Of a stretch of 64,000 bases of DNA, positions 1 to 64,000 are shown one piece after another. The notes under the pieces are model-generated. The model made no database searches. It worked only from the letters and a program-made list of their open reading frames with translations, and had not been told where the DNA came from. The DNA is from Syntrophomonas sp. (GTDB lineage: Bacteria; Bacillota; Syntrophomonadia; Syntrophomonadales; Syntrophomonadaceae). Positions within the stretch are counted from its first letter, which is position 1, and each line of letters begins with the position of its first letter. The position numbers and the translations under genes are program-made. Where the stretch lies: positions 124,001 to 188,000 of the forward strand of contig JAENZN010000001.1 in NCBI GenBank assembly GCA_016841245.1, given 5' to 3'.

Positions 1-3
1 AAT

Positions 4-1344
4 GTGTTAGAACAATACAAGAATAAGCTGATTACCGCTGAAGCAGCTGCCAAGTTAGTTAAGTCAGGCGACTGGGTACAGTACGGGGAATTTGTTCAGC
101 AGCCGATAGAAATTGATGCTGCACTGGCAGCACGTAAAGATGAACTAAAAGACGTAAAAATTCGTCTGGTCACCATGACCTTTATGCCCCAAGTCTGCCA
201 GGTGGATCCCAACAGAGAATCATTTTGTATGAACGATTGGCATTTTTCCGGGGTATCCAGGAAGCTCCAGGAAGCAGATCTATGCAATTACATTTCTCTA
301 ACTTACCATGAAGGACCTCAACATTACAGAAATGGCTATGACCCAGTAGATATTTGCTTCCAACCAGTTACCGCCATGGATAGGAATGGTTTTTTCAATA
401 TCAGTACATCCAACTCCATCTCCGCACCAGTATGGGATGTTGCCAAAACTAAGGTCGTTTATGTAAATACATCGGCCCCATGGTGCTGTGGTGGAAACCG
501 TGAAATTATACATATCTCTGATGTAGATTACGTGGTTGAAAGCCAGACTAATCCTCCCCTGGCACAAGTCCCGGGGGCTCCGGCCAGTGATGTCGATAAA
601 AAAATTGCCGAACTGATAATGTCGGAAATGCACGATGGAGATTGCATTCAGCTTGGTATCGGCGGTATGCCCAACGCTGTGGGAGCTATGATTGCCCAGT
701 CTGACCTTAAAGACCTGGGGGCGCATACCGAAATGCTGGTGGACTCTTTTGTTGATATGTATGATGCCGGTAAACTTACTGGTAAGAGAAAACAGATCGA
801 TAAAGGGAAAATGGCCTATACTTTTGCGATGGGCACCAACAAGCTTTACGAATTCCTGGACCATAACCCTTGCTGCGCCAGCTATCCGGTTGATTACACC
901 AATAACCCGTACGTTATCGGCCAAATTGACAATATGGTCTGCATTAATAATGCTATCGAAGTAGACATTTTCGGCCAGGTAGCATCGGAAGCTTCAGCTG
1001 GTCGCCACATATCTGGAACCGGTGGACAATTTGACTTCATATTCGGTTCGTATAAATCTAAAGGCGGCCGTGGCTATGTGGCATTGACTTCTACCGTGAA
1101 AGGCAAAGATGGCCAGATTCAATCCCGCATCGTACCGGGGCTGCTGCCTGGTACCATCGTTACGGTACCGCGTTCTATGGCCTTTTATATTGTTACTGAA
1201 TATGGAATGTACAATCAGAAAGGTCAGAGCAGCTGGGAACGGGCTGAAGGGCTCATAAATATCGCCCACCCGCAGTTTAGAGATGAACTCATTAAAGAAG
1301 CGGAGAAGTATAAAATTTGGAGAAAGACTAATAAAATACAATAA
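4..1344 (+). CDS. Acetyl-CoA hydrolase/transferase family CoA-transferase (butyryl-CoA:acetate or 4-hydroxybutyrate CoA-transferase-like)
   Basis: This 446-residue protein belongs to the acetyl-CoA hydrolase/transferase family, which moves CoA between acyl-CoA and a free acid such as acetate through a glutamyl-CoA thioester. The length matches the family (about 430-450). Visible landmarks are the GIGGMPNAVG loop near residue 218 and HTEM near 241; Glu243 sits where the catalytic Glu of 4-hydroxybutyrate CoA-transferase is expected. In a syntrophic butyrate degrader it could activate butyrate or release acetate, which is inference. The GTG at position 4 is the first usable start, but the frame is open to the window edge, so the true start may lie upstream. 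A strong terminator follows. Confidence 0.88.
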   Translation: MLEQYKNKLITAEAAAKLVKSGDWVQYGEFVQQPIEIDAALAARKDELKDVKIRLVTMTFMPQVCQVDPNRESFCMNDWHFSGVSRKLQEADLCNYISLTYHEGPQHYRNGYDPVDICFQPVTAMDRNGFFNISTSNSISAPVWDVAKTKVVYVNTSAPWCCGGNREIIHISDVDYVVESQTNPPLAQVPGAPASDVDKKIAELIMSEMHDGDCIQLGIGGMPNAVGAMIAQSDLKDLGAHTEMLVDSFVDMYDAGKLTGKRKQIDKGKMAYTFAMGTNKLYEFLDHNPCCASYPVDYTNNPYVIGQIDNMVCINNAIEVDIFGQVASEASAGRHISGTGGQFDFIFGSYKSKGGRGYVALTSTVKGKDGQIQSRIVPGLLPGTIVTVPRSMAFYIVTEYGMYNQKGQSSWERAEGLINIAHPQFRDELIKEAEKYKIWRKTNKIQ

Positions 1345-1361
1345 TTATCTAAAGATTTTCG

Positions 1362-1402
1362 AAAATCAGTAAGATCGCTGCCAGCGGTCTTACTGATTTT
1401 TA
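1362..1402 (+). terminator. Rho-independent terminator after the CoA-transferase
   Basis: A 16-bp stem (1362-1377 with 1385-1400, one G-U pair) with a 7-nt loop sits 18 nt after the stop codon. The 3' arm ends in TTTT and the T-rich stretch continues for one more base. It would end the CoA-transferase transcript. Confidence 0.85.
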
Positions 1403-1470
1403 TGCCTCTTAAACGGAACGCGGCCTGGGATGGTTTTCTCTTTAATGTTGATTCCACCGTAAAAACCCGT

Positions 1471-1675
1471 TTGGATGCATAAATATGTAGGAGCCGTCGA
1501 CGGAGCATGGTAGAAACACCCTCCGAGGTGAAGCGACGGAAGGGGGCGGCCCCATGGACGGGGCGAAAGCGACGCTCCGCACGGATGCGGAATTGGAGCG
1601 TCCCCCTGGAGACACAAGACGAGCAGTTGGTGTTCCTCATGCGAAGTCTTGGGGACGGAATATTCATGCATCCAA
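1471..1675. ncRNA. Candidate structured RNA, about 205 nt, GC-rich, closed by a 16-bp stem
   Basis: The block 1471-1486 is complementary to 1660-1675 over 16 positions with one wobble, closing a compact domain. Inside are nested helices read directly from the sequence: 1494-1499 with 1534-1539 enclosing 1501-1505 with 1521-1525; 1549-1553 with 1560-1564; 1571-1578 with 1595-1602 (8 bp, perfect); and 1615-1620 with 1646-1651. It is much more GC-rich than its flanks. A GCGAAAGC (GNRA-type) loop at 1563-1570 favours the plus strand, but strand is not settled. I do not recognise the family. It could be a mobile-element-associated RNA of the HEARO/omega-RNA kind or a MITE. Confidence 0.55.
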
Positions 1676-1705
1676 TCCGGCACATTATACCTTTTGCCAG
1701 TGGGA

Positions 1706-3799
1706 TCAATGTTTAATACCATACTTGCTGGCTTTACGAGAAATGGTGGAAGCGTCTACTTCCAGAATGCTGGCAGCTTTGCCGCATGAATTGGCAATAG
1801 CAAAGGTTTTCTGAAGCAATTGCCTTTCAACATTTTCCACTGCATCTTTTAGCGGAATTATTTTATTTACGCTAACCGCCTGGTCTGCACCGCGTCCTCC
1901 CCCATATCCAGCCGTTACGAAAAAGTCTGGGAGGTGCTGGGGAGTTAAAATTTCACAACTGCTGGTTACTACCAATCTCTCCATAAGGTTTTCCAGCTGT
2001 CTAATATTACCCGGCCAGTCATGCTTCATCAATATATCTATTAATGAGGAATCCACACTCTTGCTTAAATTATAGCGACGGTTGAAATTATCTATAAAGT
2101 GTTTTATCAACAGCGGAATTTCTTCCCTTCTCTCTCGCAGAGGAGGCACCATAATCGGGACCACATTTAACCGATAATAAAGATCTTCCCGGAACTCACC
2201 ATTATCAACCATGGCCGCTAAATCTTTGTTGGTAATAGCAATAATGCGAACATTTATCTTTACTGGTTCAGTTCCCCCTACTCGTATTATTTCTCGTTCC
2301 TGCAAAGCCCGCAGCAGTTTGACCTGCAGATAAATCGGTATATCACCCACTTCATCCAGCAATAGAGTTCCCTTATTAGCGACCTCGAACAAGCCTGGTT
2401 TACCTTCTTTTCTGGCCCCGGTAAAAGCACCGGCATCATATCCAAATAATTCGGACTCAATCAGATTTTCCGGTATAGCAGCACAGTTTACTTTCACAAA
2501 CGGTCCATTCTTGCGAGCACTGTTCTTCTTAATAATTTCTGCTATAACCTCTTTACCCACTCCAGATTCACCGGAAAGCAGTACCGTAGAATCTACCTCT
2601 GCTACCTTTACAGCTTGATATATGATCCTTTCCATTTCTTTGTTTTTGAATACCAGTTCCCCTGATTCTTTTATTTTGATCTGCTTGACCTGAAACTCGA
2701 AATGCTGCTTGAGGCCTTCCATCTGTTCCAGTTTTTGTTTAAGCATATTCAGTTCACTTATGTCTCGTACATTAGTGATCACCCGGTATATTTTGCCTTT
2801 TTCATCAAATATGGGAGTAGCACTTACCAGCAGGGTTCTGCCGGTAATAGTTGCCAGGGTGGTTGTTGCCGGAGCTTTAGTTTCCATAGAAATAAGAGTA
2901 GCCGATCGAGATAATATTCCATCATCAACCAGCTGCTGCATGCTCTTATGGAGAAATGCTTCTTCCTCCAGTCCCGTTACGCGTTTAATGGCTTTATTGG
3001 TACGTATGGTGATAGCATTTTCATCAGTTATATAGAGCCCGTCAAATGAAGAATCAATCAGAGCATCCATTTCTGCATTCAGCGCTCTAACATATTCCAG
3101 TTCTCTGGATATAGCTTCAACTTCACTCAGATCATGCAAAACCGCAACCGCACCCGTTATTTCCCCATTGGCTATAATCGGTGCCCGGTTGGTAATAGTG
3201 GGCTTGTTCCCCACCTTCAATTTTATCCCAAATTCCCTGCGGCCGGTTTTTATTACACTTAAAAGATTGCTCTCGGGTATAATGTTACTCAAGAACCTGC
3301 CTAATACCTCGCTGGCTTTTTGATTGCTCATCTTTTCCATGGCCCGGTTCCAGATATTGATATAACCCTCTTTATCTATAGCCACGATCGGATTATAGGC
3401 AGAATTAATAACCGTTTCCATCTGTCCGGAAATTTCAGCAACTATTTCGCTCAAAGCGATCATTATATCTGATTTGGTGATGATACCGACCAATTGGCCG
3501 CTTTCGTCTACTACTGGATAGCGGCCGGTTCCGGAAATATCAACATTGAGTATTTCCTCCTCTGGACTTATGCTCCTAACTCTCCTGGTCATATAGTCTT
3601 TTACCGGCTGGTTCAGGTCATCTCTTGCGTGCATAGCTCTAATAAGATGGGTTTTCGTAAAAAGCCCAATCATTATCTTACCGTCTACCACTGGTGCACC
3701 ATCAATTTTATTTTTCAGGAAAAGTTCTGCAGCGTTATAAAGAGTAGTGTTTAGATCAAGGACTATTACATCCTTGTTCATAAAATTACCGACTATCAT
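1706..3799 (-). CDS. Sigma-54-dependent transcriptional activator with N-terminal CBS pair and two PAS domains
   Basis: This 697-residue regulator has tandem CBS domains at about 1-115, PAS domains at about 125-230 and 245-355, and a sigma-54 AAA+ ATPase at about 385-620. The ATPase carries Walker A GESGVGKE and the sigma-54 contact loop GAFTGA. A Fis-type helix-turn-helix at the C-terminus ends KASKYGIKH. It would remodel sigma-54 RNA polymerase at -24/-12 promoters in response to a small-molecule or adenylate signal sensed by CBS/PAS; the ligand is unknown. Proteins of this layout often sit beside acyl-CoA or amino-acid catabolic genes, so the neighbouring CoA-transferase operon is a plausible target. 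No convincing -24/-12 site was found inside the window. ATG start at 3799. Confidence 0.92.
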
Positions 3800-4096
3800 T
3801 CCCTAACCCCCCATTGGAAATAGTACCTGCAAGCGCAGGCCGCCGGTGTATAGGTGGCCCCCTTATTATAAAGTATGTCAAATAATCTCCCTCATGGCAA
3901 TTACTTTCGAGGTCACCGATATGTTCTCTTTCGCTGTGGCCCTGATACTCACTCACCGTCCCCAAAGACGGCTTGGCATTAGCCTCCAGAGGATCATTTT
4001 CGTTCCCCTCTGCTAACCAGGCTGCAGGGATTCTGATTGTTTCCCGGGCGGTCGCTGAAAACTTTGGTGCTTCGTGCTTCCAGCGAGAAAACCGAT
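3800..4096. other. Intergenic region upstream of the sigma-54 activator
   Basis: This stretch carries no gene. Two short hairpins are visible: CCTGC/GCAGG around 3827-3840 and CCGTC/GACGG around 3957-3972, the latter with the GTCCCC word shared with other repeats in the window. It must hold the promoter of the activator on the minus strand, but I could not place -35/-10 boxes with confidence. Confidence 0.4.
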
Positions 4097-6064
4097 CTAC
4101 TTCACTATTCTAGAATACTGTTCCCTGGTTATGAAGTAAAACACGCCGTACACCAAAGCATATAAGCCATACATCACACTCGAACAAGCCAGTACAGTAA
4201 GATAAGAGTTGCCAACAGGTATCATGTTGGAAAACACTATTGTATCCGCTGCCTTCATAGCAAATATAGAATGAATTATACCTACTGCCAGCGGTATAAA
4301 AAAGACCGGTAGTAACCTACTGCTTATTACTCTTCTCTCTAATAAATCATCCATACCGATTTTTCTGAGCATTCTATACTGATGTCGTTCCTCTTCAGCT
4401 GCCATAACCTGCTTGAAATATAAGAGACTGGCAGTCATCAATATGAACACCGCACTCATAAAAAATCCAATAAAACATATAAGCCCAAATACCTGCAGGC
4501 TTTCATCGAAATTACTATATGCTGTTCTGAAATTCCCGGTTTTACCGCTGAGAATTAAGCTTAAATCATGGTTCAGTTCTGCTGAGCGTAAAGGATTTTC
4601 ATATGTAAACACTGTTACTGCATCATAAGGTGTCCCACCATTGTCACCATCCATAATATCTCCGCGTTTTATCAGGGCATTAAAATCGTTATCATTAATA
4701 ACAATAGTATGAATCGCACCAAAACTCACAAAATTGGCCCGTAATATAGAAGTCACTGTTATTTTTCGATCAGAAAAAGCGAGTTCCTGCCCGTTTATTT
4801 CTTGGGCAATATCATCAGTCATAAAAGGATAAATATACAGTGCTTGTCCTGATTTGATATCAACAGGCTTATTATTGGTTCTGGATATCGTAACCAGTTT
4901 ATTATAAACAGATTGAGAGTAAACTCGGAAGTAGTCGGTTTGGCTGGATATCCGATATGCCCCTGTTACGATAGAGTCATCCATCTGGGGTTTACAGGTA
5001 TACCGCTGGGTTGTAAACTCCTGAATGATACGAGTGTTATGGGTATCAAAAGCCTTTTCGATATCACCTAAGAGCTCCTCCTGCCCACCATAGAAGTACA
5101 TATCGTATCCTATAACTTCATAGGTATTTTTTTCAGTATTGCTGTATAAGGTGTATCCGGTAGCAATACCTGTTGTTGCGACTGCAGAGAGCACGGCAAT
5201 AGTTGCCATTACAGCTCCGATAGTTCTCATCCTATGCGAAAAAGCAGATATAGATATGAGATTTGCTGCTCTGTAATACCGTCCTTTTCTCTTTTTGATA
5301 ATGTTTAATATTACGGCCAGACCTTCCCAGAAGAACAGGTATGTGCCCAGTATGACCAGTACCAGAACCGGAATAGAGGCTGGAACAACAACTGCCGGCT
5401 CAGGACTTGAGGCTAAATAATAACCTGTACCGACTAATACCAGGGATATCAGTAAAACAATCAGAGAACCCTTCGACCTTCCTTCCGCTACCTTCTCCGC
5501 CTTGAACAGATCTACCAGTTCGAATTTGCTGATAACTCTTAGTCCTGATAAACCCATAATACCAAACACAGCTATAAATAATATGGCGGTGATATAGATG
5601 GATCTGGGAGCTATTGTGAAGGCCAGTTCACCGGTAAAAGCCGCCAGGGAGATATCCAGCAGGATCATAGCGATGAGTTTGGAAAAAAAGACCCCTATAC
5701 AGATTCCAATGACAAGTGCTGCCAAACCTACAATCATGGTTTCTGTAAACAGCAGTTGGCCGATTTTAGCGTTAGTCATCCCCAATAATGAGTAGGTTGA
5801 AATCTCCTTTTTTCTTGCCTTAATAAAGCTGCTATTTGAACTTAGTAAAAAAAACATGACAAACACCATGATAACAATACCGAATCCGGTTAATAGTGAT
5901 TGATAGCGGTCATCATATGTAAAGGCCATTTTAACATATTCATTATGCATAAGTGCCAGAAATGAATAGGTGGTAAATACACTAAAGCTGAGTGAAAAGA
6001 AGTACATCTTATACTTATCAAAATTCCTCTTTATATTACGCCAGGCTAATATGAATAGATTCAT
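4097..6064 (-). CDS. BceB-type ABC transporter permease (peptide antibiotic detoxification)
   Basis: This 655-residue membrane protein has FtsX-like permease segments at both ends and a large extracytoplasmic domain at about residues 300-520, the architecture and length of BceB/VraG permeases. With the ATPase encoded immediately upstream it should remove cell-wall-active peptide antibiotics from their lipid II-cycle targets and also act as the sensor for the paired kinase. Its ATG overlaps the stop of the ATPase gene by 4 nt (ATGA), indicating translational coupling. The substrate cannot be read from sequence; bacitracin-like or lantibiotic peptides are the family norm. Confidence 0.9.
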   Translation of the reverse strand: MNLFILAWRNIKRNFDKYKMYFFSLSFSVFTTYSFLALMHNEYVKMAFTYDDRYQSLLTGFGIVIMVFVMFFLLSSNSSFIKARKKEISTYSLLGMTNAKIGQLLFTETMIVGLAALVIGICIGVFFSKLIAMILLDISLAAFTGELAFTIAPRSIYITAILFIAVFGIMGLSGLRVISKFELVDLFKAEKVAEGRSKGSLIVLLISLVLVGTGYYLASSPEPAVVVPASIPVLVLVILGTYLFFWEGLAVILNIIKKRKGRYYRAANLISISAFSHRMRTIGAVMATIAVLSAVATTGIATGYTLYSNTEKNTYEVIGYDMYFYGGQEELLGDIEKAFDTHNTRIIQEFTTQRYTCKPQMDDSIVTGAYRISSQTDYFRVYSQSVYNKLVTISRTNNKPVDIKSGQALYIYPFMTDDIAQEINGQELAFSDRKITVTSILRANFVSFGAIHTIVINDNDFNALIKRGDIMDGDNGGTPYDAVTVFTYENPLRSAELNHDLSLILSGKTGNFRTAYSNFDESLQVFGLICFIGFFMSAVFILMTASLLYFKQVMAAEEERHQYRMLRKIGMDDLLERRVISSRLLPVFFIPLAVGIIHSIFAMKAADTIVFSNMIPVGNSYLTVLACSSVMYGLYALVYGVFYFITREQYSRIVK

Positions 6065-6819
6065 TTTTCTTCACCCCCAAGAACGCTCATAACGTCTATA
6101 ATGGAGTTGAAAAATTCTTTCTTGCTTTCCCCGGCATGGAGCTGGTTGTAGATTTCGCCATCTCGTATGAATAAAATCCTCTTGCAATAACTGGCAGCAA
6201 ATGCATCGTGGGTTACCATGATGATAGTAGCTTTATGTTCTGTGTTAATGAAAGTTAAAAGCTCAAGTAAATCTTTCCCGGACTTTGAGTCCAGATTTCC
6301 TGTTGGTTCATCGGCAAGTATTATTTTGGGATTGCTTATCAGTGCCCGGCATGCAGCAGCACGCTGCTGTTCACCGCCCGATACTTCATAGGAATACTTG
6401 TCGAGCACACTGATAATACCTAAGTCATTAGCTATAGTATTGACCTTTTCTTCCATAACCTCGGCCTGGTAACCGGATAAGGCAAGAGGGAGTATTATAT
6501 TCTCTCTTATCGTCATAGTCTCCAGCAGGTTATAGTCTTGGAATATAAAGCCAATATTCTCCATTCGATGCCTGGCCAGCTGTTTTTGATTGAGGCTGCT
6601 AATATCTTTGCCAGCTATGAACAATCTGCCGGTTGTGGCTTTGTCAATACTGCCTAATATGTTTAGCAATGATGTTTTCCCAGAACCGGAAGCACCCATA
6701 ACTCCGATAAATTCGCCTTCATTCACCGTAAAGCTTATACTTTTTAATGCCATATATTGCTTGCTGCTTTTCTGAGATCCGTAGATTTTCGATATGTTTT
6801 GTGTTTTCAATATCTCCAT
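6061..6819 (-). CDS. BceA-type ABC transporter ATP-binding protein
   Basis: This ATPase subunit shows Walker A GASGSGKT, signature VSGGEQQR, Walker B ILADEPTGNLDS and the switch His in VTHDAFA. The family partners a BceB permease. I chose the ATG at 6819 (protein starting MEILKTQN) because AAAGGA lies 9 nt upstream; an in-frame ATG at 6840 would add seven residues but places that Shine-Dalgarno inside the gene. The 3' end overlaps the permease by 4 nt. A BceR-type palindrome about 105 nt upstream suggests the ATPase-permease pair has its own inducible promoter, separate from the regulator genes. Confidence 0.93.
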   Translation of the reverse strand: MEILKTQNISKIYGSQKSSKQYMALKSISFTVNEGEFIGVMGASGSGKTSLLNILGSIDKATTGRLFIAGKDISSLNQKQLARHRMENIGFIFQDYNLLETMTIRENIILPLALSGYQAEVMEEKVNTIANDLGIISVLDKYSYEVSGGEQQRAAACRALISNPKIILADEPTGNLDSKSGKDLLELLTFINTEHKATIIMVTHDAFAASYCKRILFIRDGEIYNQLHAGESKKEFFNSIIDVMSVLGGEEK

Positions 6820-6924
6820 TTGTTTTAATCCTTTCCTCATATTATTTGATGATTGATATGATTAATCATATCTCGAATAAACTAATGGAAAAATCGAATC
6901 ACCTTACAATAGCGGCTTTAAATC

Positions 6925-6938
6925 TTACATTTTTGTAA
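6925..6938 (-). promoter_or_regulatory. BceR-type response-regulator binding site
   Basis: TTACA-N4-TGTAA matches the inverted repeat described for BceR-like regulators (TNACA-N4-TGTAA). It lies exactly over the stop codon of the histidine kinase gene and upstream of the bceAB-type pair, so the transporter promoter appears to begin inside the 3' end of the kinase gene. Confidence 0.6.
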
Positions 6939-7956
6939 CATTGTACACAGTTTTATTATCATTAAAAAAACTCATATCAAACTGCGCAAACTGACCAGGT
7001 TCAGACTCAGCCAGCAATTCATGTCCGAGTTTATCACTGAGTTTCTTAGCAAGATACATACCATATCCGGTTGCCTTCATGCCATTTCTGTCAATTGATG
7101 AGGTATATCCTTCAGCAAATATCTGTCCTATATCCCTTTGCAGTATCCCAGCTCCAGTATTTCTTATTGATATGGTAGTTTTCTTATCATCCTTACTCGT
7201 ACAAATTGCGATATCTCCCTTATCTGGAGTATACTTGACCGCATTAGAAAGTATCTGAGAGATGATATAAGCGCTCCATTTTTCATCGGTTAGAACCAGA
7301 TAATCTTCACCTTCTATTGATATGTTAATCTTTTTGTAACTGAAGAAATTCGAATATTCTTTGAGTACATCCGCAATTAATTTCTTGGTTCTTACTCTTG
7401 ATATCCTGTAATCATGATAAAAAGTGTTAGATTTAATATTATATAAAATGGTTTGAGTACCCTGCTGTATTTTTGAGATCTCGGTATCCATCTTTTGATA
7501 AAATTCCTGCGGCAAATCACTGTCATAGCTTTCCAGTATTAATCGCAAGGCAGAAATAGGTACCTTTATATCATGAGTCCATTTCGTTACAAACTCTAAA
7601 TCCTCTGATGATTTTGTCTGCACCTCTGCTTTATGTTTTTCATAGGCCAGGGATATAGCATGGACACACTTTGCATATTCATTATCTATTGGGTAAGAAA
7701 ATTCATCTATGATATCTGAGGGAGCATTAAGCTCGCAGAATTTCTTAAACTTATTGGTGCGTAAGTTCATAATACTATAATCAATTACAAGGAAAGCGAT
7801 AAAAAGCAGACCCAGTCCAGTGGTTATATAGGTGGCATTTGAGGTGGTAATGCTGAGATCAGTATCCAATTTATATACAGCAAATGCAAAGCCAAAACTT
7901 ACTGCACAAAAAATTAATGTAAGCCATTTTTCCTTGAGATAATCTACTAAAGTCAT
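6925..7956 (-). CDS. BceS-type intramembrane-sensing histidine kinase
   Basis: This 343-residue kinase has two closely spaced N-terminal membrane helices (about 12-32 and 38-62) with almost no extracellular loop, the hallmark of intramembrane-sensing kinases that read the state of their ABC transporter. The phosphoacceptor region is WTHDIKVPI near residue 128, followed by the ATPase domain with N-box QILSNAVKYTPD and a G-box around GYGMYLAKKL. The start overlaps the end of the response regulator by 4 nt, so the pair is co-translated. Confidence 0.93.
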   Translation of the reverse strand: MTLVDYLKEKWLTLIFCAVSFGFAFAVYKLDTDLSITTSNATYITTGLGLLFIAFLVIDYSIMNLRTNKFKKFCELNAPSDIIDEFSYPIDNEYAKCVHAISLAYEKHKAEVQTKSSEDLEFVTKWTHDIKVPISALRLILESYDSDLPQEFYQKMDTEISKIQQGTQTILYNIKSNTFYHDYRISRVRTKKLIADVLKEYSNFFSYKKINISIEGEDYLVLTDEKWSAYIISQILSNAVKYTPDKGDIAICTSKDDKKTTISIRNTGAGILQRDIGQIFAEGYTSSIDRNGMKATGYGMYLAKKLSDKLGHELLAESEPGQFAQFDMSFFNDNKTVYNVTKM

Positions 7957-8627
7957 ATTAATTTATACCCTTCGCCCTTTACCGTTTCAACATAATCACT
8001 AAGTCCGATGCTGTTTAATTTCCTGCGTAAGCGATTGACATTTACAGTCAGTGTATTATCATCCACAAAGCTTTCATCGTCCCATAAAGCTTTTATCAAA
8101 CGGGTTCGAGTAACCGTTTTACCTCCATTTCTCATGAGCATAGTTAAAATCTTACATTCATTTTGAGTCAGACTGACCTCATTATTCTGATAAAAAATGC
8201 GTGAAATCTCGATGTTAAGTATCACATTTTTATGTGCTATTATGTTCAAAGTTTGATCACTGTACGAATACGCTCTGCGCAATGCTGCCTGTACTTTGGC
8301 AATAAGCAGATCCAGGGAAAAGGGTTTGTCAATATAATCGTCACCGCCCTGACTTATTGCTCGTATCTTATCTCCATCAGTATCCCGGGACGATATAAAT
8401 ACGATTGGTATTTTTCCTATCTCCCGAATTTTTGCACACCAATAAAAACCATCATACGATGGCAGGTTAATGTCCATTAATACAAGATGCGGTTGAAACG
8501 AAATATATTTTGCTAACACATTATTAAAATCTCTAATTGCAAGAGTTTCATAACCCCATTTATTTAGTTTGTCCTGCATTATAGAAGATATTGTCTGGTC
8601 ATCCTCGACAATTAGGACTTTATACAT
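7953..8627 (-). CDS. BceR-type OmpR-family response regulator
   Basis: This 224-residue protein has a receiver domain (acidic pair VEDD at 8-11, phosphoacceptor Asp in LVLMDINLP near 53, Lys in DKPFS near 103) and a C-terminal OmpR/PhoB winged helix with RTRLIKALW and GEGYKLI. It is the first gene of a regulator-kinase-ATPase-permease cluster on the minus strand. On phosphorylation it should bind the TTACA-N4-TGTAA site ahead of the transporter genes. Confidence 0.94.
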   Translation of the reverse strand: MYKVLIVEDDQTISSIMQDKLNKWGYETLAIRDFNNVLAKYISFQPHLVLMDINLPSYDGFYWCAKIREIGKIPIVFISSRDTDGDKIRAISQGGDDYIDKPFSLDLLIAKVQAALRRAYSYSDQTLNIIAHKNVILNIEISRIFYQNNEVSLTQNECKILTMLMRNGGKTVTRTRLIKALWDDESFVDDNTLTVNVNRLRRKLNSIGLSDYVETVKGEGYKLI

Positions 8628-8754
8628 TAATGATCACTCCCTGAAAATCATTATATCAGTTTTTCTCAGGCAAATAAGGAGACTAAAATTATGCTTATAT
8701 TGTTTACTTATCGGGAAAACAATATAGATAAGAAAAGGCAGGTTGAAATGGCCG

Positions 8755-9042
8755 TCACACCATGAAAACAATAAGCATTCCCATAAATATGGTAAACAGC
8801 AAAGGTATACTCAGGTAGGCTGCCGCCTCCTTTATTCCCGCTCGGTGGAGAGAGAAACTAATATAAAACATTATGGGCATCAGTATAATTGGCCCCAGCA
8901 GCATCAGATACAGCTCGTAAGGGGAACCATAACGATCTATTTCCCCCTGCAGATTATAGTGCAGGGGTATCTGCTCATTACTGCCAGCGATACATTTTTG
9001 CTTCCCGGCGAGGGTGATGCCTATTACGCAGTCACCTTCCAA
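8755..9042 (-). CDS. Small DUF1648-like membrane protein, possibly 5'-decayed
   Basis: This 95-residue ORF contains IPLHYNLQGEIDRYGS near residues 25-40, the core pattern of DUF1648 (IP.H.N..G..D..G), followed by two hydrophobic segments at about 44-64 and 74-94. DUF1648 proteins normally have a membrane helix before that motif; here the first 22 residues are not hydrophobic and the only start is TTG (9042). A short open stretch in another frame begins with MMTNGS just upstream, so a frameshift may have destroyed the original N-terminus. Role unknown; relatives include SdpI-like immunity proteins. Treat as a doubtful or decaying gene. Confidence 0.45.
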   Translation of the reverse strand: MEGDCVIGITLAGKQKCIAGSNEQIPLHYNLQGEIDRYGSPYELYLMLLGPIILMPIMFYISFSLHRAGIKEAAAYLSIPLLFTIFMGMLIVFMV

Positions 9043-9098
9043 GACCCCTTATACTCCCGTTGGTCATCATCAATAAAACACCCGGTCTAATTAAGCAG

Positions 9099-12000
9099 CT
9101 ATAATACTTTAACCGCTTCCCCACTGGCAAAGAAATACAGATAGCTCTCTTTAACTTTTATCCCCTGTATCTGCTCTATGGCCTTCTGGTACTGCTGCAG
9201 CTGCAGTTGATATAGATCGATCCGTTCCTGGCGATTGGACTCGCTGAGCCGGTCAGTCTTGTAGTCGACCAGCACCGCTTCCTGCCCCTCCAGGAAATAT
9301 AGATCGATAACTCCTTGTATTAGTAATTTTTCGTCTATCCCATCTGCTCCGCTGATCACTTCTTGGGCTGAACATACTCGATTAAACGCTGTTTCTCGAT
9401 ATACGCGGCAGGCATTCAGAGCCCGCTTTCCCAGAGGAGAAATGAAGAATTCCAAAATAGCTGATTTATCCGCCAGTTCCGCTTCTCGTTCTGTAAGCAG
9501 TTCCTTTTTCCGCAGCAGGTTGATCTGTTCCTCCACCTCTCCCAGACCTTCATATAGTTTGAATTCTATATGCTCCATAATCAAATGCATAAGATTACCC
9601 TTTTCCAGAGAGCTTAACTCGAAATCTGGACGGGAAGGAATAAATTCCGGTTCTTCTCCCGCCTGATTTATAATCCTGGTAGTGCTCTTGACAACCTCCC
9701 GGACTCCCATTCGCTTTATCTGGGATACCGATAACTTGGAAGGTATGATGACTGCATACTTATAGGGATACTGCCAATCCAAACGGTTTAACACTTCCCG
9801 GGTTTCTTCGCTGCTGCATTCCAAGCGGTGGTTCTGCAGTTTATCTTTAAATTCCTGTTTGAACTCCATCTTCCTGCTTTCTTCCACCTGCAGGTCATAG
9901 CGGCTGACAGTATATATTTGCCAGCGGGAATTATCTTCCCGTACTGCTATCCCCTCCCCTGCTTCCCCGGCAATTTCCCGCAGGGTATCAACCTGGGCAT
10001 GATGCGCCAGGGCTGGTCCAATCCAATCCAGGAAGGTCCTGGCTCTCAGCAGTTCATAAACATTACTTATCCCACACCATTTCTGAGCCTCTTTTTCAAT
10101 ACCTTTAAGGGAACCCAGGAGTACCAGTCTGCTCTCAGCCCGGGTCATAGCTACGTATAGAATCCTCATCTCCTCGGAAAGGTTTTCTACTTTGATCCGA
10201 TTCACCATGGCAATCCGGGCTATAGTATCAGTTTTAGTCCTCAAATCGGTCCTTATTAAACGAGGTCCCATGCCCAGCTGGGAGTGAAACAAAACATTAC
10301 CTTTGATATCGGCTTCATTAAAGCGTTTACCCAATCCAGCTATAATAACTACCGGGAACTCCAGGCCTTTACTTTTATGAATGCTCATTATCCTTACCAC
10401 ATTATCGTTTTCCCCCAGTATCCTGGCTGCATCCATATCACTGCTGGACTTAATATTTTCGATAAAACGAGTGAAGTTGAACAAACCTTTGATGGAACTG
10501 TCCTGGAACTGCCGGGCTCTATTGACCAGAACTTCCAGGTTAGCCTGCCTTTGTCTTCCACCGGGCATAGATCCTGCGTAGAAATAGTACCCAGTCTCAA
10601 ACATAAGCTGGTATATAAATTCATCTACCGGCATCAGCCGTGATTGTCCCCGCCATTGGTCCAACTGCTCAAGAAATAACTTGATTTTATCTGCCAGGCG
10701 GTTGTCTAAGGTATGAACATAATTTTCCAGTGCATCAAAATATGTACCCCGGGTCAGGCTCAATCTGATATCAGTGAGTTCATCTATATCAAAACCACCT
10801 ATAGGCGAGCGCATCACGCTTAAGAGGGGGATGTCCTGACGGCGGTTATCAATTATTTTCAAGAGATTCAGTATTAAATCAACTTCCGCCGCCTCGAAAT
10901 AACCACTGCTGCTATCTGAATAGACCGGGATTCCCTCCGAACGGAATACCTCTATAAACTCGGGGGCCCATCTGCGGGTGGCGCGCATCAACACTACTAT
11001 ATCATGGTAATCTACCCGGCGGTACTCCTGCTTTCTGGCATCAAAAACCAGACTGCCTACCAATTCTTTTATGCGGCGGGCGGCTATTCTTGCTTCCACG
11101 GCTATATCAGGCAGTTCCTGGATTTCGGTCATTATCTCATCTTCAAAATCACCCGCATTTATACCTTTTTCCACTAATATGAGCTCAATTTCAGAATCAT
11201 TGGCCTCATCCAGTCCCAGTCCGGGATACAGCATGGCATATTCATCGTAGTCAATCTCACCCAGTTCACGGCTCATAATACTTTTAAATATGTAATTGAT
11301 TCCGGCTAAAATTCCGGCCCGGCTGCGAAAATTTTTACTCAGGTCAATACGCCGGTCAATTTCCCCCTCACCGGTGCTGAAGTTGATATATTTGCCCAGA
11401 AACAGGGATGGATCAGCACTGCGAAACCGGTATATACTCTGCTTAATATCACCCACCATGAATAGATTGTTGTTCCGGCATATGGAAGTAAGAATGGTTT
11501 CCTGTACCAGATTGCTGTCCTGGTATTCGTCTACAAAGATATGGTGGTATTTCTTCCGGTATTCTTCCGCCGCAGCTGTATCCTTCAATATCTCCAGGGC
11601 GTAATGTTCCAGATCGTTAAAGTCCAGGATATTTTTTTCGTTTTTCTTCTGCCGGTATAGAGCAGTAAATTTCAGAACCAGGTCACACAGGTACTGCATA
11701 AAGGTATATATGGCGTTAAGATCCTTCAGGTATTCATCCGGATGTTTACTTAATAAATTTTTCTGTAGTTTTTCTATCAATGTCCTGCCGGCCTTGCGCT
11801 GTTTCTGTACTCTTTCCTTGAGATGTTTATCGGTATCCTTGCCGGCCCTTTTCAAAGCCGGGAAGCTTAGCGAATGCAGTTGACCGTACAATAAATCCAG
11901 ACCCTTTTCTGATGCCTGGATCAGCTCCTCCACCAGTTCGATATCATTGTGGAGAGTATCTATATAGGCTGCAGGTCCGCCTGGTTTTTCACTAATTTTG

Positions 12001-12707
12001 ACCGCATTGATTAGAATATCCCGGGCGGCTTCCAGCTGCAGGGCCGCCTGCCGGGCAATTTCCTGGAGCCAGGGGGAATCAGCAAATTCTTCTGGAGTCA
12101 TAGCAAAATGCGCGGCGCTGTCCTGCAGCCAATTTTCCGGGTCAGGCTGGCTCTGTATAAATTCATAGCATTTCTTGATCAAATCCAGCAGACCGGCGTC
12201 ACTCTTGCTGCTGCCAAACATCTCCACCAGTTCGATAAACTCTGTGGTCCCCTGTTCATACTCGGCTTCGATCAGTTCCTCCATAACATCCATTTTAATA
12301 AGCACACTTTCACTTTCATCTGCTACCCTGAAATTTGGGTCCACATCCAAAAGGAAAAAATATTTTTTCACCACCTCCCGGCAAAAGGAGTGAATGGTAC
12401 TTATGGAGGCCTGATTCAGAAGGTTCAACTGCCGGCGCAGATGGGCCTGCCCCTCCTGCTGGCCCTCCTGCAGTTCTTTAAATATAGCAGTGTTGATCCT
12501 CTCCCTCATCTCCGCTGCGGCGGCCTGAGTAAAGGTTACTATCAAGAGCCGGTCAATATCGATATGATCCTTTATGATCAGGTTTATTACCCTCTGCACC
12601 AGAACCGCTGTTTTACCTGAGCCAGCTGCTGCCGCCACCAGCAGGTTGCTGCCCCGGCTGTCTATGGCCCGGGCCTGGTCTTCAGTCCACTTAGACAATT
12701 TCCTCAC
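9099..12707 (-). CDS. addA: ATP-dependent helicase/nuclease subunit A
   Basis: AddA (1202 residues, near the usual 1230) is the UvrD-like helicase plus RecB-type nuclease subunit of AddAB, which processes double-strand breaks for RecA loading in Firmicutes. Visible motifs are Walker A AAAGSGKTAVLVQ near residue 26, DEYQDSN, GDIKQSIYRFR, SIHKSKGLEFP and the C-terminal nuclease signature LVDYKTDR near 1155. The start overlaps the end of addB by 17 nt, so the two are one transcript. No frameshift or missing motif was noticed. Confidence 0.97.
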   Translation of the reverse strand: MRKLSKWTEDQARAIDSRGSNLLVAAAAGSGKTAVLVQRVINLIIKDHIDIDRLLIVTFTQAAAAEMRERINTAIFKELQEGQQEGQAHLRRQLNLLNQASISTIHSFCREVVKKYFFLLDVDPNFRVADESESVLIKMDVMEELIEAEYEQGTTEFIELVEMFGSSKSDAGLLDLIKKCYEFIQSQPDPENWLQDSAAHFAMTPEEFADSPWLQEIARQAALQLEAARDILINAVKISEKPGGPAAYIDTLHNDIELVEELIQASEKGLDLLYGQLHSLSFPALKRAGKDTDKHLKERVQKQRKAGRTLIEKLQKNLLSKHPDEYLKDLNAIYTFMQYLCDLVLKFTALYRQKKNEKNILDFNDLEHYALEILKDTAAAEEYRKKYHHIFVDEYQDSNLVQETILTSICRNNNLFMVGDIKQSIYRFRSADPSLFLGKYINFSTGEGEIDRRIDLSKNFRSRAGILAGINYIFKSIMSRELGEIDYDEYAMLYPGLGLDEANDSEIELILVEKGINAGDFEDEIMTEIQELPDIAVEARIAARRIKELVGSLVFDARKQEYRRVDYHDIVVLMRATRRWAPEFIEVFRSEGIPVYSDSSSGYFEAAEVDLILNLLKIIDNRRQDIPLLSVMRSPIGGFDIDELTDIRLSLTRGTYFDALENYVHTLDNRLADKIKLFLEQLDQWRGQSRLMPVDEFIYQLMFETGYYFYAGSMPGGRQRQANLEVLVNRARQFQDSSIKGLFNFTRFIENIKSSSDMDAARILGENDNVVRIMSIHKSKGLEFPVVIIAGLGKRFNEADIKGNVLFHSQLGMGPRLIRTDLRTKTDTIARIAMVNRIKVENLSEEMRILYVAMTRAESRLVLLGSLKGIEKEAQKWCGISNVYELLRARTFLDWIGPALAHHAQVDTLREIAGEAGEGIAVREDNSRWQIYTVSRYDLQVEESRKMEFKQEFKDKLQNHRLECSSEETREVLNRLDWQYPYKYAVIIPSKLSVSQIKRMGVREVVKSTTRIINQAGEEPEFIPSRPDFELSSLEKGNLMHLIMEHIEFKLYEGLGEVEEQINLLRKKELLTEREAELADKSAILEFFISPLGKRALNACRVYRETAFNRVCSAQEVISGADGIDEKLLIQGVIDLYFLEGQEAVLVDYKTDRLSESNRQERIDLYQLQLQQYQKAIEQIQGIKVKESYLYFFASGEAVKVL

Positions 12708-15700
12708 CCCCCGGGCTCTGAGATTTTATCCTGTTTATTACCTCCTCATCGGAAGTAGCAGGAATATTTTTATAGCTGTTGTTTTCCAATAATTGATCAA
12801 ACTGGCATATGGATTTGTACTCACAATAGATGCAGGAAGTATGGAGGCCGTTTTTTACCGGTTCTATCATTATACATCCTCCCAGCATTTCGGCAGCAGA
12901 TGCACCCACCCTCTGGACTGCATACTGCAGCAGTTTTTCAAACCATTCTTCATCCAGTACGGAAGCATCACTATAAAACTCACCATTTTGTTTGATTCTC
13001 ACCGGTAAAACGTCAGAAATGGTTTCGAACTCCAGGTCCATCTGCCGCACTATCCTGGCGTCAGCCACTGCCAGACCAGTCATTTTTAATTTTTTGTTGA
13101 TAGCGGTTTCAATCGCGTCTCGATCCAGCTCATCTCCTCCGTCAATCAGCGGGTCATCTAATTTAAAGTAAAATATACCACCCGGCCTGGCCGCCTTACC
13201 TTCCTTTTCCTGTAAACCATGCATTACCGCAGCCAGGTATATAATCAGCTGCAGGTTGAGTCCATAATATATATCAGAGATCTTTAAGCTGCGATCACCG
13301 CTTTTATAATCGATGATCTTGACATAAGCATCATCTTCATCAAGTATATCTACCCGGTCAATACGTCCCTCTATATAGATTTTTTCTCCATCCGCCAGTT
13401 CTACCTCCAGGGCCGGGAAATCACAATAATCCTGATTTCCAAATCTCATCTCATGTCCCAGAAAGCTAAAAGATCCTTTTTGCAGATGGGCAGTGAGGGT
13501 CCAGGCTGCACGCCTGCTGATCCGCTTAAGCCTCTGGCACATGTACCGGTAACGGCTGCTGCTCTCAAAGATGCCCTGGTTATAACTTTGTAAAATTTCC
13601 TCGCTCACTTTATCCGTGAGCTTATCGCAGACGGCCTGATCTATTTCCTTCCAGACCAGTTTCTCCTGGGATAATTCGCGACTCAGACCCTGTATAGTCT
13701 GGTGCAAAATATAGCCGATATCTGGAACACCGAGTTCATATAAGGTCCTTTTCTCGGGCTTCAAACCATAGTGCATAAAATGAGCAAAGGGGCAGTTAGC
13801 ATACTGCTCCAGGCGAGACACGCTGGTTTTTAAAGGCCAATCATATATCTGTCGGGCTTTTTTCTCCTTTAGTGAGTCAGGCTGGTTATTATGAAAAAAT
13901 CCGCTGATTATGGCGGTATTTTTATCCTGCCAGCTATGGTTATCTCGATACCAGGCATAAACATCCCACCATATCTCATCAATAACCCTGCCATCCAGAT
14001 GATTGCGCAGCTTATCTATCAGGTATTTATAAGTGCTGTTCGATGTCGATATCATCTTCCTATCAATTTCCTGGTTTTCAATCAGATCATGAGATAATGG
14101 CAGGCTGCTAAAAAGCTGTTTAAAACGTGCTATCAGCAGTGAAGGTCTTAAAGCCCTGGACTCTAAATCAGATAAAGCGTAAGAAAGCCGCAGCAGTTGA
14201 GACGGTTTGGTAAGGGCACTATAAATCAGGTAGTTCTCCTCAGCCGTCTTGAGATCACGGCTTAGACCTACCTCCAATCCCTGACCCTTCAGCCAGCCTT
14301 TTTCATCTTCGGTAAAAATTCCTTCCGACCAGCTCCCGACCGGCAGAATACCATCATTAACACCTATCACAAATAAGGCCTTGATGTCATGGCTCTTGGA
14401 TCTTTGAATACTTCCTACCAGGACTTGATCAACAGTAGTAGGAATTATACCCATCTCATATGACTGCAGACCTGCTTCCAGTATCTGCTGATACTCCTTG
14501 AGTCCGATTACCTGATCCCCCAGCAGTTCCATGATCTGCTCCAGCATCAGCATCACTATATCCCATATCTGCCTGCTTTCACTCTGCATCTCGTAATATG
14601 CGTTTTCACCCAGCTTATCGGCCCACTGGTCTATTTCCGACGGCAGATCTATCATTTCAAAAAATTCCAGCAGCGCCTGACTTATTTCCCGGGCCGTCTT
14701 CTTACCCCGGCTCTGCTCCTCCAGTTTCTCCAAAGGCATTACGATAGACTCCCTCCAGCAGTTAAGCAGGGGCAGATCTTGGCCTTCACCTCGAGTAAAA
14801 GACCTCTTCCAGTCCTTCCCTTTAATTCCGTAAGCCAGCACATAATTCTCTAAGATGTCACATTCCGCCCATCCCAGCCCGGCAAAACCAGTCTTCAGGT
14901 ATCGAAATACCTCCTCATATCTATATCTCCCCCGGGCAATTTCCAGGACGGACAAGATCAATTCTATTATGGGATTACCCATTATCTCCCGCTTCTCATC
15001 CATAAAAAAAGGGATACCATAATTATCAAAGGCACGTTTTATGAGCCTCCCATAGGTTTCCATACTGTTGCATACTACCGCAATCTCACGGTAACGATAA
15101 GCGTTCTCCCGAACCAGCCCTACCACTTCGGCGGCCAGGTGTTCCACCTCGGTATTAATGCTCCGAGCTGCAAACAGCTTAATTTCCGGGCATTCATTTT
15201 CATAAAAATTAAAAGGATAAGCATAGATCTCTTTTTCCAGGTAAACCAGGGCCGGCTGTTTATCTTTTACCACTGCCGACTCGCTGATGGAGATAATTTC
15301 CTGTTTTAATCCCCTCTTCCCGGCTATAGCTCTGATTTTTGTATAGCTATACCAGGACAGATCAAAGATCTGGGCGTCCCGTGCATCCAGGTTGGTATCA
15401 ATGGTCAGCGATATGGTGGTTTCATCTGCCAGGGCCATGATCTCCTCTATGACTCTCAAGCTCTGAGAAGAAAAGGTAGTAAAGCTGTCGATCCATACCC
15501 GGGCATTAGTTAACAGACGGGAATCCTTTATTTTTTCAATCAACAGGTTGATATAATCCTCCATATCTATATAACGATCCTGCATATAATCGTTAAAATA
15601 CTGATAGAGAATACCTATATCGTGAAGTTTCTGACCCAGCACAGCTTCCTCTTCACTTAAAACCTGTTTTTCCAGCAGTAGGCCAGGAGTAATATCCTGC

Positions 15701-16101
15701 TGTTTTAGTTCCGTGATCAAATCGGCCATGTTTTCCACAAATCCCTGCTGCCTGCAGGCCCGTGAGTAGATGGTCAACTCCCCCGCCTTATCATTGATTA
15801 TCCGTTTAAGTACCATGTTTTTGCCCTGTTTATTAATAAAAGTCTTATTTTTCCCTCCGCTTTCATTAATGATCCTGTTCCCGAGCCTGCTGATGCTCAA
15901 TACCTCCACACCCATAATCCCCGGGTTATCCAGGCTTTTCAGCAAATCTCTTTCGGCCTGCAGCGTATACTGTTCAGGCACCAGCAGTATCAGCTTTTCG
16001 CCGCTGTTCTCTGCCAATTTCTTTTTGATTTCTTCGAATATATAATGGCTCTTCCCCATACCCGCTCGGCCCAGAATATATCTCACCGACAACCTGATCA
16101 C
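12691..16101 (-). CDS. addB: ATP-dependent helicase/deoxyribonuclease subunit B
   Basis: AddB (1136 residues) shows the inactive-helicase fold start GRAGMGKS near residue 11, a C-terminal nuclease with KIIDYKSGDRS near 960, and the Fe-S cysteines: one at YANCPF near 795 and the CIYCEYKSIC group near 1100. These fit the intact family. The GTG start at 16101 overlaps the stop of the preceding 39-codon ORF by 4 nt (GTGA). A TTG three codons later (16092) has better spacing from GAGGAG, so the start is uncertain by three residues. Confidence 0.96.
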   Translation of the reverse strand: MIRLSVRYILGRAGMGKSHYIFEEIKKKLAENSGEKLILLVPEQYTLQAERDLLKSLDNPGIMGVEVLSISRLGNRIINESGGKNKTFINKQGKNMVLKRIINDKAGELTIYSRACRQQGFVENMADLITELKQQDITPGLLLEKQVLSEEEAVLGQKLHDIGILYQYFNDYMQDRYIDMEDYINLLIEKIKDSRLLTNARVWIDSFTTFSSQSLRVIEEIMALADETTISLTIDTNLDARDAQIFDLSWYSYTKIRAIAGKRGLKQEIISISESAVVKDKQPALVYLEKEIYAYPFNFYENECPEIKLFAARSINTEVEHLAAEVVGLVRENAYRYREIAVVCNSMETYGRLIKRAFDNYGIPFFMDEKREIMGNPIIELILSVLEIARGRYRYEEVFRYLKTGFAGLGWAECDILENYVLAYGIKGKDWKRSFTRGEGQDLPLLNCWRESIVMPLEKLEEQSRGKKTAREISQALLEFFEMIDLPSEIDQWADKLGENAYYEMQSESRQIWDIVMLMLEQIMELLGDQVIGLKEYQQILEAGLQSYEMGIIPTTVDQVLVGSIQRSKSHDIKALFVIGVNDGILPVGSWSEGIFTEDEKGWLKGQGLEVGLSRDLKTAEENYLIYSALTKPSQLLRLSYALSDLESRALRPSLLIARFKQLFSSLPLSHDLIENQEIDRKMISTSNSTYKYLIDKLRNHLDGRVIDEIWWDVYAWYRDNHSWQDKNTAIISGFFHNNQPDSLKEKKARQIYDWPLKTSVSRLEQYANCPFAHFMHYGLKPEKRTLYELGVPDIGYILHQTIQGLSRELSQEKLVWKEIDQAVCDKLTDKVSEEILQSYNQGIFESSSRYRYMCQRLKRISRRAAWTLTAHLQKGSFSFLGHEMRFGNQDYCDFPALEVELADGEKIYIEGRIDRVDILDEDDAYVKIIDYKSGDRSLKISDIYYGLNLQLIIYLAAVMHGLQEKEGKAARPGGIFYFKLDDPLIDGGDELDRDAIETAINKKLKMTGLAVADARIVRQMDLEFETISDVLPVRIKQNGEFYSDASVLDEEWFEKLLQYAVQRVGASAAEMLGGCIMIEPVKNGLHTSCIYCEYKSICQFDQLLENNSYKNIPATSDEEVINRIKSQSPGGEEIV

Positions 16102-16217
16102 TCCTCGTTAGTGCAAGACTCCTCAACCTTCTTCAATAAATTATTAATATATGATTTAGTCATCTGACATTCAATCCGTCCTGAAAGCTCAAGACTGGAA
16201 ACATATGTTCTATTCAT
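16098..16217 (-). CDS. 39-residue ORF translationally coupled to addB
   Basis: This ORF encodes MNRTYVSSLELSGRIECQ followed by a lysine- and glutamate-rich helix ending ESCTNEE. I do not recognise it. It is supported by position rather than homology: its ATG overlaps the stop of the upstream ORF by 4 nt (ATGA) and its stop overlaps the addB start by 4 nt (GTGA). It may be a real small protein of the DNA-repair operon, or a leader that delivers ribosomes to addB. Confidence 0.45.
   Translation of the reverse strand: MNRTYVSSLELSGRIECQMTKSYINNLLKKVEESCTNEE
16199..16210 (-). promoter_or_regulatory. Near-consensus LexA (SOS) box ahead of addBA
   Basis: On the minus strand the site reads GAACATATGTTT, one base from the Firmicute SOS core GAAC-N4-GTTC. 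Its first 11 bases equal the stronger box at 27813-27824. It lies about 100 nt upstream of the addB start, inside the 39-codon ORF. One mismatch makes it tentative. Confidence 0.35.
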
Positions 16218-16519
16218 AATTCTACTTCTAACCAGTCATATCCTGCTATATATTTCTGGCCCAGAGCACGATTTTCCTGTCCATTATCCTGATGAAAAAG
16301 CCTTCCAACTGTACAATGTGGACATGGGATTTTTCCCTGATCCAGTGTCTGTCGTCTGAAGTACAGCATAACCGGTACAGATAAGCAGTCCTGATGAGAA
16401 CATAAAATGAATTCTTCGCTGCCCCACCTGGAGTTATGGAAAATTTCCGTGTGAAATAAGCAAAGCCGCACACTGCTGCACGGCTTGGTGAAGAAATTAT
16501 TAATAAATCTTTGATTCAT
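16214..16519 (-). CDS. Small putative zinc-ribbon protein upstream of addBA
   Basis: This 101-residue ORF has cysteine pairs CSHQDC near residue 41 and CPHC near 67, spaced like a zinc ribbon, and ends DWLEVEL. No Shine-Dalgarno is visible before the ATG at 16519, so the start is uncertain and the 5' part may be non-coding; a short GCCG/CGGC hairpin lies near it. The stop overlaps the next ORF by 4 nt, which favours a genuine coding end. I do not recognise the family, and the link to DNA repair is only from the operon position. Confidence 0.4.
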   Translation of the reverse strand: MNQRFINNFFTKPCSSVRLCLFHTEIFHNSRWGSEEFILCSHQDCLSVPVMLYFRRQTLDQGKIPCPHCTVGRLFHQDNGQENRALGQKYIAGYDWLEVEL

Positions 16520-16652
16520 GATCTAAACTGGTGGCCGTTTTTATTCGGTAGTTGGATTAAATCACAGCGCAATCAATTTCATCATATAACTAGAAGATTT
16601 CGACATGAAGGTGGCTGGGATAAGGCGACAGATTTCTTGTCCCCCTGTCCCA

Positions 16653-17096
16653 TCAATTATTGAGAAGGATGCGGGTACCTACGGCCAGGAGCAATATTCC
16701 GAGTATATCAGTATAGTGAAATGCATATTTTTTCATACCCAAAAGGCCCAGGCTGTCGATAAGCAAGGCGGTGATTATCTGGGCGGCGATAATGGCTGTG
16801 GTTGCGTTGCCTACCCCTGCCTGAGGAATAACTCTTACCACCGCATATATTATAACCACACTGAGCAGCCCTCCCAGATAAGCGTACCAGGGGGCCTGCG
16901 GGATTTTAGTCAGGTTACCAAACCCAATTCCCCCCACTAGAATAATTATTAAAACTGTTACCGTACCTATCAAGTGTACGATCAGAGTAGACTCCCAAAT
17001 ACCCACAACTTTACCCAGGGCCGCATTCAAGGTACCCTGCACAGCCATAGCTGCTCCTGCCAAAGCAGCCAGGGATAAAGAAAGCCACTTAACCAT
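16653..17096 (-). CDS. YdcZ/DUF606-family inner membrane transporter
   Basis: This 147-residue protein has about five hydrophobic helices and the family start pattern with GAAMAVQGTLNAALG near residues 14-28, plus the matching half-motif AIIAAQIITALLIDSLG near 103-119. DUF606/YdcZ proteins are half-size relatives of drug/metabolite exporters and probably act as dimers. Substrate unknown. It stands alone, on the minus strand, between the addBA cluster and two small plus-strand membrane ORFs. Confidence 0.85.
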   Translation of the reverse strand: MVKWLSLSLAALAGAAMAVQGTLNAALGKVVGIWESTLIVHLIGTVTVLIIILVGGIGFGNLTKIPQAPWYAYLGGLLSVVIIYAVVRVIPQAGVGNATTAIIAAQIITALLIDSLGLLGMKKYAFHYTDILGILLLAVGTRILLNN

Positions 17097-17290
17097 TAAT
17101 ACATCTCCTCTGCTCTTTTGCTTTATATTGTTAATAATTAAAGAATATTTTATGCGTGGAACAGAGGACCAGTAGTATTTCTGATAAAAGCGAAGGCCTT
17201 AACTCTCAAATTTCTTTATTTAACGAATTTATAGACTTACATTTTCTGGTATAATTTAGCATAGGTTCATAGATTAGGGAGACTAAGAAC

Positions 17291-17485
17291 ATGCGACTAA
17301 ATGCAAAACAGAGGAGTTATTTAGTCATTCTTTTATCTTTTGTTTTAGTAAGCAGCGTTTATGAAATCGGATACTTACTTATAAAAGACCAGCTCGATTT
17401 AAGCCGTACTCCTTTCATTGTCAGCGGAGCTTTTTTCGCTTGTGTTATTGGGATTATTGCAGCCAAAAATAGAGATTTATCCTGA
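17291..17485 (+). CDS. Small membrane protein, 64 residues
   Basis: Two hydrophobic segments are visible at about 10-27 and 41-58, with a basic N-terminus (MRLNAKQRS). The ATG at 17291 follows a purine-rich GGGAGA at 17278-17283. A TATAAT box at about 17251 fits a promoter, though the -35 is weak. Function unknown. A second small membrane ORF follows 46 nt downstream, and the pair probably forms a unit. Confidence 0.6.
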   Translation: MRLNAKQRSYLVILLSFVLVSSVYEIGYLLIKDQLDLSRTPFIVSGAFFACVIGIIAAKNRDLS

Positions 17486-17531
17486 CCTTTTGTTTTCTCA
17501 TTCTCCAAATCATACCAAGGGGGTTTTTTTC

Positions 17532-17711
17532 TTGAGCAGATACCAGAAGTGGACTGTCACATTTCTTATTCTAACTAGTGTATCTCTTATCTTTGGGCAA
17601 GCAGCTAAAACAACTTTTACTTACGCTCCGTTAGCAGGATGGGGTACAGGTTTAATATTTCTCATTCTGTCTGCTGTTATGGCGGTTAAAGCCTATAATC
17701 AGAATATATAG
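17532..17711 (+). CDS. Small membrane protein, 59 residues, TTG start
   Basis: I placed the start at TTG 17532 because AAGGGGG lies about 9 nt upstream; a longer in-frame reading from 17418 would overlap the preceding gene extensively in another frame. The product begins MSRYQKWTVTFL and has two hydrophobic helices at about 7-24 and 36-53, resembling its neighbour in size and layout. Function unknown. Confidence 0.55.
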   Translation: MSRYQKWTVTFLILTSVSLIFGQAAKTTFTYAPLAGWGTGLIFLILSAVMAVKAYNQNI

Positions 17712-17715
17712 CGAA

Positions 17716-17747
17716 GGTGGACAAGAGAACCGTCCCCACTGTCCACC
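17716..17747. repeat. Hairpin of the AACCGTCCCC repeat family
   Basis: An 8-bp stem (17716-17723 with 17740-17747) encloses a loop containing AGAACCGTCCCC, the word shared by other hairpins at 18489-18560 and 43008-43036. It lies between convergent genes and could also act as a terminator. Confidence 0.65.
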
Positions 17748-17752
17748 CAGCT

Positions 17753-18457
17753 TTATACAAAAGTCGCCATTAAGATTATGATGATTCCTAGCAGAAGGCC
17801 TATCCATCTTTGCCTTTTTCCTTTTCTGCCTGCTTCAGGCCAGAGCTGGCAAAGTACCAGGTAGGCCATAATACCGGAGGCAATACCCATTAACCAGGGT
17901 AAAATACCTGGTAATGCTTCCAGCAGCACAATTCCCAATATGGTCCCCAGAGGGGTAATGAGTCCCAGAAGCAGAACCTGGATGAAAAGAACAGGTTTTC
18001 TTAGCCCACCCATCAAGAGCGGTGCTGCTATGGCCATACCTTCAGGTATGTTATGAATACCGATGGCCAGAGCAATTACCATTCCCGTCCTGGCTTTAAG
18101 TTCGCTGCCCAGAGCTATAGCCATTCCTTCAGGCAAATCGTGCATAGCGATTCCTAACATAATCAGATATCCCAGACCCAGCAGCGTATCACTGCTTGTA
18201 AGCCTGGAGAATAGTACCCGGTTAAACAACCATAAGCTGATAAATCCGATCAATACCCCGCCCATAGCAGCTCTGACATTATACAGCAGGGCGGACGGGA
18301 GCATATCGATTAATACCACCGCTGCCATCACCCCTGCTGCCAATCCAAGGAATACGGCCAGGGAATGGTCATTCCAGTTTTTTTTCATAAAAAGCATGCC
18401 TGCCCCTAGGACTGTGCATAGTCCGGCTGCCAGGCCCATCATTAATACCTGCTGCAC
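17753..18457 (-). CDS. ZIP-family divalent metal transporter
   Basis: This 234-residue protein has eight predicted membrane helices and the two paired metal-site motifs HDLPEGMAIALG near 106 and HNIPEGMAIAAP near 135, typical of ZIP transporters that import zinc or other divalent cations (GufA-like). Helices IV and V hold the His/Glu ligands, all present. It is a single gene; no Zur- or Fur-type box was recognised upstream, where a large repeat hairpin begins about 30 nt from the ATG. Confidence 0.9.
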   Translation of the reverse strand: MQQVLMMGLAAGLCTVLGAGMLFMKKNWNDHSLAVFLGLAAGVMAAVVLIDMLPSALLYNVRAAMGGVLIGFISLWLFNRVLFSRLTSSDTLLGLGYLIMLGIAMHDLPEGMAIALGSELKARTGMVIALAIGIHNIPEGMAIAAPLLMGGLRKPVLFIQVLLLGLITPLGTILGIVLLEALPGILPWLMGIASGIMAYLVLCQLWPEAGRKGKRQRWIGLLLGIIIILMATFV

Positions 18458-18488
18458 ATTTCTATCCTCTCCTCCGAACCACGGGTCC

Positions 18489-18560
18489 GAACCACGGGGA
18501 CGGTTCTTGCGGTTTAACCTTGCTTAGTTCTTCCAACCGCAAGAACCGTCCCCGCGGTTC
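18489..18560. repeat. 26-bp inverted repeat of the AACCGTCCCC family
   Basis: The arms 18489-18514 and 18535-18560 match as an inverted repeat at 25 of 26 positions, with a 20-nt loop. A second short copy of CCGAACCACGGG precedes the left arm at 18475-18486. The element lies between divergent genes (ZIP transporter and YjbQ) and looks like a REP/MITE unit rather than a terminator, since no T-run follows. Confidence 0.85.
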
Positions 18561-18653
18561 ACCTACACCTTCGATGATATATTCTATTTTTATGATAGAA
18601 GGATTGAATTTAGGTTATAATTCTAATTGAATTTATCTTAGGGAGGTCAAATC

Positions 18654-19043
18654 ATGTATAACCTTACTGTAAAAAGCAGCCATAAGAACGAGTTGATTGA
18701 TATAACTGATAAAATAAATAAAATAGCAGTTGAATATGGGAAGAACAAGTCAGCCTGCCTGATTTTCGTACCTCATACCACTGCGGCAGTTACCATAAAC
18801 GAAAATGCTGATCCTGATGTAAAATCCGATATCATCATGGGCATGAACCGTATGGTCCCTGACCATATGGACTTTAAACACATGGAAGGCAATTCGGATG
18901 CCCATATAAAAGCCAGCCTTATAGGAGCTTCCGAGATTATTCCTCTACAGGATGGAAAGCTTATCCTGGGAACCTGGCAGGGAGTTTTCCTGGCTGAATT
19001 CGATGGACCCCGCAACAGAAAAGTGCTGATTTCTTTTTTATGA
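18654..19043 (+). CDS. YjbQ family protein (secondary thiamine-phosphate synthase-like)
   Basis: This 129-residue protein matches the UPF0047/YjbQ family: FVPHTTAAVTINENADPDV near residues 40-58, a conserved HMEGNSDAHIKASLIG segment near 80-95, and GTWQGVFLAEFDGPR near the end. Some members have weak thiamin phosphate synthase activity, but the physiological role is unsettled. GGGAGG 8 nt before the ATG supports the start, and a TATAAT box lies about 35 nt upstream. Confidence 0.93.
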   Translation: MYNLTVKSSHKNELIDITDKINKIAVEYGKNKSACLIFVPHTTAAVTINENADPDVKSDIIMGMNRMVPDHMDFKHMEGNSDAHIKASLIGASEIIPLQDGKLILGTWQGVFLAEFDGPRNRKVLISFL

Positions 19044-19473
19044 GCCGCTGAAACCAGGAGAACAGCTAACTAAAGTCAATTCTCTTTCAATAAGTCAAAG
19101 ACTGCGTTCGCCCTTACGCTGAACCTCTATCCCGGATTGCCCCTGCTTACTTTTCCCAGCATATATCACATCTCAACGTATTTTTATACTCTCAAGCCAT
19201 AATACAATTCGTCGAGAAATTTTTTCCTCGGTAAAAATCATCATTTAAATTTTCAAAATCCTGTGCCCCGTGACCACATATGGGCAAGATTCGTTTTTCA
19301 GGCACACAAAATCATTCTCCATCATAAAATAAAAGCACAGCATTAAAAAAATAAAGCGGAAAATATTTTCTAGCGTAGATTTGGTGTATCTTCTGATCTT
19401 ATAAATGATAATCACAATGCAGGATAAAGATTTTTGAGACTGAAGCTATATTAAAATTTAAGGAGGTCTTAAG
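19044..19473. other. 430-nt intergenic region without a recognised gene
   Basis: AT-rich sequence with no ORF that has both a start and a ribosome site. It contains the upstream region of the XRE-type regulator; a TATAAA-like box near 19401 is the only promoter hint. Nothing repeated or structured stood out. Confidence 0.5.
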
Positions 19474-20190
19474 ATGGAAAAAATATATAGCGATATTGCT
19501 TTGAGGATAAAAAAAGTACGAAAGCAGCGGAAGCTGACCCAGAAGAAACTGGGTGAAATGATAAACATACCCCGGGCCACCCTGGCCAACTATGAGATCG
19601 GGAGGAAACGCATTCCCCTGCATCACCTGCAGGCATTGGAGCAGGCCTTGAAATGCAATCTGTACCCGCACCTGGGGCAGATACCTGCTGCAGCCGTAAT
19701 TGAAAACCACCTGGCCTCCCTGGCCGGCTTACTGGCTGATGCCAGGTACCTGCCCACCATCCCCCGGCTCAGCTTCGAAGGATTGAACGGCATGGATCTC
19801 AGAGGACAGCGGCTCCTGCCCTTTCCGGAAGTAGCCGCAAAAGAAGCCGACTTCGCTATCGCCACCGGTAATAAAGAAAGCATGAACATGTACCTGTTGA
19901 AGAAAGGGGGGAGTCCGGAAACAGAAGACCTGGTCTGTGTGGAAAAAAAAGAATATATACCCGAGGAGAAAAACTATGAGACCAGCTACACCATAGAAAA
20001 ATTCCAAGAATACCTGCAGTACAAAAAAGAAATCCGGGAATTAAAATTCCAGAGCAGGCAGGTCAAAAGAGTCATCGGGATAGTAAAAGGAGTACTGCAG
20101 ACTGGCAAATTTATGCCCCTATCCACCGTGAAGTATATCAACATAAATGCGGATTCCATACAATCATTATCTGGCCCTTCAAGTACTTAA
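19474..20190 (+). CDS. XRE-family HTH regulator with uncharacterised C-terminal region
   Basis: This 238-residue protein begins with an HTH_3 domain (about 8-62; KVRKQRKLTQKKLGEM, then PRATLANYEIGRKRIP as turn and recognition helix). The remaining 175 residues are unfamiliar; they include a lysine/glutamate-rich helical stretch near 150-200. AGGAGGTC ends 8 nt before the ATG. It stands alone, so it probably regulates itself or distant genes. The coding sequence is visibly GC-richer than the AT-rich flanks, which may mean transfer. Confidence 0.8.
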   Translation: MEKIYSDIALRIKKVRKQRKLTQKKLGEMINIPRATLANYEIGRKRIPLHHLQALEQALKCNLYPHLGQIPAAAVIENHLASLAGLLADARYLPTIPRLSFEGLNGMDLRGQRLLPFPEVAAKEADFAIATGNKESMNMYLLKKGGSPETEDLVCVEKKEYIPEEKNYETSYTIEKFQEYLQYKKEIRELKFQSRQVKRVIGIVKGVLQTGKFMPLSTVKYININADSIQSLSGPSST

Positions 20191-20376
20191 ATAGTTCCCC
20201 CAAATAGCACACTACAGGTAAAATAAACTGAATGGAATGAATTATAATTTATTCCTCATCCGGTTCTTAATAGTCCTTAATCCTCCGGGATCGTAATCAG
20301 AGCTGATAGGCAAAAGGCTCGTTTAGCAGAAATTGGTACGAATATTATTATAAAGGTATGATTCATAACAATGGCT

Positions 20377-20400
20377 AACCGCAAGAACCGGAGCCTTGGT
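20377..20400 (+). repeat. Partial AACCGCAAGAACCG repeat with terminator-like context
   Basis: The first 14 bases repeat the right arm of the 18489-18560 element exactly. GGCT (20373-20376) can pair with AGCC (20392-20395), and TTGGTTTTTT follows, so the copy may serve as a terminator for the XRE gene. Only part of the element is present. Confidence 0.5.
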
Positions 20401-20458
20401 TTTTTGTAATAAATTGCAGTTGACAAGCATATTTTGCATACAGAGGAGGTGTATTTTT

Positions 20459-20833
20459 ATGCTTAGAAACCTGTCAATAGAACTTGTGGGGTTGGGCAAG
20501 GCCCTCGCTGCTTCGGTGGTGCTTTCCCTTCTGGCGACATTACTTATCTATTATACCGGTTTGGCAGAAACCCTTTTTGCCCCCCTGGGAAATGTAATCA
20601 TGGTAATCAGTGTTTTTTGGGGAGCCTGTCACGTTAGTAAAGCCCATGGTTCCAAGGGCCTATTGCGCGGGATTAATATTGGAGTAGCGTTCTTCATCCT
20701 TATGTTCATAGCAACTTTGATTTTTAATCCTTCTTTAATCAGTATGAAAACTTTTCTTTTCACCTTAATGCTGTGTGCTGTATCGGGATGTTTAGGTGGT
20801 ATACTGGGGGTTGGTTTAAGTAATAATATTTGA
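20459..20833 (+). CDS. TIGR04086-family membrane protein
   Basis: A 124-residue protein with four hydrophobic helices, ending GGILGVGLSNNI. The layout and GACHVSKAHGSKGLLRG segment near residue 60 fit the TIGR04086/YrzE-like family common in spore-forming Firmicutes; function unknown. I set the start at ATG 20459, with GAGGAGGT ending 8 nt upstream, rather than at an earlier in-frame codon at 20396 lacking a ribosome site. A bidirectional terminator follows at 20897. Confidence 0.8.
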   Translation: MLRNLSIELVGLGKALAASVVLSLLATLLIYYTGLAETLFAPLGNVIMVISVFWGACHVSKAHGSKGLLRGINIGVAFFILMFIATLIFNPSLISMKTFLFTLMLCAVSGCLGGILGVGLSNNI

Positions 20834-20896
20834 TGCCCGGGTACCGTAAGCAGCCTATCGGGTTAAACGGTATGAAACTCGCATATCCATATACCA

Positions 20897-20942
20897 AAAA
20901 ACGGACTCGCATGTTATATACGGTCCGTTTTTGCGCTGGTGG
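20897..20942. terminator. Bidirectional rho-independent terminator
   Basis: A perfect 10-bp stem (20897-20906 with 20933-20942) begins with a run of A and ends in a run of T, so it works in both directions. It separates the plus-strand TIGR04086 gene from the minus-strand micro-genes downstream of dinG. Confidence 0.85.
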
Positions 20943-20973
20943 ATATCAGATAGGTTTTTAAGCGCAAACTAAT

Positions 20974-21063
20974 TCACAGGTATTTTTCTAAGATAGAGGC
21001 TAAAAGCAGAAAGATACCGGCCATAATGAGGAAAATCCCAGCTTTTAATCGCATTCCTAACAT
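20974..21063 (-). CDS. 29-residue single-helix membrane peptide
   Basis: The peptide begins MLGMRLKAGIFLIMAG and continues as one hydrophobic helix ending EKYL. AGGGGG lies 8 nt before the ATG. It is downstream of spoVM on the same strand, so it may be part of the same mother-cell transcript. Function unknown. Short length keeps confidence moderate. Confidence 0.5.
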   Translation of the reverse strand: MLGMRLKAGIFLIMAGIFLLLASILEKYL

Positions 21064-21122
21064 CTAACCGGCCCCCTGCAGGTATTATGTTTATTTGTTA
21101 ATAAGCATGCCTACTATTTGCA

Positions 21123-21188
21123 TCAACCCCAAATCTTAAGCAGTACCTTACGCAGAAATCCAGGTATTTTAATATAGTATACTCGCAT
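21123..21188 (-). CDS. spoVM: Stage V sporulation protein M (SpoVM), 21 residues
   Basis: The 21-codon ORF starts MRVYYIKIPGFLRKV and closely parallels Bacillus subtilis SpoVM, which starts MKFYTIKLPKFLGGI (from memory). The amphipathic pattern and the conserved Tyr-x-Ile-Lys-(Ile/Leu)-Pro-x-Phe-Leu core are kept. SpoVM marks the forespore surface by sensing membrane curvature and anchors the coat ATPase SpoIVA. AAAGGAGGA ends 7 nt before the ATG, an excellent ribosome site. It is five residues shorter than the Bacillus peptide at the C-terminus. The gene is short enough to be missed by most gene callers. Confidence 0.85.
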   Translation of the reverse strand: MRVYYIKIPGFLRKVLLKIWG

Positions 21189-21224
21189 TATGGAATCCTC
21201 CTTTAAGCTGACTTGCTCTTTATG

Positions 21225-21252
21225 TATACTATGAAAATCTATCAAAAAGAGT
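21225..21252 (-). promoter_or_regulatory. Candidate mother-cell (SigE/SigK-type) promoter of spoVM
   Basis: On the minus strand CATAGTATA (21225-21233) fits the SigK -10 form CATA-N3-TA, with AC 17 nt upstream at 21251-21252. It lies 36 nt before the spoVM start. SigE and SigK boxes overlap in form, so the class is not settled. Confidence 0.45.
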
Positions 21253-21258
21253 TACATT

Positions 21259-23340
21259 TTATTCATCAGCCTCATCTGCAATAAATCTTCGAATCTCTTG
21301 GGCCAGATCTTTCTCCTGCAAAGATACCGTGCGCACGATGGGAATACTGTTCTTAAAGGTTCTTCCATAATTGCGTTTTTCCAGTCGGTTATCTAAGACT
21401 ACTACTACTCCGCGATCAGTTTCGCTCCTGATTAAACGCCCCGTTCCCTGCTTGAAGCGCATAGCCCCATCAGGCAGCATAAAATGCTGAAAACTGTTCC
21501 TTTTATGGAATTGACAATGCTTATCGGAGGCTATGCAGAATGGATCTGATGGTGATCTGAAGGGTAGTTTGACGATAACCACACATCGCAGGGCATCTCC
21601 TTTTACGTCGATTCCTTCCCAAAATGTCTCCAGACCCAAAAGTACGGAATCTTTGCTAGCTATAAATTCCTCCAGGAGTAATCCTGATGCTCCGCTTTCG
21701 TCCTGCACCAGAAGGTTAATACCCCGGCTCTGGCACAACGGCTTGATAGCAGCTGCCACCTCCTGCAGCTGCTTGCGGGCGGTGAATAATATTAGCATAC
21801 CTCCCCTGGTAGCATCGATAATATCTAATAATACCCTGGCTGTTGCCTGGCTGTGGTCCTGACTGTTAGGCGGCGGCATATTTGATACGGTATAAAGTAC
21901 CGCCTGTTTTTCATAATCAAAGGGTGATTTTTGCAGTAAGGTCCTCACTCGTTCATCCTGCAGGTATTCACTCAGTCCCAGCTTATCCAGATAATAATCA
22001 AAACGATCTTCTACCGCCAGGGTTGCTGAAACCATTATCATACTTTCCAGGCGGCTGTACAAACGTTCTTTCAGAATATCTCCTATCATCACGTATGATG
22101 AAACCAGGGAAGAAGCCCATCCATCTTTGTATTCTATCCAATTGATGCTGTCTGAACGGTTCAGGTTTTCTTCCATTATTGAGTAGGCATATTCTGCCAC
22201 TTCCTGCAGGGCATTGACGAACCCGTTTATTTCCCCTTCTTCTTCCTGTCCTGCCAATTCTGCCTGGATAGATCTTAATTTATCTAATAAAATATTGGTA
22301 TTGACCTGCCATTCCTGATAAATGTCCAGCAGTTCCCCAAACCAGGATTGTTCCAGGTGCTTATATTCTATCACCATGGAATAACTGCTTTCTTTTAATG
22401 TTCTGCTGCCGGTTAGAATGGAAAAGATCTTATCTAAGATTTGCAGTGACCTGCTTACCAGTTCACCTGCCCCGTTTAACAACTCTATTAGATTGGGATA
22501 ACTGCTCTTTAAATGCTGTATATACCCACGGGCATATTTCTTGTCCTTAAAATATAATGCATTAAGCAGGTCACTGGTCTCCAGATAGGAAAAACTGCAG
22601 GATAGCTTATCAAAAGACTCCCGGTCAAAATGGTGGGCCTCATCTATTATAAGGTATTTGTACTCTGGCAGGATGCTGTTATTAACCTGTAAGTCAGAAA
22701 GCAGCAGGGCATGATTCACTACTATAATGTCGGCTCTATGAAGGTTTTTCATCATTTTCAGGCGAAAACATTTATCATGATAAGGACACATATCTTTGCG
22801 GCATCCCCTGCGATCCGCAGCCAGTATAGGCCAGTGCCTCATAAGGTCCGCGCCCATGTTTAACTCTTTTCGATCCCCGGTCAAGGTCTTTTCCGCCCAG
22901 CTCAAAATCCTGGTTATAAACAGCTGTTGGGACTCATTCAAGGTTTGTTTGCCTGCCAGTATGGAGGTATATTTGTTCCAACACAGGTAATTCTCCCGGC
23001 CCTTGGCTTCCATATATTTCAGATCCAGGGATGCCGCCTCCAGCAGATCGGGGATATCTCGTCCTATAATTTGCTGCTGCAGAGCTTTGGTACGAGTAGA
23101 TATTACCACTCTTTCTTTCTCAATAAGTGCCCATAAAAAAGCAGGAAGCAGGTAAGCATAAGTTTTTCCAACTCCAGTTCCCGCCTCTGCCACCAGAAAC
23201 TCACTGTTGATAAAGGCATCGGCTATACCCTGAGCCAGTTTGACCTGTTCCTCCCGGTATACAAATCCGGGAACAGCCTTGTCTACAGGTCCTCCCGGTC
23301 TAAAATAATCTGCTATTCTTTCCAGATCATATACAGGCAT
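21259..23340 (-). CDS. dinG: DinG-family ATP-dependent helicase (XPD-like, Fe-S)
   Basis: This 693-residue protein is a superfamily 2 helicase: Walker A EAGTGVGKTYAY near 54, DEAHHFD near 235, and motif VI QGTGRLIRSETDRG near 640. Four cysteines (ENYLC, RRGC, KDMC and HDKC, about residues 120-190) are spaced for the XPD-type Fe-S cluster. There is no N-terminal exonuclease domain, unlike the Bacillus DinG/YpvA form. It should unwind structured or R-loop DNA. No SOS box was seen upstream. Confidence 0.92.
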   Translation of the reverse strand: MPVYDLERIADYFRPGGPVDKAVPGFVYREEQVKLAQGIADAFINSEFLVAEAGTGVGKTYAYLLPAFLWALIEKERVVISTRTKALQQQIIGRDIPDLLEAASLDLKYMEAKGRENYLCWNKYTSILAGKQTLNESQQLFITRILSWAEKTLTGDRKELNMGADLMRHWPILAADRRGCRKDMCPYHDKCFRLKMMKNLHRADIIVVNHALLLSDLQVNNSILPEYKYLIIDEAHHFDRESFDKLSCSFSYLETSDLLNALYFKDKKYARGYIQHLKSSYPNLIELLNGAGELVSRSLQILDKIFSILTGSRTLKESSYSMVIEYKHLEQSWFGELLDIYQEWQVNTNILLDKLRSIQAELAGQEEEGEINGFVNALQEVAEYAYSIMEENLNRSDSINWIEYKDGWASSLVSSYVMIGDILKERLYSRLESMIMVSATLAVEDRFDYYLDKLGLSEYLQDERVRTLLQKSPFDYEKQAVLYTVSNMPPPNSQDHSQATARVLLDIIDATRGGMLILFTARKQLQEVAAAIKPLCQSRGINLLVQDESGASGLLLEEFIASKDSVLLGLETFWEGIDVKGDALRCVVIVKLPFRSPSDPFCIASDKHCQFHKRNSFQHFMLPDGAMRFKQGTGRLIRSETDRGVVVVLDNRLEKRNYGRTFKNSIPIVRTVSLQEKDLAQEIRRFIADEADE

Positions 23341-23373
23341 ATTATAAAAATCCCCTCTATCTTAGCAAAACTC

Positions 23374-23676
23374 TCAATTAGCCGGAAGCTGATCCAAAGT
23401 GATTTTATGAAGTACTTTTTTCTTACCCTCTTCTTCTATCCTATAAACTTCCTCAACCGGCACCTTTTCCCGAGCCAGGATCCTGAAACACTCTTCCAAA
23501 AAGGAAGGATCGATTTTTAAAGCCAGTCCACAGCTGGCTGATATTTCCCGGGGAGTCGGGATAATCATATGAAGCTTTACCAGGTTTTTCATTATTTTTT
23601 CGGCTTTAAGTGCATAAGATGTGGAGCCAAAAGTGATTATGGCGTAATTACTAATTTCCATCAGATTAATGCTCAT
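23374..23676 (-). CDS. DUF3343 domain protein
   Basis: This 100-residue protein shows the DUF3343 pattern: an N-terminal strand YAIITFGSTSYALKAEK and PTPREISASCGLALKI near 43-58 with the conserved Cys. Members have been proposed as sulfur/selenium carrier-like proteins in anaerobes; that role is not established. It lies 33 nt upstream of dinG and 6 nt downstream of a thioesterase gene, suggesting one transcript of three genes. Confidence 0.88.
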   Translation of the reverse strand: MSINLMEISNYAIITFGSTSYALKAEKIMKNLVKLHMIIPTPREISASCGLALKIDPSFLEECFRILAREKVPVEEVYRIEEEGKKKVLHKITLDQLPAN

Positions 23677-23682
23677 GTTCTT

Positions 23683-24126
23683 CTACCCCTGATTCTGGCA
23701 ATCTATATCGCTGGTTTTATAAAATGTGCCCCGGGTATCAGCCAGCAGCTTTTCTCCTGCAAAAACCTGGGATTCAGCAAATATCAGGTTTCTACCCGCT
23801 TTTAATACCCGGCCCCGGGCAATAATTTTTTCACCAAAAGGAGCAGCAGATATCATAGCGGTACTGCAATCTACCGTAACTCCTCTAATTCCCAGACTGC
23901 GAATAGCATTACCCATAGCTCCATCAGCGATAGTTAAAAGCATCCCTCCATGTACTGTCCCCAAAGGATTTGCGTGATCTCTGCGCGTTATAGTACTTAA
24001 TTCCGCATATCCTGGTCCAAGCGCACTAATACTTATGCCTAACAAAGTGTAAAATGGCGATTCTTCCCCAGTTGTGATTATATAATTAAAAATTTTTTCA
24101 TCGATGCCCAGGTTTTTACTGCCCAA
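23683..24126 (-). CDS. PaaI-family hotdog thioesterase
   Basis: This 147-residue hotdog-fold protein carries the family signature NPLGTVHGGMLLTIADGAMGNA near 52-73, including the HGG motif and the acidic residue of the active site. It should hydrolyse a small acyl-CoA or aryl-CoA thioester. The stop lies 6 nt from the DUF3343 start, and both precede dinG on the minus strand. The exact substrate cannot be read from sequence. Confidence 0.9.
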   Translation of the reverse strand: MGSKNLGIDEKIFNYIITTGEESPFYTLLGISISALGPGYAELSTITRRDHANPLGTVHGGMLLTIADGAMGNAIRSLGIRGVTVDCSTAMISAAPFGEKIIARGRVLKAGRNLIFAESQVFAGEKLLADTRGTFYKTSDIDCQNQG

Positions 24127-24283
24127 TTCTTAATAGCTCCTTTCCGGTTCTCTTCTCCATAGATTATTATAGCTTACTCGATCAATAATTTACGTTTTAA
24201 TCAAAGATAGGTTTTCAAGTTAATATTTGGCCTTTATAAATACCAGTCATCCTGCACAAAGTAAGAAAAACGAGGTACCGAGT

Positions 24284-24838
24284 ATGTTAGACACTAAACA
24301 TCTGCGAATAATTATTTTAGCTGCCTTTATTGCTATACTGCTGATTATATCAGCTACTCTGATAATAGCCAATTCCCGCGATAAAATCAGCCAAAAACCA
24401 ACCGCACCTGATTCATCAGAAACCCAGCCGCAGGATAACGAAGACCTCCAATGGTATATCAAATTCTCAGTTGAAAACCAGCGAGCTACAGCGTATGTTG
24501 AGGAAGCCTATGCCCCGGTAGCTGCCAATGGACAGGCATATTTTATCGGCGGTGTAGCTATGCATCCATTTTATCCGATTAATGCCGGGGGAAGCCCCTT
24601 AAAACCGGCTATACCTTTTGGAACTACTCTTTACCTGGAGAAACCGGTTAAGGTGCAGGGACAAGAATACACCTCCTTTCAGGTGATGGACACCGGAGAT
24701 GTATACTATATTTTATGGCCTGAATATCCATATTGGGTGGATATATATTTTGGTACCGCTAATTATTACAACCAGCTGGATGCTAATAATTTTGGAACTG
24801 ACCAGGTCAGTTATTATTGGATTGAGGAATGGAGGTAG
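24284..24838 (+). CDS. Membrane-anchored 3D-domain (double-psi beta-barrel) protein
   Basis: I start at ATG 24284 (MLDTKHLR) behind GAGGTACC; an earlier in-frame TTG at 24227 lacks a ribosome site. Residues 7-29 form a signal anchor, followed by a proline/serine-rich linker. The rest resembles the 3D domain of MltA/YocH-type wall enzymes: ATAYVEEAY, IPFGTTLYLE, VMDTGDVYYI and WVDIYFGT hold the expected aspartates. It may act on peptidoglycan, but catalytic activity is not assured. It converges on the MBL-fold gene with only 2 nt between stops. Confidence 0.7.
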   Translation: MLDTKHLRIIILAAFIAILLIISATLIIANSRDKISQKPTAPDSSETQPQDNEDLQWYIKFSVENQRATAYVEEAYAPVAANGQAYFIGGVAMHPFYPINAGGSPLKPAIPFGTTLYLEKPVKVQGQEYTSFQVMDTGDVYYILWPEYPYWVDIYFGTANYYNQLDANNFGTDQVSYYWIEEWR

Positions 24839-24840
24839 GA

Positions 24841-25521
24841 TCAAAACTTCTGCAGATAGCTTTCTATATAAGATCGAACCTTAGCCGCCGGTGAATATAC
24901 ACCATAATGACCTTCACACAATACATCCGCATTTAGCTCTAAGAGCAGCTGCATCGATTCTCTCCACTGCTGTTTATCGGAACCCCATTCTTTAAAAAAC
25001 GGCCCATGCACATCCTGTGCAAACAGTATTTTTTTGCCGCCAATTTCTGCATATACGGATATACTGCCCGGGGTATGTCCGGGGGTATGTATACAATGGA
25101 ATTCAATATTTCCCAGTTTAAAACTTTCATCGCTTTCTATAACCCGGTCAACCTTCACTCCTTCATACTTAACTCCATACCAGGCCTCTGCGGTCAATTC
25201 CGGCCGGGCTTCTTCGATAGCAGGCAGATCCAGGGTATGAGCTATAATTTGTGCGTTTAATGAATCCCGGAATTTCTTCAGCCCGCCAATATGATCGATA
25301 TGCCCGTGGGTTATCACTATAAATCGCACTTTATCCAGATCGAAACCCGATTTCTTTATCAGATCCAGAATAAGTCCTGCACTCTTGCCTGCACCGGCAT
25401 CAATTATGCACAGTTCATCATCGCTCTCGATAAGATATATGCAGCAGTCATCCGCATTACTAACTCCCGGGCCACCTACCATGTATACTCCTGGAACAAT
25501 TTCCACCATCTTCCTCTTCAT
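24841..25521 (-). CDS. MBL-fold metallohydrolase
   Basis: This 226-residue metallo-beta-lactamase fold protein has the metal motif THGHIDHIGG near residue 70, a further His in HTPGHTPGS near 147 and DVHGPF near 166. The group includes glyoxalase II-like and persulfide dioxygenase-like hydrolases; the substrate is unknown. The ATG at 25521 follows GGAGGTATCC. Thymidine kinase lies 24 nt upstream on the same strand, so the two may be co-transcribed. Confidence 0.88.
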   Translation of the reverse strand: MKRKMVEIVPGVYMVGGPGVSNADDCCIYLIESDDELCIIDAGAGKSAGLILDLIKKSGFDLDKVRFIVITHGHIDHIGGLKKFRDSLNAQIIAHTLDLPAIEEARPELTAEAWYGVKYEGVKVDRVIESDESFKLGNIEFHCIHTPGHTPGSISVYAEIGGKKILFAQDVHGPFFKEWGSDKQQWRESMQLLLELNADVLCEGHYGVYSPAAKVRSYIESYLQKF

Positions 25522-25545
25522 CTGGATACCTCCTATCTTAACCCT

Positions 25546-26100
25546 TTATAATCGACGCTTAACGGATATCTTTTGATTGTAGCATTCCCTGCAGCATGGC
25601 TCATATTTTTCCTGATTACCCAGCAGTATTACATTACCATCTTGCTCGGGCAACCCTTCTTTCAGCCAGGTAAATACTGCATCCTGACCGCAGGCACAGA
25701 CTGCGGTTAGTTTAGTTACTGAATCAGCAATAGCCATCAGGTTTCCCATACTGCCAAACGGTAATCGCCGGGCATCCATGTCCAGGCCGCACACAATAAC
25801 TGTTTTGCCCTGATCTTTTAAAGACTGGCAGTAACTAACAATCCATTCTGGAAAAAACTGAGCTTCATCTATGGCTACCACATCCGCCTCAATACCTACC
25901 GGTTGATAAAGGGTTAAGACTTCTATACCAAATTCCTGCCGGGCAGAAGCAATCATAACTTTACTATCCGTTCTCAAATCCAACGCCGGTTTAAAAAATA
26001 CTACTTTTTTCTTAGCTAGAGTATATCGTTCCAGCCGTCTCACCAACTCAGTAGTCTTCCCGGAAAACATGGGACCAGATATTACTTCAATTCTGGCCAT
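25546..26100 (-). CDS. tdk: Thymidine kinase (type II)
   Basis: This protein phosphorylates thymidine using ATP in nucleoside salvage. Visible are the P-loop GPMFSGKTTELVRR near residue 8, the DEAQFF Walker B-like motif near 80, and the zinc cysteines CACG and CCREC in the C-terminal half. I choose ATG 26100 (MARIEVISG), with GGGAGG upstream; an ATG at 26130 would add ten residues that contain the ribosome site. 184 residues is normal for the family. Confidence 0.95.
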   Translation of the reverse strand: MARIEVISGPMFSGKTTELVRRLERYTLAKKKVVFFKPALDLRTDSKVMIASARQEFGIEVLTLYQPVGIEADVVAIDEAQFFPEWIVSYCQSLKDQGKTVIVCGLDMDARRLPFGSMGNLMAIADSVTKLTAVCACGQDAVFTWLKEGLPEQDGNVILLGNQEKYEPCCRECYNQKISVKRRL

Positions 26101-26238
26101 TAATCTGCCTCCCTTAATAGAATTCTTCACCCCTTATAGATAATAGCATTACTTCTATAGAGATTTATTCAATAACGATACTCGGCAAACCTGCAAATTC
26201 TGCAGCAAAATAAACTAAAAATGCTGGGGCAGTGATAT

Positions 26239-26712
26239 GATAAAATCATTGCCGTGGATATGGTTCAGTCACGCCTGGATGAAGCTGTAAAGAATGGAGT
26301 AGCAGATATTGGACTTAATCCTAATATGGTAAATGTTCCGGAAGCTATTAAAGAACTTACCAATGGCCGCGGCGCTGACCGGACTATCGAAGCCGTTGGA
26401 GCCAAGGGGACGTATGAACTGGCTCTTGATTCGGTTAGAGCCGGAGGCAACGTATCTCTCCTGGGTGTTTTTGAGCAGCCACAGGTACTGGCTATGAATG
26501 AGCTGTGGATTAAGAACATTACCATTAAAATGGGACTTGTAAACGCAAACCGAATTCCAGAATTAATCAATCTTATTCGAGCCGGGAAGATCAACATGAA
26601 TTACTTGATTACCCATCGCGCTCCATTGAACGATATCCTGAAAGGTTATGATGTTTTTGGCGGCAAGAAAGAAAACTGTTTAAAGTGGGTAGTTACCCCA
26701 TATGAGAAATAA
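26239..26712 (+). pseudogene. 5'-truncated zinc-type alcohol dehydrogenase (C-terminal fragment)
   Basis: The frame opens right after an in-frame TGA and begins in the Rossmann fold (KIIAVDMVQSRLDEA), then runs through DRTIEAVGAKGTYELALD and GGNVSLLGVF to a normal C-terminus. The catalytic N-terminal half and the GxGxxG loop are missing, so the protein cannot be a working dehydrogenase. A short, AT-rich region precedes it, so the 5' half was probably lost by deletion. A 15-bp hairpin terminator follows. Confidence 0.85.
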
Positions 26713-26750
26713 CTGCGGGCTTAATTTATATTAATAATGCACTTAGTAAT

Positions 26751-26787
26751 ATGTGGCAGGAAAAAAATAATGTTTTTCCTGCCACAT
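26751..26787 (+). terminator. 15-bp perfect terminator hairpin
   Basis: Arms 26751-26765 and 26773-26787 are perfectly complementary with a 7-nt loop. No long T-run follows the stem, but T5 lies at the base of the 3' arm. It ends the dehydrogenase remnant. Confidence 0.7.
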
Positions 26788-26843
26788 TTCGAGATATGTT
26801 ATTTATATACTTCTTTATGTGATAAGCTATATTCTTTTGTCGG

Positions 26844-26905
26844 GCTCCTCCTTTGGCAATTCTTTTTGCGGTCAGTAACTGCGTTAGATTAGCAAATGGA
26901 GGAGC
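26844..26905. repeat. Dispersed-type hairpin element (GGAGGAGC ends)
   Basis: GCTCCTCC (26844-26851) and GGAGGAGC (26898-26905) form the ends of an imperfect palindrome. Read on the minus strand it would encode FANLTQLLTAKRIAKGGA, a peptide string I recall from spurious ORFs in many Clostridia, which points to a widespread non-coding repeat. The recollection is unverified. Confidence 0.45.
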
Positions 26906-27077
26906 TTCTTTCTGTTCACAGGCTTTTTGTTCTTCAGCGTATATATACTTAAGCCGAAAAGCAAACAACGGAGAATTAATTCTCCGCTGCATTCATCGGT
27001 CTAACATCTTGCCCACTTAATCGATAAGCTGATCCAGGCTAGATCAGCCCCTTTTTATTATTGACTTAATTTCAATA

Positions 27078-27461
27078 TTATTTTAATAGTCTCATGGTCA
27101 GTGGATACCTGAACGGCTCCCCATTGCTGACCTTTAAGGCTGCAACTATTATCATAATCAGATTAACCAGGCCGAATACCAGGAGCAGCATCCCCAGTAT
27201 TACTGCCAGTGGTATTAATATTATGGTTATTGAAAAAACGAAAATCAATATGACTGCGGCTGCTCCATATAACAGCAGTGATATTTGAAAATTCAAAGAC
27301 TCCTTACCCTGTTCATCTACCAGTTGAAACTCATCTTTTTTTAACAGCCATATTATCATGGGCCCCAGTATGTTGCCAAAAGGTATCCCTAGATATAGGG
27401 CCAGAGCTGAAAGATGGCATCCCATAGCCCAATTTCGGCTTAATTGATCATCCTGGTTCAT
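27078..27461 (-). CDS. DUF4870 membrane protein
   Basis: This 127-residue protein matches DUF4870 (Tic20-like): WAMGCHLSALALYLGIPFGNILGPMIIWL near the start, the KDEFQLVDEQGKESLNFQ loop, then two helices and the GEPFRYPL end. Function is unknown. I start at ATG 27461 (MNQDDQLSR) behind a GGGGGGG tract; the longer in-frame reading from 27500 contains that ribosome site. Confidence 0.88.
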   Translation of the reverse strand: MNQDDQLSRNWAMGCHLSALALYLGIPFGNILGPMIIWLLKKDEFQLVDEQGKESLNFQISLLLYGAAAVILIFVFSITIILIPLAVILGMLLLVFGLVNLIMIIVAALKVSNGEPFRYPLTMRLLK

Positions 27462-27676
27462 ATTAGTTTTCCCCCCCCGATTCAACAAGTCCATTTCCAA
27501 TATAACAGCGTATTTTCAGTATAGAACACCTGTGCACATATTTCAATTTGCCCGGAAAAGGCCTCTTCTCATTAATAAAGTCTATGCGGAGGAATGACAA
27601 TATGTAATAAAAATTTTTCATTAATTTGAATATTATCTTAGGTACTATGGCTGCACTGTTGTTATTAATAATCGGT

Positions 27677-27784
27677 TTAAAAAACCAGCAGGAAACCGAC
27701 TGACAGCAGATATCCCATGACTACCGTGCAGACCGCTCCCACAGCTGCTTCTATAAATTCTTTTCTGCTTATTCCTTCGAACAT
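27677..27784 (-). CDS. SOS-controlled 35-residue hydrophobic membrane peptide
   Basis: The peptide begins MFEGISRKEFIEAAVG and continues as a single hydrophobic helix ending SVGFLLVF. AGGAAGGTG lies about 6 nt upstream of the ATG. Its promoter, TTGACA-17-TAAAAT at 27835-27863, carries one LexA box in the spacer and another downstream, so the gene should be silent until DNA damage. Size and control recall TisB-like toxins or small division inhibitors such as the SOS peptide class including YneA/SosA, but there is no LysM domain and no sequence match I recognise. Function is inference. Confidence 0.65.
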   Translation of the reverse strand: MFEGISRKEFIEAAVGAVCTVVMGYLLSVGFLLVF

Positions 27785-27812
27785 TATCTACACCTTCCTC
27801 TAACTTATTTGG

Positions 27813-27863
27813 GAACATATGTTCTGTTAGGTATATTTTAGCCGCGAACACACGTTCTGTCAA
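27813..27863 (-). promoter_or_regulatory. SigA promoter with two LexA boxes
   Basis: Minus strand: -35 TTGACA (27858-27863), 17-nt spacer, -10 TAAAAT (27835-27840). The spacer holds GAACGTGTGTTC (27846-27857) and a second palindrome GAACATATGTTC lies at 27813-27824, just after the expected transcription start. Both match the Firmicute SOS core GAAC-N4-GTTC, and their centres are 33 bp apart, about three helical turns. Confidence 0.8.
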
Positions 27864-27973
27864 TCACCTAATCATATTTCCTAATGTACATACGATTAGA
27901 TATGAAGATTCACTTAAAGCAAGAATTGCCTTATAATATTCTAGAACCTGTATAAAGTAACGGAGGTTATGAA

Positions 27974-29251
27974 ATGAATACTATTGACAATCAATTAATT
28001 CCCTCGGTAATCAAAGATCCTGATCTGGCCCCCTCGGGTTATACCCGTCTGGCCTGGGTAAAAAATAATATGCCGGTTCTTAGTGCAATAAACCAGGAAC
28101 TGACTAAATCCAAACCCTTGCAGGGACACACCATCGCCTGCTGCCTGCACCTGGAGGCCAAAACGGGCTATCTCTTACAGACCCTGCAGGCAGCTGGAGC
28201 ACGGGTAGTCGCTTGTGCAAGCAACCCGCTTTCTACCCAGGATGATGTGGTGGCTGCTCTGGTTGACAGCGGCATAAGCATATATGCCGTCCACGGTGAG
28301 GACACGGATGATTATCACCGTTTTCTGAACCTGACTCTGGACAATAATCCTCGTGCGATTATCGACGATGGAGCAGACCTGATTTCTCTCCTGGTTAAAG
28401 AACGTCCCCAGCAGGCCCGGCAGATTATCGGCGGCTGCGAAGAGACTACTACCGGAATTTTCCGGTTACGATCCATGGATAAGGAAGGTGCTCTGGTCTT
28501 TCCGGTGATTGCGGTTAATGATGCCTACATGAAATACCTTTTTGATAATCGTTATGGAACCGGCCAGTCGGTCTGGGATGGTATCAATCGGACCACTAAC
28601 CTGGTAGTGGCCGGTAAAAATGTAGTAGTAGCAGGATACGGATGGTGTGGAAAAGGCGTTTCTATGCGAGCTCTAGGTATGGGTGCCCGGGTCATTATTA
28701 CTGAAATCGATCCTATTAAAGCTAATGAGGCAATTATGGACGGTTTTGAGGTAATGACCATGTCTGAGGCTTCCCGGATAGGCGATGTTTTTATTACTGT
28801 TACCGGTAATATCAATGTGATCCGCAAAGAACATATGGAGCTTATGAAAGATAATGTTATCCTGGCTAATGCCGGCCATTTTGATGTAGAAATAAGCAAA
28901 TCCGATTTAGATTCACTGGCCGCGAGCAAACGCAAAGCCCGGAATAATATCGAAGAATATCTAATGGCAGATGGCCGCCGATTGTTCCTGCTGGCCGAAG
29001 GAAGGTTAGTAAATTTAGCAGCCGGTGACGGACACCCGGCTGAGGTAATGGATCTCAGTTTTTCCCTGCAAATATTGTCTCTGCTCTATGTAATTGAAAA
29101 CCGTGATAAGCTGGGTACCCATGTTTACGATGTTCCCCAGGAGATAGACTGCCGGGTTGCCAGGCTAAAACTCCAGACATCCGGAGTTAATATCGACCAG
29201 CTTTCCGGCGAGCAAGAAAAATACCTGGCCAGTTGGGATAACAATCTATAA
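27974..29251 (+). CDS. ahcY: Adenosylhomocysteinase
   Basis: The enzyme splits S-adenosylhomocysteine into adenosine and homocysteine, clearing the product of methyl transfer. It is 425 residues, the short prokaryotic/archaeal-like form lacking the 40-residue insertion. Visible are the NAD-binding loop [20 protein letters not shown] near 213-232, [14 protein letters not shown]-type substrate segment near 75-88, and the C-terminal [22 protein letters not shown] precedes the ATG by 8 nt, and TATAAT lies near 27932. No SAM or SAH riboswitch was seen. Confidence 0.95.
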
Positions 29252-29308
29252 TTTTTCCAGCAGCTTCTTAAATAATCAAGGATTACCATAGACTAATACT
29301 AATAATCA

Positions 29309-29354
29309 AACCGTACTTTTCACATAATACTAGCAGGCATATGAAAAGGCGGTT
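29309..29354 (+). terminator. Hairpin after ahcY that overlaps the spoIIP ribosome site
   Basis: AACCG (29309-29313) plus CTTTTCA (29316-29322) pair with TGAAAAG (29342-29348) and CGGTT (29350-29354), followed by TTTTT. It reads as a terminator for ahcY. Its 3' arm includes AAAAGGCGG, the only Shine-Dalgarno for spoIIP. Confidence 0.65.
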
Positions 29355-29359
29355 TTTTT

Positions 29360-30316
29360 ATGGATACGTTAAACAAGAGATACATCTGGACTTTCTTTTT
29401 AGTTCTGCTGCTGGTCATGATCGGTGCATATCTTTTAAATATCTATGGAACTAAACCAGTACCAAAGTACTACAGCAGCGATTCCAGTGCCGAAATAAAA
29501 TGCATTACAGTCAAAGACACCCAGGGAAATATTATTTTCCAGACCGGCGAACCGGTCAACGTCGAGGATGAATATATAAACGAGAAAAACCAGCACTATA
29601 TAGTTACCAAAGTTTCCGGCAGCCAAGGAGTAGCCGAGATAAAAACAGAACTGCCTGATCCAAACCGTTCAGAAAAAGTCTTAAGTGTTCCATCCGGTGC
29701 AATGGTTTTTGATAGTGGTATTCCTGCCGCGGTATCCCTGGAAAATACCCATGTGGTCATATATCATACTCATACCGATGAATCTTTCACACCTACTTCC
29801 GGTACCGCCAGCGAACCCGGCAATGGTGACGTACTGGATCTAGGCAAGGTTTTTCAGACCGCTCTGCAGAACGAAGGGGTAAGTGCCACCCACAGCGAAA
29901 ACCTCCATGACCCTCATGATATCAATGCCTATAGCCGGTCTAGAAGGACTGCCGTACAGCTGATCAAAGAGCAGCCTGATGCAGTCTTTGATATTCACCG
30001 GGATTCTGCCCCGACTGAGGCCTACCAAACAACCATCAATGGGGTTGATTCATCAAGAATAATGATAGTTATCGGCCGCAGCAATCCCAACATGCAGACT
30101 AACCTGGAATATGCGAAAAAGATCAAGGCTGCTGCAGACGAACTGCATCCCGGTCTCATGCGCGGCATATTCATGGGTAAAGGCGATTATAATCAAGATT
30201 TATATCCCACCTCGCTTTTATTTGAATGCGGTACTGAATCCATAAGCGAAGAAGATGTCCAAATTGCTGTAAACAGCCTGAGTGATGCCATCATCAAAGT
30301 CTTACAAGAAAAATAA
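29360..30316 (+). CDS. spoIIP: Stage II sporulation protein P
   Basis: SpoIIP is a mother-cell peptidoglycan amidase/endopeptidase needed for engulfment with SpoIID and SpoIIM. The 318-residue protein has an N-terminal anchor at about 9-29 and the C-terminal SpoIIP domain with HTHTDESFTP near 137, DIHRDSAP near 213, and FECGTES near 290. It is slightly shorter than the Bacillus protein. The ribosome site lies within the hairpin that ends ahcY, so a promoter between the hairpin arms or further upstream would be needed to expose it. Confidence 0.92.
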   Translation: MDTLNKRYIWTFFLVLLLVMIGAYLLNIYGTKPVPKYYSSDSSAEIKCITVKDTQGNIIFQTGEPVNVEDEYINEKNQHYIVTKVSGSQGVAEIKTELPDPNRSEKVLSVPSGAMVFDSGIPAAVSLENTHVVIYHTHTDESFTPTSGTASEPGNGDVLDLGKVFQTALQNEGVSATHSENLHDPHDINAYSRSRRTAVQLIKEQPDAVFDIHRDSAPTEAYQTTINGVDSSRIMIVIGRSNPNMQTNLEYAKKIKAAADELHPGLMRGIFMGKGDYNQDLYPTSLLFECGTESISEEDVQIAVNSLSDAIIKVLQEK

Positions 30317-30480
30317 ACAGCCCGCTGTAATTCTTTCACCTTTCTTTTCCCTGCCCTATTCATCTTTTTTATGGTCTGTTCTATAATTGATAAAGTAATA
30401 TTATGGCATTTCATTCTAATATGCCGGGCTTTTGAATACACAATAATAGTCTGGTAAGGGGAAGCAGGAAGGTAGCATCT

Positions 30481-31872
30481 ATGAAGTTGGAAGTAAAATG
30501 GCAGGTCCTGGGTATAATTTGTGCCGGAATATTTATCTCTACCCTGGATGGAAGTATTTTAAATATAGCCAATCCTATAATAGCGGAAAGCTTCTCGGTC
30601 ACCATGAATGAAGTGCAGTGGGTCACTACTTCCTATATGCTGGTTATCACTGCTACCCTTTTATTCTTCGGAAAATTTGGAGATCAGATTGGCAGCCAGA
30701 AAGTATATGCTTATGGATTTCTCTGTTTTACCGGTGGGTCTTTTTTATGCAGCATATCCCCTGCCCTGTATTATCTAATCGCCAGTCGTCTGTTTCAAGC
30801 AGTTGGGGCCAGTATGATGATGTCTACCGGGGTAGGGATTATTTCCAATACCTTTCCCGCCGGGGAGAAAGGAAAAGCCCTGGGGCTCACCAGCAGCATG
30901 GTAGGGATAGGCAACATGGCCGGGCCGGTCATTGGCGGAGTTATCCTGGCTAATTTTGGCTGGTCCTCGATTTTCCTGGTCAATATCCCCATAGGTTTGA
31001 TTGGTTTTTACCTGGCCCTTAAACACCTGCCCGCTCAACCTTTAAATCCGGATCAGGGACGCTATGATGTCGCCGGCATGCTGTTATTTGCCCTGGGATC
31101 GGTAATGCTTCTGCTGTCCTTATCAAATAACTCTGCAGCGGCGCCTGTTATCGCTGTTGTCGCTATAAGCCTGTTGATCTCGTTCTATTTCTATGAGAGA
31201 AATCAAGTCCAGCCCTTGCTGGATTTTACCCTGTTCAGGATAAAACCTTTTCTCTTTGGCAATATAATGATTTTTATAGCTCAAATGTCCCAGATCTGGG
31301 TCATTTTTCTGATCCCATTTTACATGGAAGATTTTATGCAGCTCTCTCCACAGCTGATGGGGCTTTACATGACCATACCGCCTGTGTGTTTGGCCATTAC
31401 AGCTCCCTTAACCGGAAGCCTTTCCGATCGAATAGGGCCAGGTCGTTTAACATCTATAGGCTTGTTTTTAATGACCCTGTCTCATTTGATCCTTTCATCC
31501 CTGTCCTCAGGAAACAGTACATTAAAAATTACCGCAGGCCTGCTGCTTATAGGCATTGGTATGGGATTCTTTGCATCTCCCAACAGCAACAGCATTTTTC
31601 GGTCCATCCCCGGGGAAAAAGCCGGTTATACCGGGGGATTTACAGCAACTACCCGTAATTTCTCCATTTCCCTGGGTATCGCTGCCTCAGCCAGCATCTT
31701 TACTTTGCTGATTAATACCCAACAGCAGCTGTTCTCCCCGGATATTGCTTACATGCAGGCTGTAGGTTGGGTCTTTAAAATATCAGCCTTTATCACCCTG
31801 TGCGGTCTCCTGCTCTCTATTCTTACTGCCAAAAGTCGGATGCCCTCGCCAAACAATGAGCTTTCTGCATAG
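30481..31872 (+). CDS. MFS transporter, DHA2 (14-helix, EmrB/QacA-type) family
   Basis: This 463-residue membrane protein has the DHA2 pattern: motif D1-like STLDGSILNIANPII near 20-34, motif A GKFGDQIGSQKV near 64, motif C-like GIGNMAGPVIGG near 142-153, and a second motif A-type loop GSLSDRIGPGR near 309. About 14 helices are expected. It is probably a proton-driven drug or metabolite exporter; substrate unknown. No partner membrane-fusion gene is adjacent, so it likely works alone. Confidence 0.92.
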   Translation: MKLEVKWQVLGIICAGIFISTLDGSILNIANPIIAESFSVTMNEVQWVTTSYMLVITATLLFFGKFGDQIGSQKVYAYGFLCFTGGSFLCSISPALYYLIASRLFQAVGASMMMSTGVGIISNTFPAGEKGKALGLTSSMVGIGNMAGPVIGGVILANFGWSSIFLVNIPIGLIGFYLALKHLPAQPLNPDQGRYDVAGMLLFALGSVMLLLSLSNNSAAAPVIAVVAISLLISFYFYERNQVQPLLDFTLFRIKPFLFGNIMIFIAQMSQIWVIFLIPFYMEDFMQLSPQLMGLYMTIPPVCLAITAPLTGSLSDRIGPGRLTSIGLFLMTLSHLILSSLSSGNSTLKITAGLLLIGIGMGFFASPNSNSIFRSIPGEKAGYTGGFTATTRNFSISLGIAASASIFTLLINTQQQLFSPDIAYMQAVGWVFKISAFITLCGLLLSILTAKSRMPSPNNELSA

Positions 31873-31941
31873 CCTGGAATTGCTCGGGTACATTTATCTA
31901 GCGGGGCAAATCCCCATAAAATATAATCTTTCTGATAGGTT

Positions 31942-31970
31942 TTGACCCCTGCGGTTTATTCTGTTATAAT
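31942..31970 (+). promoter_or_regulatory. Promoter of tRNA-Arg
   Basis: TTGACC (31942-31947), 17-nt spacer, TATAAT (31965-31970), 13 nt before the tRNA 5' end. A near-consensus SigA promoter. Confidence 0.8.
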
Positions 31971-31983
31971 AATCTAGCAATAT

Positions 31984-32058
31984 GCGCCTGTAGCTCAGTG
32001 GATAGAGCACCGGCCTCCGGAGCCGGGTGCGGAGGTTCGATTCCTCTCAGGCGTACCA
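31984..32058 (+). tRNA. tRNA-Arg (anticodon CCG)
   Basis: All cloverleaf arms can be drawn: acceptor GCGCCTG/CAGGCGT, D-arm GCTC/GAGC, anticodon stem CCGGC/GCCGG around loop CTCCGGA (anticodon CCG, codon CGG), T-arm with TTCGATT, and an encoded CCA end. A terminator follows at 32072. The 3' end is a likely integration site for the mobile element remnants downstream. Confidence 0.97.
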
Positions 32059-32071
32059 TTCGAACTCTAGG

Positions 32072-32103
32072 CACTTTCAGAGGTTTCTGAAAGTGTTTTT
32101 TTG
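32072..32103 (+). terminator. Terminator after tRNA-Arg
   Basis: A perfect 9-bp stem (32072-32080 with 32087-32095) followed by eight T. Confidence 0.92.
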
Positions 32104-32106
32104 TTC

Positions 32107-32130
32107 TTGACAGCAACGTTGACAGCAACG
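32107..32130. repeat. Tandem 12-bp direct repeat TTGACAGCAACG
   Basis: Two exact head-to-tail copies (32107-32118 and 32119-32130) lie between the tRNA terminator and the integrase-derived ORF end. They may be part of an integrase arm-type site or an attachment boundary. Confidence 0.6.
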
Positions 32131-32131
32131 G

Positions 32132-32674
32132 TTAATACATAGTCTCTACCGAGTCGGAATTTTCTGCTGGCATCACATTCCCAATCAGGCTGTTCAGCTT
32201 TAGGACACTAGCTACTTTGGCTCGATTAGTTATATGGCTATATGTGTTTAATGTGGTACTAATGTCAGCATGTCCTAATAACTCCTGGAGCTTTCTGCAT
32301 CGGGGTAGATTCCCTATATTTGGGGATTCTTGTGATTGTACATTTTCACCTAAGTTCATATCTACTTCAATAGGCTCTTCATATATTCCCCATATCCTTC
32401 CTGTATATTTACCTTTTGCATCACGAATCCAGGTTCGATTTAAATAACCACACTGTTCCAATTCCTTTAAACCAGACACAACACTGCTGCGCCCATCAGG
32501 TCCATGACTGCAAATTTCGGTCTGATAAAACTGCCACTCATCCGACTGATCTAATAAATACATTAACAATCCTTTTGCTTTCCAACTTAGCCGGGAATCG
32601 TTTATTATTGCTCTATCAATTTGTACAAATGGATTTGCTTTTTTGTGTTTCTTAAGTCTATTAAGTACTTCCAT
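32132..32674 (-). CDS. Chimeric ORF: replication-initiator-like HTH fused to tyrosine-recombinase C-terminus
   Basis: Residues 1-about 110 (FVQIDRAIINDSRLSWKAKG, then HGPDGRSSVVSGLKELEQCG) match the winged-helix N-terminus of phage/plasmid replication-initiator-like proteins. From about residue 128 the sequence becomes a tyrosine integrase tail: LQELLGHADISTTLNTYSH holds the conserved LGH and the nucleophile Tyr. The rest of the integrase (Arg and His of the active site) is missing. The fusion most likely arose by deletion inside an element integrated at tRNA-Arg. AGGGGGG before ATG 32674 means it could still be translated, but recombinase activity is impossible. Confidence 0.7.
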   Translation of the reverse strand: MEVLNRLKKHKKANPFVQIDRAIINDSRLSWKAKGLLMYLLDQSDEWQFYQTEICSHGPDGRSSVVSGLKELEQCGYLNRTWIRDAKGKYTGRIWGIYEEPIEVDMNLGENVQSQESPNIGNLPRCRKLQELLGHADISTTLNTYSHITNRAKVASVLKLNSLIGNVMPAENSDSVETMY

Positions 32675-33003
32675 GACCAGCCCCCCTGTATCAAATTATT
32701 ACGACTTAAAAAAGTGCATAAAAAAAGGCCTGATAATTCAGGGTCTTATATAACCTTAATTCAATTCCTAATAAATAAGCTAAAGATTGTGCCTTACATT
32801 TTTTGTAATATTTGTTATTATATTAGTACTTAAGTAGCATGATTGTCTGGACAATAATTAGAGGTGATATTGCATACACTGATTAATTTTACTCGATCCA
32901 TTATAGGAAATAATATCCTATTAACATATATTCACGAAATATTGAAGCCAACTTTAAAAAATTCATTATTTGACTTCTAAATTAATAAAGGAGATGTGAA
33001 ATT
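32675..33003. other. 329-nt AT-rich gap without a recognised gene
   Basis: No ORF with a ribosome site was found until the small ORF at 33004. The sequence is very AT-rich and typical of decayed element DNA. AAAGGAGATG at 32990-32999 is the ribosome site of the following ORF. Confidence 0.45.
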
Positions 33004-33129
33004 ATGGCTACAAAGTTCTTAAAAAAAGAGTTGCTTTATTACTTGTTTGCTGTTTCTTGGCGACATGTTGTAAAAGGTCTTGAAATGCGTTTTCTAAGAT
33101 CTATGTGGAGCAGATATTTTCTCAAATAG
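33004..33129 (+). pseudogene. Small ORF with strong ribosome site; likely frameshifted secreted-protein leader
   Basis: The 41-codon frame starts MATKFLKKELLYYLF behind AAAGGAGATG. After the A-run at about 33021-33027, the +1 frame reads KKRVALLLVCCFLATCC, a convincing signal or lipoprotein leader, before a nearby stop. A one-base slip in the A-run of a former secreted-protein gene explains this best. Alternatively it is a genuine 41-residue peptide. Confidence 0.45.
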
Positions 33130-33157
33130 ACTTTTCGCAGAGAAATAAAGATTACTT

Positions 33158-33721
33158 TCAAAACAAGTCATGTTTTTCCATGTAATTATTAAGTTCCTTA
33201 TTCAGCATATACCAGCTATCTATATTTGAATCAAAGTCTCGTGAATGTGTAATCCCAAACGCCATGAAATTGGCTTCATCGATATTTTCGGTAAAGGTCA
33301 ACACCGCTTGTCTGTTTTCATCTGTATTCTTATTTACATTTCTCTTAAATGGTGCTTCATACTCATCCCACATATAACATGCCACAAAACGCAGATTTTC
33401 AATTGTATTAAAAACAAGATCCGGAATATTATCTCTTTCTTTGCATGCAACTTGGTAAGTTTCGTTCGCATTAATATAGAATAATTCCAGATATGAATAA
33501 ATCTTATGTCTGAATTGTTGGCTGCTCCAGTCCGGTTCTTCTAAATGACTGTATAATTGCCTCAAAGGATAAAGGGTCTCGTTAGTATGGTCTGCCAGTT
33601 GGTTGATGATACGACATTCGTCCGATTTCTGATCTAGGTACACTGATGAGCCTATGGAATAGATAAGAAACATTATAGTTATTGTTATTAGAAATGTTTT
33701 TTTCTTTGTGCCTTTTCCCAA
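33158..33721 (-). CDS. Uncharacterised membrane-anchored protein, 187 residues
   Basis: The protein starts at TTG 33721 behind GGGAGGG and has a basic N-terminus (MGKGTKKKT) followed by one helix at about 9-28. The remaining 160 residues are predicted soluble and mostly helical, rich in Asn, Asp and aromatic residues, ending NYMEKHDLF; no motif was recognised. It lies next to another exported unknown on the same strand, 130 nt away, in the low-GC region after tRNA-Arg, so it is probably cargo of the integrated element. Confidence 0.65.
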   Translation of the reverse strand: MGKGTKKKTFLITITIMFLIYSIGSSVYLDQKSDECRIINQLADHTNETLYPLRQLYSHLEEPDWSSQQFRHKIYSYLELFYINANETYQVACKERDNIPDLVFNTIENLRFVACYMWDEYEAPFKRNVNKNTDENRQAVLTFTENIDEANFMAFGITHSRDFDSNIDSWYMLNKELNNYMEKHDLF

Positions 33722-33851
33722 GCCAAAGCCCTCCCTATTAACTTAAATTATATGCGAAAAATATTACGGTTGGGAAATCCGCAACTATATATTATATTTT
33801 TCATTGAAGGCATAAATGGGAGTCAAAACCTATTTATGCCTATATATTAGT

Positions 33852-34721
33852 TTAATCCCAATCTACATATATGTTGCTAAAATTGATTCCATCGGAACCC
33901 GAACCATCACTCCAGAAGTCAGAATTCGCATTAATTCCACCATAGTTTACAGCGTCAGCTTCCACTTTGATTACTATTGCATACGTTTCTCCTGCGTCTA
34001 AATCCACATTACTAAAACGCTCATTTACGCTTTCCGCGAAATTCTCACTACCAAGCGCTATTCCTTCTTTTAACACTATATCACGTTCTACACAGCCAGA
34101 ATCATCCCATAATTCGGCAATTATCTTTACTGAAGCGTTGCCACTGGTAGTAGCTGCTATTTTCCCTCTATAACTGAAACTATAACGGATATCAGCCTCC
34201 TGTGATCCAGAACCCGTTATATAAATGCGGGGACCAACTGCAGCCCATGCCTCAGCATCACCAAGGCCAAATGAATGAGACGATGCATCTGCATAATTCT
34301 GAACACAATATGCCTCATGGTTTGATTGTCCTACGCCCCAAGCCGATCCATCATCATCATCATAGTGACAATCTGATACATACTCATTTGTTCCTAAAGC
34401 TACTTCTTCATAATATAGACTTTTTGTACTAAAAGCTTCTATCATACTCTGTTGAAACTGTTTTTCACTTTCTTTTTCTATATACTGCAAGTCTTTCTTT
34501 ATTCTTTGCTCTAATAACTCAGGATGATTATTCAAATATTCTAACTCGGATGCTGAAATTTTGTCTACACCTAGATCATAGGACAATATCTCTTGTTCAA
34601 TCGCACAGCTTGAAATGTTGTCATTATCAGCAGCAGCCATTGTTATACAAGGTATTCCGAATATTATTGTTAAACATAGTATACTTGCCATAATTATGTT
34701 TTTGCTTTTATTTTTTATCAT
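33852..34721 (-). CDS. Uncharacterised secreted protein with jelly-roll-like C-terminal part
   Basis: I start at ATG 34721 (MIKNKSKNIIM) with AAGGAG upstream; an in-frame ATG at 34814 would add a non-signal stretch. A signal peptide ends near MAAADNDN (about residue 30). Residues 30-90 are helical and acidic; residues 100-289 look beta-rich, with Asp/Gly-rich turns (SDCHYDDDDGSAWGVG) and YSFSYRGKIAATTSGNASVKI, ending SNIYVDWD. It may be an extracellular adhesin or toxin-like protein; no family was recognised. It is in the mobile-element remnant region. Confidence 0.7.
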   Translation of the reverse strand: MIKNKSKNIIMASILCLTIIFGIPCITMAAADNDNISSCAIEQEILSYDLGVDKISASELEYLNNHPELLEQRIKKDLQYIEKESEKQFQQSMIEAFSTKSLYYEEVALGTNEYVSDCHYDDDDGSAWGVGQSNHEAYCVQNYADASSHSFGLGDAEAWAAVGPRIYITGSGSQEADIRYSFSYRGKIAATTSGNASVKIIAELWDDSGCVERDIVLKEGIALGSENFAESVNERFSNVDLDAGETYAIVIKVEADAVNYGGINANSDFWSDGSGSDGINFSNIYVDWD

Positions 34722-34868
34722 TCTATACAACTCCTTATTTTTTAGTAATATTTTTATAATATGACTTCCTAGATTACTTACATACCTCCTCAATAAAAGA
34801 TATTTCATGCGCATGATTCATTACATCCTACCATATTTTTCTATTTTTATGTGGTCAAAGGCATGAAC

Positions 34869-34917
34869 GACCGCTTATCGGTCACAACTGACCGCTCTAG
34901 AGTCACAACTGACCGCT
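34869..34917. repeat. Three direct repeats at 21-bp spacing (IS21-like terminal repeats)
   Basis: GTCACAACTGACCGCT occurs exactly at 34881-34896 and 34902-34917, and GACCGCT recurs at 34869-34875, all on a 21-bp period. IS21-family ends carry multiple repeats of this style and the word resembles GTCA-ACTGACC types. No istAB genes are nearby, so it would be an IS end remnant. The surrounding 34815-35244 has no gene. Confidence 0.5.
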
Positions 34918-35244
34918 GTTTTGTAATTGCAGAATATTTAGAATTTTCTGAATAATTATTGCACGCGTAGTTAATTAGTTATGTTCATCATGCATCTGCA
35001 GGCAAATCAGGATGAAGATCATAAAACGCTCCCCAAATAACTCTACAACTACAAACACACATTATTTTAAACCTTATCATCCTCCAACAACTGTCGTCAG
35101 TTGCCAATCACTTAAACACAAAACCTTATAGTTAGTGAAGCGACTTAAAGATTATCGCATAATTGTATTAGCTGTAAGCTTATAACCTAGTATTATTAGG
35201 GGCATTCGTTAACACACACTCAACTATTCAGGTGGAAAAGCAAT

Positions 35245-35829
35245 ATGCACGCATCACTCTACGTCCGTGTCTCATCCTAAGAACAAGCAGAACGCGGCAC
35301 AATTGAAAACCAAATAGAATTCGCCACTAAATACTGTGACCTCCATGAACTAACCATAGCTAAATGGTATAAGGACGATGGTGTGACCGGTACAAATCCA
35401 CTGGAACTGAGACCAGAAGGTTCAAAGCTGCTGAAAGATGCCAAAGCCGGCGAGATAGAGTTACTTCTCATCTATAAACTTGATCGTTTAGGCCGCTCTG
35501 CTAGAGTGATATTAAATTTCGTATATGAACTTGAGCAGTATGGTGTCAAGATCCGTTCAATGACTGAACCCTTCGATACCTCAGATGCCTCTGGACGGTT
35601 CCTGTTAAACATCCTAGCAGCAGTAGCAGATTTAGAAACCATCCTGGAACGTTTTAGCCAGGGTGTAGATAGAGCAGCCAGGCAAGGTAAATGGCTGGGC
35701 GATATCATTCCGTTTGGTTATACGGTCAACGAAGAAGGTTTTCTTGAAGTAAAGGAAGACAAGTTACCAGGCAGCGCATACAGTGAAACTGATAACTTCT
35801 TGTACCAGATGGAACGGTTGGAAATTTAA
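35245..35829 (+). pseudogene. Large serine recombinase, interrupted by TAA and truncated
   Basis: From ATG 35245 (AGGTGGA upstream) the frame encodes HASLYVRVSS, then TAA at 35278-35280, then continues EQAERGTIENQIEF through YKLDRLGRSARVIL and FDTSDASGRFLLNILAAVADLE. The resolvase catalytic Ser and the arginines of DRLGRS are present, but the stop replaces what should be a Glu/Lys codon. After IIPFGYTVNEEGF the sequence leaves the family, so the large DNA-binding C-terminal part is missing. TAA is not a recoded codon. This is a dead integrase. Confidence 0.88.
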
Positions 35830-35914
35830 TGATTCTAAACATAGGCAAAAGAACCGTAGCTTCACAATTTTTAAGATCAATCAGGTCTGCTTAAATAACT
35901 GAAAATGAAAACAG

Positions 35915-35940
35915 GGGATTTTTTTATTTTAAAAAATCCC
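35915..35940 (+). terminator. Perfect 10-bp terminator
   Basis: GGGATTTTTT (35915-35924) pairs with AAAAAATCCC (35931-35940). It isolates the recombinase remnant from the dpp-type operon. Confidence 0.75.
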
Positions 35941-35975
35941 AAAGTAACTTGACGCGATCCTCCATCCCTTCCTTT

Positions 35976-36004
35976 TTGACAACAATTGTCGATATTTGAT
36001 AACA
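35976..36004 (+). promoter_or_regulatory. Candidate promoter and operator of the peptide-transport operon
   Basis: TTGACA (35976-35981) with a weak -10 17 nt downstream (ATAACA, 35999-36004), overlapping the 5-3-5 palindrome GACAA-CAA-TTGTC at 35978-35990. The binding protein is unknown. Confidence 0.4.
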
Positions 36005-36048
36005 TTAACAATGTACAGTTTATTAATTGGTTATGGGGAGGATCTTTT

Positions 36049-37059
36049 TTGGGTTTATACCGTTATACTATTAGGCGCTTAGTGCTTGCTATACCTACAG
36101 TAATTGGTGTGAGTATTATAGTATTTTTATTGATTCATATTATACCTGGTAACCCGGTAGATGTTATGCTCGGGGCAAAAGCTACTGAAGCTGCGCGGAT
36201 TGCTCTCACCGAAAGACTTGGACTTGACCAGCCTCTATATCTTCAATATTGGAACTGGTTCACCCATGCACTGCAGGGGGATTTTGGCTCTTCGGTGACT
36301 AGTTATGAATCTGTAACAACTGCGGTACTGGGACGCTTTCCAGCTACTATCGAACTCACATTACTGTCAATGACTATAGCCGTGGTTTTTGGCATTATTT
36401 TCGGAGTTACTGCAGCTAGGTACCGCAATACTATTGTTGATAATCTGACGATAGGAGTATCCTTGTTAGGGGTTTCCATACCTGTTTTTTGGCTGGGTAT
36501 AATGTTGATTTACATATTTGCAGCAGTAATGCACGTTTTACCTGTTTCCGGCCGTATTACCATGGGCCTTTCTGTAACAAATATTACCGGTCTTTATCTT
36601 CTGGATTCCTTGATAACCGGAAATTGGGCTGCTTTCAAGGATTGTTTTATGCATCTTCTGCTTCCTGCCTTCTCATTGGCAACCATTCCACTGGCACTTA
36701 TTACCAGAGTCACTCGTTCCAGTATGCTGGATGTACTAAACGAAGATTATATACGTACTGCACGTGCCAAGGGCCTGCCCTATCGCAGTGTGGTATTTAA
36801 GCATGCGCTAAAAAATGCACTTATTCCTGTTATTACTGTTATCGGACTACAACTCGGCACAATGCTGGGAGGAGCAATACTAGTAGAAACGGTTTTTGCC
36901 TGGCCTGGCATAGGCAGACTTCTGATAACTGCAATTTCGAACCGGGATTACCCTACTGTACAGGGTATCGTCTTTATGATATCTTTCCTTTTTATTGTCA
37001 TTAATCTGGTAGTAGACCTGATATATGCATACGTTGACCCCCGAATTAGATTTGAATAG
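36049..37059 (+). CDS. Dipeptide/oligopeptide ABC transporter permease (DppB/OppB type)
   Basis: I start at TTG 36049 (protein MGLYRYTIRRLVLAIPTVIGV), 6 nt after GGGGAGGA; the in-frame TTG at 35983 would put an improbable hydrophilic stretch first. The 336-residue protein has six helices, the DppB N-terminal pattern, the loop HIIPGNPVDVMLG near 33, and the EAA coupling motif region DYIRTARAKGLPY near 229. It opens a five-gene permease-permease-ATPase-ATPase-binding-protein operon. Confidence 0.93.
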   Translation: MGLYRYTIRRLVLAIPTVIGVSIIVFLLIHIIPGNPVDVMLGAKATEAARIALTERLGLDQPLYLQYWNWFTHALQGDFGSSVTSYESVTTAVLGRFPATIELTLLSMTIAVVFGIIFGVTAARYRNTIVDNLTIGVSLLGVSIPVFWLGIMLIYIFAAVMHVLPVSGRITMGLSVTNITGLYLLDSLITGNWAAFKDCFMHLLLPAFSLATIPLALITRVTRSSMLDVLNEDYIRTARAKGLPYRSVVFKHALKNALIPVITVIGLQLGTMLGGAILVETVFAWPGIGRLLITAISNRDYPTVQGIVFMISFLFIVINLVVDLIYAYVDPRIRFE

Positions 37060-37125
37060 AGCATTTATACAGGCCAGTGAATTATTTACTGTCTGTATAG
37101 TAAACATTAACGGAGCTGATAATTT

Positions 37126-37986
37126 TTGAATAGTGAATTCACCCAAGCAATAAAGCAATTTAAAAAGAATAGACTTGCTGTTTTAGGTTTTTACATGGCT
37201 GCAGTATTAATGTTAATTTCTATCCTGGCACCACTTATTTCGCCACATGACCCTCTGTCAATTGACCTGGTCAATAAGCTAAAGCCAGGATTTTGGGAAG
37301 GTAATTATCATAATTTTCTAGGTACAGATAATTTGGGCAGAGATATACTGTCTCGGATTATTTATGGTGGTGCCATATCCTTGAAGGTTGGTTACATGGT
37401 TATACTGATAACCACTATATTTGGCACTATATTCGGTTTGGTATCTGCTTACTTCGGGGGCGTTATTGATATGGTTATCCAGAGGGTGGTAGACGTTTTT
37501 CTCGCATTTCCCCCACTACTCTTGGCTCTTGCAGTTGCCGCATCCCTGGGAACTGGGATTGAAAAGGCCATGCTGGCTATTTCTCTTACGTATATTCCCG
37601 GTATGGCACGTGTAGTCCGGGGTTCTGTCTTAACCGTAAAAACACTGCCCTATGTGGAGGCCTCCCGTGCATTAGGGGGCAGCAGTACCTGGATTATAAC
37701 TCGCCATATTCTGCCCAATATCCTTGCTCCAGCAGTAGTATACATCACACTGCTGCTCGCGGATGCTATACTGTATACTGCCGCTCTCGGTTTTTTAGGT
37801 GTGGGAATCGACCCATCAACTCCCGAATGGGGAGCCATGCTTAGTACAGGCAGAGATTTCCTGCTTATGGGACAATGGTGGGTTACCGTATTTCCTGGAA
37901 TTATGATAGTCCTGGCTGTTCTCTCCTTTAACCTTTTCGGAGATGGTCTTCGTGAAGCCCTGGACTCGAAACTTAGAAACGATTAA
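37126..37986 (+). CDS. Dipeptide/oligopeptide ABC transporter permease (DppC/OppC type)
   Basis: This 286-residue permease starts at TTG 37126 after GGAGCTGAT. It shows the OppC N-terminal domain (HDPLSIDLVNKLKPG), the invariant LGTDNLGRDILSRIIYGG near 64-81, and the EAA loop SYVEASRALGGSS-type segment near 177. Six helices are expected. It pairs with the upstream DppB-type subunit to form the membrane channel. Confidence 0.94.
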   Translation: MNSEFTQAIKQFKKNRLAVLGFYMAAVLMLISILAPLISPHDPLSIDLVNKLKPGFWEGNYHNFLGTDNLGRDILSRIIYGGAISLKVGYMVILITTIFGTIFGLVSAYFGGVIDMVIQRVVDVFLAFPPLLLALAVAASLGTGIEKAMLAISLTYIPGMARVVRGSVLTVKTLPYVEASRALGGSSTWIITRHILPNILAPAVVYITLLLADAILYTAALGFLGVGIDPSTPEWGAMLSTGRDFLLMGQWWVTVFPGIMIVLAVLSFNLFGDGLREALDSKLRND

Positions 37987-38031
37987 ATGCTATGGGATTT
38001 TATTTCCGCAGTTTTTTGAAAGGTAACGATT

Positions 38032-38988
38032 ATGAGTAGTCTATTACAAATTAGTGATTTACAGGTGGAATTCAATACTGACAACGGTACTGTACTGGCT
38101 GTTGATGGACTTAACCTTAGGCTTGAAGCCGGTGAAACCGTGGGACTGGTTGGCGAGTCCGGCTCTGGAAAGAGTGTTACTTCCTTAGCTATTATGGGGC
38201 TCCTTCCTGATAATGCCACCATAAGCGGTAAAATATATTACCAGGGTGAAAATTTATTGACAAAAGCAGAGAATGAACTAAGTAAAATACGTGGGGATAG
38301 AATCTCTATGATTTTTCAAGAACCTATGACTTCTCTAAATCCAGTTTTTACTGTTGAAAACCAGCTGTACGAAGTTTTCAAACTCCATCAGGGCGGGAGT
38401 AAAAATGATATACAAAACAAGATAGTTCAAACACTTGAACTTGTAGGAATACCAAATCCCAAACGTCGTATGAGGGAATTTCCCCACCAAATGAGCGGTG
38501 GAATGCGCCAGAGAATTATGATTGCAATGGCTCTGGCTTGTCATCCAGATGTATTAATTGCGGATGAGCCTACAACTGCTCTGGATGTAACCATACAGGC
38601 GCAAATACTCGGACTTATGCGTAATCTTCAGGATAAACTGGGTACTGGCATTTTGATGATAACCCATGATCTCGGTGTGGTTGCTCAAGTAGCTCATCGA
38701 GTTGCGGTTATGTATGCAGGTCAGGTAGTTGAAGCTGCTTCAACTGACGAATTATTTGGTATTCCCCGCCATCCATATACCAGAGGTCTGCTGAACACTA
38801 TTCCGCTGTTGCAGGGAAATATCACCCGACTGCATGAAATACCAGGCATGGTTCCTTCCCTTTCTGAACTTCCACAGGGATGCCGTTTTCATCCGCGCTG
38901 CGACTCTTCTCTGGCAATATGTTCCAAACAGGTACCGCCTGTGATAAAAGGAGAAGAAAAACGAGTAAGATGCTGGCTTTATGAATAA
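38032..38988 (+). CDS. Peptide ABC transporter ATP-binding protein (DppD/OppD type)
   Basis: This 318-residue ATPase has Walker A GESGSGKS near 40, Q-loop FQEPMTSLNPV, signature MSGGMRQR near 155, Walker B VLIADEPTTALDVT and H-loop MITHDLGVV. The C-terminal oligopeptide-transport extension holds the cysteines of GCRFHPRCDSSLAICS, which in some members bind an Fe-S cluster. It is followed by its DppF partner after 31 nt. Confidence 0.95.
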   Translation: MSSLLQISDLQVEFNTDNGTVLAVDGLNLRLEAGETVGLVGESGSGKSVTSLAIMGLLPDNATISGKIYYQGENLLTKAENELSKIRGDRISMIFQEPMTSLNPVFTVENQLYEVFKLHQGGSKNDIQNKIVQTLELVGIPNPKRRMREFPHQMSGGMRQRIMIAMALACHPDVLIADEPTTALDVTIQAQILGLMRNLQDKLGTGILMITHDLGVVAQVAHRVAVMYAGQVVEAASTDELFGIPRHPYTRGLLNTIPLLQGNITRLHEIPGMVPSLSELPQGCRFHPRCDSSLAICSKQVPPVIKGEEKRVRCWLYE

Positions 38989-39019
38989 ATGTGCTTAATG
39001 ATAACTTGAGGTGTTTAAG

Positions 39020-39997
39020 ATGATAGAACCCATTTTGAGAGTTGATAATCTAAAAAAGTATTATCCGGTAAAAAAAACTGGAAAAATCAGCGGACATGAC
39101 CTTTTAAAGGCAGTCGATGGAATAAGCTTTGAAATCATGGAAGGTGAAACCCTCGCTCTGGTTGGTGAATCTGGCTGCGGCAAGTCAACTGCCAGGAAGG
39201 TACTGCTTCGTATGGAAGAAGCTACATCAGGACAGGTATTTTTCAAAGGCGATAACATATATAAAATGGACCGTAAGCAACTGCGTGATTTTCGCCGCAG
39301 CGCTCAGGTGATTTTTCAGGATCCTTATTCAAGCCTCGACCCCAAATGGAAAGTGGAAAATATAATTACTGAACCATTAACCATCCACAAAATAGGTGAT
39401 AAAACTACCCGTAAAGAAACTGTGCTTCGTCTCATGAATTTGGTCGGCCTTAGAGAAGATCAATATGATCGCTATGCCCACGAATTCTCAGGAGGACAGC
39501 GTCAGAGAATAGGCATAGCACGTGCTCTGGCGTTAAACCCGAGTTTGATTATTGCCGATGAACCGGTTTCAGCACTGGATGTCTCTATACAGGCACAAGT
39601 TTTGAATTTGCTCCAGGATCTTCAGGAAAATTTTGGTTTGACCTACTTGTTTATTTCTCATGATTTAAGTGTGGTAAGACACATAAGCAACCGGGTGGCT
39701 GTAATGTATTTGGGTAAGCTAGTGGAAATAGCTGATACCAATACTCTTTTTGCAGCGCCTGTACACCCTTATACCAAAATGCTAATGGAAGCAATACCTT
39801 TGCCAGACCCAACTATAAAGCAAACTCTGTCTGGCCTTACCGGAGAAGTTCCGAGTCCAATTAATCCCCCATCAGGCTGCAGATTTTCCCCCCGCTGTCC
39901 TTATGCCACCGATATTTGTCGTGAGGTCGAACCTTTACTGATTAAAATAAACAAAAATCAACAGGCTGCTTGCCATCTGGCACAGTTGTTAGAATAG
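39020..39997 (+). CDS. Peptide ABC transporter ATP-binding protein (DppF/OppF type)
   Basis: I choose ATG 39020 (MIEPILRVDNLKKY) behind GAGGTG; a GTG at 39011 would give three more residues but overlaps that site. The 325-residue ATPase has Walker A GESGCGKS, Q-loop FQDPYSSLDPK, signature FSGGQRQR, Walker B LIIADEPVSALDVS and FISHDLSVV, with a C-terminal SGCRFSPRCPYATDIC motif. It forms the ATPase heterodimer with the preceding gene. Confidence 0.95.
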   Translation: MIEPILRVDNLKKYYPVKKTGKISGHDLLKAVDGISFEIMEGETLALVGESGCGKSTARKVLLRMEEATSGQVFFKGDNIYKMDRKQLRDFRRSAQVIFQDPYSSLDPKWKVENIITEPLTIHKIGDKTTRKETVLRLMNLVGLREDQYDRYAHEFSGGQRQRIGIARALALNPSLIIADEPVSALDVSIQAQVLNLLQDLQENFGLTYLFISHDLSVVRHISNRVAVMYLGKLVEIADTNTLFAAPVHPYTKMLMEAIPLPDPTIKQTLSGLTGEVPSPINPPSGCRFSPRCPYATDICREVEPLLIKINKNQQAACHLAQLLE

Positions 39998-40032
39998 ATG
40001 TTTTTTGAGAAAAGTAACGAGGAGGTTTTTTT

Positions 40033-41604
40033 ATGAAACGCAGTAAGCTTTTATCTCTAATACTGGTAATTGCTATGACGGCAACAGTATTTGCCGGATG
40101 TGGTGGTGGAGACACCGGTGGCGAAGAACAATCGGCAGATACGGGAAATAACCTGATTATTGCCCGATCTACTGATGCACTGACACTTGATCCAGGTTAT
40201 GCCTATTCTGAAGGCGAAATCGATCTTATGTACCATATGTTCGACGGTTTGGTTAAATTCAAAAATGCCGATTTAGAAGTGGAACCAGCCCTGGCAGAAA
40301 CATGGGATACTTCTGAAGATGGTACAGAATGGGTATTCCATCTGCGTCAGGGAGTTAAATTCCATGATGGAACAGATTTCAATGCCGATGCAGTTGTTTT
40401 TAGTTTTTCCAGATTAATAGACGAAAATCATCCTTTCTACGGTATGGGAGATTACTCCTATTTCGATTACCTGCTGGGTGATGCTATAAAATCTGTTGAG
40501 ACAGTAGACGATTATACGGTTAAATTTACTTTAAATGATAAATTCGCTCCATTCTTAACTTATATGGGATACTATTCTGAATTTATCGTAAGCCCAACTG
40601 CTGTGGAGAAATATGGTCAAGAATTCTTTAAAAACCCGGTGGGTACTGGTCCATTCAAATTTTCCGAATGGAAGAAAGACGAATATGTATCAATGACTGC
40701 TAATAAAGATTATTGGGGAGATGTTCCTCAGATTGATACTCTGATCTGGAAGGTCGTTCCAGATGATTCAACTCGTCTTATGGAATTGGAAACGGGTACA
40801 GTACAGGCCGTTAAATCTATACCCCCTAACCAGTTAGAAAAGGTTAAATCTAATGATGCTCTGATATTTGAACAAGTAGCAGGTGCCAATATTTTCTATC
40901 TGGCCTTTAACGTAACCAAAGAACCTTTTAATAACCCATTGCTTAGAAAAGCGGTGTCTTATGCAATTGATGTTCCTTCATTGGTGGCTAGTTCCTATGA
41001 AGGGTTGGCTACAGCAGCTATAAATCCGATGCCGCCCACAGTTTTTGGCTGGAATAACAGTATAGAAGGCTATACCTATAATCCTGAGAAAGCTAAGCAG
41101 CTTTTAGCAGAGGCTGGATATCCTAATGGTATTACAGTTGATTTGAATACATTTACCGGTGCCAGGCCTTATATCTCCCGTCCTTTGGATGCAGCTGAAA
41201 TCATTAAGGCTAATTGTGCTGAGTGCGGTATCACTGTTAACATCGTCACCCTTGAATGGGGCGATCATAAAACTACCCTGGACAACCTGGAACACGATAT
41301 GGGCTTTATCGGCTGGTATGATATACCTTACCCAGCTAACTTCCTAAGCACCATGTTGCTGGATGGTTCAAACACCGGGTGGGCACCACAAACGGTGGTT
41401 GATCTTACCCAAAAGGCACTTTCCACTTATGACCGGGATGAACAGTCAGCCTACTACAAAGAAGTACAGCAATTAGTATTCGAAGATACACCATTGCTGC
41501 CGATAGCTCACAGTGATTATACTATTGCCTATTCAAAAGATATTGAGGGATTGGAATTAACAGTTACTGGCGATATTAATGCCAAAAATGTAAAATTCAA
41601 ATAG
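40033..41604 (+). CDS. Peptide ABC transporter substrate-binding lipoprotein (DppA/OppA family)
   Basis: This 523-residue SBP_bac_5 protein has a lipoprotein signal with lipobox FAGC at about residues 20-23, then a Gly/Asp-rich linker. RSTDALTLDPGYAYSEGE begins the mature domain and GTGPFKFSEW near 205 is the family signature. It delivers peptides, or peptide-like compounds, to the upstream transporter. GAGGAGG precedes the ATG. A stem-loop right after the stop separates it from the amidohydrolase gene. Confidence 0.94.
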   Translation: MKRSKLLSLILVIAMTATVFAGCGGGDTGGEEQSADTGNNLIIARSTDALTLDPGYAYSEGEIDLMYHMFDGLVKFKNADLEVEPALAETWDTSEDGTEWVFHLRQGVKFHDGTDFNADAVVFSFSRLIDENHPFYGMGDYSYFDYLLGDAIKSVETVDDYTVKFTLNDKFAPFLTYMGYYSEFIVSPTAVEKYGQEFFKNPVGTGPFKFSEWKKDEYVSMTANKDYWGDVPQIDTLIWKVVPDDSTRLMELETGTVQAVKSIPPNQLEKVKSNDALIFEQVAGANIFYLAFNVTKEPFNNPLLRKAVSYAIDVPSLVASSYEGLATAAINPMPPTVFGWNNSIEGYTYNPEKAKQLLAEAGYPNGITVDLNTFTGARPYISRPLDAAEIIKANCAECGITVNIVTLEWGDHKTTLDNLEHDMGFIGWYDIPYPANFLSTMLLDGSNTGWAPQTVVDLTQKALSTYDRDEQSAYYKEVQQLVFEDTPLLPIAHSDYTIAYSKDIEGLELTVTGDINAKNVKFK

Positions 41605-41630
41605 TGAGAACTATATAACTCAAATAACTA

Positions 41631-41656
41631 CGGGGCAGGATCATAATCTTGTCCCG
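41631..41656 (+). terminator. Stem-loop between the binding-protein gene and the amidohydrolase
   Basis: An 11-bp stem with two G-U pairs (41631-41641 with 41646-41656) and a 4-nt loop, without a T-run. More likely a partial attenuator or mRNA-stabilising end that raises binding-protein expression over downstream genes than a full terminator. Confidence 0.55.
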
Positions 41657-41684
41657 TAAATCAATTTTGATGGAGGATATAAAC

Positions 41685-42881
41685 ATGCCTACTTTATTAC
41701 AAGGTGGTACTATTATAGATGGTACCGGAAGTGATCCTGTTTATAACGCTTACCTGCTTATCGAAGAGGACAAAATATCTTATTGTGGTCACGATAAGCC
41801 GGATGGCATACCAGAACACACCAAAACTATCGATGTTTCAGGTAAGACCATTATTCCAGGTCTCATAGATAGCCATATTCATATGGATTTGCACGGCTTT
41901 GCCGATACCTATGAAGAAAATCTGACAGAGGACAAACTCCGCACTATTCGTGCTGCTAAGGAAATGAACGATACTCTTATGGCTGGATTTACTACAGTCA
42001 GAAATCTTGGCAGCGTTAACGGTATTGATTTTGCGGTGAAAACTGCCATAGAAAAGGATTGTATTAAAGGTCCGCACATAATCACTTCAGGTAATATTAT
42101 CAGTATCACCGCACAAGGTAATAATTATTTCCACGGTTTGTATCGAGAAGCGGATGGAGCAGATGAAGTTCGGAAAGCGGCCCGTGAGCAGCTCAAACAG
42201 GGAGCTGATGTTCTAAAAATTATGGCCACCGGAGCTGTTATGAATCCCGGTGGAGTACCTGGAGCTCCCCAGTTCAATATTGATGAAATCCGTGCCGTAG
42301 TAGAAGAAGGACAAAAACTGGGAATAAGAACATCCGCACATGCTCATGGCAAGATTGGTATTATGAACGCTATTAAGGCAGGGTGTGCTACTATAGAACA
42401 TGGTACTTATATGGATGAGGAAGTTATCGAATTCATGATAAAACATGGTACTTATCTGGTGCCAACCATATCAGTAGATTACCATATGCAAAGAGCTGGA
42501 GCTAAAGCGGGTGTGCCACAGTTTATGCTTGATAAAATGGCACAGGGACATGGATATTTCATGTCTATGCTGGAAAAAGCGGCAGCGGCAGGAGTGAAAA
42601 TAGCGGCCGGTACAGATGCCGGTACCAATTACAATTTTCATGGGCTTAATGCTATGGAAATTATCCTTTATGTACGCAGTGGAATTATGACACCATTAGC
42701 TGCCATACGTGCGGGTACCCTTCAGGCAGCATCTGCTTTGGGAATAGATAAAGAAACCGGCAGTTTGGTAAAAGGCAAACAGGCTGATATTGTAGTAGTT
42801 GACGGCTTACTGCAGGATAACCTTGAAGCGCTAATTGATGGAGTTAGTATGGTATTTAAAGCTGGTGAACGAGTTAAATAA
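41685..42881 (+). CDS. Amidohydrolase family protein (M38, Xaa-Pro dipeptidase/imidazolonepropionase-like)
   Basis: This 398-residue TIM-barrel amidohydrolase shows metal ligands DSHIHMD near 60, a carbamylated-Lys candidate in VLKIMATGA near 180, SAHAHG near 220, TIEHGTYMD near 242 and the catalytic AGTDAG near 310. Related enzymes hydrolyse dipeptides with proline or cyclic N-acyl bonds. I start at ATG 41685 (MPTLLQGGT), 8 nt after GGAGG, rather than at a TTG at 41649. Position directly after the peptide importer suggests it cleaves the imported compound. Confidence 0.9.
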   Translation: MPTLLQGGTIIDGTGSDPVYNAYLLIEEDKISYCGHDKPDGIPEHTKTIDVSGKTIIPGLIDSHIHMDLHGFADTYEENLTEDKLRTIRAAKEMNDTLMAGFTTVRNLGSVNGIDFAVKTAIEKDCIKGPHIITSGNIISITAQGNNYFHGLYREADGADEVRKAAREQLKQGADVLKIMATGAVMNPGGVPGAPQFNIDEIRAVVEEGQKLGIRTSAHAHGKIGIMNAIKAGCATIEHGTYMDEEVIEFMIKHGTYLVPTISVDYHMQRAGAKAGVPQFMLDKMAQGHGYFMSMLEKAAAAGVKIAAGTDAGTNYNFHGLNAMEIILYVRSGIMTPLAAIRAGTLQAASALGIDKETGSLVKGKQADIVVVDGLLQDNLEALIDGVSMVFKAGERVK

Positions 42882-42914
42882 CAGAAGCAGGGGGAAGCAA
42901 GGGAGGTATTTTTT

Positions 42915-42968
42915 ATGGCTAAACGAGAATGTCTTAGATTCCGTGTAAATGACAACAATCAAAACTAA
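42915..42968 (+). other. 17-codon ORF with good ribosome site; remnant of a gene
   Basis: GGGAGG precedes MAKRECLRFRVNDNNQN. A second ribosome site (AAGGAG, 42967-42972) precedes MMESKDLTG, whose frame then runs into the repeat at 43008-43036. These look like starts of operon genes broken by deletion and by insertion of the repeat, not functional peptides, though a micropeptide cannot be excluded. Confidence 0.35.
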
Positions 42969-43007
42969 GGAGTTGAACATTTATGATGGAATCTAAAGAC
43001 CTAACCG

Positions 43008-43036
43008 GGTGTCAAGGGGACGGTTCTCTTAACACC
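43008..43036. repeat. AACCGTCCCC-family hairpin (minus orientation)
   Basis: GGTGT (43008-43012) pairs with ACACC (43032-43036), extended by AAG/CTT, around AGGGGACGGTTCTC. It abuts the stop codon of the DUF134 gene and probably ends its transcription. Confidence 0.65.
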
Positions 43037-43396
43037 TTATCTTCTGTTGCCCCTGCCATGTCTGTGCCTGCGACAGACACCGCCGCATGACTTCGCAAAG
43101 CCATCACAAAGTTTATAATCTCCGCCTTCTATCTTTAGAACTGTTCCCTTCACCAATAATTGCGCAACTTTTTTTCTTGCCTCACTGTAAATTCCCTGTA
43201 CAGTTGTGCGAGCCACATCCATTTGACGGGCACACTCTTCCTGAGTGTATCCTTCTAAATCAATCAACCGTATAGTCTCATACTCATCGACTGTCATATT
43301 GACAGAATTGTTATTATTAATTTGAGAATCGAGAGGCCCAAATCGAATTATTTCCGGCAGACTGCAAACATTTCTCCATTTTCTCGGTCTGGACAT
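43037..43396 (-). CDS. DUF134 family HTH protein
   Basis: This 119-residue protein begins [22 protein letters not shown], the DUF134 signature, with a sigma-70 region 4-like HTH around [33 protein letters not shown] and a Cys/His-rich tail ([18 protein letters not shown]). DUF134 proteins accompany NifB/NifX-like and DUF5320 genes in anaerobes and probably act as metal- or redox-linked regulators. I prefer ATG 43396 to the GTG at 43438, which lacks a spaced ribosome site. It is the last of three minus-strand genes behind the promoter at 44071-44103. Confidence 0.88.
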
Positions 43397-43465
43397 AACT
43401 TGTTTACCCCATTTCGCAGCAAAAAGCAACAGCAGCACCCTCCTGTCGCTTTTTGCTTTTTATTA

Positions 43466-43777
43466 TTAGTCTTCTATTCGCTTGTTAATCGCATCAAGCA
43501 TATTTTCCAGCTGTTCCTTTTGCGCTTGCAACATTTCTTTTGACGTAGTTTGACTATTGGGGTATGCCCAAAGACCAAAACCTCTTCCGCATCCTCTAGC
43601 AAAGCCGCGGCCAAAACCGCAACCAGAACTTCTGGCAAAACCTCGTCCATAACCTGCGCCAAAGCTTCGTCCATAACCGCCACCATAAATAGGCGCATTA
43701 ACTCCTGTGCATGCACCCTGACCTCTTCCTGTCATTGCACCCTGTCCCATTGGCCCAGTTCCATCTCTTCTTGGCAT
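43466..43777 (-). CDS. DUF5320 family glycine-rich protein
   Basis: This 103-residue protein opens MPRRDGTGPMGQGAMTGRG, the DUF5320 N-terminal pattern, followed by a Gly/Arg/Phe-rich low-complexity middle (GYGRSFGAGYGRGF type) and a C-terminal amphipathic helix KEMLQAQKEQLENMLDAINKR that may form a coiled coil. These proteins co-occur with DUF134 regulators and MTH1175/NifX-type proteins; function is unknown. GGGAGA precedes the ATG. Confidence 0.85.
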   Translation of the reverse strand: MPRRDGTGPMGQGAMTGRGQGACTGVNAPIYGGGYGRSFGAGYGRGFARSSGCGFGRGFARGCGRGFGLWAYPNSQTTSKEMLQAQKEQLENMLDAINKRIED

Positions 43778-43804
43778 ATCAATCTTCTCCCTTCTCTTTC
43801 TTTT

Positions 43805-44030
43805 CTACACTCGTACCATGTACGTTCCACAACGTGGGCACTGCATTTCACTACCCGGCTGCCCTATTTTAGTTGAAACTTTTGTCCCGCATTTCAAACA
43901 TTCACAAAAACCACCTGGACCTGCACTTACATGACCCCATTCTGACTCTGCCTATTCCACGTCTGGATTGACGACCTTGATTATCGCTCCTGCCTGCTCT
44001 AGCTCGACCGCTTCCATCTCTTCCAGGCAT
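43805..44030 (-). pseudogene. Frameshifted zinc-ribbon partner of the DUF134/DUF5320 cluster
   Basis: From ATG 44030 (GAGGTG 5 nt upstream) the frame reads MPGRDGSGRARAGRS and ends early at 43905. Another frame, from about 43950, reads SAGPGGFCECLKCGTKVS and MQCPRCGTYMVRV, a two-Cys-pair zinc ribbon. Joined, they give a normal protein of about 74 residues of the kind found with DUF5320. One frameshift near 43950 separates them. It could be a recent mutation, a sequencing error, or programmed slippage; no obvious slippery heptamer was seen. Confidence 0.65.
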
Positions 44031-44054
44031 ATGTTTCACCTCATTTTGATTTAT

Positions 44055-44103
44055 GACATATGTCGCTTTCATTATATTATATGCTATTACGGGCATATGT
44101 CAA
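44055..44103 (-). promoter_or_regulatory. Strong SigA promoter with GACATATGTC palindrome
   Basis: Minus strand: TTGACA (44098-44103), 16-nt spacer, TATAAT (44076-44081). GACATATGTC at 44055-44064 lies just after the expected start, and a half-match TTGACATATGCC covers the -35. The paired sites suggest a dimeric repressor, perhaps the DUF134 protein itself. Confidence 0.65.
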
Positions 44104-44202
44104 TAACATTTTTTTATTTTCTTTTCCTAAAATAAGAAGACACTTCACACGTATGAATGGTGACCTGAAGACGCGAAAATAACCTGAGCAGAAAAACGGA
44201 AG

Positions 44203-44221
44203 GATGATGCGCCGCATCATC
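44203..44221. promoter_or_regulatory. 19-bp perfect palindrome (9-1-9)
   Basis: GATGATGCG-C-CGCATCATC. Too compact for a typical terminator loop, so a protein-binding site is more likely. It lies about 200 nt upstream of the promoter of the oxidoreductase operon. Confidence 0.45.
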
Positions 44222-44399
44222 TGATTGATATTCCAAAAAGAATCCATAATTAGCTAATGTCAATCTATTTATGGCCTTGGTTTTATTCTAGCGCATATTT
44301 TTTATTGCAATTATAAATGACAGTTATACTTCCTTTACTATGATTTAAAAATAAACTAAAAAATATGCTAAAACTCAGAAGAAATTTCTGGAAAGAATA

Positions 44400-44447
44400 T
44401 TGCTTAAGTGACAGAATAAACTTTATAATAAAAGTGGTCTGACCACT
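44400..44447 (+). promoter_or_regulatory. Promoter with FadR/GntR-type operator for the 2-oxoacid oxidoreductase operon
   Basis: TTGCTT (44400-44405), 18-nt spacer, TATAAT (44424-44429), then AGTGGTC-T-GACCACT at 44433-44447, over the start point. The core TGGTC-N-GACCA equals the consensus of FadR-subfamily GntR regulators (TGGTNNNACCA). Repression by a GntR protein sensing an acyl-CoA or organic acid is the simplest reading. Confidence 0.7.
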
Positions 44448-44580
44448 AGGTCATTTAGTAATTAGGGAATTAGGCAAGCAATATTTTTTTGGGTGACAGA
44501 AGGACGGGAGGGAATCTGGTTTCATTGAAAGCTCCAGATAACATGTACCTCTGGCAGCCATGGAAGAATGGAGGAACAAT

Positions 44581-45126
44581 ATGTTAGAACTACGAATCAA
44601 CGGGTTTGGCGGACAGGGCTCCGTTACTCTGGCTCACTTGTTAGCGCAGGCTGCGCTGGAAAACGGTGAGCAGGGACAGGCCTTGCCTTTCTTCGGGGTG
44701 GAACGCCGTGGAGCGCCGGTGCGGGCAGCGGTGCGCATATCCCCCACCACTATCCACGCGCACAGTCAATGCGAGCTGCCGGATTATGTGGTAGTAATGA
44801 GCGAAAAACTCACCGAAGCAGCAGTCAATGAAGGCATTACTGAGATCGGCACCGTGATCATCAATGCTCCCTGCGCCGTAGCCGTGGATAAACACCCTAC
44901 CTGGCAGTTGGACGCCGACGCCATTGCCCGCGAAGCCGGATTATTCTCTGCCGATGGACCCTTTATCAACATTCCGCTGTTTGGCGCGGTGTGCCGGGTG
45001 CTAAACATCCCGCAGAATATTATGGAGCAAACCATCCTGAATAAATGGCCGGGCAATAACGAGCGCAATCTGGGCGCAACTATCAAGGCTTATAACGAGG
45101 TGAAAATATGTACCCCGCTTCCTTAA
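44581..45126 (+). CDS. 2-oxoacid:ferredoxin oxidoreductase, gamma subunit
   Basis: This 181-residue protein starts MLELRINGFGGQGSVTLAHLLAQAA, the gamma-subunit signature (GxGGQG), and keeps PFFGVERRGAPVRAAVRIS near 40. The family catalyses reversible oxidative decarboxylation of pyruvate, branched 2-oxoacids or 2-oxoglutarate with ferredoxin and CoA. I start at ATG 44581, with GGAGGAAC upstream; ATG 44560 would place that site inside the gene. The coding sequence is clearly GC-richer than flanking genes, and a 441-nt spacer separates it from the other subunits. Confidence 0.92.
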   Translation: MLELRINGFGGQGSVTLAHLLAQAALENGEQGQALPFFGVERRGAPVRAAVRISPTTIHAHSQCELPDYVVVMSEKLTEAAVNEGITEIGTVIINAPCAVAVDKHPTWQLDADAIAREAGLFSADGPFINIPLFGAVCRVLNIPQNIMEQTILNKWPGNNERNLGATIKAYNEVKICTPLP

Positions 45127-45567
45127 GCTATAGGCTTCCTATAAACTAAATAGGCGGCGGGTCTTAATTCCCCTCCTCGTTGCAGGGGTGGTTTGAAGCC
45201 GCTCCGCAGTTTCTTCTGATGCTTAAACACAGTAACGCAGATTAGTGAATAGCGTACTCCGCAAAAAAGGCGAATATCTGCGTTGTTTTAAAGAAAACAG
45301 TCTTGGGTCAAACTGAAATCACAGACCGAAGACCTGATTGTATTATGCTGGAATCGAAAAAATTTCACTCAATTAATGTACTCCATACAGGGACATTCCT
45401 TCTCCGAAGGGAAGGTGTGTCGTCATAAATTGACCGGCCTCATTGGCGGCATTTTAAAACGCCTTGATCTTCACCTTTTTATTCAGTCTGGCAGATTGCA
45501 TAAGTTATTAACAATTTATAGCGTATAGCACGATATATATTTGGATTAGCGAAAGGAATGGAAATAA
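45127..45567. repeat. Structured 441-nt spacer inside the oxidoreductase operon
   Basis: No ORF is supported. GCGGC (45154-45158) pairs with GCCGC (45198-45202) around a CCCCT/AGGGG hairpin (45170-45174 with 45184-45188), and CGCAGAT (45236-45242) pairs with ATCTGCG (45276-45282). The first resembles IS or REP end hairpins. The element may have inserted into the operon, or may be processed RNA. Confidence 0.5.
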
Positions 45568-45828
45568 ATGAAATCAGTTACTAAAGCCTACCGGCCCATT
45601 TCCTGGCCGATGAAGGGAGCCGGCGGTGACACCGGTTCCTGGCGAACGCACCGTCCGGTCGTTGACACTCAGATATGCACCAAATGCCAACTTTGCTGGG
45701 TATATTGTCCGGAAGCAGTTATTGACCGCAATGAAATTACGATTGATTACCGCTACTGCAAGGGCTGCGGCGTGTGCGCCACAGAATGCCCCACTGGCGC
45801 AATCAGCATGGTAAAGGAGGAGGAGTAG
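45568..45828 (+). CDS. 2-oxoacid:ferredoxin oxidoreductase, delta subunit (2[4Fe-4S] ferredoxin)
   Basis: This 86-residue protein carries CTKCQLCWVYCPEAV and CKGCGVCATECPTGAI, the two [4Fe-4S] binding sets that pass electrons from the TPP subunit to external ferredoxin. The N-terminal stretch (ISWPMKGAGGDTGSWRTHRPV) is typical of PorD/VorD. Its stop lies 4 nt before the alpha subunit ATG, whose ribosome site GGAGGAGGAG overlaps the gene end. Confidence 0.95.
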   Translation: MKSVTKAYRPISWPMKGAGGDTGSWRTHRPVVDTQICTKCQLCWVYCPEAVIDRNEITIDYRYCKGCGVCATECPTGAISMVKEEE

Positions 45829-45832
45829 CAGT

Positions 45833-46963
45833 ATGAAAGCAGCGCAAGTTATAATGGATACCGGTGCCCATGCCGCCGCGCTGGCCGTAAAAAGTGCCCG
45901 AGTGGACGTAATACCCGGCTACCCTATCACCCCCCAGACCAGCATTATGGAAGCGATAGCCGACATGGTTGAAAATGGCGAACTGAACGCCCGTTTCATC
46001 CCGGTGGAAGGTGAACACAGTGCCATGGCCGCTGCCGTATCCGCTGCCGCCGCCGGCGCCCGCGTTTTCACAGCAACCTCGGCCAATGGCCTGCTATATA
46101 TGCATGAAGTTTTACATATGGCTTCCGGTGGACGTTTGCCGGTCGTAATGTGCAACGTCAACCGCGGTATTTTTGCCCCCTGGACCTTGTGGGCCGATCA
46201 TCAGGACTCATTTGCCCAGCGCGATACTGGCTGGATCCAATATCACTGCTCCTCTAATCAGGAGGTGTTCAACACCATTTTACAAGCCTTCCGCGTGGCT
46301 GAACAGATCAATATCCCTGTGATGGTCAACTTTGACGGCTTTGCTATCTCCCATTGTCTGATGCCCCTCACCCTGCCACCACAGGAGGACATCGACCGTT
46401 TCTTGCCCCCACATGAACCAGAATGGAGGCTCGACCCGGAGCATCCCTCTTCCTTCAGCAATGTGACCATGGCAGCCGAATATGCACCCTTCCGCCAGAT
46501 GCTGTCCGACGATATCATGGCGTCCATCCCTCTGGTAAAGCAGGCAGCGCAGGAATATAAGGATATCACCGGCATGTGGGATGGTGACACCATCGACACC
46601 TATCGGCTGGAAGACGCCGAGGTTATAGCCTTTGCCGTCAATAGTATGGCGGCAGAGTTAAGACTTTCCATAGATATCCTTCGTGAGCAGGGCATCAAAG
46701 CCGGCCTGTTGCGACCGCGCCTGTATCTGCCCTTCCCTGCCGAAGATATCATCAACGCCCTGCCGCAAAATGCGCAGGTGATGGTACTGGATCGCAACTA
46801 TAACTTCGGCCACCCCGGCGGCATTTTGGCTTCAGAGCTGAAAAGCGTGCTCTTTGGCCGACGCAACGACATCACGGTTAAAAATCGGGTAATAGGCATT
46901 GGTGGCATCGATCTCACCCGCCGCTTCATGGCTGCCGAGATTCGCGACATGATAGATGATTAG
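45833..46963 (+). CDS. 2-oxoacid:ferredoxin oxidoreductase, alpha subunit
   Basis: This 376-residue protein holds the pyrimidine-binding domain: VIPGYPITPQTSIMEAIADM near 25-44, PVEGEHSAMAAAVSAAAAGARVFTATSANGL near 56-86 and the LWADHQDSFAQRDTGWIQ segment near 121-138, ending with a transketolase C-like domain. Length and motifs fit PorA/VorB-type subunits; choice among pyruvate and branched-chain oxoacids cannot be made from sequence alone. Codon use is GC-rich like the other subunits. Confidence 0.95.
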   Translation: MKAAQVIMDTGAHAAALAVKSARVDVIPGYPITPQTSIMEAIADMVENGELNARFIPVEGEHSAMAAAVSAAAAGARVFTATSANGLLYMHEVLHMASGGRLPVVMCNVNRGIFAPWTLWADHQDSFAQRDTGWIQYHCSSNQEVFNTILQAFRVAEQINIPVMVNFDGFAISHCLMPLTLPPQEDIDRFLPPHEPEWRLDPEHPSSFSNVTMAAEYAPFRQMLSDDIMASIPLVKQAAQEYKDITGMWDGDTIDTYRLEDAEVIAFAVNSMAAELRLSIDILREQGIKAGLLRPRLYLPFPAEDIINALPQNAQVMVLDRNYNFGHPGGILASELKSVLFGRRNDITVKNRVIGIGGIDLTRRFMAAEIRDMIDD

Positions 46964-47018
46964 AAAAACCTTACTTGCACCAAGTGCTTGACGTAGGCTA
47001 AAAACCGGTTTTTCTAAT
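46959..47018. repeat. 12-bp inverted repeat between alpha and beta genes
   Basis: ATTAGAAAAACC (46959-46970) and GGTTTTTCTAAT (47007-47018) are perfect complements; the 5' arm overlaps the alpha-subunit stop. A small ACTTG/CAAGT hairpin sits in the loop. Possibly an intra-operon attenuator or an insertion-sequence scar. Confidence 0.55.
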
Positions 47019-47090
47019 TTATCAACCTAATAGAAGTTATACGTTTTGATACGGATAAAAAGCATAGACCATGAAAGGAATGGATGAGAT

Positions 47091-48029
47091 ATGACTACCA
47101 GTATTAAAAAATTACCGGATATTGAGCAAGTTTTAAGCGGCAACGGGGCCTGCGGCGGCTGCCCCGCCACAATGGCCTTGCGCATCGTGGGCAAAGCTTT
47201 GGGCTCAAACGCTATCATGCTCCTGACCCCCTCCTGCTCGGTAGCCAGTATGGGTATGACCCCTAAGCTGGGCTACAACTGGCCCGGCATTAATATTTGC
47301 TTTGCGACTGCTGGCTCTTCGGCCTCCGGTATTGCCCACGCGGTTGAAATAATGCAGGAAAAAGGCCGCCTGCCAGGCGAGCTTCCCACCATATTTAGTT
47401 GGGTGGGCGATGGCGGCACCTATGACATCGGCTTCCAAGCACTTTCAGCCGCTGCCGAGCGCAACGATAATATGATTCACTTTTGCTATAACAACGAAGC
47501 CTACAGTAACACCGGTGTGCAGCGCAGCGGTGCCACCCCGCGCGGCAGCTTCACCACCACCACCCCCACCGGTAAGCGCCAGCCCAAGAAAAATATGGCC
47601 CTGCTGATGCTGGAGCACAATATTCCCTACGTGGCTACCGCCACCGTGGCTTACCCCGGCGACTTGTACGACAAGGTAGTTAAAGCCAAAAACATCCCTG
47701 GTATGAAATACATCGAAATTCTAGCCCCCTGCTATTTAGGCTGGCAGTTCGATATGCCTGAAACCGTGCAGATGAGCCGTATGGCTGTGCACAGCGGTGC
47801 CTGGCTGTTATGGGAAGCGGAAAATAGCATAATCAGCTTTAATAACCCCAGCTCGCATATCATCAGCGGCAAAAAAGACGCTGACCCGGTGGATGAATAC
47901 GTAATGAAGCAGGGTCGCTTCAACCGCCTGCTTAAAGGCCCTGACGCTACGCAGCGCATCGCCGAAATTCAAGGTGACATCGATCGCGAGATCGCTTTTA
48001 TGCGGGAACGGGCAAAGATTATGATTTAG
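47091..48029 (+). CDS. 2-oxoacid:ferredoxin oxidoreductase, beta subunit (TPP-binding)
   Basis: This 312-residue subunit binds thiamine diphosphate: WVGDGGTYDIGFQALSAAAERNDN near 102-125 with the GDG...NN motif completed at YNNEAYSNTG. CGGCPATMALR near 22-32 supplies cluster or substrate-loop cysteines. It completes the gamma-delta-alpha-beta set. The ATG at 47091 follows GGAATGGATGAG, a modest ribosome site. Confidence 0.95.
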   Translation: MTTSIKKLPDIEQVLSGNGACGGCPATMALRIVGKALGSNAIMLLTPSCSVASMGMTPKLGYNWPGINICFATAGSSASGIAHAVEIMQEKGRLPGELPTIFSWVGDGGTYDIGFQALSAAAERNDNMIHFCYNNEAYSNTGVQRSGATPRGSFTTTTPTGKRQPKKNMALLMLEHNIPYVATATVAYPGDLYDKVVKAKNIPGMKYIEILAPCYLGWQFDMPETVQMSRMAVHSGAWLLWEAENSIISFNNPSSHIISGKKDADPVDEYVMKQGRFNRLLKGPDATQRIAEIQGDIDREIAFMRERAKIMI

Positions 48030-48043
48030 TTTTAACTTTGTTA

Positions 48044-48254
48044 GGGTTTATCACGTAATAAATGTGTCCTCTGATGCCGTTGCAGATTTTTCGTCATGCA
48101 AGGCGGGATGGAGGGAGGCTTAAACACGATCGTGTCTAAGCCGACAACAACAAAGCACCCTATGGGCACTACTGACGTTCCCGTTGTTCACTATTAAGGT
48201 TGCAGGTCGGAAAATCTGCCGGCATGCTGATTACAGGTATTGCGTGGCAAACCC
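48044..48254. repeat. 211-nt nested inverted-repeat element
   Basis: The outer arms 48044-48060 and 48238-48254 pair at 16 of 17 positions including wobbles. Inside, 48082-48093 pairs with 48208-48219 (12 bp, one wobble), and a hairpin GGCTTA/TAAGCC (48117-48142) holds the 12-bp palindrome ACACGATCGTGT. Nested symmetry over about 210 nt suggests a MITE or a structured RNA. It lies between the beta-subunit stop and the convergent decarboxylase genes. Confidence 0.6.
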
Positions 48255-48382
48255 TTAGTATCTGCCTTCCATCTGTCTGTTAACATTTCTCACTTACATC
48301 AAAAAAAGCTACAGACAAAAATATTTGCCCCCAGCTTTTTTATCAGATATTACGCAATATTTTATTGAGCTTTTCTATTCTT

Positions 48383-49534
48383 CTATGACCCAAACATGGC
48401 CAGCAGGAAGCCCGCAGCCACTGCAGATCCTATAACCCCTGCAACATTAGGTCCCATGGCATGCATGAGCAGGAAGTTGGCCGGATTGGCCTTTTGCCCC
48501 TCCGATTGGGATACTCTGGCAGCCATAGGAACGGCCGAAACACCTGCGGAACCGATGAGAGGATTGACTTTTCCACCGGACAGGAAGCACATGAGCTTGC
48601 CCAACAGCAAGCCACCAATAGTACTAAACACGAATGCCATTAGCCCCAAAACAATGATCTTAATGGTTGCAGGGCTCAAGAATACTTCTGCAACAGCCGT
48701 AGCACCCACGGTGGTTCCAAGAAAGATAGTCACGATATTGATTAGTGCGTGTTGTACTGTATCGTTGAGCCTTTCTACAACACCCGATTCTCTGAAGAGA
48801 TTACCCAGCATCAGCATACCGATAAGGGGTGAAACGGAGGGAAGCAGCATGCAAACCACAATTGTTACGACTATAGGAAATACTATTCGTTCAAGCTTAG
48901 AGACTTCTCTAAGCTGTACCATTTCAATTTCTCTTTCCTTTTTAGTAGTAAGAAGCCTCATGATAGGAGGTTGAATCATGGGAATCAGTGCCATATATGA
49001 ATACGCTGCAATAGCGATGGCTGGAAGCAACTCAGGCGCCAGCCTGGCGGAAAGGAAGATGGCAGTTGGGCCGTCAGCACCGCCAATGATTGCAATAGCT
49101 GCACCCTCCTGAGGATTGAAGCCCAGGCAAATTGCAACCACAAATGCAATATAAATACCCAACTGTGCAGCCGCTCCCAGAAACAAACTGGAAGGCCTGG
49201 CTATCAGGGGACCGAAATCCGTCATGGCCCCAACACCCAGGAATATTAAGGAAGGATAAATCCCCAGCTTTACTCCCTGATAAAGATAATAAAGAAGTCC
49301 TCCTACTTGTGAATGGTCATCAGGCGGTGCTGCCATAAGGTTGGCCATAGGCAGGTTCGCCAGAAGCACACCGAATGCGATGGGTAAAAGCAGCAGAGGT
49401 TCATATTTTTTCACGATGGCCATATAAATCAAGATACAAGCAATAAGCATCATTAGTGCCTCCTGCCAGGTCATGGCAGGGAAACCTGAATTGTTCCATA
49501 ATTTTAAGAGCGTATCAACTAAAGAGAAAGACAT
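48383..49534 (-). CDS. oadB: Sodium-pumping decarboxylase, beta subunit (OadB/GcdB family)
   Basis: This integral membrane subunit couples decarboxylation of carboxybiotin to Na+ export. Visible are the GADGPTAIFLS motif near 150 with the Na+-binding Asp, the SPLIGMLMLGNL stretch near 240, and the C-terminal NPLIGSAGVSAVPMAARVSQ and LLMHAMGPNVAGVIGSA. I choose ATG 49534 (MSFSLVDTL), 6 nt after GGGGGGA, over a GTG at 49549. It is last in a four-gene minus-strand operon. Confidence 0.93.
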   Translation of the reverse strand: MSFSLVDTLLKLWNNSGFPAMTWQEALMMLIACILIYMAIVKKYEPLLLLPIAFGVLLANLPMANLMAAPPDDHSQVGGLLYYLYQGVKLGIYPSLIFLGVGAMTDFGPLIARPSSLFLGAAAQLGIYIAFVVAICLGFNPQEGAAIAIIGGADGPTAIFLSARLAPELLPAIAIAAYSYMALIPMIQPPIMRLLTTKKEREIEMVQLREVSKLERIVFPIVVTIVVCMLLPSVSPLIGMLMLGNLFRESGVVERLNDTVQHALINIVTIFLGTTVGATAVAEVFLSPATIKIIVLGLMAFVFSTIGGLLLGKLMCFLSGGKVNPLIGSAGVSAVPMAARVSQSEGQKANPANFLLMHAMGPNVAGVIGSAVAAGFLLAMFGS

Positions 49535-49548
49535 TATTATTCCCCCCA

Positions 49549-49944
49549 CTACTGCAGTGCAAGAAGGATGTCACCTGTTGATACAGACGCTCCTTTAGCA
49601 ACGACAATTTGAGTAACCACTCCATCTCTCGGAGCCTTGATCTCGGTTTCCATTTTCATGGCCTCAAGAATAAACAAAACTTCATCTTTTTTCACGGAAG
49701 CGCCTTGATGCACATTCACAGCCAGGATAGTACCCGGCAAGGGAGATTTCAGAGGCTCGCCGGAAACTGTATTATTTTGAACTGCCGGCGCAGCAGGTAC
49801 CGCTGGAGCTGTAGGAGCAGCGGACACTGGTACTGCTTCCTGTACCGGCACTACGGCAGCTTCAGTGGTCTTCACGATATTTGCTTGTCCTTTTTCTACT
49901 TCAACTTCATAATTCTTACCATTGATGGTTACTATGTATTTCAT
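49549..49944 (-). CDS. Biotin carboxyl carrier subunit of the sodium-pumping decarboxylase
   Basis: This 131-residue protein has an N-terminal beta-rich segment (KYIVTINGKNYEVEVEKG), an Ala/Pro/Val-rich flexible linker at about 35-60, and a biotinyl domain with EAMKMETEI near 95, whose Lys carries biotin. It shuttles the carboxyl group from the alpha subunit to the membrane beta subunit. The linker is typical of GcdC/MmdC/OadA-type carriers. Confidence 0.94.
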   Translation of the reverse strand: MKYIVTINGKNYEVEVEKGQANIVKTTEAAVVPVQEAVPVSAAPTAPAVPAAPAVQNNTVSGEPLKSPLPGTILAVNVHQGASVKKDEVLFILEAMKMETEIKAPRDGVVTQIVVAKGASVSTGDILLALQ

Positions 49945-49978
49945 TCCTGTTACCCCCCATTAGTAGGATTCGTATATT

Positions 49979-50341
49979 CTAGTTAATGGCCTTGATCATC
50001 TTGAATTGCAGCTCGGACAGAGGTATTTGAGACTCATGGCTCACTATGGCCATAATCATTGCAGCCGTTTTTTCATCAACACCTAAAAGCCTTAATTCAC
50101 CGGTCGACCATCCTTCATCAACTATATTGGGCACTTCTGCCGTGACGACTGTTTCTCCCTCAGCCGTAAAATCTCCTGTATCTTTTCCCTTGGCAGAGGC
50201 TGCATCCAGCTTATTCTTATCTGTCATAATATATCCCAGAACCACAGACTGAAACTTTATCAAAAAACTCAACAGAATCAGCACTGAAAACACAACCACC
50301 AAACCAATCAGGGATACCATTAAGCTATCCATCAAAGTCAT
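49979..50341 (-). CDS. OadG/MmdD-type small membrane subunit
   Basis: This 120-residue protein has one N-terminal helix (about 8-30: LIGLVVVFSVLILLSFLIK), typical of OadG/MmdD subunits that hold the decarboxylase complex together, and an acidic, Ala-rich soluble tail. The C-terminal AAMIMAIVSHESQIPLSELQFKMIKAIN resembles a small helical domain found in longer delta subunits. AAAGGAGGGAG lies before the ATG. Confidence 0.85.
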   Translation of the reverse strand: MTLMDSLMVSLIGLVVVFSVLILLSFLIKFQSVVLGYIMTDKNKLDAASAKGKDTGDFTAEGETVVTAEVPNIVDEGWSTGELRLLGVDEKTAAMIMAIVSHESQIPLSELQFKMIKAIN

Positions 50342-50354
50342 GGAACTCCCTCCT

Positions 50355-51731
50355 TTAGACTTTCGTTATGGTATAATTCACCTTTAAAGCAGCGCTTTCT
50401 TCTCTATATTTGAAGAATTTTTCAGCAATTGGTGGAAAGATAATATAAGAAAGCACATCTTCATCGTTTTTAGCCATACTGCCTATCTCCTTTTTGGCCT
50501 TTTCAAATTCGGGTTCCAGGGTATCTGCAAATCTATGGGTCATAGGCTCCTCATCTCCCAGAACCTTTTTAACAAGCTCTGCATTCACTTCACCGGGAGC
50601 CTTGCCATATTCACCCCTAAAGTAGGACTTTACTTCAGTGGATATGCTCTGGTATCTTTCCCCCAACAGCACATTGGTAGTTGCCTGAGCACCAACAATT
50701 TGGCTCATAGGCGTTACCAGGGGAGGATATCCCAAATCTTTTCTGACTCTGGGAATTTCCTGCAGAACTTCTGCCAGTTTGTCCAAAGAATTACTCTGTT
50801 TTAACTGAGAAATGAGATTTGAGAGCATTCCTCCGGGTACCTGGTAAACCAGGGCATCTGTCTCTGAGCCGAGAACATATGGATCCAGCACGCCGGATTG
50901 AATAAATTTATCTTTAACGGGTTTAAAAAAATCGTTGATTTCTTTAAGAATAACTTCATCGAGTCCTGTTTCATAACCTGACTGCTTTAATGCGAAATGC
51001 AAGGATTCAGTGGCAGGCTGTGACGTTCCTCCGGAAAAAGCAGAAATGGCACAATCGATGACATCACAGCCAGCTTCAACGGCCTTAAAATAGGTTATTG
51101 GGCCAAGACCGGTAGTAGAATGGGTGTGAAGTACAATTGGTTTATTGATAGTTTCCTTCAATGCCTTAATCAAGTCATAGGCTTCCTGAGGCCCCATGAT
51201 TCCTGACATGTCCTTAATGCAGATGGAGTCTACGCCCATACCTTCCAGCTGTTTTCCCAATTTTATATAATTTTCGAGATTATGAATGGGGCTTATGGTA
51301 TAGCAAATGGCCCCCTGTGCATGGCCCCCGCTTTTCAAAGTCTGCTCCACAGCTACTTCAATATTTCTGAAATCGTTAAGGGCGTCAAAGATCCGTATTA
51401 TATCTATTCCATTTTGGATGGCATGTTCGACAAACTTTCTGACCACATCATCAGGATAATGCTTGTAGGCAATAATATTCTGACCCCTTAAAAGCATTTG
51501 GAGCTTGGTCTTCTTGATTTTTGATTTGATTTTTCTAAGTCTTTCCCAGGGATCCTCATTCAAATATCTGAGGCAAGAGTCAAAAGTTGCTCCACCCCAG
51601 CATTCAATTGAATGGTATCCAGCATCATCAATTTTTTCAAGAATTCCTTCAAAATCACTAAAAGGCATTCTTGTTGCAATCAAAGATTGGTTAGCATCTC
51701 TTAAAACAGTTTCTGTGATATTGACCTTCAT
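50355..51731 (-). CDS. oadA: Decarboxylase/carboxyltransferase alpha subunit (OadA/PycB family)
   Basis: This 458-residue subunit has the HMGL-like TIM barrel with ITETVLRDANQS at the start, the metal ligands in VLHTHSTTGLG near 205, the carboxylated-Lys candidate in CIKDMSG near 176, and the conserved carboxylase domain with GAQATTNVLLGERY and FRGEYGKAPGEVN. It lacks a fused biotinyl domain, which is encoded separately. It transfers CO2 from oxaloacetate, or possibly another substrate, to biotin. It is the first gene of the minus-strand operon. Confidence 0.93.
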   Translation of the reverse strand: MKVNITETVLRDANQSLIATRMPFSDFEGILEKIDDAGYHSIECWGGATFDSCLRYLNEDPWERLRKIKSKIKKTKLQMLLRGQNIIAYKHYPDDVVRKFVEHAIQNGIDIIRIFDALNDFRNIEVAVEQTLKSGGHAQGAICYTISPIHNLENYIKLGKQLEGMGVDSICIKDMSGIMGPQEAYDLIKALKETINKPIVLHTHSTTGLGPITYFKAVEAGCDVIDCAISAFSGGTSQPATESLHFALKQSGYETGLDEVILKEINDFFKPVKDKFIQSGVLDPYVLGSETDALVYQVPGGMLSNLISQLKQSNSLDKLAEVLQEIPRVRKDLGYPPLVTPMSQIVGAQATTNVLLGERYQSISTEVKSYFRGEYGKAPGEVNAELVKKVLGDEEPMTHRFADTLEPEFEKAKKEIGSMAKNDEDVLSYIIFPPIAEKFFKYREESAALKVNYTITKV

Positions 51732-51979
51732 AAACCCACTCCATTCTACACAAATTTTATATTAATCAGGGTTTGCTTAACAGCGAGTAAATTTCTAAAG
51801 CCCACTAAGCTGAATGTTATATTTTTTTACAGAGCTATATATCTTCCGGATTGATCTTGGATCTTGTCGGCCATTACGACTTCAGGGATAAAACTAGTAT
51901 TTTGACGATAGTTTTCCTTGACTGGTTCAAGATTGTCCCGTTATCATTAAAACTTACACTTTACCTGAAACTGTATCCG

Positions 51980-52270
51980 TCAACGATACGATTGCCGGTG
52001 TGCGGTCAAACTCCACCTCAGCCCTAGCTTCGCCACGAACGATGGGTCTGACAAACGGCATGCAAGCTCACGATTCGATCTCTTCTTCCGGAAATGAGTC
52101 ATGAGGGATGCATCAAAGGGAGCCTCCTCGAAAAAGGACAGCAGCCCATTGAAGAATTGCATATAAGGACTTTCCGCGATCTCTTCTATGCTATCTCTAT
52201 TCAACCCGGATTTTCGCTTTTGTATAAGGAGTGCTCCCGTACTTTTGTTCCGCACAGTACATGAAGACAT
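51980..52270 (-). pseudogene. IS5/IS1182-type transposase N-terminal fragment
   Basis: The frame contains ESPYMQFFNGLLSFFEEAPF and DASLMTHFRKK, the DUF772-type N-terminal domain of IS1182/IS5-like transposases (usual form NPYLQYFLG...PPFDASLMVHFRKR). It covers under 100 residues, and the DDE catalytic part is absent. An AAACTAGTATTTTGACG word at 51891-51907 recurs almost exactly near the window end (63901). IS remnant. Confidence 0.8.
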
Positions 52271-52338
52271 ACTCCAAGTGCAAGGCCATTAAATAAAAAC
52301 TACTATTTGCTATGTACCATTATACCTAAAAAACGCCT

Positions 52339-52482
52339 TTACGCCCAGTGTTTATATGGGTTTAAACGTTCAGCCGACCCTAATTGTCTTTTTGATATAA
52401 TAGTATTTGATAATCCACCCCTAATAACCCACTCATCAATTTCACACAACTTCCAATGTCTGCCTAATTTATGTGCCGGCAC
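52339..52482 (-). pseudogene. Excisionase-like HTH_17 fragment
   Basis: GTG 52482 opens VPAHKLGRHWKLCEIDEWVI, the second half of the helix-turn-helix of excisionase-family/MerR-like proteins of mobile elements. The first half is missing. Just upstream, MAELTSEKR (from ATG 52578) and, after a frameshift, LRQMRLELELAKDNIIAV form a separate broken reading frame, likely from the same decayed locus. Confidence 0.65.
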
Positions 52483-52830
52483 TTATTTCCCAGCTATACA
52501 GCTATAATATTATCCTTGGCTAATTCAAGTTCTAATCTCATCTGACGCAGACCGTTTTTCACTTGTTAATTCTGCCATCTGAGAGCCTCTTTATAAATAT
52601 ATAAAATATATTGTATCATATTTGCAGATAATTCAAGTAGGTTTAAGCATGTATACATATGCTTTATTGCTACCGCTTCCCCCAAATTAGATTACTCATA
52701 TTTATTGAGGCAAATTATTCCTATACACTTCCTTTATTCCCATCTAATAATCCCCACCTTGCTTAAAATAAGATGAGGATATTTTAGTTTTTCAATTATC
52801 ATATCTGCCTAACTCACATATTTACCAAAT

Positions 52831-53436
52831 TCAAATTCTTTTTTGAATAGACCGCCTTAATACATACTGTATGATCTGATCCTGCTCTCCAGGTTTTATA
52901 TCGATAAATTTTATACCATATTTATATACTTGCGGTGATCCAATTTTTCGGACAACCTCTCCTTTAATAGTAAATTTACGGCTAATTTCTTTAAAAGCCA
53001 ATTCAAATTTCAAATCTAGAATGGTTTTGATATATAGCTGCTCTTCTACACTAATCTTCAGCCCGCTGCCGGACAAGTCAAGTATCCTTCCTACCTGCCA
53101 TCGTTCCCTTATGTTAGTGAATTTATATAACAACAAAAGATTGTCTGTTACCCTAAGCAAGTTTCTTCGTTGTATTCTCCCATATTCTAACGGATAATCA
53201 AAAACGCATATACTGTATTCTTCTTCCGGCACTATGTTCTGTACTTTAACCGGTGCCTGATAAATTGCATCAAAACCATTTACTTCAATAATTACTGTAT
53301 CATTAATTTGAATATCACAAGCATTAAATACCCTGACATACATTTTTTCTTGTCCTGCTATTTCTACCAAAGTTGAATAACTTTCATCATTTTTCCAAAT
53401 CATTATACTCGTATCATGATTAATAACTGGCTTCAT
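52831..53436 (-). CDS. PilZ domain protein with YcgR-like N-terminal domain
   Basis: This 201-residue protein should bind cyclic di-GMP. The C-terminal PilZ domain (about 90-195) holds RRNLLR near 90 (RxxxR) and DLSGSGLKI near 121 ((D/N)xSxxG), both complete. The N-terminal beta-barrel (about 1-88) is the YpfA/YcgR flagellar-brake type. It probably controls motility or surface attachment. GGGAGGAG precedes the ATG. No flagellar genes are nearby. Confidence 0.92.
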   Translation of the reverse strand: MKPVINHDTSIMIWKNDESYSTLVEIAGQEKMYVRVFNACDIQINDTVIIEVNGFDAIYQAPVKVQNIVPEEEYSICVFDYPLEYGRIQRRNLLRVTDNLLLLYKFTNIRERWQVGRILDLSGSGLKISVEEQLYIKTILDLKFELAFKEISRKFTIKGEVVRKIGSPQVYKYGIKFIDIKPGEQDQIIQYVLRRSIQKRI

Positions 53437-54114
53437 ATTTTCTCCTCCCTTCCATCACTCTCGTTTTATTAACTTAAATGAAAATTGCTTTAGTTCTGTG
53501 GTTTGAAGCCTTTCCATAATAATTTTGTTGTTCTTTTTCATGATGAAATACCAAAACCGGTTCGCCTCCGTCAATTAGGCTTTTAGGACTATTTTTCTAT
53601 TCAATCTAGGCTTTTTGTCCCTTTTTATATAGTTATTTTACTATATTCCGAAGTATAATCCAACATATTTGTTATTTTTTGTATATTTTCCTATATCGCT
53701 CATATAGTGATATTTTCAAATTATTATACGTGGCTTACAGAGAATCTCAATAGAAAGCCCCTGGCTTGATTTAACGACCTTTTAGCATATGAAATAGATT
53801 CTTACTATCAAATGGCTTAAGAATTTAACAGCAACTGTAGCAAGTTTGGCGAAAGAACCGAGCACCACAATAAGATCCCGGCATTTCTGCTAGTCTACGG
53901 ATTTGAGAGCAGATTTATCAGAATGCTGGCTTCGAGAAAGTTAATGCATAAAACAAAGTGGGATGTGTAATTTCATCTTCCTGCAGTAATGTAAATGTTA
54001 TAATAATTAAATAATATGCGTTATAATATATGATATGTGTTATATATGCTGTTATTAATAGGGATGGTTTTTTATGTATGCTTACCATTTGTTTTATAGT
54101 GCTCAGGGGAGAAT
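53437..54114. other. 678-nt gap upstream of the ABC operon
   Basis: AT-rich with several TATAAT-like words (for example 53999-54004 and 54021-54030), so the ABC operon promoter lies near the right end. A 20-codon ORF at 54074-54136 (MYAYHLFYSAQGRIW, ribosome site AGGGATGG) overlaps the ATPase start out of frame and may be a leader peptide. Nothing else was recognised. Confidence 0.4.
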
Positions 54115-54816
54115 ATGGATCATTTTATTGAATTGAATGATGTTAAAAAGATATATCGGATGGGGAGAGAAAAAATTATTGCCCTTAACAACATCAATTT
54201 GCATGTTGACAGAGGACAGTTTTTGTGCTTGTTAGGAACATCTGGTTCAGGTAAATCAACTTTACTTAATGTTATGGCAGGTTTGGAAAAGCCCACTCGG
54301 GGTACTATTAAAGTCCGACAATTTCATATAGAAAGTATGAGCGAAGATCAACTGGCCCGTTTCCGTAAGAAAAATATCGGTTTCGTATTCCAGTCTTATA
54401 ATCTTATGCCTACCCTTAACGCCCTGGAAAATGTCAGTTTGCCTTTAATTTTTAGCGGAATGCCGGTTAAAAAACGTGAAAAATTGGCAGCAAAGTTATT
54501 AAAGGCAGTAGGTCTGGGAGACAGGCTGAGGCATAAACCCCAGGAGATGAGCGGTGGACAGCAGCAAAGGGTATCAATCGCCCGAGCCTTTATCAATGAT
54601 CCCCGGATTATTTTTGCAGATGAGCCTACCGGAAATCTTGACTCCCGTACTACTAGTGAAGTTATGGATTTAATAACCGGAATGGCCCGCTCCAGGGGAC
54701 AGACTTTAATTTTGGTAAGTCATGATCCGGAAGTCGCAGCCTATGCTAATACAGTTATTCACCTGAAAGATGGTAATGTTGAGAATACAATTATTAATGG
54801 GGAGGAAAATCAGTAG
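54115..54816 (+). CDS. MacB/LolD-type ABC transporter ATP-binding protein
   Basis: This 233-residue ATPase has Walker A GTSGSGKST near 41, signature MSGGQQQR near 143, Walker B IIFADEPTGNLDS and LVSHDPE. It belongs to the MacB/LolD group that drives mechanotransmission by FtsX-like permeases without moving substrate through the membrane. GGGGAGAAT precedes ATG 54115. The stop overlaps the GTG of the next gene by 1 nt, and a permease follows. Confidence 0.93.
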   Translation: MDHFIELNDVKKIYRMGREKIIALNNINLHVDRGQFLCLLGTSGSGKSTLLNVMAGLEKPTRGTIKVRQFHIESMSEDQLARFRKKNIGFVFQSYNLMPTLNALENVSLPLIFSGMPVKKREKLAAKLLKAVGLGDRLRHKPQEMSGGQQQRVSIARAFINDPRIIFADEPTGNLDSRTTSEVMDLITGMARSRGQTLILVSHDPEVAAYANTVIHLKDGNVENTIINGEENQ

Positions 54817-56846
54817 TGAGAAGATATAGAACTCCTGGACGTTGTTTAAGTGTATTTATTATGGTATTACTGCTGATAGGAATTTACAGCAGCGGAGTTT
54901 GGGGAGCTGATGATGATGACATTGAAATAATTGATTATGATTTCAGCGTTGACAGCATTGAAGTCGGAGATTACTTTACCCTGGACCTGGACATTCAAAA
55001 TGGATCCGGTTCTGATATTGAGAAGGTATCTATGGAAGTAGATAGTTCTTCTTTTAAGGAAATTGACCGCGAAATGAATTGGAAGAAATTAGACGCTGGT
55101 GACATGGATGAAATTTGGCTGCAGCTGCTATGTGTAGATGAAAGCGGAACTATTCCTCTCAAGTTTAATTATGAGATTGACGACGATGAAACCAGCTTGA
55201 CGAAATACGTATATATAAGAGTTGAAGACGAAGATGAAGAGGATGATACCGGTGTAAATGACAAACCGGTTTTTGCCGTGCAGGGTAATCAAGTGATTTC
55301 TGCAGCTGCGGGAGAAGCGCTGGAACTTGACCTGCGCATAAAAAACGTCAGCTCCATTTCCGCCAGCGATGTAAGTATTAAAGCATCTTTTGCGGATACA
55401 GATGCTCCTTTCAGCTTTACTGATGACAGCACCTTTTATTACCAGACCTGGTCCGGTAATAGTACTAAAACCATAACCTTGAATATCGATACTGATATTA
55501 CGGCCCAAACCGGCACTTATGAAATTCTGCTGGAATACGATTATACCAACCGGGGATCTTATGATTTCAGCGATAGCGAAACCGTTAAACTGAAAGTTGG
55601 CCAGGCCACCCCTCCTTCCCGTTTAATATTTACCCCTAAAACTGAGGATCAAATTCTGGCTAAAGATGAACCATTCACTCTTACTATTTCTGCAGTTAAT
55701 CATGGCGGCTTAACAGCCCGGAATATCAGCGTCAGCCTGGGAGGACTCAGCAGTGATGGTATAGTATTGGCCAGTGGCAGCACCCGTCAGTACATTGAGC
55801 AGCTGCTTGCCGGTCAGGAAAGATTTATCTATTATAACATTAAACCGGTTTCCGATCTAAAAGACGGTTCTTATCCGTTAACCCTCAGCATTTCATATAC
55901 CGATGAGGCCGGCAGCAGTGTTACCGATGAACAAGAAATATTTCTGGAAGTAGAAGGATCAGGCGGCAGTTTTGCCGGCACACCTAAAATTATTATTAAT
56001 CGCTATGAATCATCACCGGTTATAGTACAGGCAGGCAGCAACTTTACCCTGAATATGAGTTTCTTAAATACCCACCGGAGTAAAACCATTCAGAATATTA
56101 AAGTGATTTTGACCGTAAACGAAACCTCAAGTGAAACAACGGGCAGTGTTTTTTCACCGGTAAAGGCCAGTAATACTCTGTACATAGATGAAATCAAACC
56201 CCAGGAGACGGCAGCAAGAAGCCTTAATTTTTATACGGTGCCGGATGCTGACCCCCGTACTTATTCAATTACCGCTGCTATGGAATACCAGGATGAAGAG
56301 GGAACCGAGTACAAAACCGAAGAAATAATAGGGATACCGGTTAAACAGGTATCACGTTTAGAAATAGGCAATATCCAGGTTTATGGCGGCAGTCCGCTGG
56401 GACAGCCTGTTCCTATATCCTGCGAACTCTATAATACCGGCAAAACCAAATTAAGCAACCTGATGGTTAAGCTGGAAGGGCCCTTCGATACGGAAAATAA
56501 TACTACCTTCATAGGCAATATGGAATCGGGCAATATGGAATATTACGATGCTACAATAATACCCAATGAATCGGGAGAACTTAACGGCACCCTGGTTTTT
56601 TCTTATGAAGATGTAAGCGCTGAACCGGTATTAATAACCAGGGATTTCTCATTTGAGGTAATAGACTTTGATCCGGCCATGGAGATGATGAATCCTCAAG
56701 ATATGCCTGAAGAACTCCAGTCTGGCTTTGTGATAAAACCATGGTATTATGCTTTCCCTGCCGTGATTTTGGCAGTTATTGTAGTTGTTATTGTAGTCAG
56801 ACGCAGAAAAAAGAGACAAGAAGAAGAGATGGCCTTAGATGAATAG
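54816..56846 (+). CDS. Secreted, membrane-anchored NEW3/CARDB-like multi-domain protein
   Basis: This 676-residue protein has a signal peptide (to about residue 30, GVWGADDDD), several Ig-like repeats of about 110-130 residues with the NEW3/COG1361 look (ALELDLRIKNVSSISASDV, FTLTISAVNHGGLTARNI, FTLNMSFLNTHRSKTIQNI), and a C-terminal anchor helix near 645-665 followed by RRRKKRQEEEMAL. GTG start overlaps the ATPase stop; the end overlaps the permease start by 8 nt. It may be the extracellular adaptor or cargo of the MacB-type transporter; no enzyme motif is present. Confidence 0.8.
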   Translation: MRRYRTPGRCLSVFIMVLLLIGIYSSGVWGADDDDIEIIDYDFSVDSIEVGDYFTLDLDIQNGSGSDIEKVSMEVDSSSFKEIDREMNWKKLDAGDMDEIWLQLLCVDESGTIPLKFNYEIDDDETSLTKYVYIRVEDEDEEDDTGVNDKPVFAVQGNQVISAAAGEALELDLRIKNVSSISASDVSIKASFADTDAPFSFTDDSTFYYQTWSGNSTKTITLNIDTDITAQTGTYEILLEYDYTNRGSYDFSDSETVKLKVGQATPPSRLIFTPKTEDQILAKDEPFTLTISAVNHGGLTARNISVSLGGLSSDGIVLASGSTRQYIEQLLAGQERFIYYNIKPVSDLKDGSYPLTLSISYTDEAGSSVTDEQEIFLEVEGSGGSFAGTPKIIINRYESSPVIVQAGSNFTLNMSFLNTHRSKTIQNIKVILTVNETSSETTGSVFSPVKASNTLYIDEIKPQETAARSLNFYTVPDADPRTYSITAAMEYQDEEGTEYKTEEIIGIPVKQVSRLEIGNIQVYGGSPLGQPVPISCELYNTGKTKLSNLMVKLEGPFDTENNTTFIGNMESGNMEYYDATIIPNESGELNGTLVFSYEDVSAEPVLITRDFSFEVIDFDPAMEMMNPQDMPEELQSGFVIKPWYYAFPAVILAVIVVVIVVRRRKKRQEEEMALDE

Positions 56847-58200
56847 TATAGATCTGCTGCAAATGGCAGTAAAAAATCTCATGCGCCGCAAGATGCGTAC
56901 TTTTCTAACGATACTGGGAGTTATCATTGGTACCGGTGCTATTATACTGATGCTGTCGCTGGGAATAGGAATGACTGCGGCTATGAAACAGTCTATTATG
57001 GAAATGGGAAGCATAAATATCATAACCGTGTATTCCTCTGGTGGGTATGGTGGGTATTATTCAGAAGACATGTCAACTTCCACAACTTCAGATATGCAGC
57101 TTGATGATATGGCAGTGCAGTCCTTCGCTTCTCTGCCTGGTGTTGAAGCAGTAACACCCTATTTGAGCAGATACTGGAAAATTTATACTAAAAAATATGC
57201 AGTAGATGCAGAAATAGTTGGTATTGACCCAACCGCTATGCAAAAAATGAACTTTGAATTAAGTGATGGCCGTTTGCTGGAAGCAACCGATAAATTAGAC
57301 CTGGTTATTGGAAGTGAAGTAAAAAATATGTTTTATGATATACGCTCCAATAACATGCATAGTCATGATGAGAATGGGGTTGATATAGATTTGCTCCAGG
57401 AAAAGCTAAAACTCACCTATGATATGTCTTATGGGCAAAGAAACAGCAATAGCGCCGATAGTGATCAAAAACCTGCAGAACCTTACAAGGTTAATGCAGT
57501 AGGAATACTGCAGGAAGGGAACTGGGAACAGGCTTATTCAGTGTATATTCCCTTAGAGCAAATGCAGGAAATAATCGAAGCTGAGCAGCGATGGCAGAAG
57601 CAGGGGAATGATTACGGATCTCGTAATAACGGCAATAACACCAATGAATATGAACAGGTAAAAGTGAAAGTAGCGGATATTAACGATGTTGAGCAGGTAC
57701 AGCAAAGCATAAATGATATGGGTTACCAGACCCAGAGTCTCAATGATATACTCGAATCCAGTAAGAAGTCCATGGCTGTGACCCAGGCTATCCTGGGCGG
57801 TATAGGTGCAGTTTCGTTACTGATCGCAGCTATTGGAATTACTAATACCATGGTTATGTCTATATATGAGCGTACTCGTGAAATTGGAATAATGAAGGTT
57901 ATCGGTGCCAGTTTGCGAGACATCAGACGATTGTTTTTGCTGGAGGCTGCGCTCATAGGCTTAGGAGGTGGTGCTATTGGGCTTGGGGTAAGCTACCTGG
58001 GCTCATGGCTGATAAACTATATATTCGTGCAGCAGGCATCACATATGGGAACTGAAGGTTTTTCGCAGATTTCTCTGATACCCTGGTGGCTGGCCTTGAT
58101 GGCAGTTGCTTTTACCAGTTTAATCGGATTGATCGCTGGGTATTTACCAGCAGTTCGTGCTACCAAACTCAGTGCACTGGAAGCACTGAGAACAGTATAG
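56839..58200 (+). CDS. MacB-type FtsX-fold ABC transporter permease
   Basis: This 453-residue protein has helix 1 at about 20-42 (LTILGVIIGTGAIILMLSLG), a periplasmic-type MacB_PCD domain at about 45-300, and three C-terminal helices of the FtsX domain with the conserved YERTREIGIMKVIGAS near 345-360. It pairs with the ATPase two genes upstream. In Gram-positive-type cells this class exports or releases peptides, lipids or antibiotics. Start overlaps the NEW3-like gene by 8 nt, so the three genes form one operon. Confidence 0.93.
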   Translation: MNSIDLLQMAVKNLMRRKMRTFLTILGVIIGTGAIILMLSLGIGMTAAMKQSIMEMGSINIITVYSSGGYGGYYSEDMSTSTTSDMQLDDMAVQSFASLPGVEAVTPYLSRYWKIYTKKYAVDAEIVGIDPTAMQKMNFELSDGRLLEATDKLDLVIGSEVKNMFYDIRSNNMHSHDENGVDIDLLQEKLKLTYDMSYGQRNSNSADSDQKPAEPYKVNAVGILQEGNWEQAYSVYIPLEQMQEIIEAEQRWQKQGNDYGSRNNGNNTNEYEQVKVKVADINDVEQVQQSINDMGYQTQSLNDILESSKKSMAVTQAILGGIGAVSLLIAAIGITNTMVMSIYERTREIGIMKVIGASLRDIRRLFLLEAALIGLGGGAIGLGVSYLGSWLINYIFVQQASHMGTEGFSQISLIPWWLALMAVAFTSLIGLIAGYLPAVRATKLSALEALRTV

Positions 58201-58347
58201 GTTTTCCATTCCCCGGGTTAGTCATATTAGCAAAGATTAATTTACTGATATCCCATATTTCCCAAACAGGGATTGTGATTTACAAAGAACTATCGATATT
58301 CCCGACCGCCATCTAAATTACCAAAATTCGGTTCATATTAAACAGAT

Positions 58348-58387
58348 GCCTGCCAACCATATAGTTGACAGGCTAGTTAAGTTTTTT
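58348..58387 (+). terminator. Terminator after the MacB-type operon
   Basis: GCCTGCCAAC (58348-58357) pairs with GTTGACAGGC (58364-58373) with one mismatch, followed after a few bases by a run of seven T (58381-58387). Confidence 0.75.
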
Positions 58388-58438
58388 TGCCAGTGATCTT
58401 AATATTTTTGATTCCGAATTGATCTTTCTTCTGTTTGT

Positions 58439-59521
58439 TTACCAGCTGTAATCATAATCCCCATCTTCACACTCTACATAATAATCATCATCATCATTAT
58501 CATAAAGCGTTCCCGTAAGTTCAGCATCTTCGAAGTCTGTATCATCAATTTCATCATATATTTCTTTTTCTAAATCATCTAAAAATTTATCTATGTCGTC
58601 TTCATCTACATCACTCAAATCATCATAATTATCTGAACTGTCGAAGTCTATAGTAACTTCGTATTCCACATCATCTTCATCACCATCCAAGCTTATTTTA
58701 ATGTTCAGGTCATCATCATCAAAATAATCATCCCCTGCATCCTCAAAGGTGTCACATATTGCATCTTCAATATCGTCCAGATCATCTCCACTGCCCCAGC
58801 TATAGGTATACTGACTGCCATTATATCTAACATAATAACTGGAATTGTCTTTATCAATTAGTTTCCCGGTGATATCAGCATCTTCAAAATCTGTCCCATC
58901 AGCCTCTTCATAGATTTCTGATTCTACATCATCTAAGAATTCTTCTACGTCATCTTCGTCTAAATCTGCTAAATCATCGTAATTATCAGCATTATCAAAA
59001 TCAAGCTTTATAAGGTACGCTATATCATCTTCATCACCGTTCAGAGTTATTGAAGACACCTCTATATTATCATCTCCGAAATAATCATCTCCAGCATCTT
59101 TAAAAGTGTCATATATGGCTTCTTCAATATCTTCCAAATCAGCTCCGCTTCCATCTTCAAGTTCATCAATAATAGCTTGTAATTGAGTAATTCTATTTTC
59201 CAGATTTGCTATTTGCGCATCCTTGGCTGATAGACTGGCTTGTGTACTGCTTGTAACGATAACTCGGTAATTAGCCGAATCCCAGGTTACGTCACATCCA
59301 ATATTTTCCATTAACATGCGTAAGGGCACATAGGTAGTATCATTAATAATATAAGGCTGTTTTTCATCCGTTAATTGCTGCCCATTATAAAAGATTTTAA
59401 CACCCTGGTACGCTTGGACCGTCTGCATAATCGATGAAGCAGATACGTTAGAAACCGCACCAATTGTGAAAATCAGTGCCACTGCTAAAATAATTATCCA
59501 GCTCTTTTTTAAATTTTTCAT
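58439..59521 (-). CDS. Secreted acidic protein: copper amine oxidase-like N-domain plus duplicated Asp-rich module
   Basis: This 360-residue protein has a signal peptide to about 29, a stalk-type Cu amine oxidase N-terminal domain (YNGQQLTDEKQPYIINDTTYVPLRMLMENIG near 46-76, with VTWDSANYRVIV), a short coiled coil (NLENRITQLQAIIDEL), and two consecutive copies of a module of about 115 residues. Both copies start (D/E)DIE(E/D)AI, pass through FEDAGDDYF-type and DEDD(V/I) segments and end in YSW. Asp and Glu are extremely frequent, suggesting Ca2+ or metal binding at the cell surface. Function unknown. Confidence 0.78.
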   Translation of the reverse strand: MKNLKKSWIIILAVALIFTIGAVSNVSASSIMQTVQAYQGVKIFYNGQQLTDEKQPYIINDTTYVPLRMLMENIGCDVTWDSANYRVIVTSSTQASLSAKDAQIANLENRITQLQAIIDELEDGSGADLEDIEEAIYDTFKDAGDDYFGDDNIEVSSITLNGDEDDIAYLIKLDFDNADNYDDLADLDEDDVEEFLDDVESEIYEEADGTDFEDADITGKLIDKDNSSYYVRYNGSQYTYSWGSGDDLDDIEDAICDTFEDAGDDYFDDDDLNIKISLDGDEDDVEYEVTIDFDSSDNYDDLSDVDEDDIDKFLDDLEKEIYDEIDDTDFEDAELTGTLYDNDDDDYYVECEDGDYDYSW

Positions 59522-60054
59522 GATTTGTTCCTCCTAATATTATTTATAATCATAAGTACTATATCAACCCGTTCGTTTTTTCTGCCCTCCCCTTCATTAA
59601 TCACATGAACCTATATCTAAGCATGGCTGTCAAAACAATACAACCCATACCAAAACCACTATATATTTTTATAGTAAAAAACACTATATAGCTTATAAGC
59701 TAGAATACTAATATCAATGAAATTTCAAGCATATATAAAGATTCCTTGATACCTGCCATATGAGGAAATAATAAACTTTATATCTTTCTTCCCAAACCAA
59801 TTTCATCTCAGGAACCAGCTTCTTTTATCTAGCCTAATTTTAACACTTGTGGCTTAAGCATGAAATTATATTTTTTAATTCCAAACAAAGCTAAATAGTC
59901 CTAACAATCGGGTAAGCAAGCTTTTACACAGAAAAGGGAAGAAGAAATCGCGCAGATATTTTGTATAATTCATGAACAATTTATTTACATTTCTAATCGA
60001 TTGCGTTATCGTAATCAATAGGATTAAGATAATCCTTTAAACAAAATAAGTTTT
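59522..60054. other. 533-nt AT-rich gap ahead of the riboswitch array
   Basis: No gene recognised. GATTGCG-TTAT-CGTAATC at 59999-60016 is a 7-4-7 inverted repeat with one mismatch and lies where the modABC promoter should be (TTGCGT at 60001-60006, TAAGAT 18 nt downstream at 60025-60030), so it may be an operator for a Mo/W-responsive or other repressor. Confidence 0.45.
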
Positions 60055-60216
60055 CTCCGAACCTTTTTGCCTAAGGATATTCTGCGGCGATCTGGCGTGA
60101 GCTTTCAACTCAGGAGTGTAGTAGAAATCTTGCAACCTTCCCGATCCGGAAAGGATTACCCGGAAGAATTTGTTTTGGCTTCTGTGCTCCTTTGGGTGCA
60201 AAAGTGTTTTTTTATT
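60055..60216 (+). ncRNA. Moco riboswitch copy 1, with weaker terminator
   Basis: The unit runs CTCCGAACC...GGCGTGAGC...GAAATCTTGCAACCTTCCC...GGAAAGGATTACCCGGAAGAA. It keeps the GGAAAGGA core of the molybdenum/tungsten cofactor (Moco) RNA motif, which I recall from the E. coli moaA leader (GGAAGAAATGACTTCGCCTCCC ... CTGGAAAGG). The terminator is less perfect than in copies 2 and 3, but ends in T7. It is the most diverged copy. Confidence 0.8.
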
Positions 60217-60294
60217 TTCTTTCACATGCGCCTAACGAAATGCATGAATAATTATTGATTAATTAGCCTTGAAATATATAAACTAAATACTTAA

Positions 60295-60456
60295 CTCCGA
60301 GCCTTTTTACCTAAGGTATTCTATGGTAATCTGGCCTGAGCTTTCAGCTCATGGGCTGTAGAAGAAATTCTGCAACCTCCCCTGTTTGGAAAGGAGTCCC
60401 CGGAAGAATTTGTTTACCAATACTTCTGTGCTCTTTTGCATGCAGAAGTATTTTTT
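60295..60456 (+). ncRNA. Moco riboswitch copy 2, with strong terminator
   Basis: Starts CTCCGAGCC, keeps CTGGCCTGAGC, GCAACCTCCCC and GGAAAGGAGTCCC, then GGAAGAA. The expression platform is a perfect 10-bp hairpin (60419-60428 with 60443-60452) followed by T-rich sequence. It begins 240 nt after copy 1 and the linker sequence is also repeated. Confidence 0.88.
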
Positions 60457-60532
60457 GTTTCTTGATGCGCTAAACAACATATATAATTATTGATTAATCT
60501 AGCTGGAAAATATATATAAATAAAATATTTGA

Positions 60533-60694
60533 CTCCGAGCCTTTTTGCCTACGGGTATTCTATGGCAATCTGGCCTGAGCTTTAAGCTCATGGGCTGTGG
60601 AAGAAATTCTGCAACCTCCCCGATTTGGAAAGGAGTACCAGGAAGAATTTGTTTACCAATACTTCTGTGCTCTTTTGTATGCAGAAGTATTTTG
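60533..60694 (+). ncRNA. Moco riboswitch copy 3, with strong terminator
   Basis: Nearly identical to copy 2 (CTCCGAGCC, CTGGCCTGAGC, GCAACCTCCCC, GGAAAGGAGTACC). The terminator stem is 60658-60667 with 60682-60691, T-run interrupted by G. It begins 238 nt after copy 2. The modA start is 380 nt downstream. Confidence 0.88.
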
Positions 60695-60949
60695 TTATTT
60701 CCGCGGTGATATCTTAGCAGGTAAATTAATTACATAGTGAGGTGAGCAAGTAACCAAACTGAGTCCCCCTTGAGATTTCAAGAATCGCTGCAGTAAGACT
60801 GATACTTTGCACTATATCACTGTTATTAATTTATCTAGAGAACAAAGTCCCAACTTACCAGCAAATTTAGTATTAAGAAAGAGATCTCCTGCAATTAAAC
60901 GGGAACTTAATGTGCCCTGGCAGTTGCCTGAATACAGATAACGATCCGA

Positions 60950-61022
60950 GGTTAAAGGGAGTTCCTTAGACTGTAACCAGTCTAGTGTATACAATCCACT
61001 TTACTTACGACTCCCTTTAACC
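60950..61022 (+). repeat. Y-shaped 13-bp inverted repeat just before modA
   Basis: GGTTAAAGGGAGT (60950-60962) and ACTCCCTTTAACC (61010-61022) are perfect complements; between them TAGACTG (60967-60973) pairs with CAGTCTA (60978-60984). No T-run follows. It may protect the mRNA 5' end, act as a regulatory RNA element, or be an IS scar. Confidence 0.6.
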
Positions 61023-61075
61023 CTCTCCCCTGCTTTATTAGAACTTATTTTGATAAACAAATTGGAGGTAATGGT

Positions 61076-61882
61076 ATGAAGAATATAAGGAAAATAGGAA
61101 CGCTATTACTCATAGCTGTTATGGTGCTGGGAGTACTATTGATCAGCGGATGCGGCAGCAGTGAGCAAACAGATACTGCCCAACCCCAGGAACAGGCCGC
61201 CGAAACCCTGCTGGTATACAGCGGTGCTGGATTAAGTGCAGCTATGGACGAAATTGCTCAAGTATATAAGGAGCAGACCGGAGTAGTAATTGAATACTCT
61301 TATGGTGGATCCGCCCAGAACCTGTCGCAGATTGAGTTAAGCGGCAAAGGTGATGTCTGGACTCCCGGTTCTATGACCGACTGTGATATAGCGGAAGAAA
61401 AAGGATTAATCGAAAACAAACAGAATGTAGCTTACCACGTACCGGTAATTATCGTTCCGGAAGGAAATCCAGCCGGAATAACCGGGCTTAATGATTTGGC
61501 TAATCCAGGGGTAAAAATTGCCCTGGGTGATGAAGAATCCTGTGCTATTGGTAAAGTATGCCCGAAGATATTGAATGCTGCAGGAATTTACGAAGCCGTA
61601 TCTCAAAACGTGGTAACCCGTACCGCAACAGTAAGTGAGCTGCCAACTTATGTGCAGATGAAGCAGGTAGATGCCTCTATAGTCTGGGAAGATAATGCCC
61701 TGAACACAGACGGGGTGGAAATTATCCAGATTCCAGATGATGTAAACCAGATAAAAACTATACCCGTAGCGGTATTAAAGATTACCGAAAAACTGGAATC
61801 GGCTCAGCAGTTTGCTGATTTCGTAGCTTCAGACGAAGGAAAAGCCATCTTTGAAAAACATGGATTTAAACCTTGTGAATAA
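61076..61882 (+). CDS. modA: Molybdate/tungstate ABC transporter substrate-binding lipoprotein
   Basis: This 268-residue ModA-like protein has a lipoprotein signal with lipobox ISGC at 23-26, then a Gln/Pro-rich linker and the mature start ETLLVYSGAGLSAAMDEIA. GGSAQNLSQIELSGKGDVW and IVPEGNPAGITGLNDLANPGVKIALGD are the oxyanion-binding loops of ModA proteins. Syntrophs often use tungsten enzymes (formate dehydrogenase), so tungstate may be the real cargo. ATG 61076 follows TTGGAGG. Confidence 0.9.
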   Translation: MKNIRKIGTLLLIAVMVLGVLLISGCGSSEQTDTAQPQEQAAETLLVYSGAGLSAAMDEIAQVYKEQTGVVIEYSYGGSAQNLSQIELSGKGDVWTPGSMTDCDIAEEKGLIENKQNVAYHVPVIIVPEGNPAGITGLNDLANPGVKIALGDEESCAIGKVCPKILNAAGIYEAVSQNVVTRTATVSELPTYVQMKQVDASIVWEDNALNTDGVEIIQIPDDVNQIKTIPVAVLKITEKLESAQQFADFVASDEGKAIFEKHGFKPCE

Positions 61883-61902
61883 GCGATAAAGGAGTTCCCT
61901 TA

Positions 61903-62718
61903 ATGATTAAGAATATACGGGCAGGTGACCTTACTTTCCAGGGAATTATAGTACTGGCAGGAGGCTTCATGCTCATATTCACCGCGGCAGCGGTAGGATT
62001 AGTTCTGATACGCGGCATACCCGGTCTGATAAGCAGCATTAGCAGTCCGGAAATTCAGTTTTCCATTGCATTGAGTTTGAAAACTTCTGCTGTTTCCACC
62101 TTATCCTGTATAATAATTGCAATTCCTGTAGCTTATGGATTATCTAGATATCATTTCCGGGGTAAAACCCTGACAGCGTCCATACTATCCATACCGGTAT
62201 CTCTGCCGCCTCTGGTTTCAGGTACCGCTCTCCTGCTATTATTTGGTACTACTACTCTGGGAAAAGAACTATCCCAAGCCGGGGTGGAATTTGTTTTCAC
62301 CCCGCTGGGTATTATAGCGGCCCAGTTTTTTGTTAATGCACCTTATATGATTAAAATCATGAAAAGTACCCTGGATGCAGTAGATCCCCGCTTAGAATTT
62401 GTAGCTCGGACTCTAGGTTTAAACCAGTTTGAGGCCTTCTGGCGGGTAACCCTGCCTATGGCTAAGAATGGCATTATCGCTGGAACGGTCATCACTTTTG
62501 CCAGAGGTCTGGGAGAGTTTGGGGCAGCTTTGATGCTGGCTGGTGCCACCCGCATGAAAACTGAAATACTGCCCCTGTCCATTTACTTGAACATTTCCAC
62601 CGGTAATTTGGAGATGGCTCTGGCGGCAGCTTCAGTATTGATTATAATATCAGTTGCTGCTCTCTTTATTTTTGAGGCTCTGGGCGGCAGTTTTTATGAA
62701 ACTTCTCGTAATAAATAG
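61903..62718 (+). CDS. modB: Molybdate/tungstate ABC transporter permease
   Basis: This 271-residue permease has six helices, SLPPLVSGTALLLLFG near 103-118 as in ModB/WtpB, and the EAA loop ARTLGLNQFEAFWRVTLPMAKNGI near 168-191 followed by GTVITFARGLGEFGAALMLAG. GGAGTTCCC precedes the ATG. It lies 20 nt after modA and 27 nt before modC. Confidence 0.94.
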   Translation: MIKNIRAGDLTFQGIIVLAGGFMLIFTAAAVGLVLIRGIPGLISSISSPEIQFSIALSLKTSAVSTLSCIIIAIPVAYGLSRYHFRGKTLTASILSIPVSLPPLVSGTALLLLFGTTTLGKELSQAGVEFVFTPLGIIAAQFFVNAPYMIKIMKSTLDAVDPRLEFVARTLGLNQFEAFWRVTLPMAKNGIIAGTVITFARGLGEFGAALMLAGATRMKTEILPLSIYLNISTGNLEMALAAASVLIIISVAALFIFEALGGSFYETSRNK

Positions 62719-62745
62719 AGTTATAGACCAATTAGGAGTTAGAAT

Positions 62746-63780
62746 ATGTTGGAATTAAGAAATATATCCCTATCCCTGGGCGATTTTAAGCTGGATAAAT
62801 TCAGCCTCACGGTGAAGGAAGGGGAATACTTTGTACTCCTGGGCCCTACTGGCACCGGTAAAACGGTTACCCTGGAACTAATAGCGGGATTATATCAGCC
62901 TGAAGAGGGGGAAGTATACTTTAACGGAGCCCGTATTGATAACCTGCCTCCCGAAAAAAGGCAGATAGGTTTTGTGTACCAGGATTATGCTTTATTTCCT
63001 TTCCTGACCGTAGATGAGAATATCAAGTTTCCCCTTACTCACCGGCGTATACATCCAAAAGAAATCAGGCAGAAGTGCCTGGAAACCATGGAAATGCTGG
63101 GAATCACTCACCTTCTCTCCCGTTACCCATCCGCCTTGAGCGGAGGAGAAAAGCAGAGAACAGCCCTGGCCCGGGCTCTGGTATGTTCCCCCCGCATACT
63201 GCTCCTGGATGAACCGTTATCGGCTCTGGACCCTTCAACCAGGGAATCCCTGCAGGAGGAACTCAAGAGAATCCATTGTATTACAGGTACTACTACCATT
63301 CACATCAGCCATGATTTTAAAGAAGCCCTGGCGCTGGCAGACCGTATCGGAGTAATGCACAACGGTGTTCTTATTCAACATGGGGACCCGGTAGAAGTCT
63401 TTAAATGTCCAGCCAGTGAATTCACTGCTTCCTTCCTGGGCAGCTGTAATATTTTCAGAGGAGAAGCTGATGGCAGCTGTGTTAAGCTCTCTGAATATAT
63501 TCAAGTTTTTACCCTGGATCAGAAGCACGGCAGAGTCTCAATAAGCATTCGTCCAGAAGATATCATTATTTCCCAAGACCCTGTATCAGCCAGTGCCAGG
63601 AATAGCTTTCCCGGGGTTGTGACCTCGATTATAAACCAGGGACCGCTTTTCAAAATAGAAGCAGATTGCGGAATAGCTTTGACTTCCCTGATTACCGGGA
63701 AGGCAGCTACAGAAATGGAGCTGGCTATTGGAAGTGAAGTCTGGATGACCTTCAAAACTACTGCAGTTAACGTGATTTGA
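62746..63780 (+). CDS. modC: Molybdate/tungstate ABC transporter ATP-binding protein
   Basis: This 344-residue ATPase shows Walker A GPTGTGKT near 34, Q-loop YQDYALFPFLTV, signature LSGGEKQR near 130, Walker B LLLDEPLSALDPS and HISHDFKEAL. The C-terminal 110 residues form the regulatory beta-domain (ISIRPEDIIIS and a TOBE-like end), as in ModC/WtpC that respond to bound Mo or W. It closes the riboswitch-controlled operon. Confidence 0.94.
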   Translation: MLELRNISLSLGDFKLDKFSLTVKEGEYFVLLGPTGTGKTVTLELIAGLYQPEEGEVYFNGARIDNLPPEKRQIGFVYQDYALFPFLTVDENIKFPLTHRRIHPKEIRQKCLETMEMLGITHLLSRYPSALSGGEKQRTALARALVCSPRILLLDEPLSALDPSTRESLQEELKRIHCITGTTTIHISHDFKEALALADRIGVMHNGVLIQHGDPVEVFKCPASEFTASFLGSCNIFRGEADGSCVKLSEYIQVFTLDQKHGRVSISIRPEDIIISQDPVSASARNSFPGVVTSIINQGPLFKIEADCGIALTSLITGKAATEMELAIGSEVWMTFKTTAVNVI

Positions 63781-64000
63781 GCGATATGGGGCCGGTTCTT
63801 GGCAAATTCTTCACCCCGCTGACTGTCAGTAATTCACTCAACTTTCTGACCAGAAAAACTGGCTGAGAAGCCCCAAATACCAATAAAATTAGGAGCTAAA
63901 AAACTAGTATTGACGTAAAAAGTGCACCCTAGTTTGGTAAAATGTTAATAACCACAAAAGCACGCCAAACGTAGAAAGGATGCACAAGTTAATGTTATAT
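63781..64000. other. Window end: possible start of another gene or IS end
   Basis: An ATG at 63992 (or the in-frame ATG at 63980) follows GTAGAAAGGA. Upstream, AAACTAGTATTGACG (63901-63915) nearly repeats 51891-51907 beside the transposase remnant, and GTTTGG/CCAAAC form a loose inverted repeat at 63934-63970. This fits an IS left end with its transposase start, but only three to seven codons are visible. Confidence 0.35.

Follow-up and report, generated by a model that had tools for sequence, protein, structure and literature searches.

Small membrane proteins that are induced in the SOS response mostly block septation at a late stage (PMC13396833; PMC4211646). For instance, YneA binds FtsW through TM7 (PMC13396833), the 29-residue SidA interacts with FtsW (PMC4211646), and the same target is predicted for SosA and ChiZ (PMC13396833; PMC4211646). 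On its own, the helix of Bacillus subtilis YneA is able to bind FtsW, yet division is not stopped unless the LysM domain is present (PMC13396833). Among the SOS-controlled toxins, dinQ has a promoter that overlaps two LexA operators (PMC3567139).

Here, we describe a conserved and apparently uncatalogued micropeptide gene of 35 codons in a 64-kb stretch of Syntrophomonas DNA, in the following referred to as the window, where it lies behind a promoter with two LexA boxes. To our knowledge, it is largely open how bacteria without SulA or YneA restrain division after DNA damage, and this micropeptide offers a testable candidate for such a restraint in a whole bacterial family, whose members are anaerobes that degrade fatty acids. 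Judging from its sequence context, it is probably a small switch that DNA damage activates, most likely so that cell division is put on hold.

Gene, promoter and operator layout

An earlier, sequence-only reading of this DNA had placed an ORF for a single-helix peptide behind a TTGACA–17 nt–TAAAAT promoter, with one perfect GAAC-N4-GTTC box in the spacer and another past the start point. Every coordinate was reproduced on the minus strand (Table 1), as were both boxes and the 33 bp between them. The spacer starts with box 1, and the promoter scan finds 11 of 12 consensus bases.

Table 1. Features of the micropeptide locus, in positions of the window
Feature	Position	Strand	Basis and remarks
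-35 element TTGACA	27858..27863	minus	Promoter scan; TTGACA, TTTACA or TTGACG adjoins box 1 in nearly all homologues
LexA box 1 GAACGTGTGTTC	27846..27857	minus	Within the -35/-10 spacer; GAAC-N4-GTTY kept in 39/41 homologues
-10 element TAAAAT	27835..27840	minus	Promoter scan; 17-nt spacer
LexA box 2 GAACATATGTTC	27813..27824	minus	Directly after the predicted start point; GAAC-N4-GTTC in 39/41 homologues
Ribosome-binding site GAGGAAGGTG	27791..27800	minus	Purine-rich site ahead of the ATG in most homologues
35-codon gene MFEGISRKEFIEAAVGAVCTVVMGYLLSVGFLLVF	27677..27784	minus	ATG at 27784, stop ends at 27677; head 1-12 with basic pair, predicted uncharged transmembrane helix 13-35

Exactly two GAAC-N4-GTTC sites occur in the window, both at this promoter, where 0.53 are expected; at least two per 64 kb were also reached by 7 of 100 shuffles. 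The number of boxes alone is thus unremarkable, but their spacing and their overlap with the promoter are remarkable, and a chance arrangement is excluded because the homologues repeat the whole layout. In the entire 3.9-Mb genome, GAACNNNNGTTY-N(11-27)-GAACNNNNGTTC occurs only here, so that the genome has no double perfect LexA operator other than that of the micropeptide gene, while TTGACNGAACNNNNGTTY occurs twice, at this promoter and upstream of a Y-family-polymerase-like gene. The other GAAC-N4-GTTC sites of the genome are mostly intragenic or part of a dispersed repeat. As a separate observation, GAAC[TC][TA]ATGTTC is found outside the window at six places in G000 (C37:36114, 41904, 306644, 307119 and 307666; C17:51617), all with near-identical flanks (CCCC[AG]CGAAC..ATGTTCT[AG]TTATA). 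Three of these places fall in one stretch of about 1 kb, and the motif belongs to a dispersed repeat that looks like LexA boxes.

The gene is a stand-alone unit between a DUF4870 membrane protein gene and a divergent S-adenosylhomocysteine hydrolase gene. A 72-residue frame with a TTG start (27645-27863), which overlaps the promoter, was rejected, as selection tracks the 35-codon frame instead. Elsewhere in the window, the minus-strand ORF 32132-32674 appears to be a fusion of a replication-type helix-turn-helix domain with the C-terminal tail of a tyrosine recombinase; next to it is a stretch that translates as RLRGIEPPHPAPEAGALSTELQ and resembles a tRNA read as protein, and the region 31894-32674 is a likely mobile-element scar.

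Conservation and LexA control

We counted as homologues all matches to the peptide profile at an E-value of 1e-3 or better; many of the genomes searched are MAGs. Homologues are present in 41 of 54 Syntrophomonadaceae genomes and in none of the nine other genomes of the order; the nearest match, G003, has the same peptide. Among the carriers with a species name are Thermosyntropha lipolytica, Syntrophomonas zehnderi and S. palmitatica. Across 398 genomes of the phylum, convincing matches were again confined to this family. Nearly all of the 13 weak matches outside it lie within larger ORFs, and the single 33-residue frame among them (L214), which has no LexA box, was rejected. Independently of the peptide, a pattern scan found the double box in 42 of 63 genomes, with none among the nine from outside the family and no hit for a reversed control pattern in any of the 63.

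The promoter is inherited along with the peptide. In 39 of the 41 homologues, TTGACA or a near variant adjoins box 1 and box 2 is perfect; both boxes are degenerate in G034, with about one mismatch each, and G009 is the sole homologue with neither. Box 2 lies 14–46 nt from the ATG in nearly all cases, and although the leader varies in length, the ribosome-binding site and the ATG are kept. Likewise, an alignment of the genus shows diverged downstream DNA and a variable leader, but retained boxes, -10 element and frame. In G002 (L047, L192), about 200 additional nucleotides separate box 2 from the ATG, and a clear ribosome-binding site is lacking there; this copy may be poorly expressed and possibly decaying. 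Furthermore, the gene is missing from four of 28 well-assembled family genomes (G025, G071, G026 and G014); since each of these is at least 90% complete, it seems to be dispensable and can be lost. Its neighbourhood changes between genera, with lipA/lipB in G007, genes for D-Ala-D-Ala ligase and of menaquinone type in G021 and potassium-uptake genes in G027 and G073 (names inferred from ORF translations), and with a convergent, Pfam-confirmed lexA in G019; in none of the neighbourhoods does it adjoin division genes. Promoter and peptide together form the inherited unit.

The reading frame itself bears the marks of purifying selection in sequence comparisons. The closest pair of genomes differs by four synonymous and no non-synonymous changes, and other pairs within the genus show a pS of 0.39-0.64 against a pN of 0.07-0.15, with most changes at third codon positions. 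M1, an acidic residue at position 9 (E/D) and Y25 are invariant in all 41 homologues, and F2 is present in 40. Relatives thus retain promoter, frame and residues alike, and the claim withstands the check that the sequence-only reading had set for it, namely loss of the frame in relatives that keep the DNA. The proposal of a new SOS effector in anaerobic spore-formers therefore holds, on sequence grounds, for a LexA-controlled membrane micropeptide without a known match; its host group is better given as the Syntrophomonadaceae.

The boxes can be tied to LexA through the lexA genes of these organisms. Of 20 relatives, 18 have a GAAC-N4-GTTT site ahead of lexA, at a distance of 67-114 bp, compared with 0.9% in shuffled sequence; lexA of the window's genome is preceded by GAACATGTGTTT, and lexA-type matches were found in all genera of the family. 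By this association, the GAAC-N4-GTTY-type box is the LexA operator in Syntrophomonadaceae. With two promoter-overlapping boxes of the type that also precedes the organism's own lexA, the micropeptide gene is itself nearly certain to be SOS-regulated. Wherever the double box is intact, box 2 has the GTTC half, whereas the half found ahead of lexA is the weaker GTTT, which suggests that the micropeptide is more tightly repressed and later induced than lexA. In genus g12 (L183, L184, L185), the double box precedes a divergent gene with a Y-family polymerase C-terminal domain (IMS_C), whose homologue in the window's genome (L162), at 34% identity, is preceded by one box only, arranged as TTGACC-box-TTATAC; this Y-family-polymerase-like gene, too, appears to be under LexA control in the family.

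In other Bacillota, the same double-box promoter stands ahead of dinB-, recA-, lexA- and YneA-like genes. Their identities were read mostly from translations; for the YneA-like genes, one is backed by a LysM domain and another by a weak NF010723 match. YneA-like genes of this kind, encoding a transmembrane helix and a LysM domain, were seen in Veillonellaceae and relatives (L075, L078, L084, L112) and in Alicyclobacillus and a Bacillota MAG (L107, L119, L120, L128). In rumen and gut Clostridia (L106, L118, L126, L139, L146, L148, L150), the promoter precedes zinc-ribbon-like CxxC...CxxC proteins of about 50-90 residues, possibly a second unstudied family of small SOS proteins, and in nine Sporolactobacillus genomes (L080, L102, L104, L108, L123, L130, L133, L137, L142) a conserved protein of about 90-108 residues (WTKELNLVSWN...).

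The peptide and its possible function

Hydropathy and charge pattern of the 41 homologues predict a single N-terminal transmembrane helix. The first 12 or so residues form a head, which has a basic pair (K/R) at positions 7-8 and the acidic residue 9; one hydrophobic stretch follows, in which positions 13-34 are free of charged residues in every homologue. The positive-inside rule is used to predict membrane topology, and by it the N-terminus should be cytoplasmic. Small residues recur at position 17 (A/S/T/G; 40 of 41), 13 (35), 16 (35), 24 (32) and 30 (Gly; 31). Apart from these positions and Y25, the helix drifts freely, and an invariant tyrosine beside a run of small residues in such a helix is more suggestive of contact with a partner helix than of a pore.

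The sequence-only reading knew no match for this peptide, and we found none either: Pfam, NCBIfam and PHROGs returned no meaningful family, no recurrent PHROG and no YneA match, a PDB profile search gave no hit, and no report of the peptide was found in the open-access literature. Matches to DUF3098 in four of 39 members (best 5e-4) were attributed to shared hydrophobic composition.

We consider a LexA-controlled, single-helix inhibitor of the late divisome, directed at FtsW, to be the best explanation, with a probability of slightly above one half (about 0.52). LexA operator, promoter, selected frame, uncharged helix and family-wide conservation are evident from the sequence; the inferred steps are control of the gene in the living cell by repression and induction, insertion of the peptide into the membrane, its target and the arrest of division. 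In the undamaged cell, LexA dimers would bind at box 1 across the -35/-10 spacer and at box 2 over the start region, and would thereby keep the promoter tightly shut. Upon damage, RecA-driven cleavage of LexA would free the near-consensus promoter, and the short mRNA would be translated directly. The 35-residue product would insert as one helix, N-terminus in, and dock with its small-residue face beside the invariant tyrosine on a helix of the late divisome, most likely of the septal peptidoglycan polymerase FtsW, so that septation would be delayed until repair is complete. In bacteria in which no YneA is detectable, the peptide would thus do the work of YneA, SosA and SidA with a transmembrane helix only.

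We prefer this explanation because late arrest of septation is what most known small membrane proteins of the SOS response bring about, because the YneA model NF010723 gave no match above its curated cut-off in any genome searched in the class, and because the same promoter drives YneA-like genes elsewhere in Bacillota. The sub-cut-off matches that we inspected are longer LysM proteins without LexA boxes, and proteins of a sister family with a transmembrane helix, LysM and a 3D-type domain were likewise rejected as YneA, having no LexA box. Several points speak against a division inhibitor: the need of YneA for its LysM domain, the lack of profile similarity to YneA, the loss of the gene from some genomes and the absence of adjoining division genes. 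Given that YneA needs LysM, a peptide without it would have to work like SidA, by its helix alone. The wider proposal, a family-wide SOS checkpoint in Clostridia in which one bare helix silences the SEDS polymerase FtsW without the extracellular LysM or the extended region on which YneA and SosA depend, as the smallest septation inhibitor of Gram-positives and a natural minimal FtsW binder, is tentative, and we would rather bet against it than for it.

The small-residue face and the invariant tyrosine would suit docking on any membrane protein, and the peptide could instead be a LexA-induced regulator of a protease, sensor kinase, transporter or energy-conserving complex. The gene neighbourhoods point to no target, and the peptide is confined to one family with an unusual energy metabolism. 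We nevertheless regard this as unlikely, though the strongest of the alternatives, as late-divisome inhibition is the usual pattern for such proteins (PMC13396833; PMC4211646) and nothing here indicates another target.

The likeness to TisB-type persistence toxins or SOS division inhibitors, which had been suggested from the sequence, holds better for its second half. Size, hydrophobicity and a double LexA operator like that of dinQ would fit a toxin that depolarizes the membrane and slows growth while LexA and an antisense RNA hold it down. However, the short distance from box 2 to the ATG (14-46 nt in nearly all homologues) leaves no room for a standby-site leader, and the mRNA, with a fold z-score of -1.45, lacks the long structured leader of type I toxins. 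Rfam gave no family match, and the promoter scan found only two plus-strand promoter-like sites near the gene, a divergent one at 27909-27937 and a weak 9/12 match at 27809-27837. Moreover, the helix is uncharged in all homologues, and its invariant tyrosine points to a specific protein partner. Short leader, uncharged helix and tyrosine together disfavour the TisB type, which we judge rather improbable, whereas division inhibition would fit better.

Prophage genes are often under LexA control, and the family genome G025 has a phage region with four perfect boxes. A holin-like or similar gene of a prophage or mobile element caught in the chromosome is nonetheless very improbable, since tblastn against 50,697 phage and 72,556 plasmid records gave no match, no PHROG recurs, and the gene, present in 41 family genomes, sits beside housekeeping genes. 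The phage region of G025 (L182; C1:1510027-1510130), a complete genome without the peptide, has its four GAAC-N4-GTTC boxes within about 100 bp beside a phage portal gene (PF05133) and is likely a prophage LexA-type control region. That the ORF arose by chance and the LexA site ahead of it controls a non-coding SOS RNA, as the shortness of the ORF and its lack of a family match in the libraries searched might suggest, has next to no probability, because pN lies far below pS in all close pairs, substitutions concentrate at third positions, and ribosome-binding site and ATG persist despite the variable leader.

If the late-divisome inhibitor directed at FtsW is the correct explanation, the peptide would be a natural inhibitor of septal wall synthesis that consists of a single helix. 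SOS micropeptides are easily overlooked because of their small size, and scanning for promoters rather than proteins can reveal them.

Comparison with known SOS peptides

DinQ and TisB of Escherichia coli are, like the micropeptide, tiny, hydrophobic, LexA-controlled single-helix peptides, and the dinQ promoter is also under two LexA operators; they have antisense RNAs and regulated leaders, whereas the micropeptide gene has a short leader and no obvious antisense gene. SosA of Staphylococcus aureus resembles it as an SOS-controlled membrane protein without LysM, but its extended region is critical for toxicity (PMC13396833), while the micropeptide has at most about six residues after the helix. 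YneA of B. subtilis shares LexA control and a single N-terminal helix, and YneA-like genes of Megasphaera, Negativicoccus and Alicyclobacillus have the same double-operator promoter. By contrast, YneA has a LysM domain, whereas the micropeptide comprises 35 residues in total, has no Pfam match and no LysM among 39 homologues, and shows neither an NF010723 match nor profile similarity to YneA-like proteins. SidA of Caulobacter crescentus, which is directed at FtsW, comes from another phylum than the micropeptide, whose own effect on division is presumed. In general description, the two agree: SidA is SOS-induced and 29 residues long, and the micropeptide is, as far as its sequence tells, likewise an SOS-controlled membrane peptide of about 30 residues, very short and with no extra domain.
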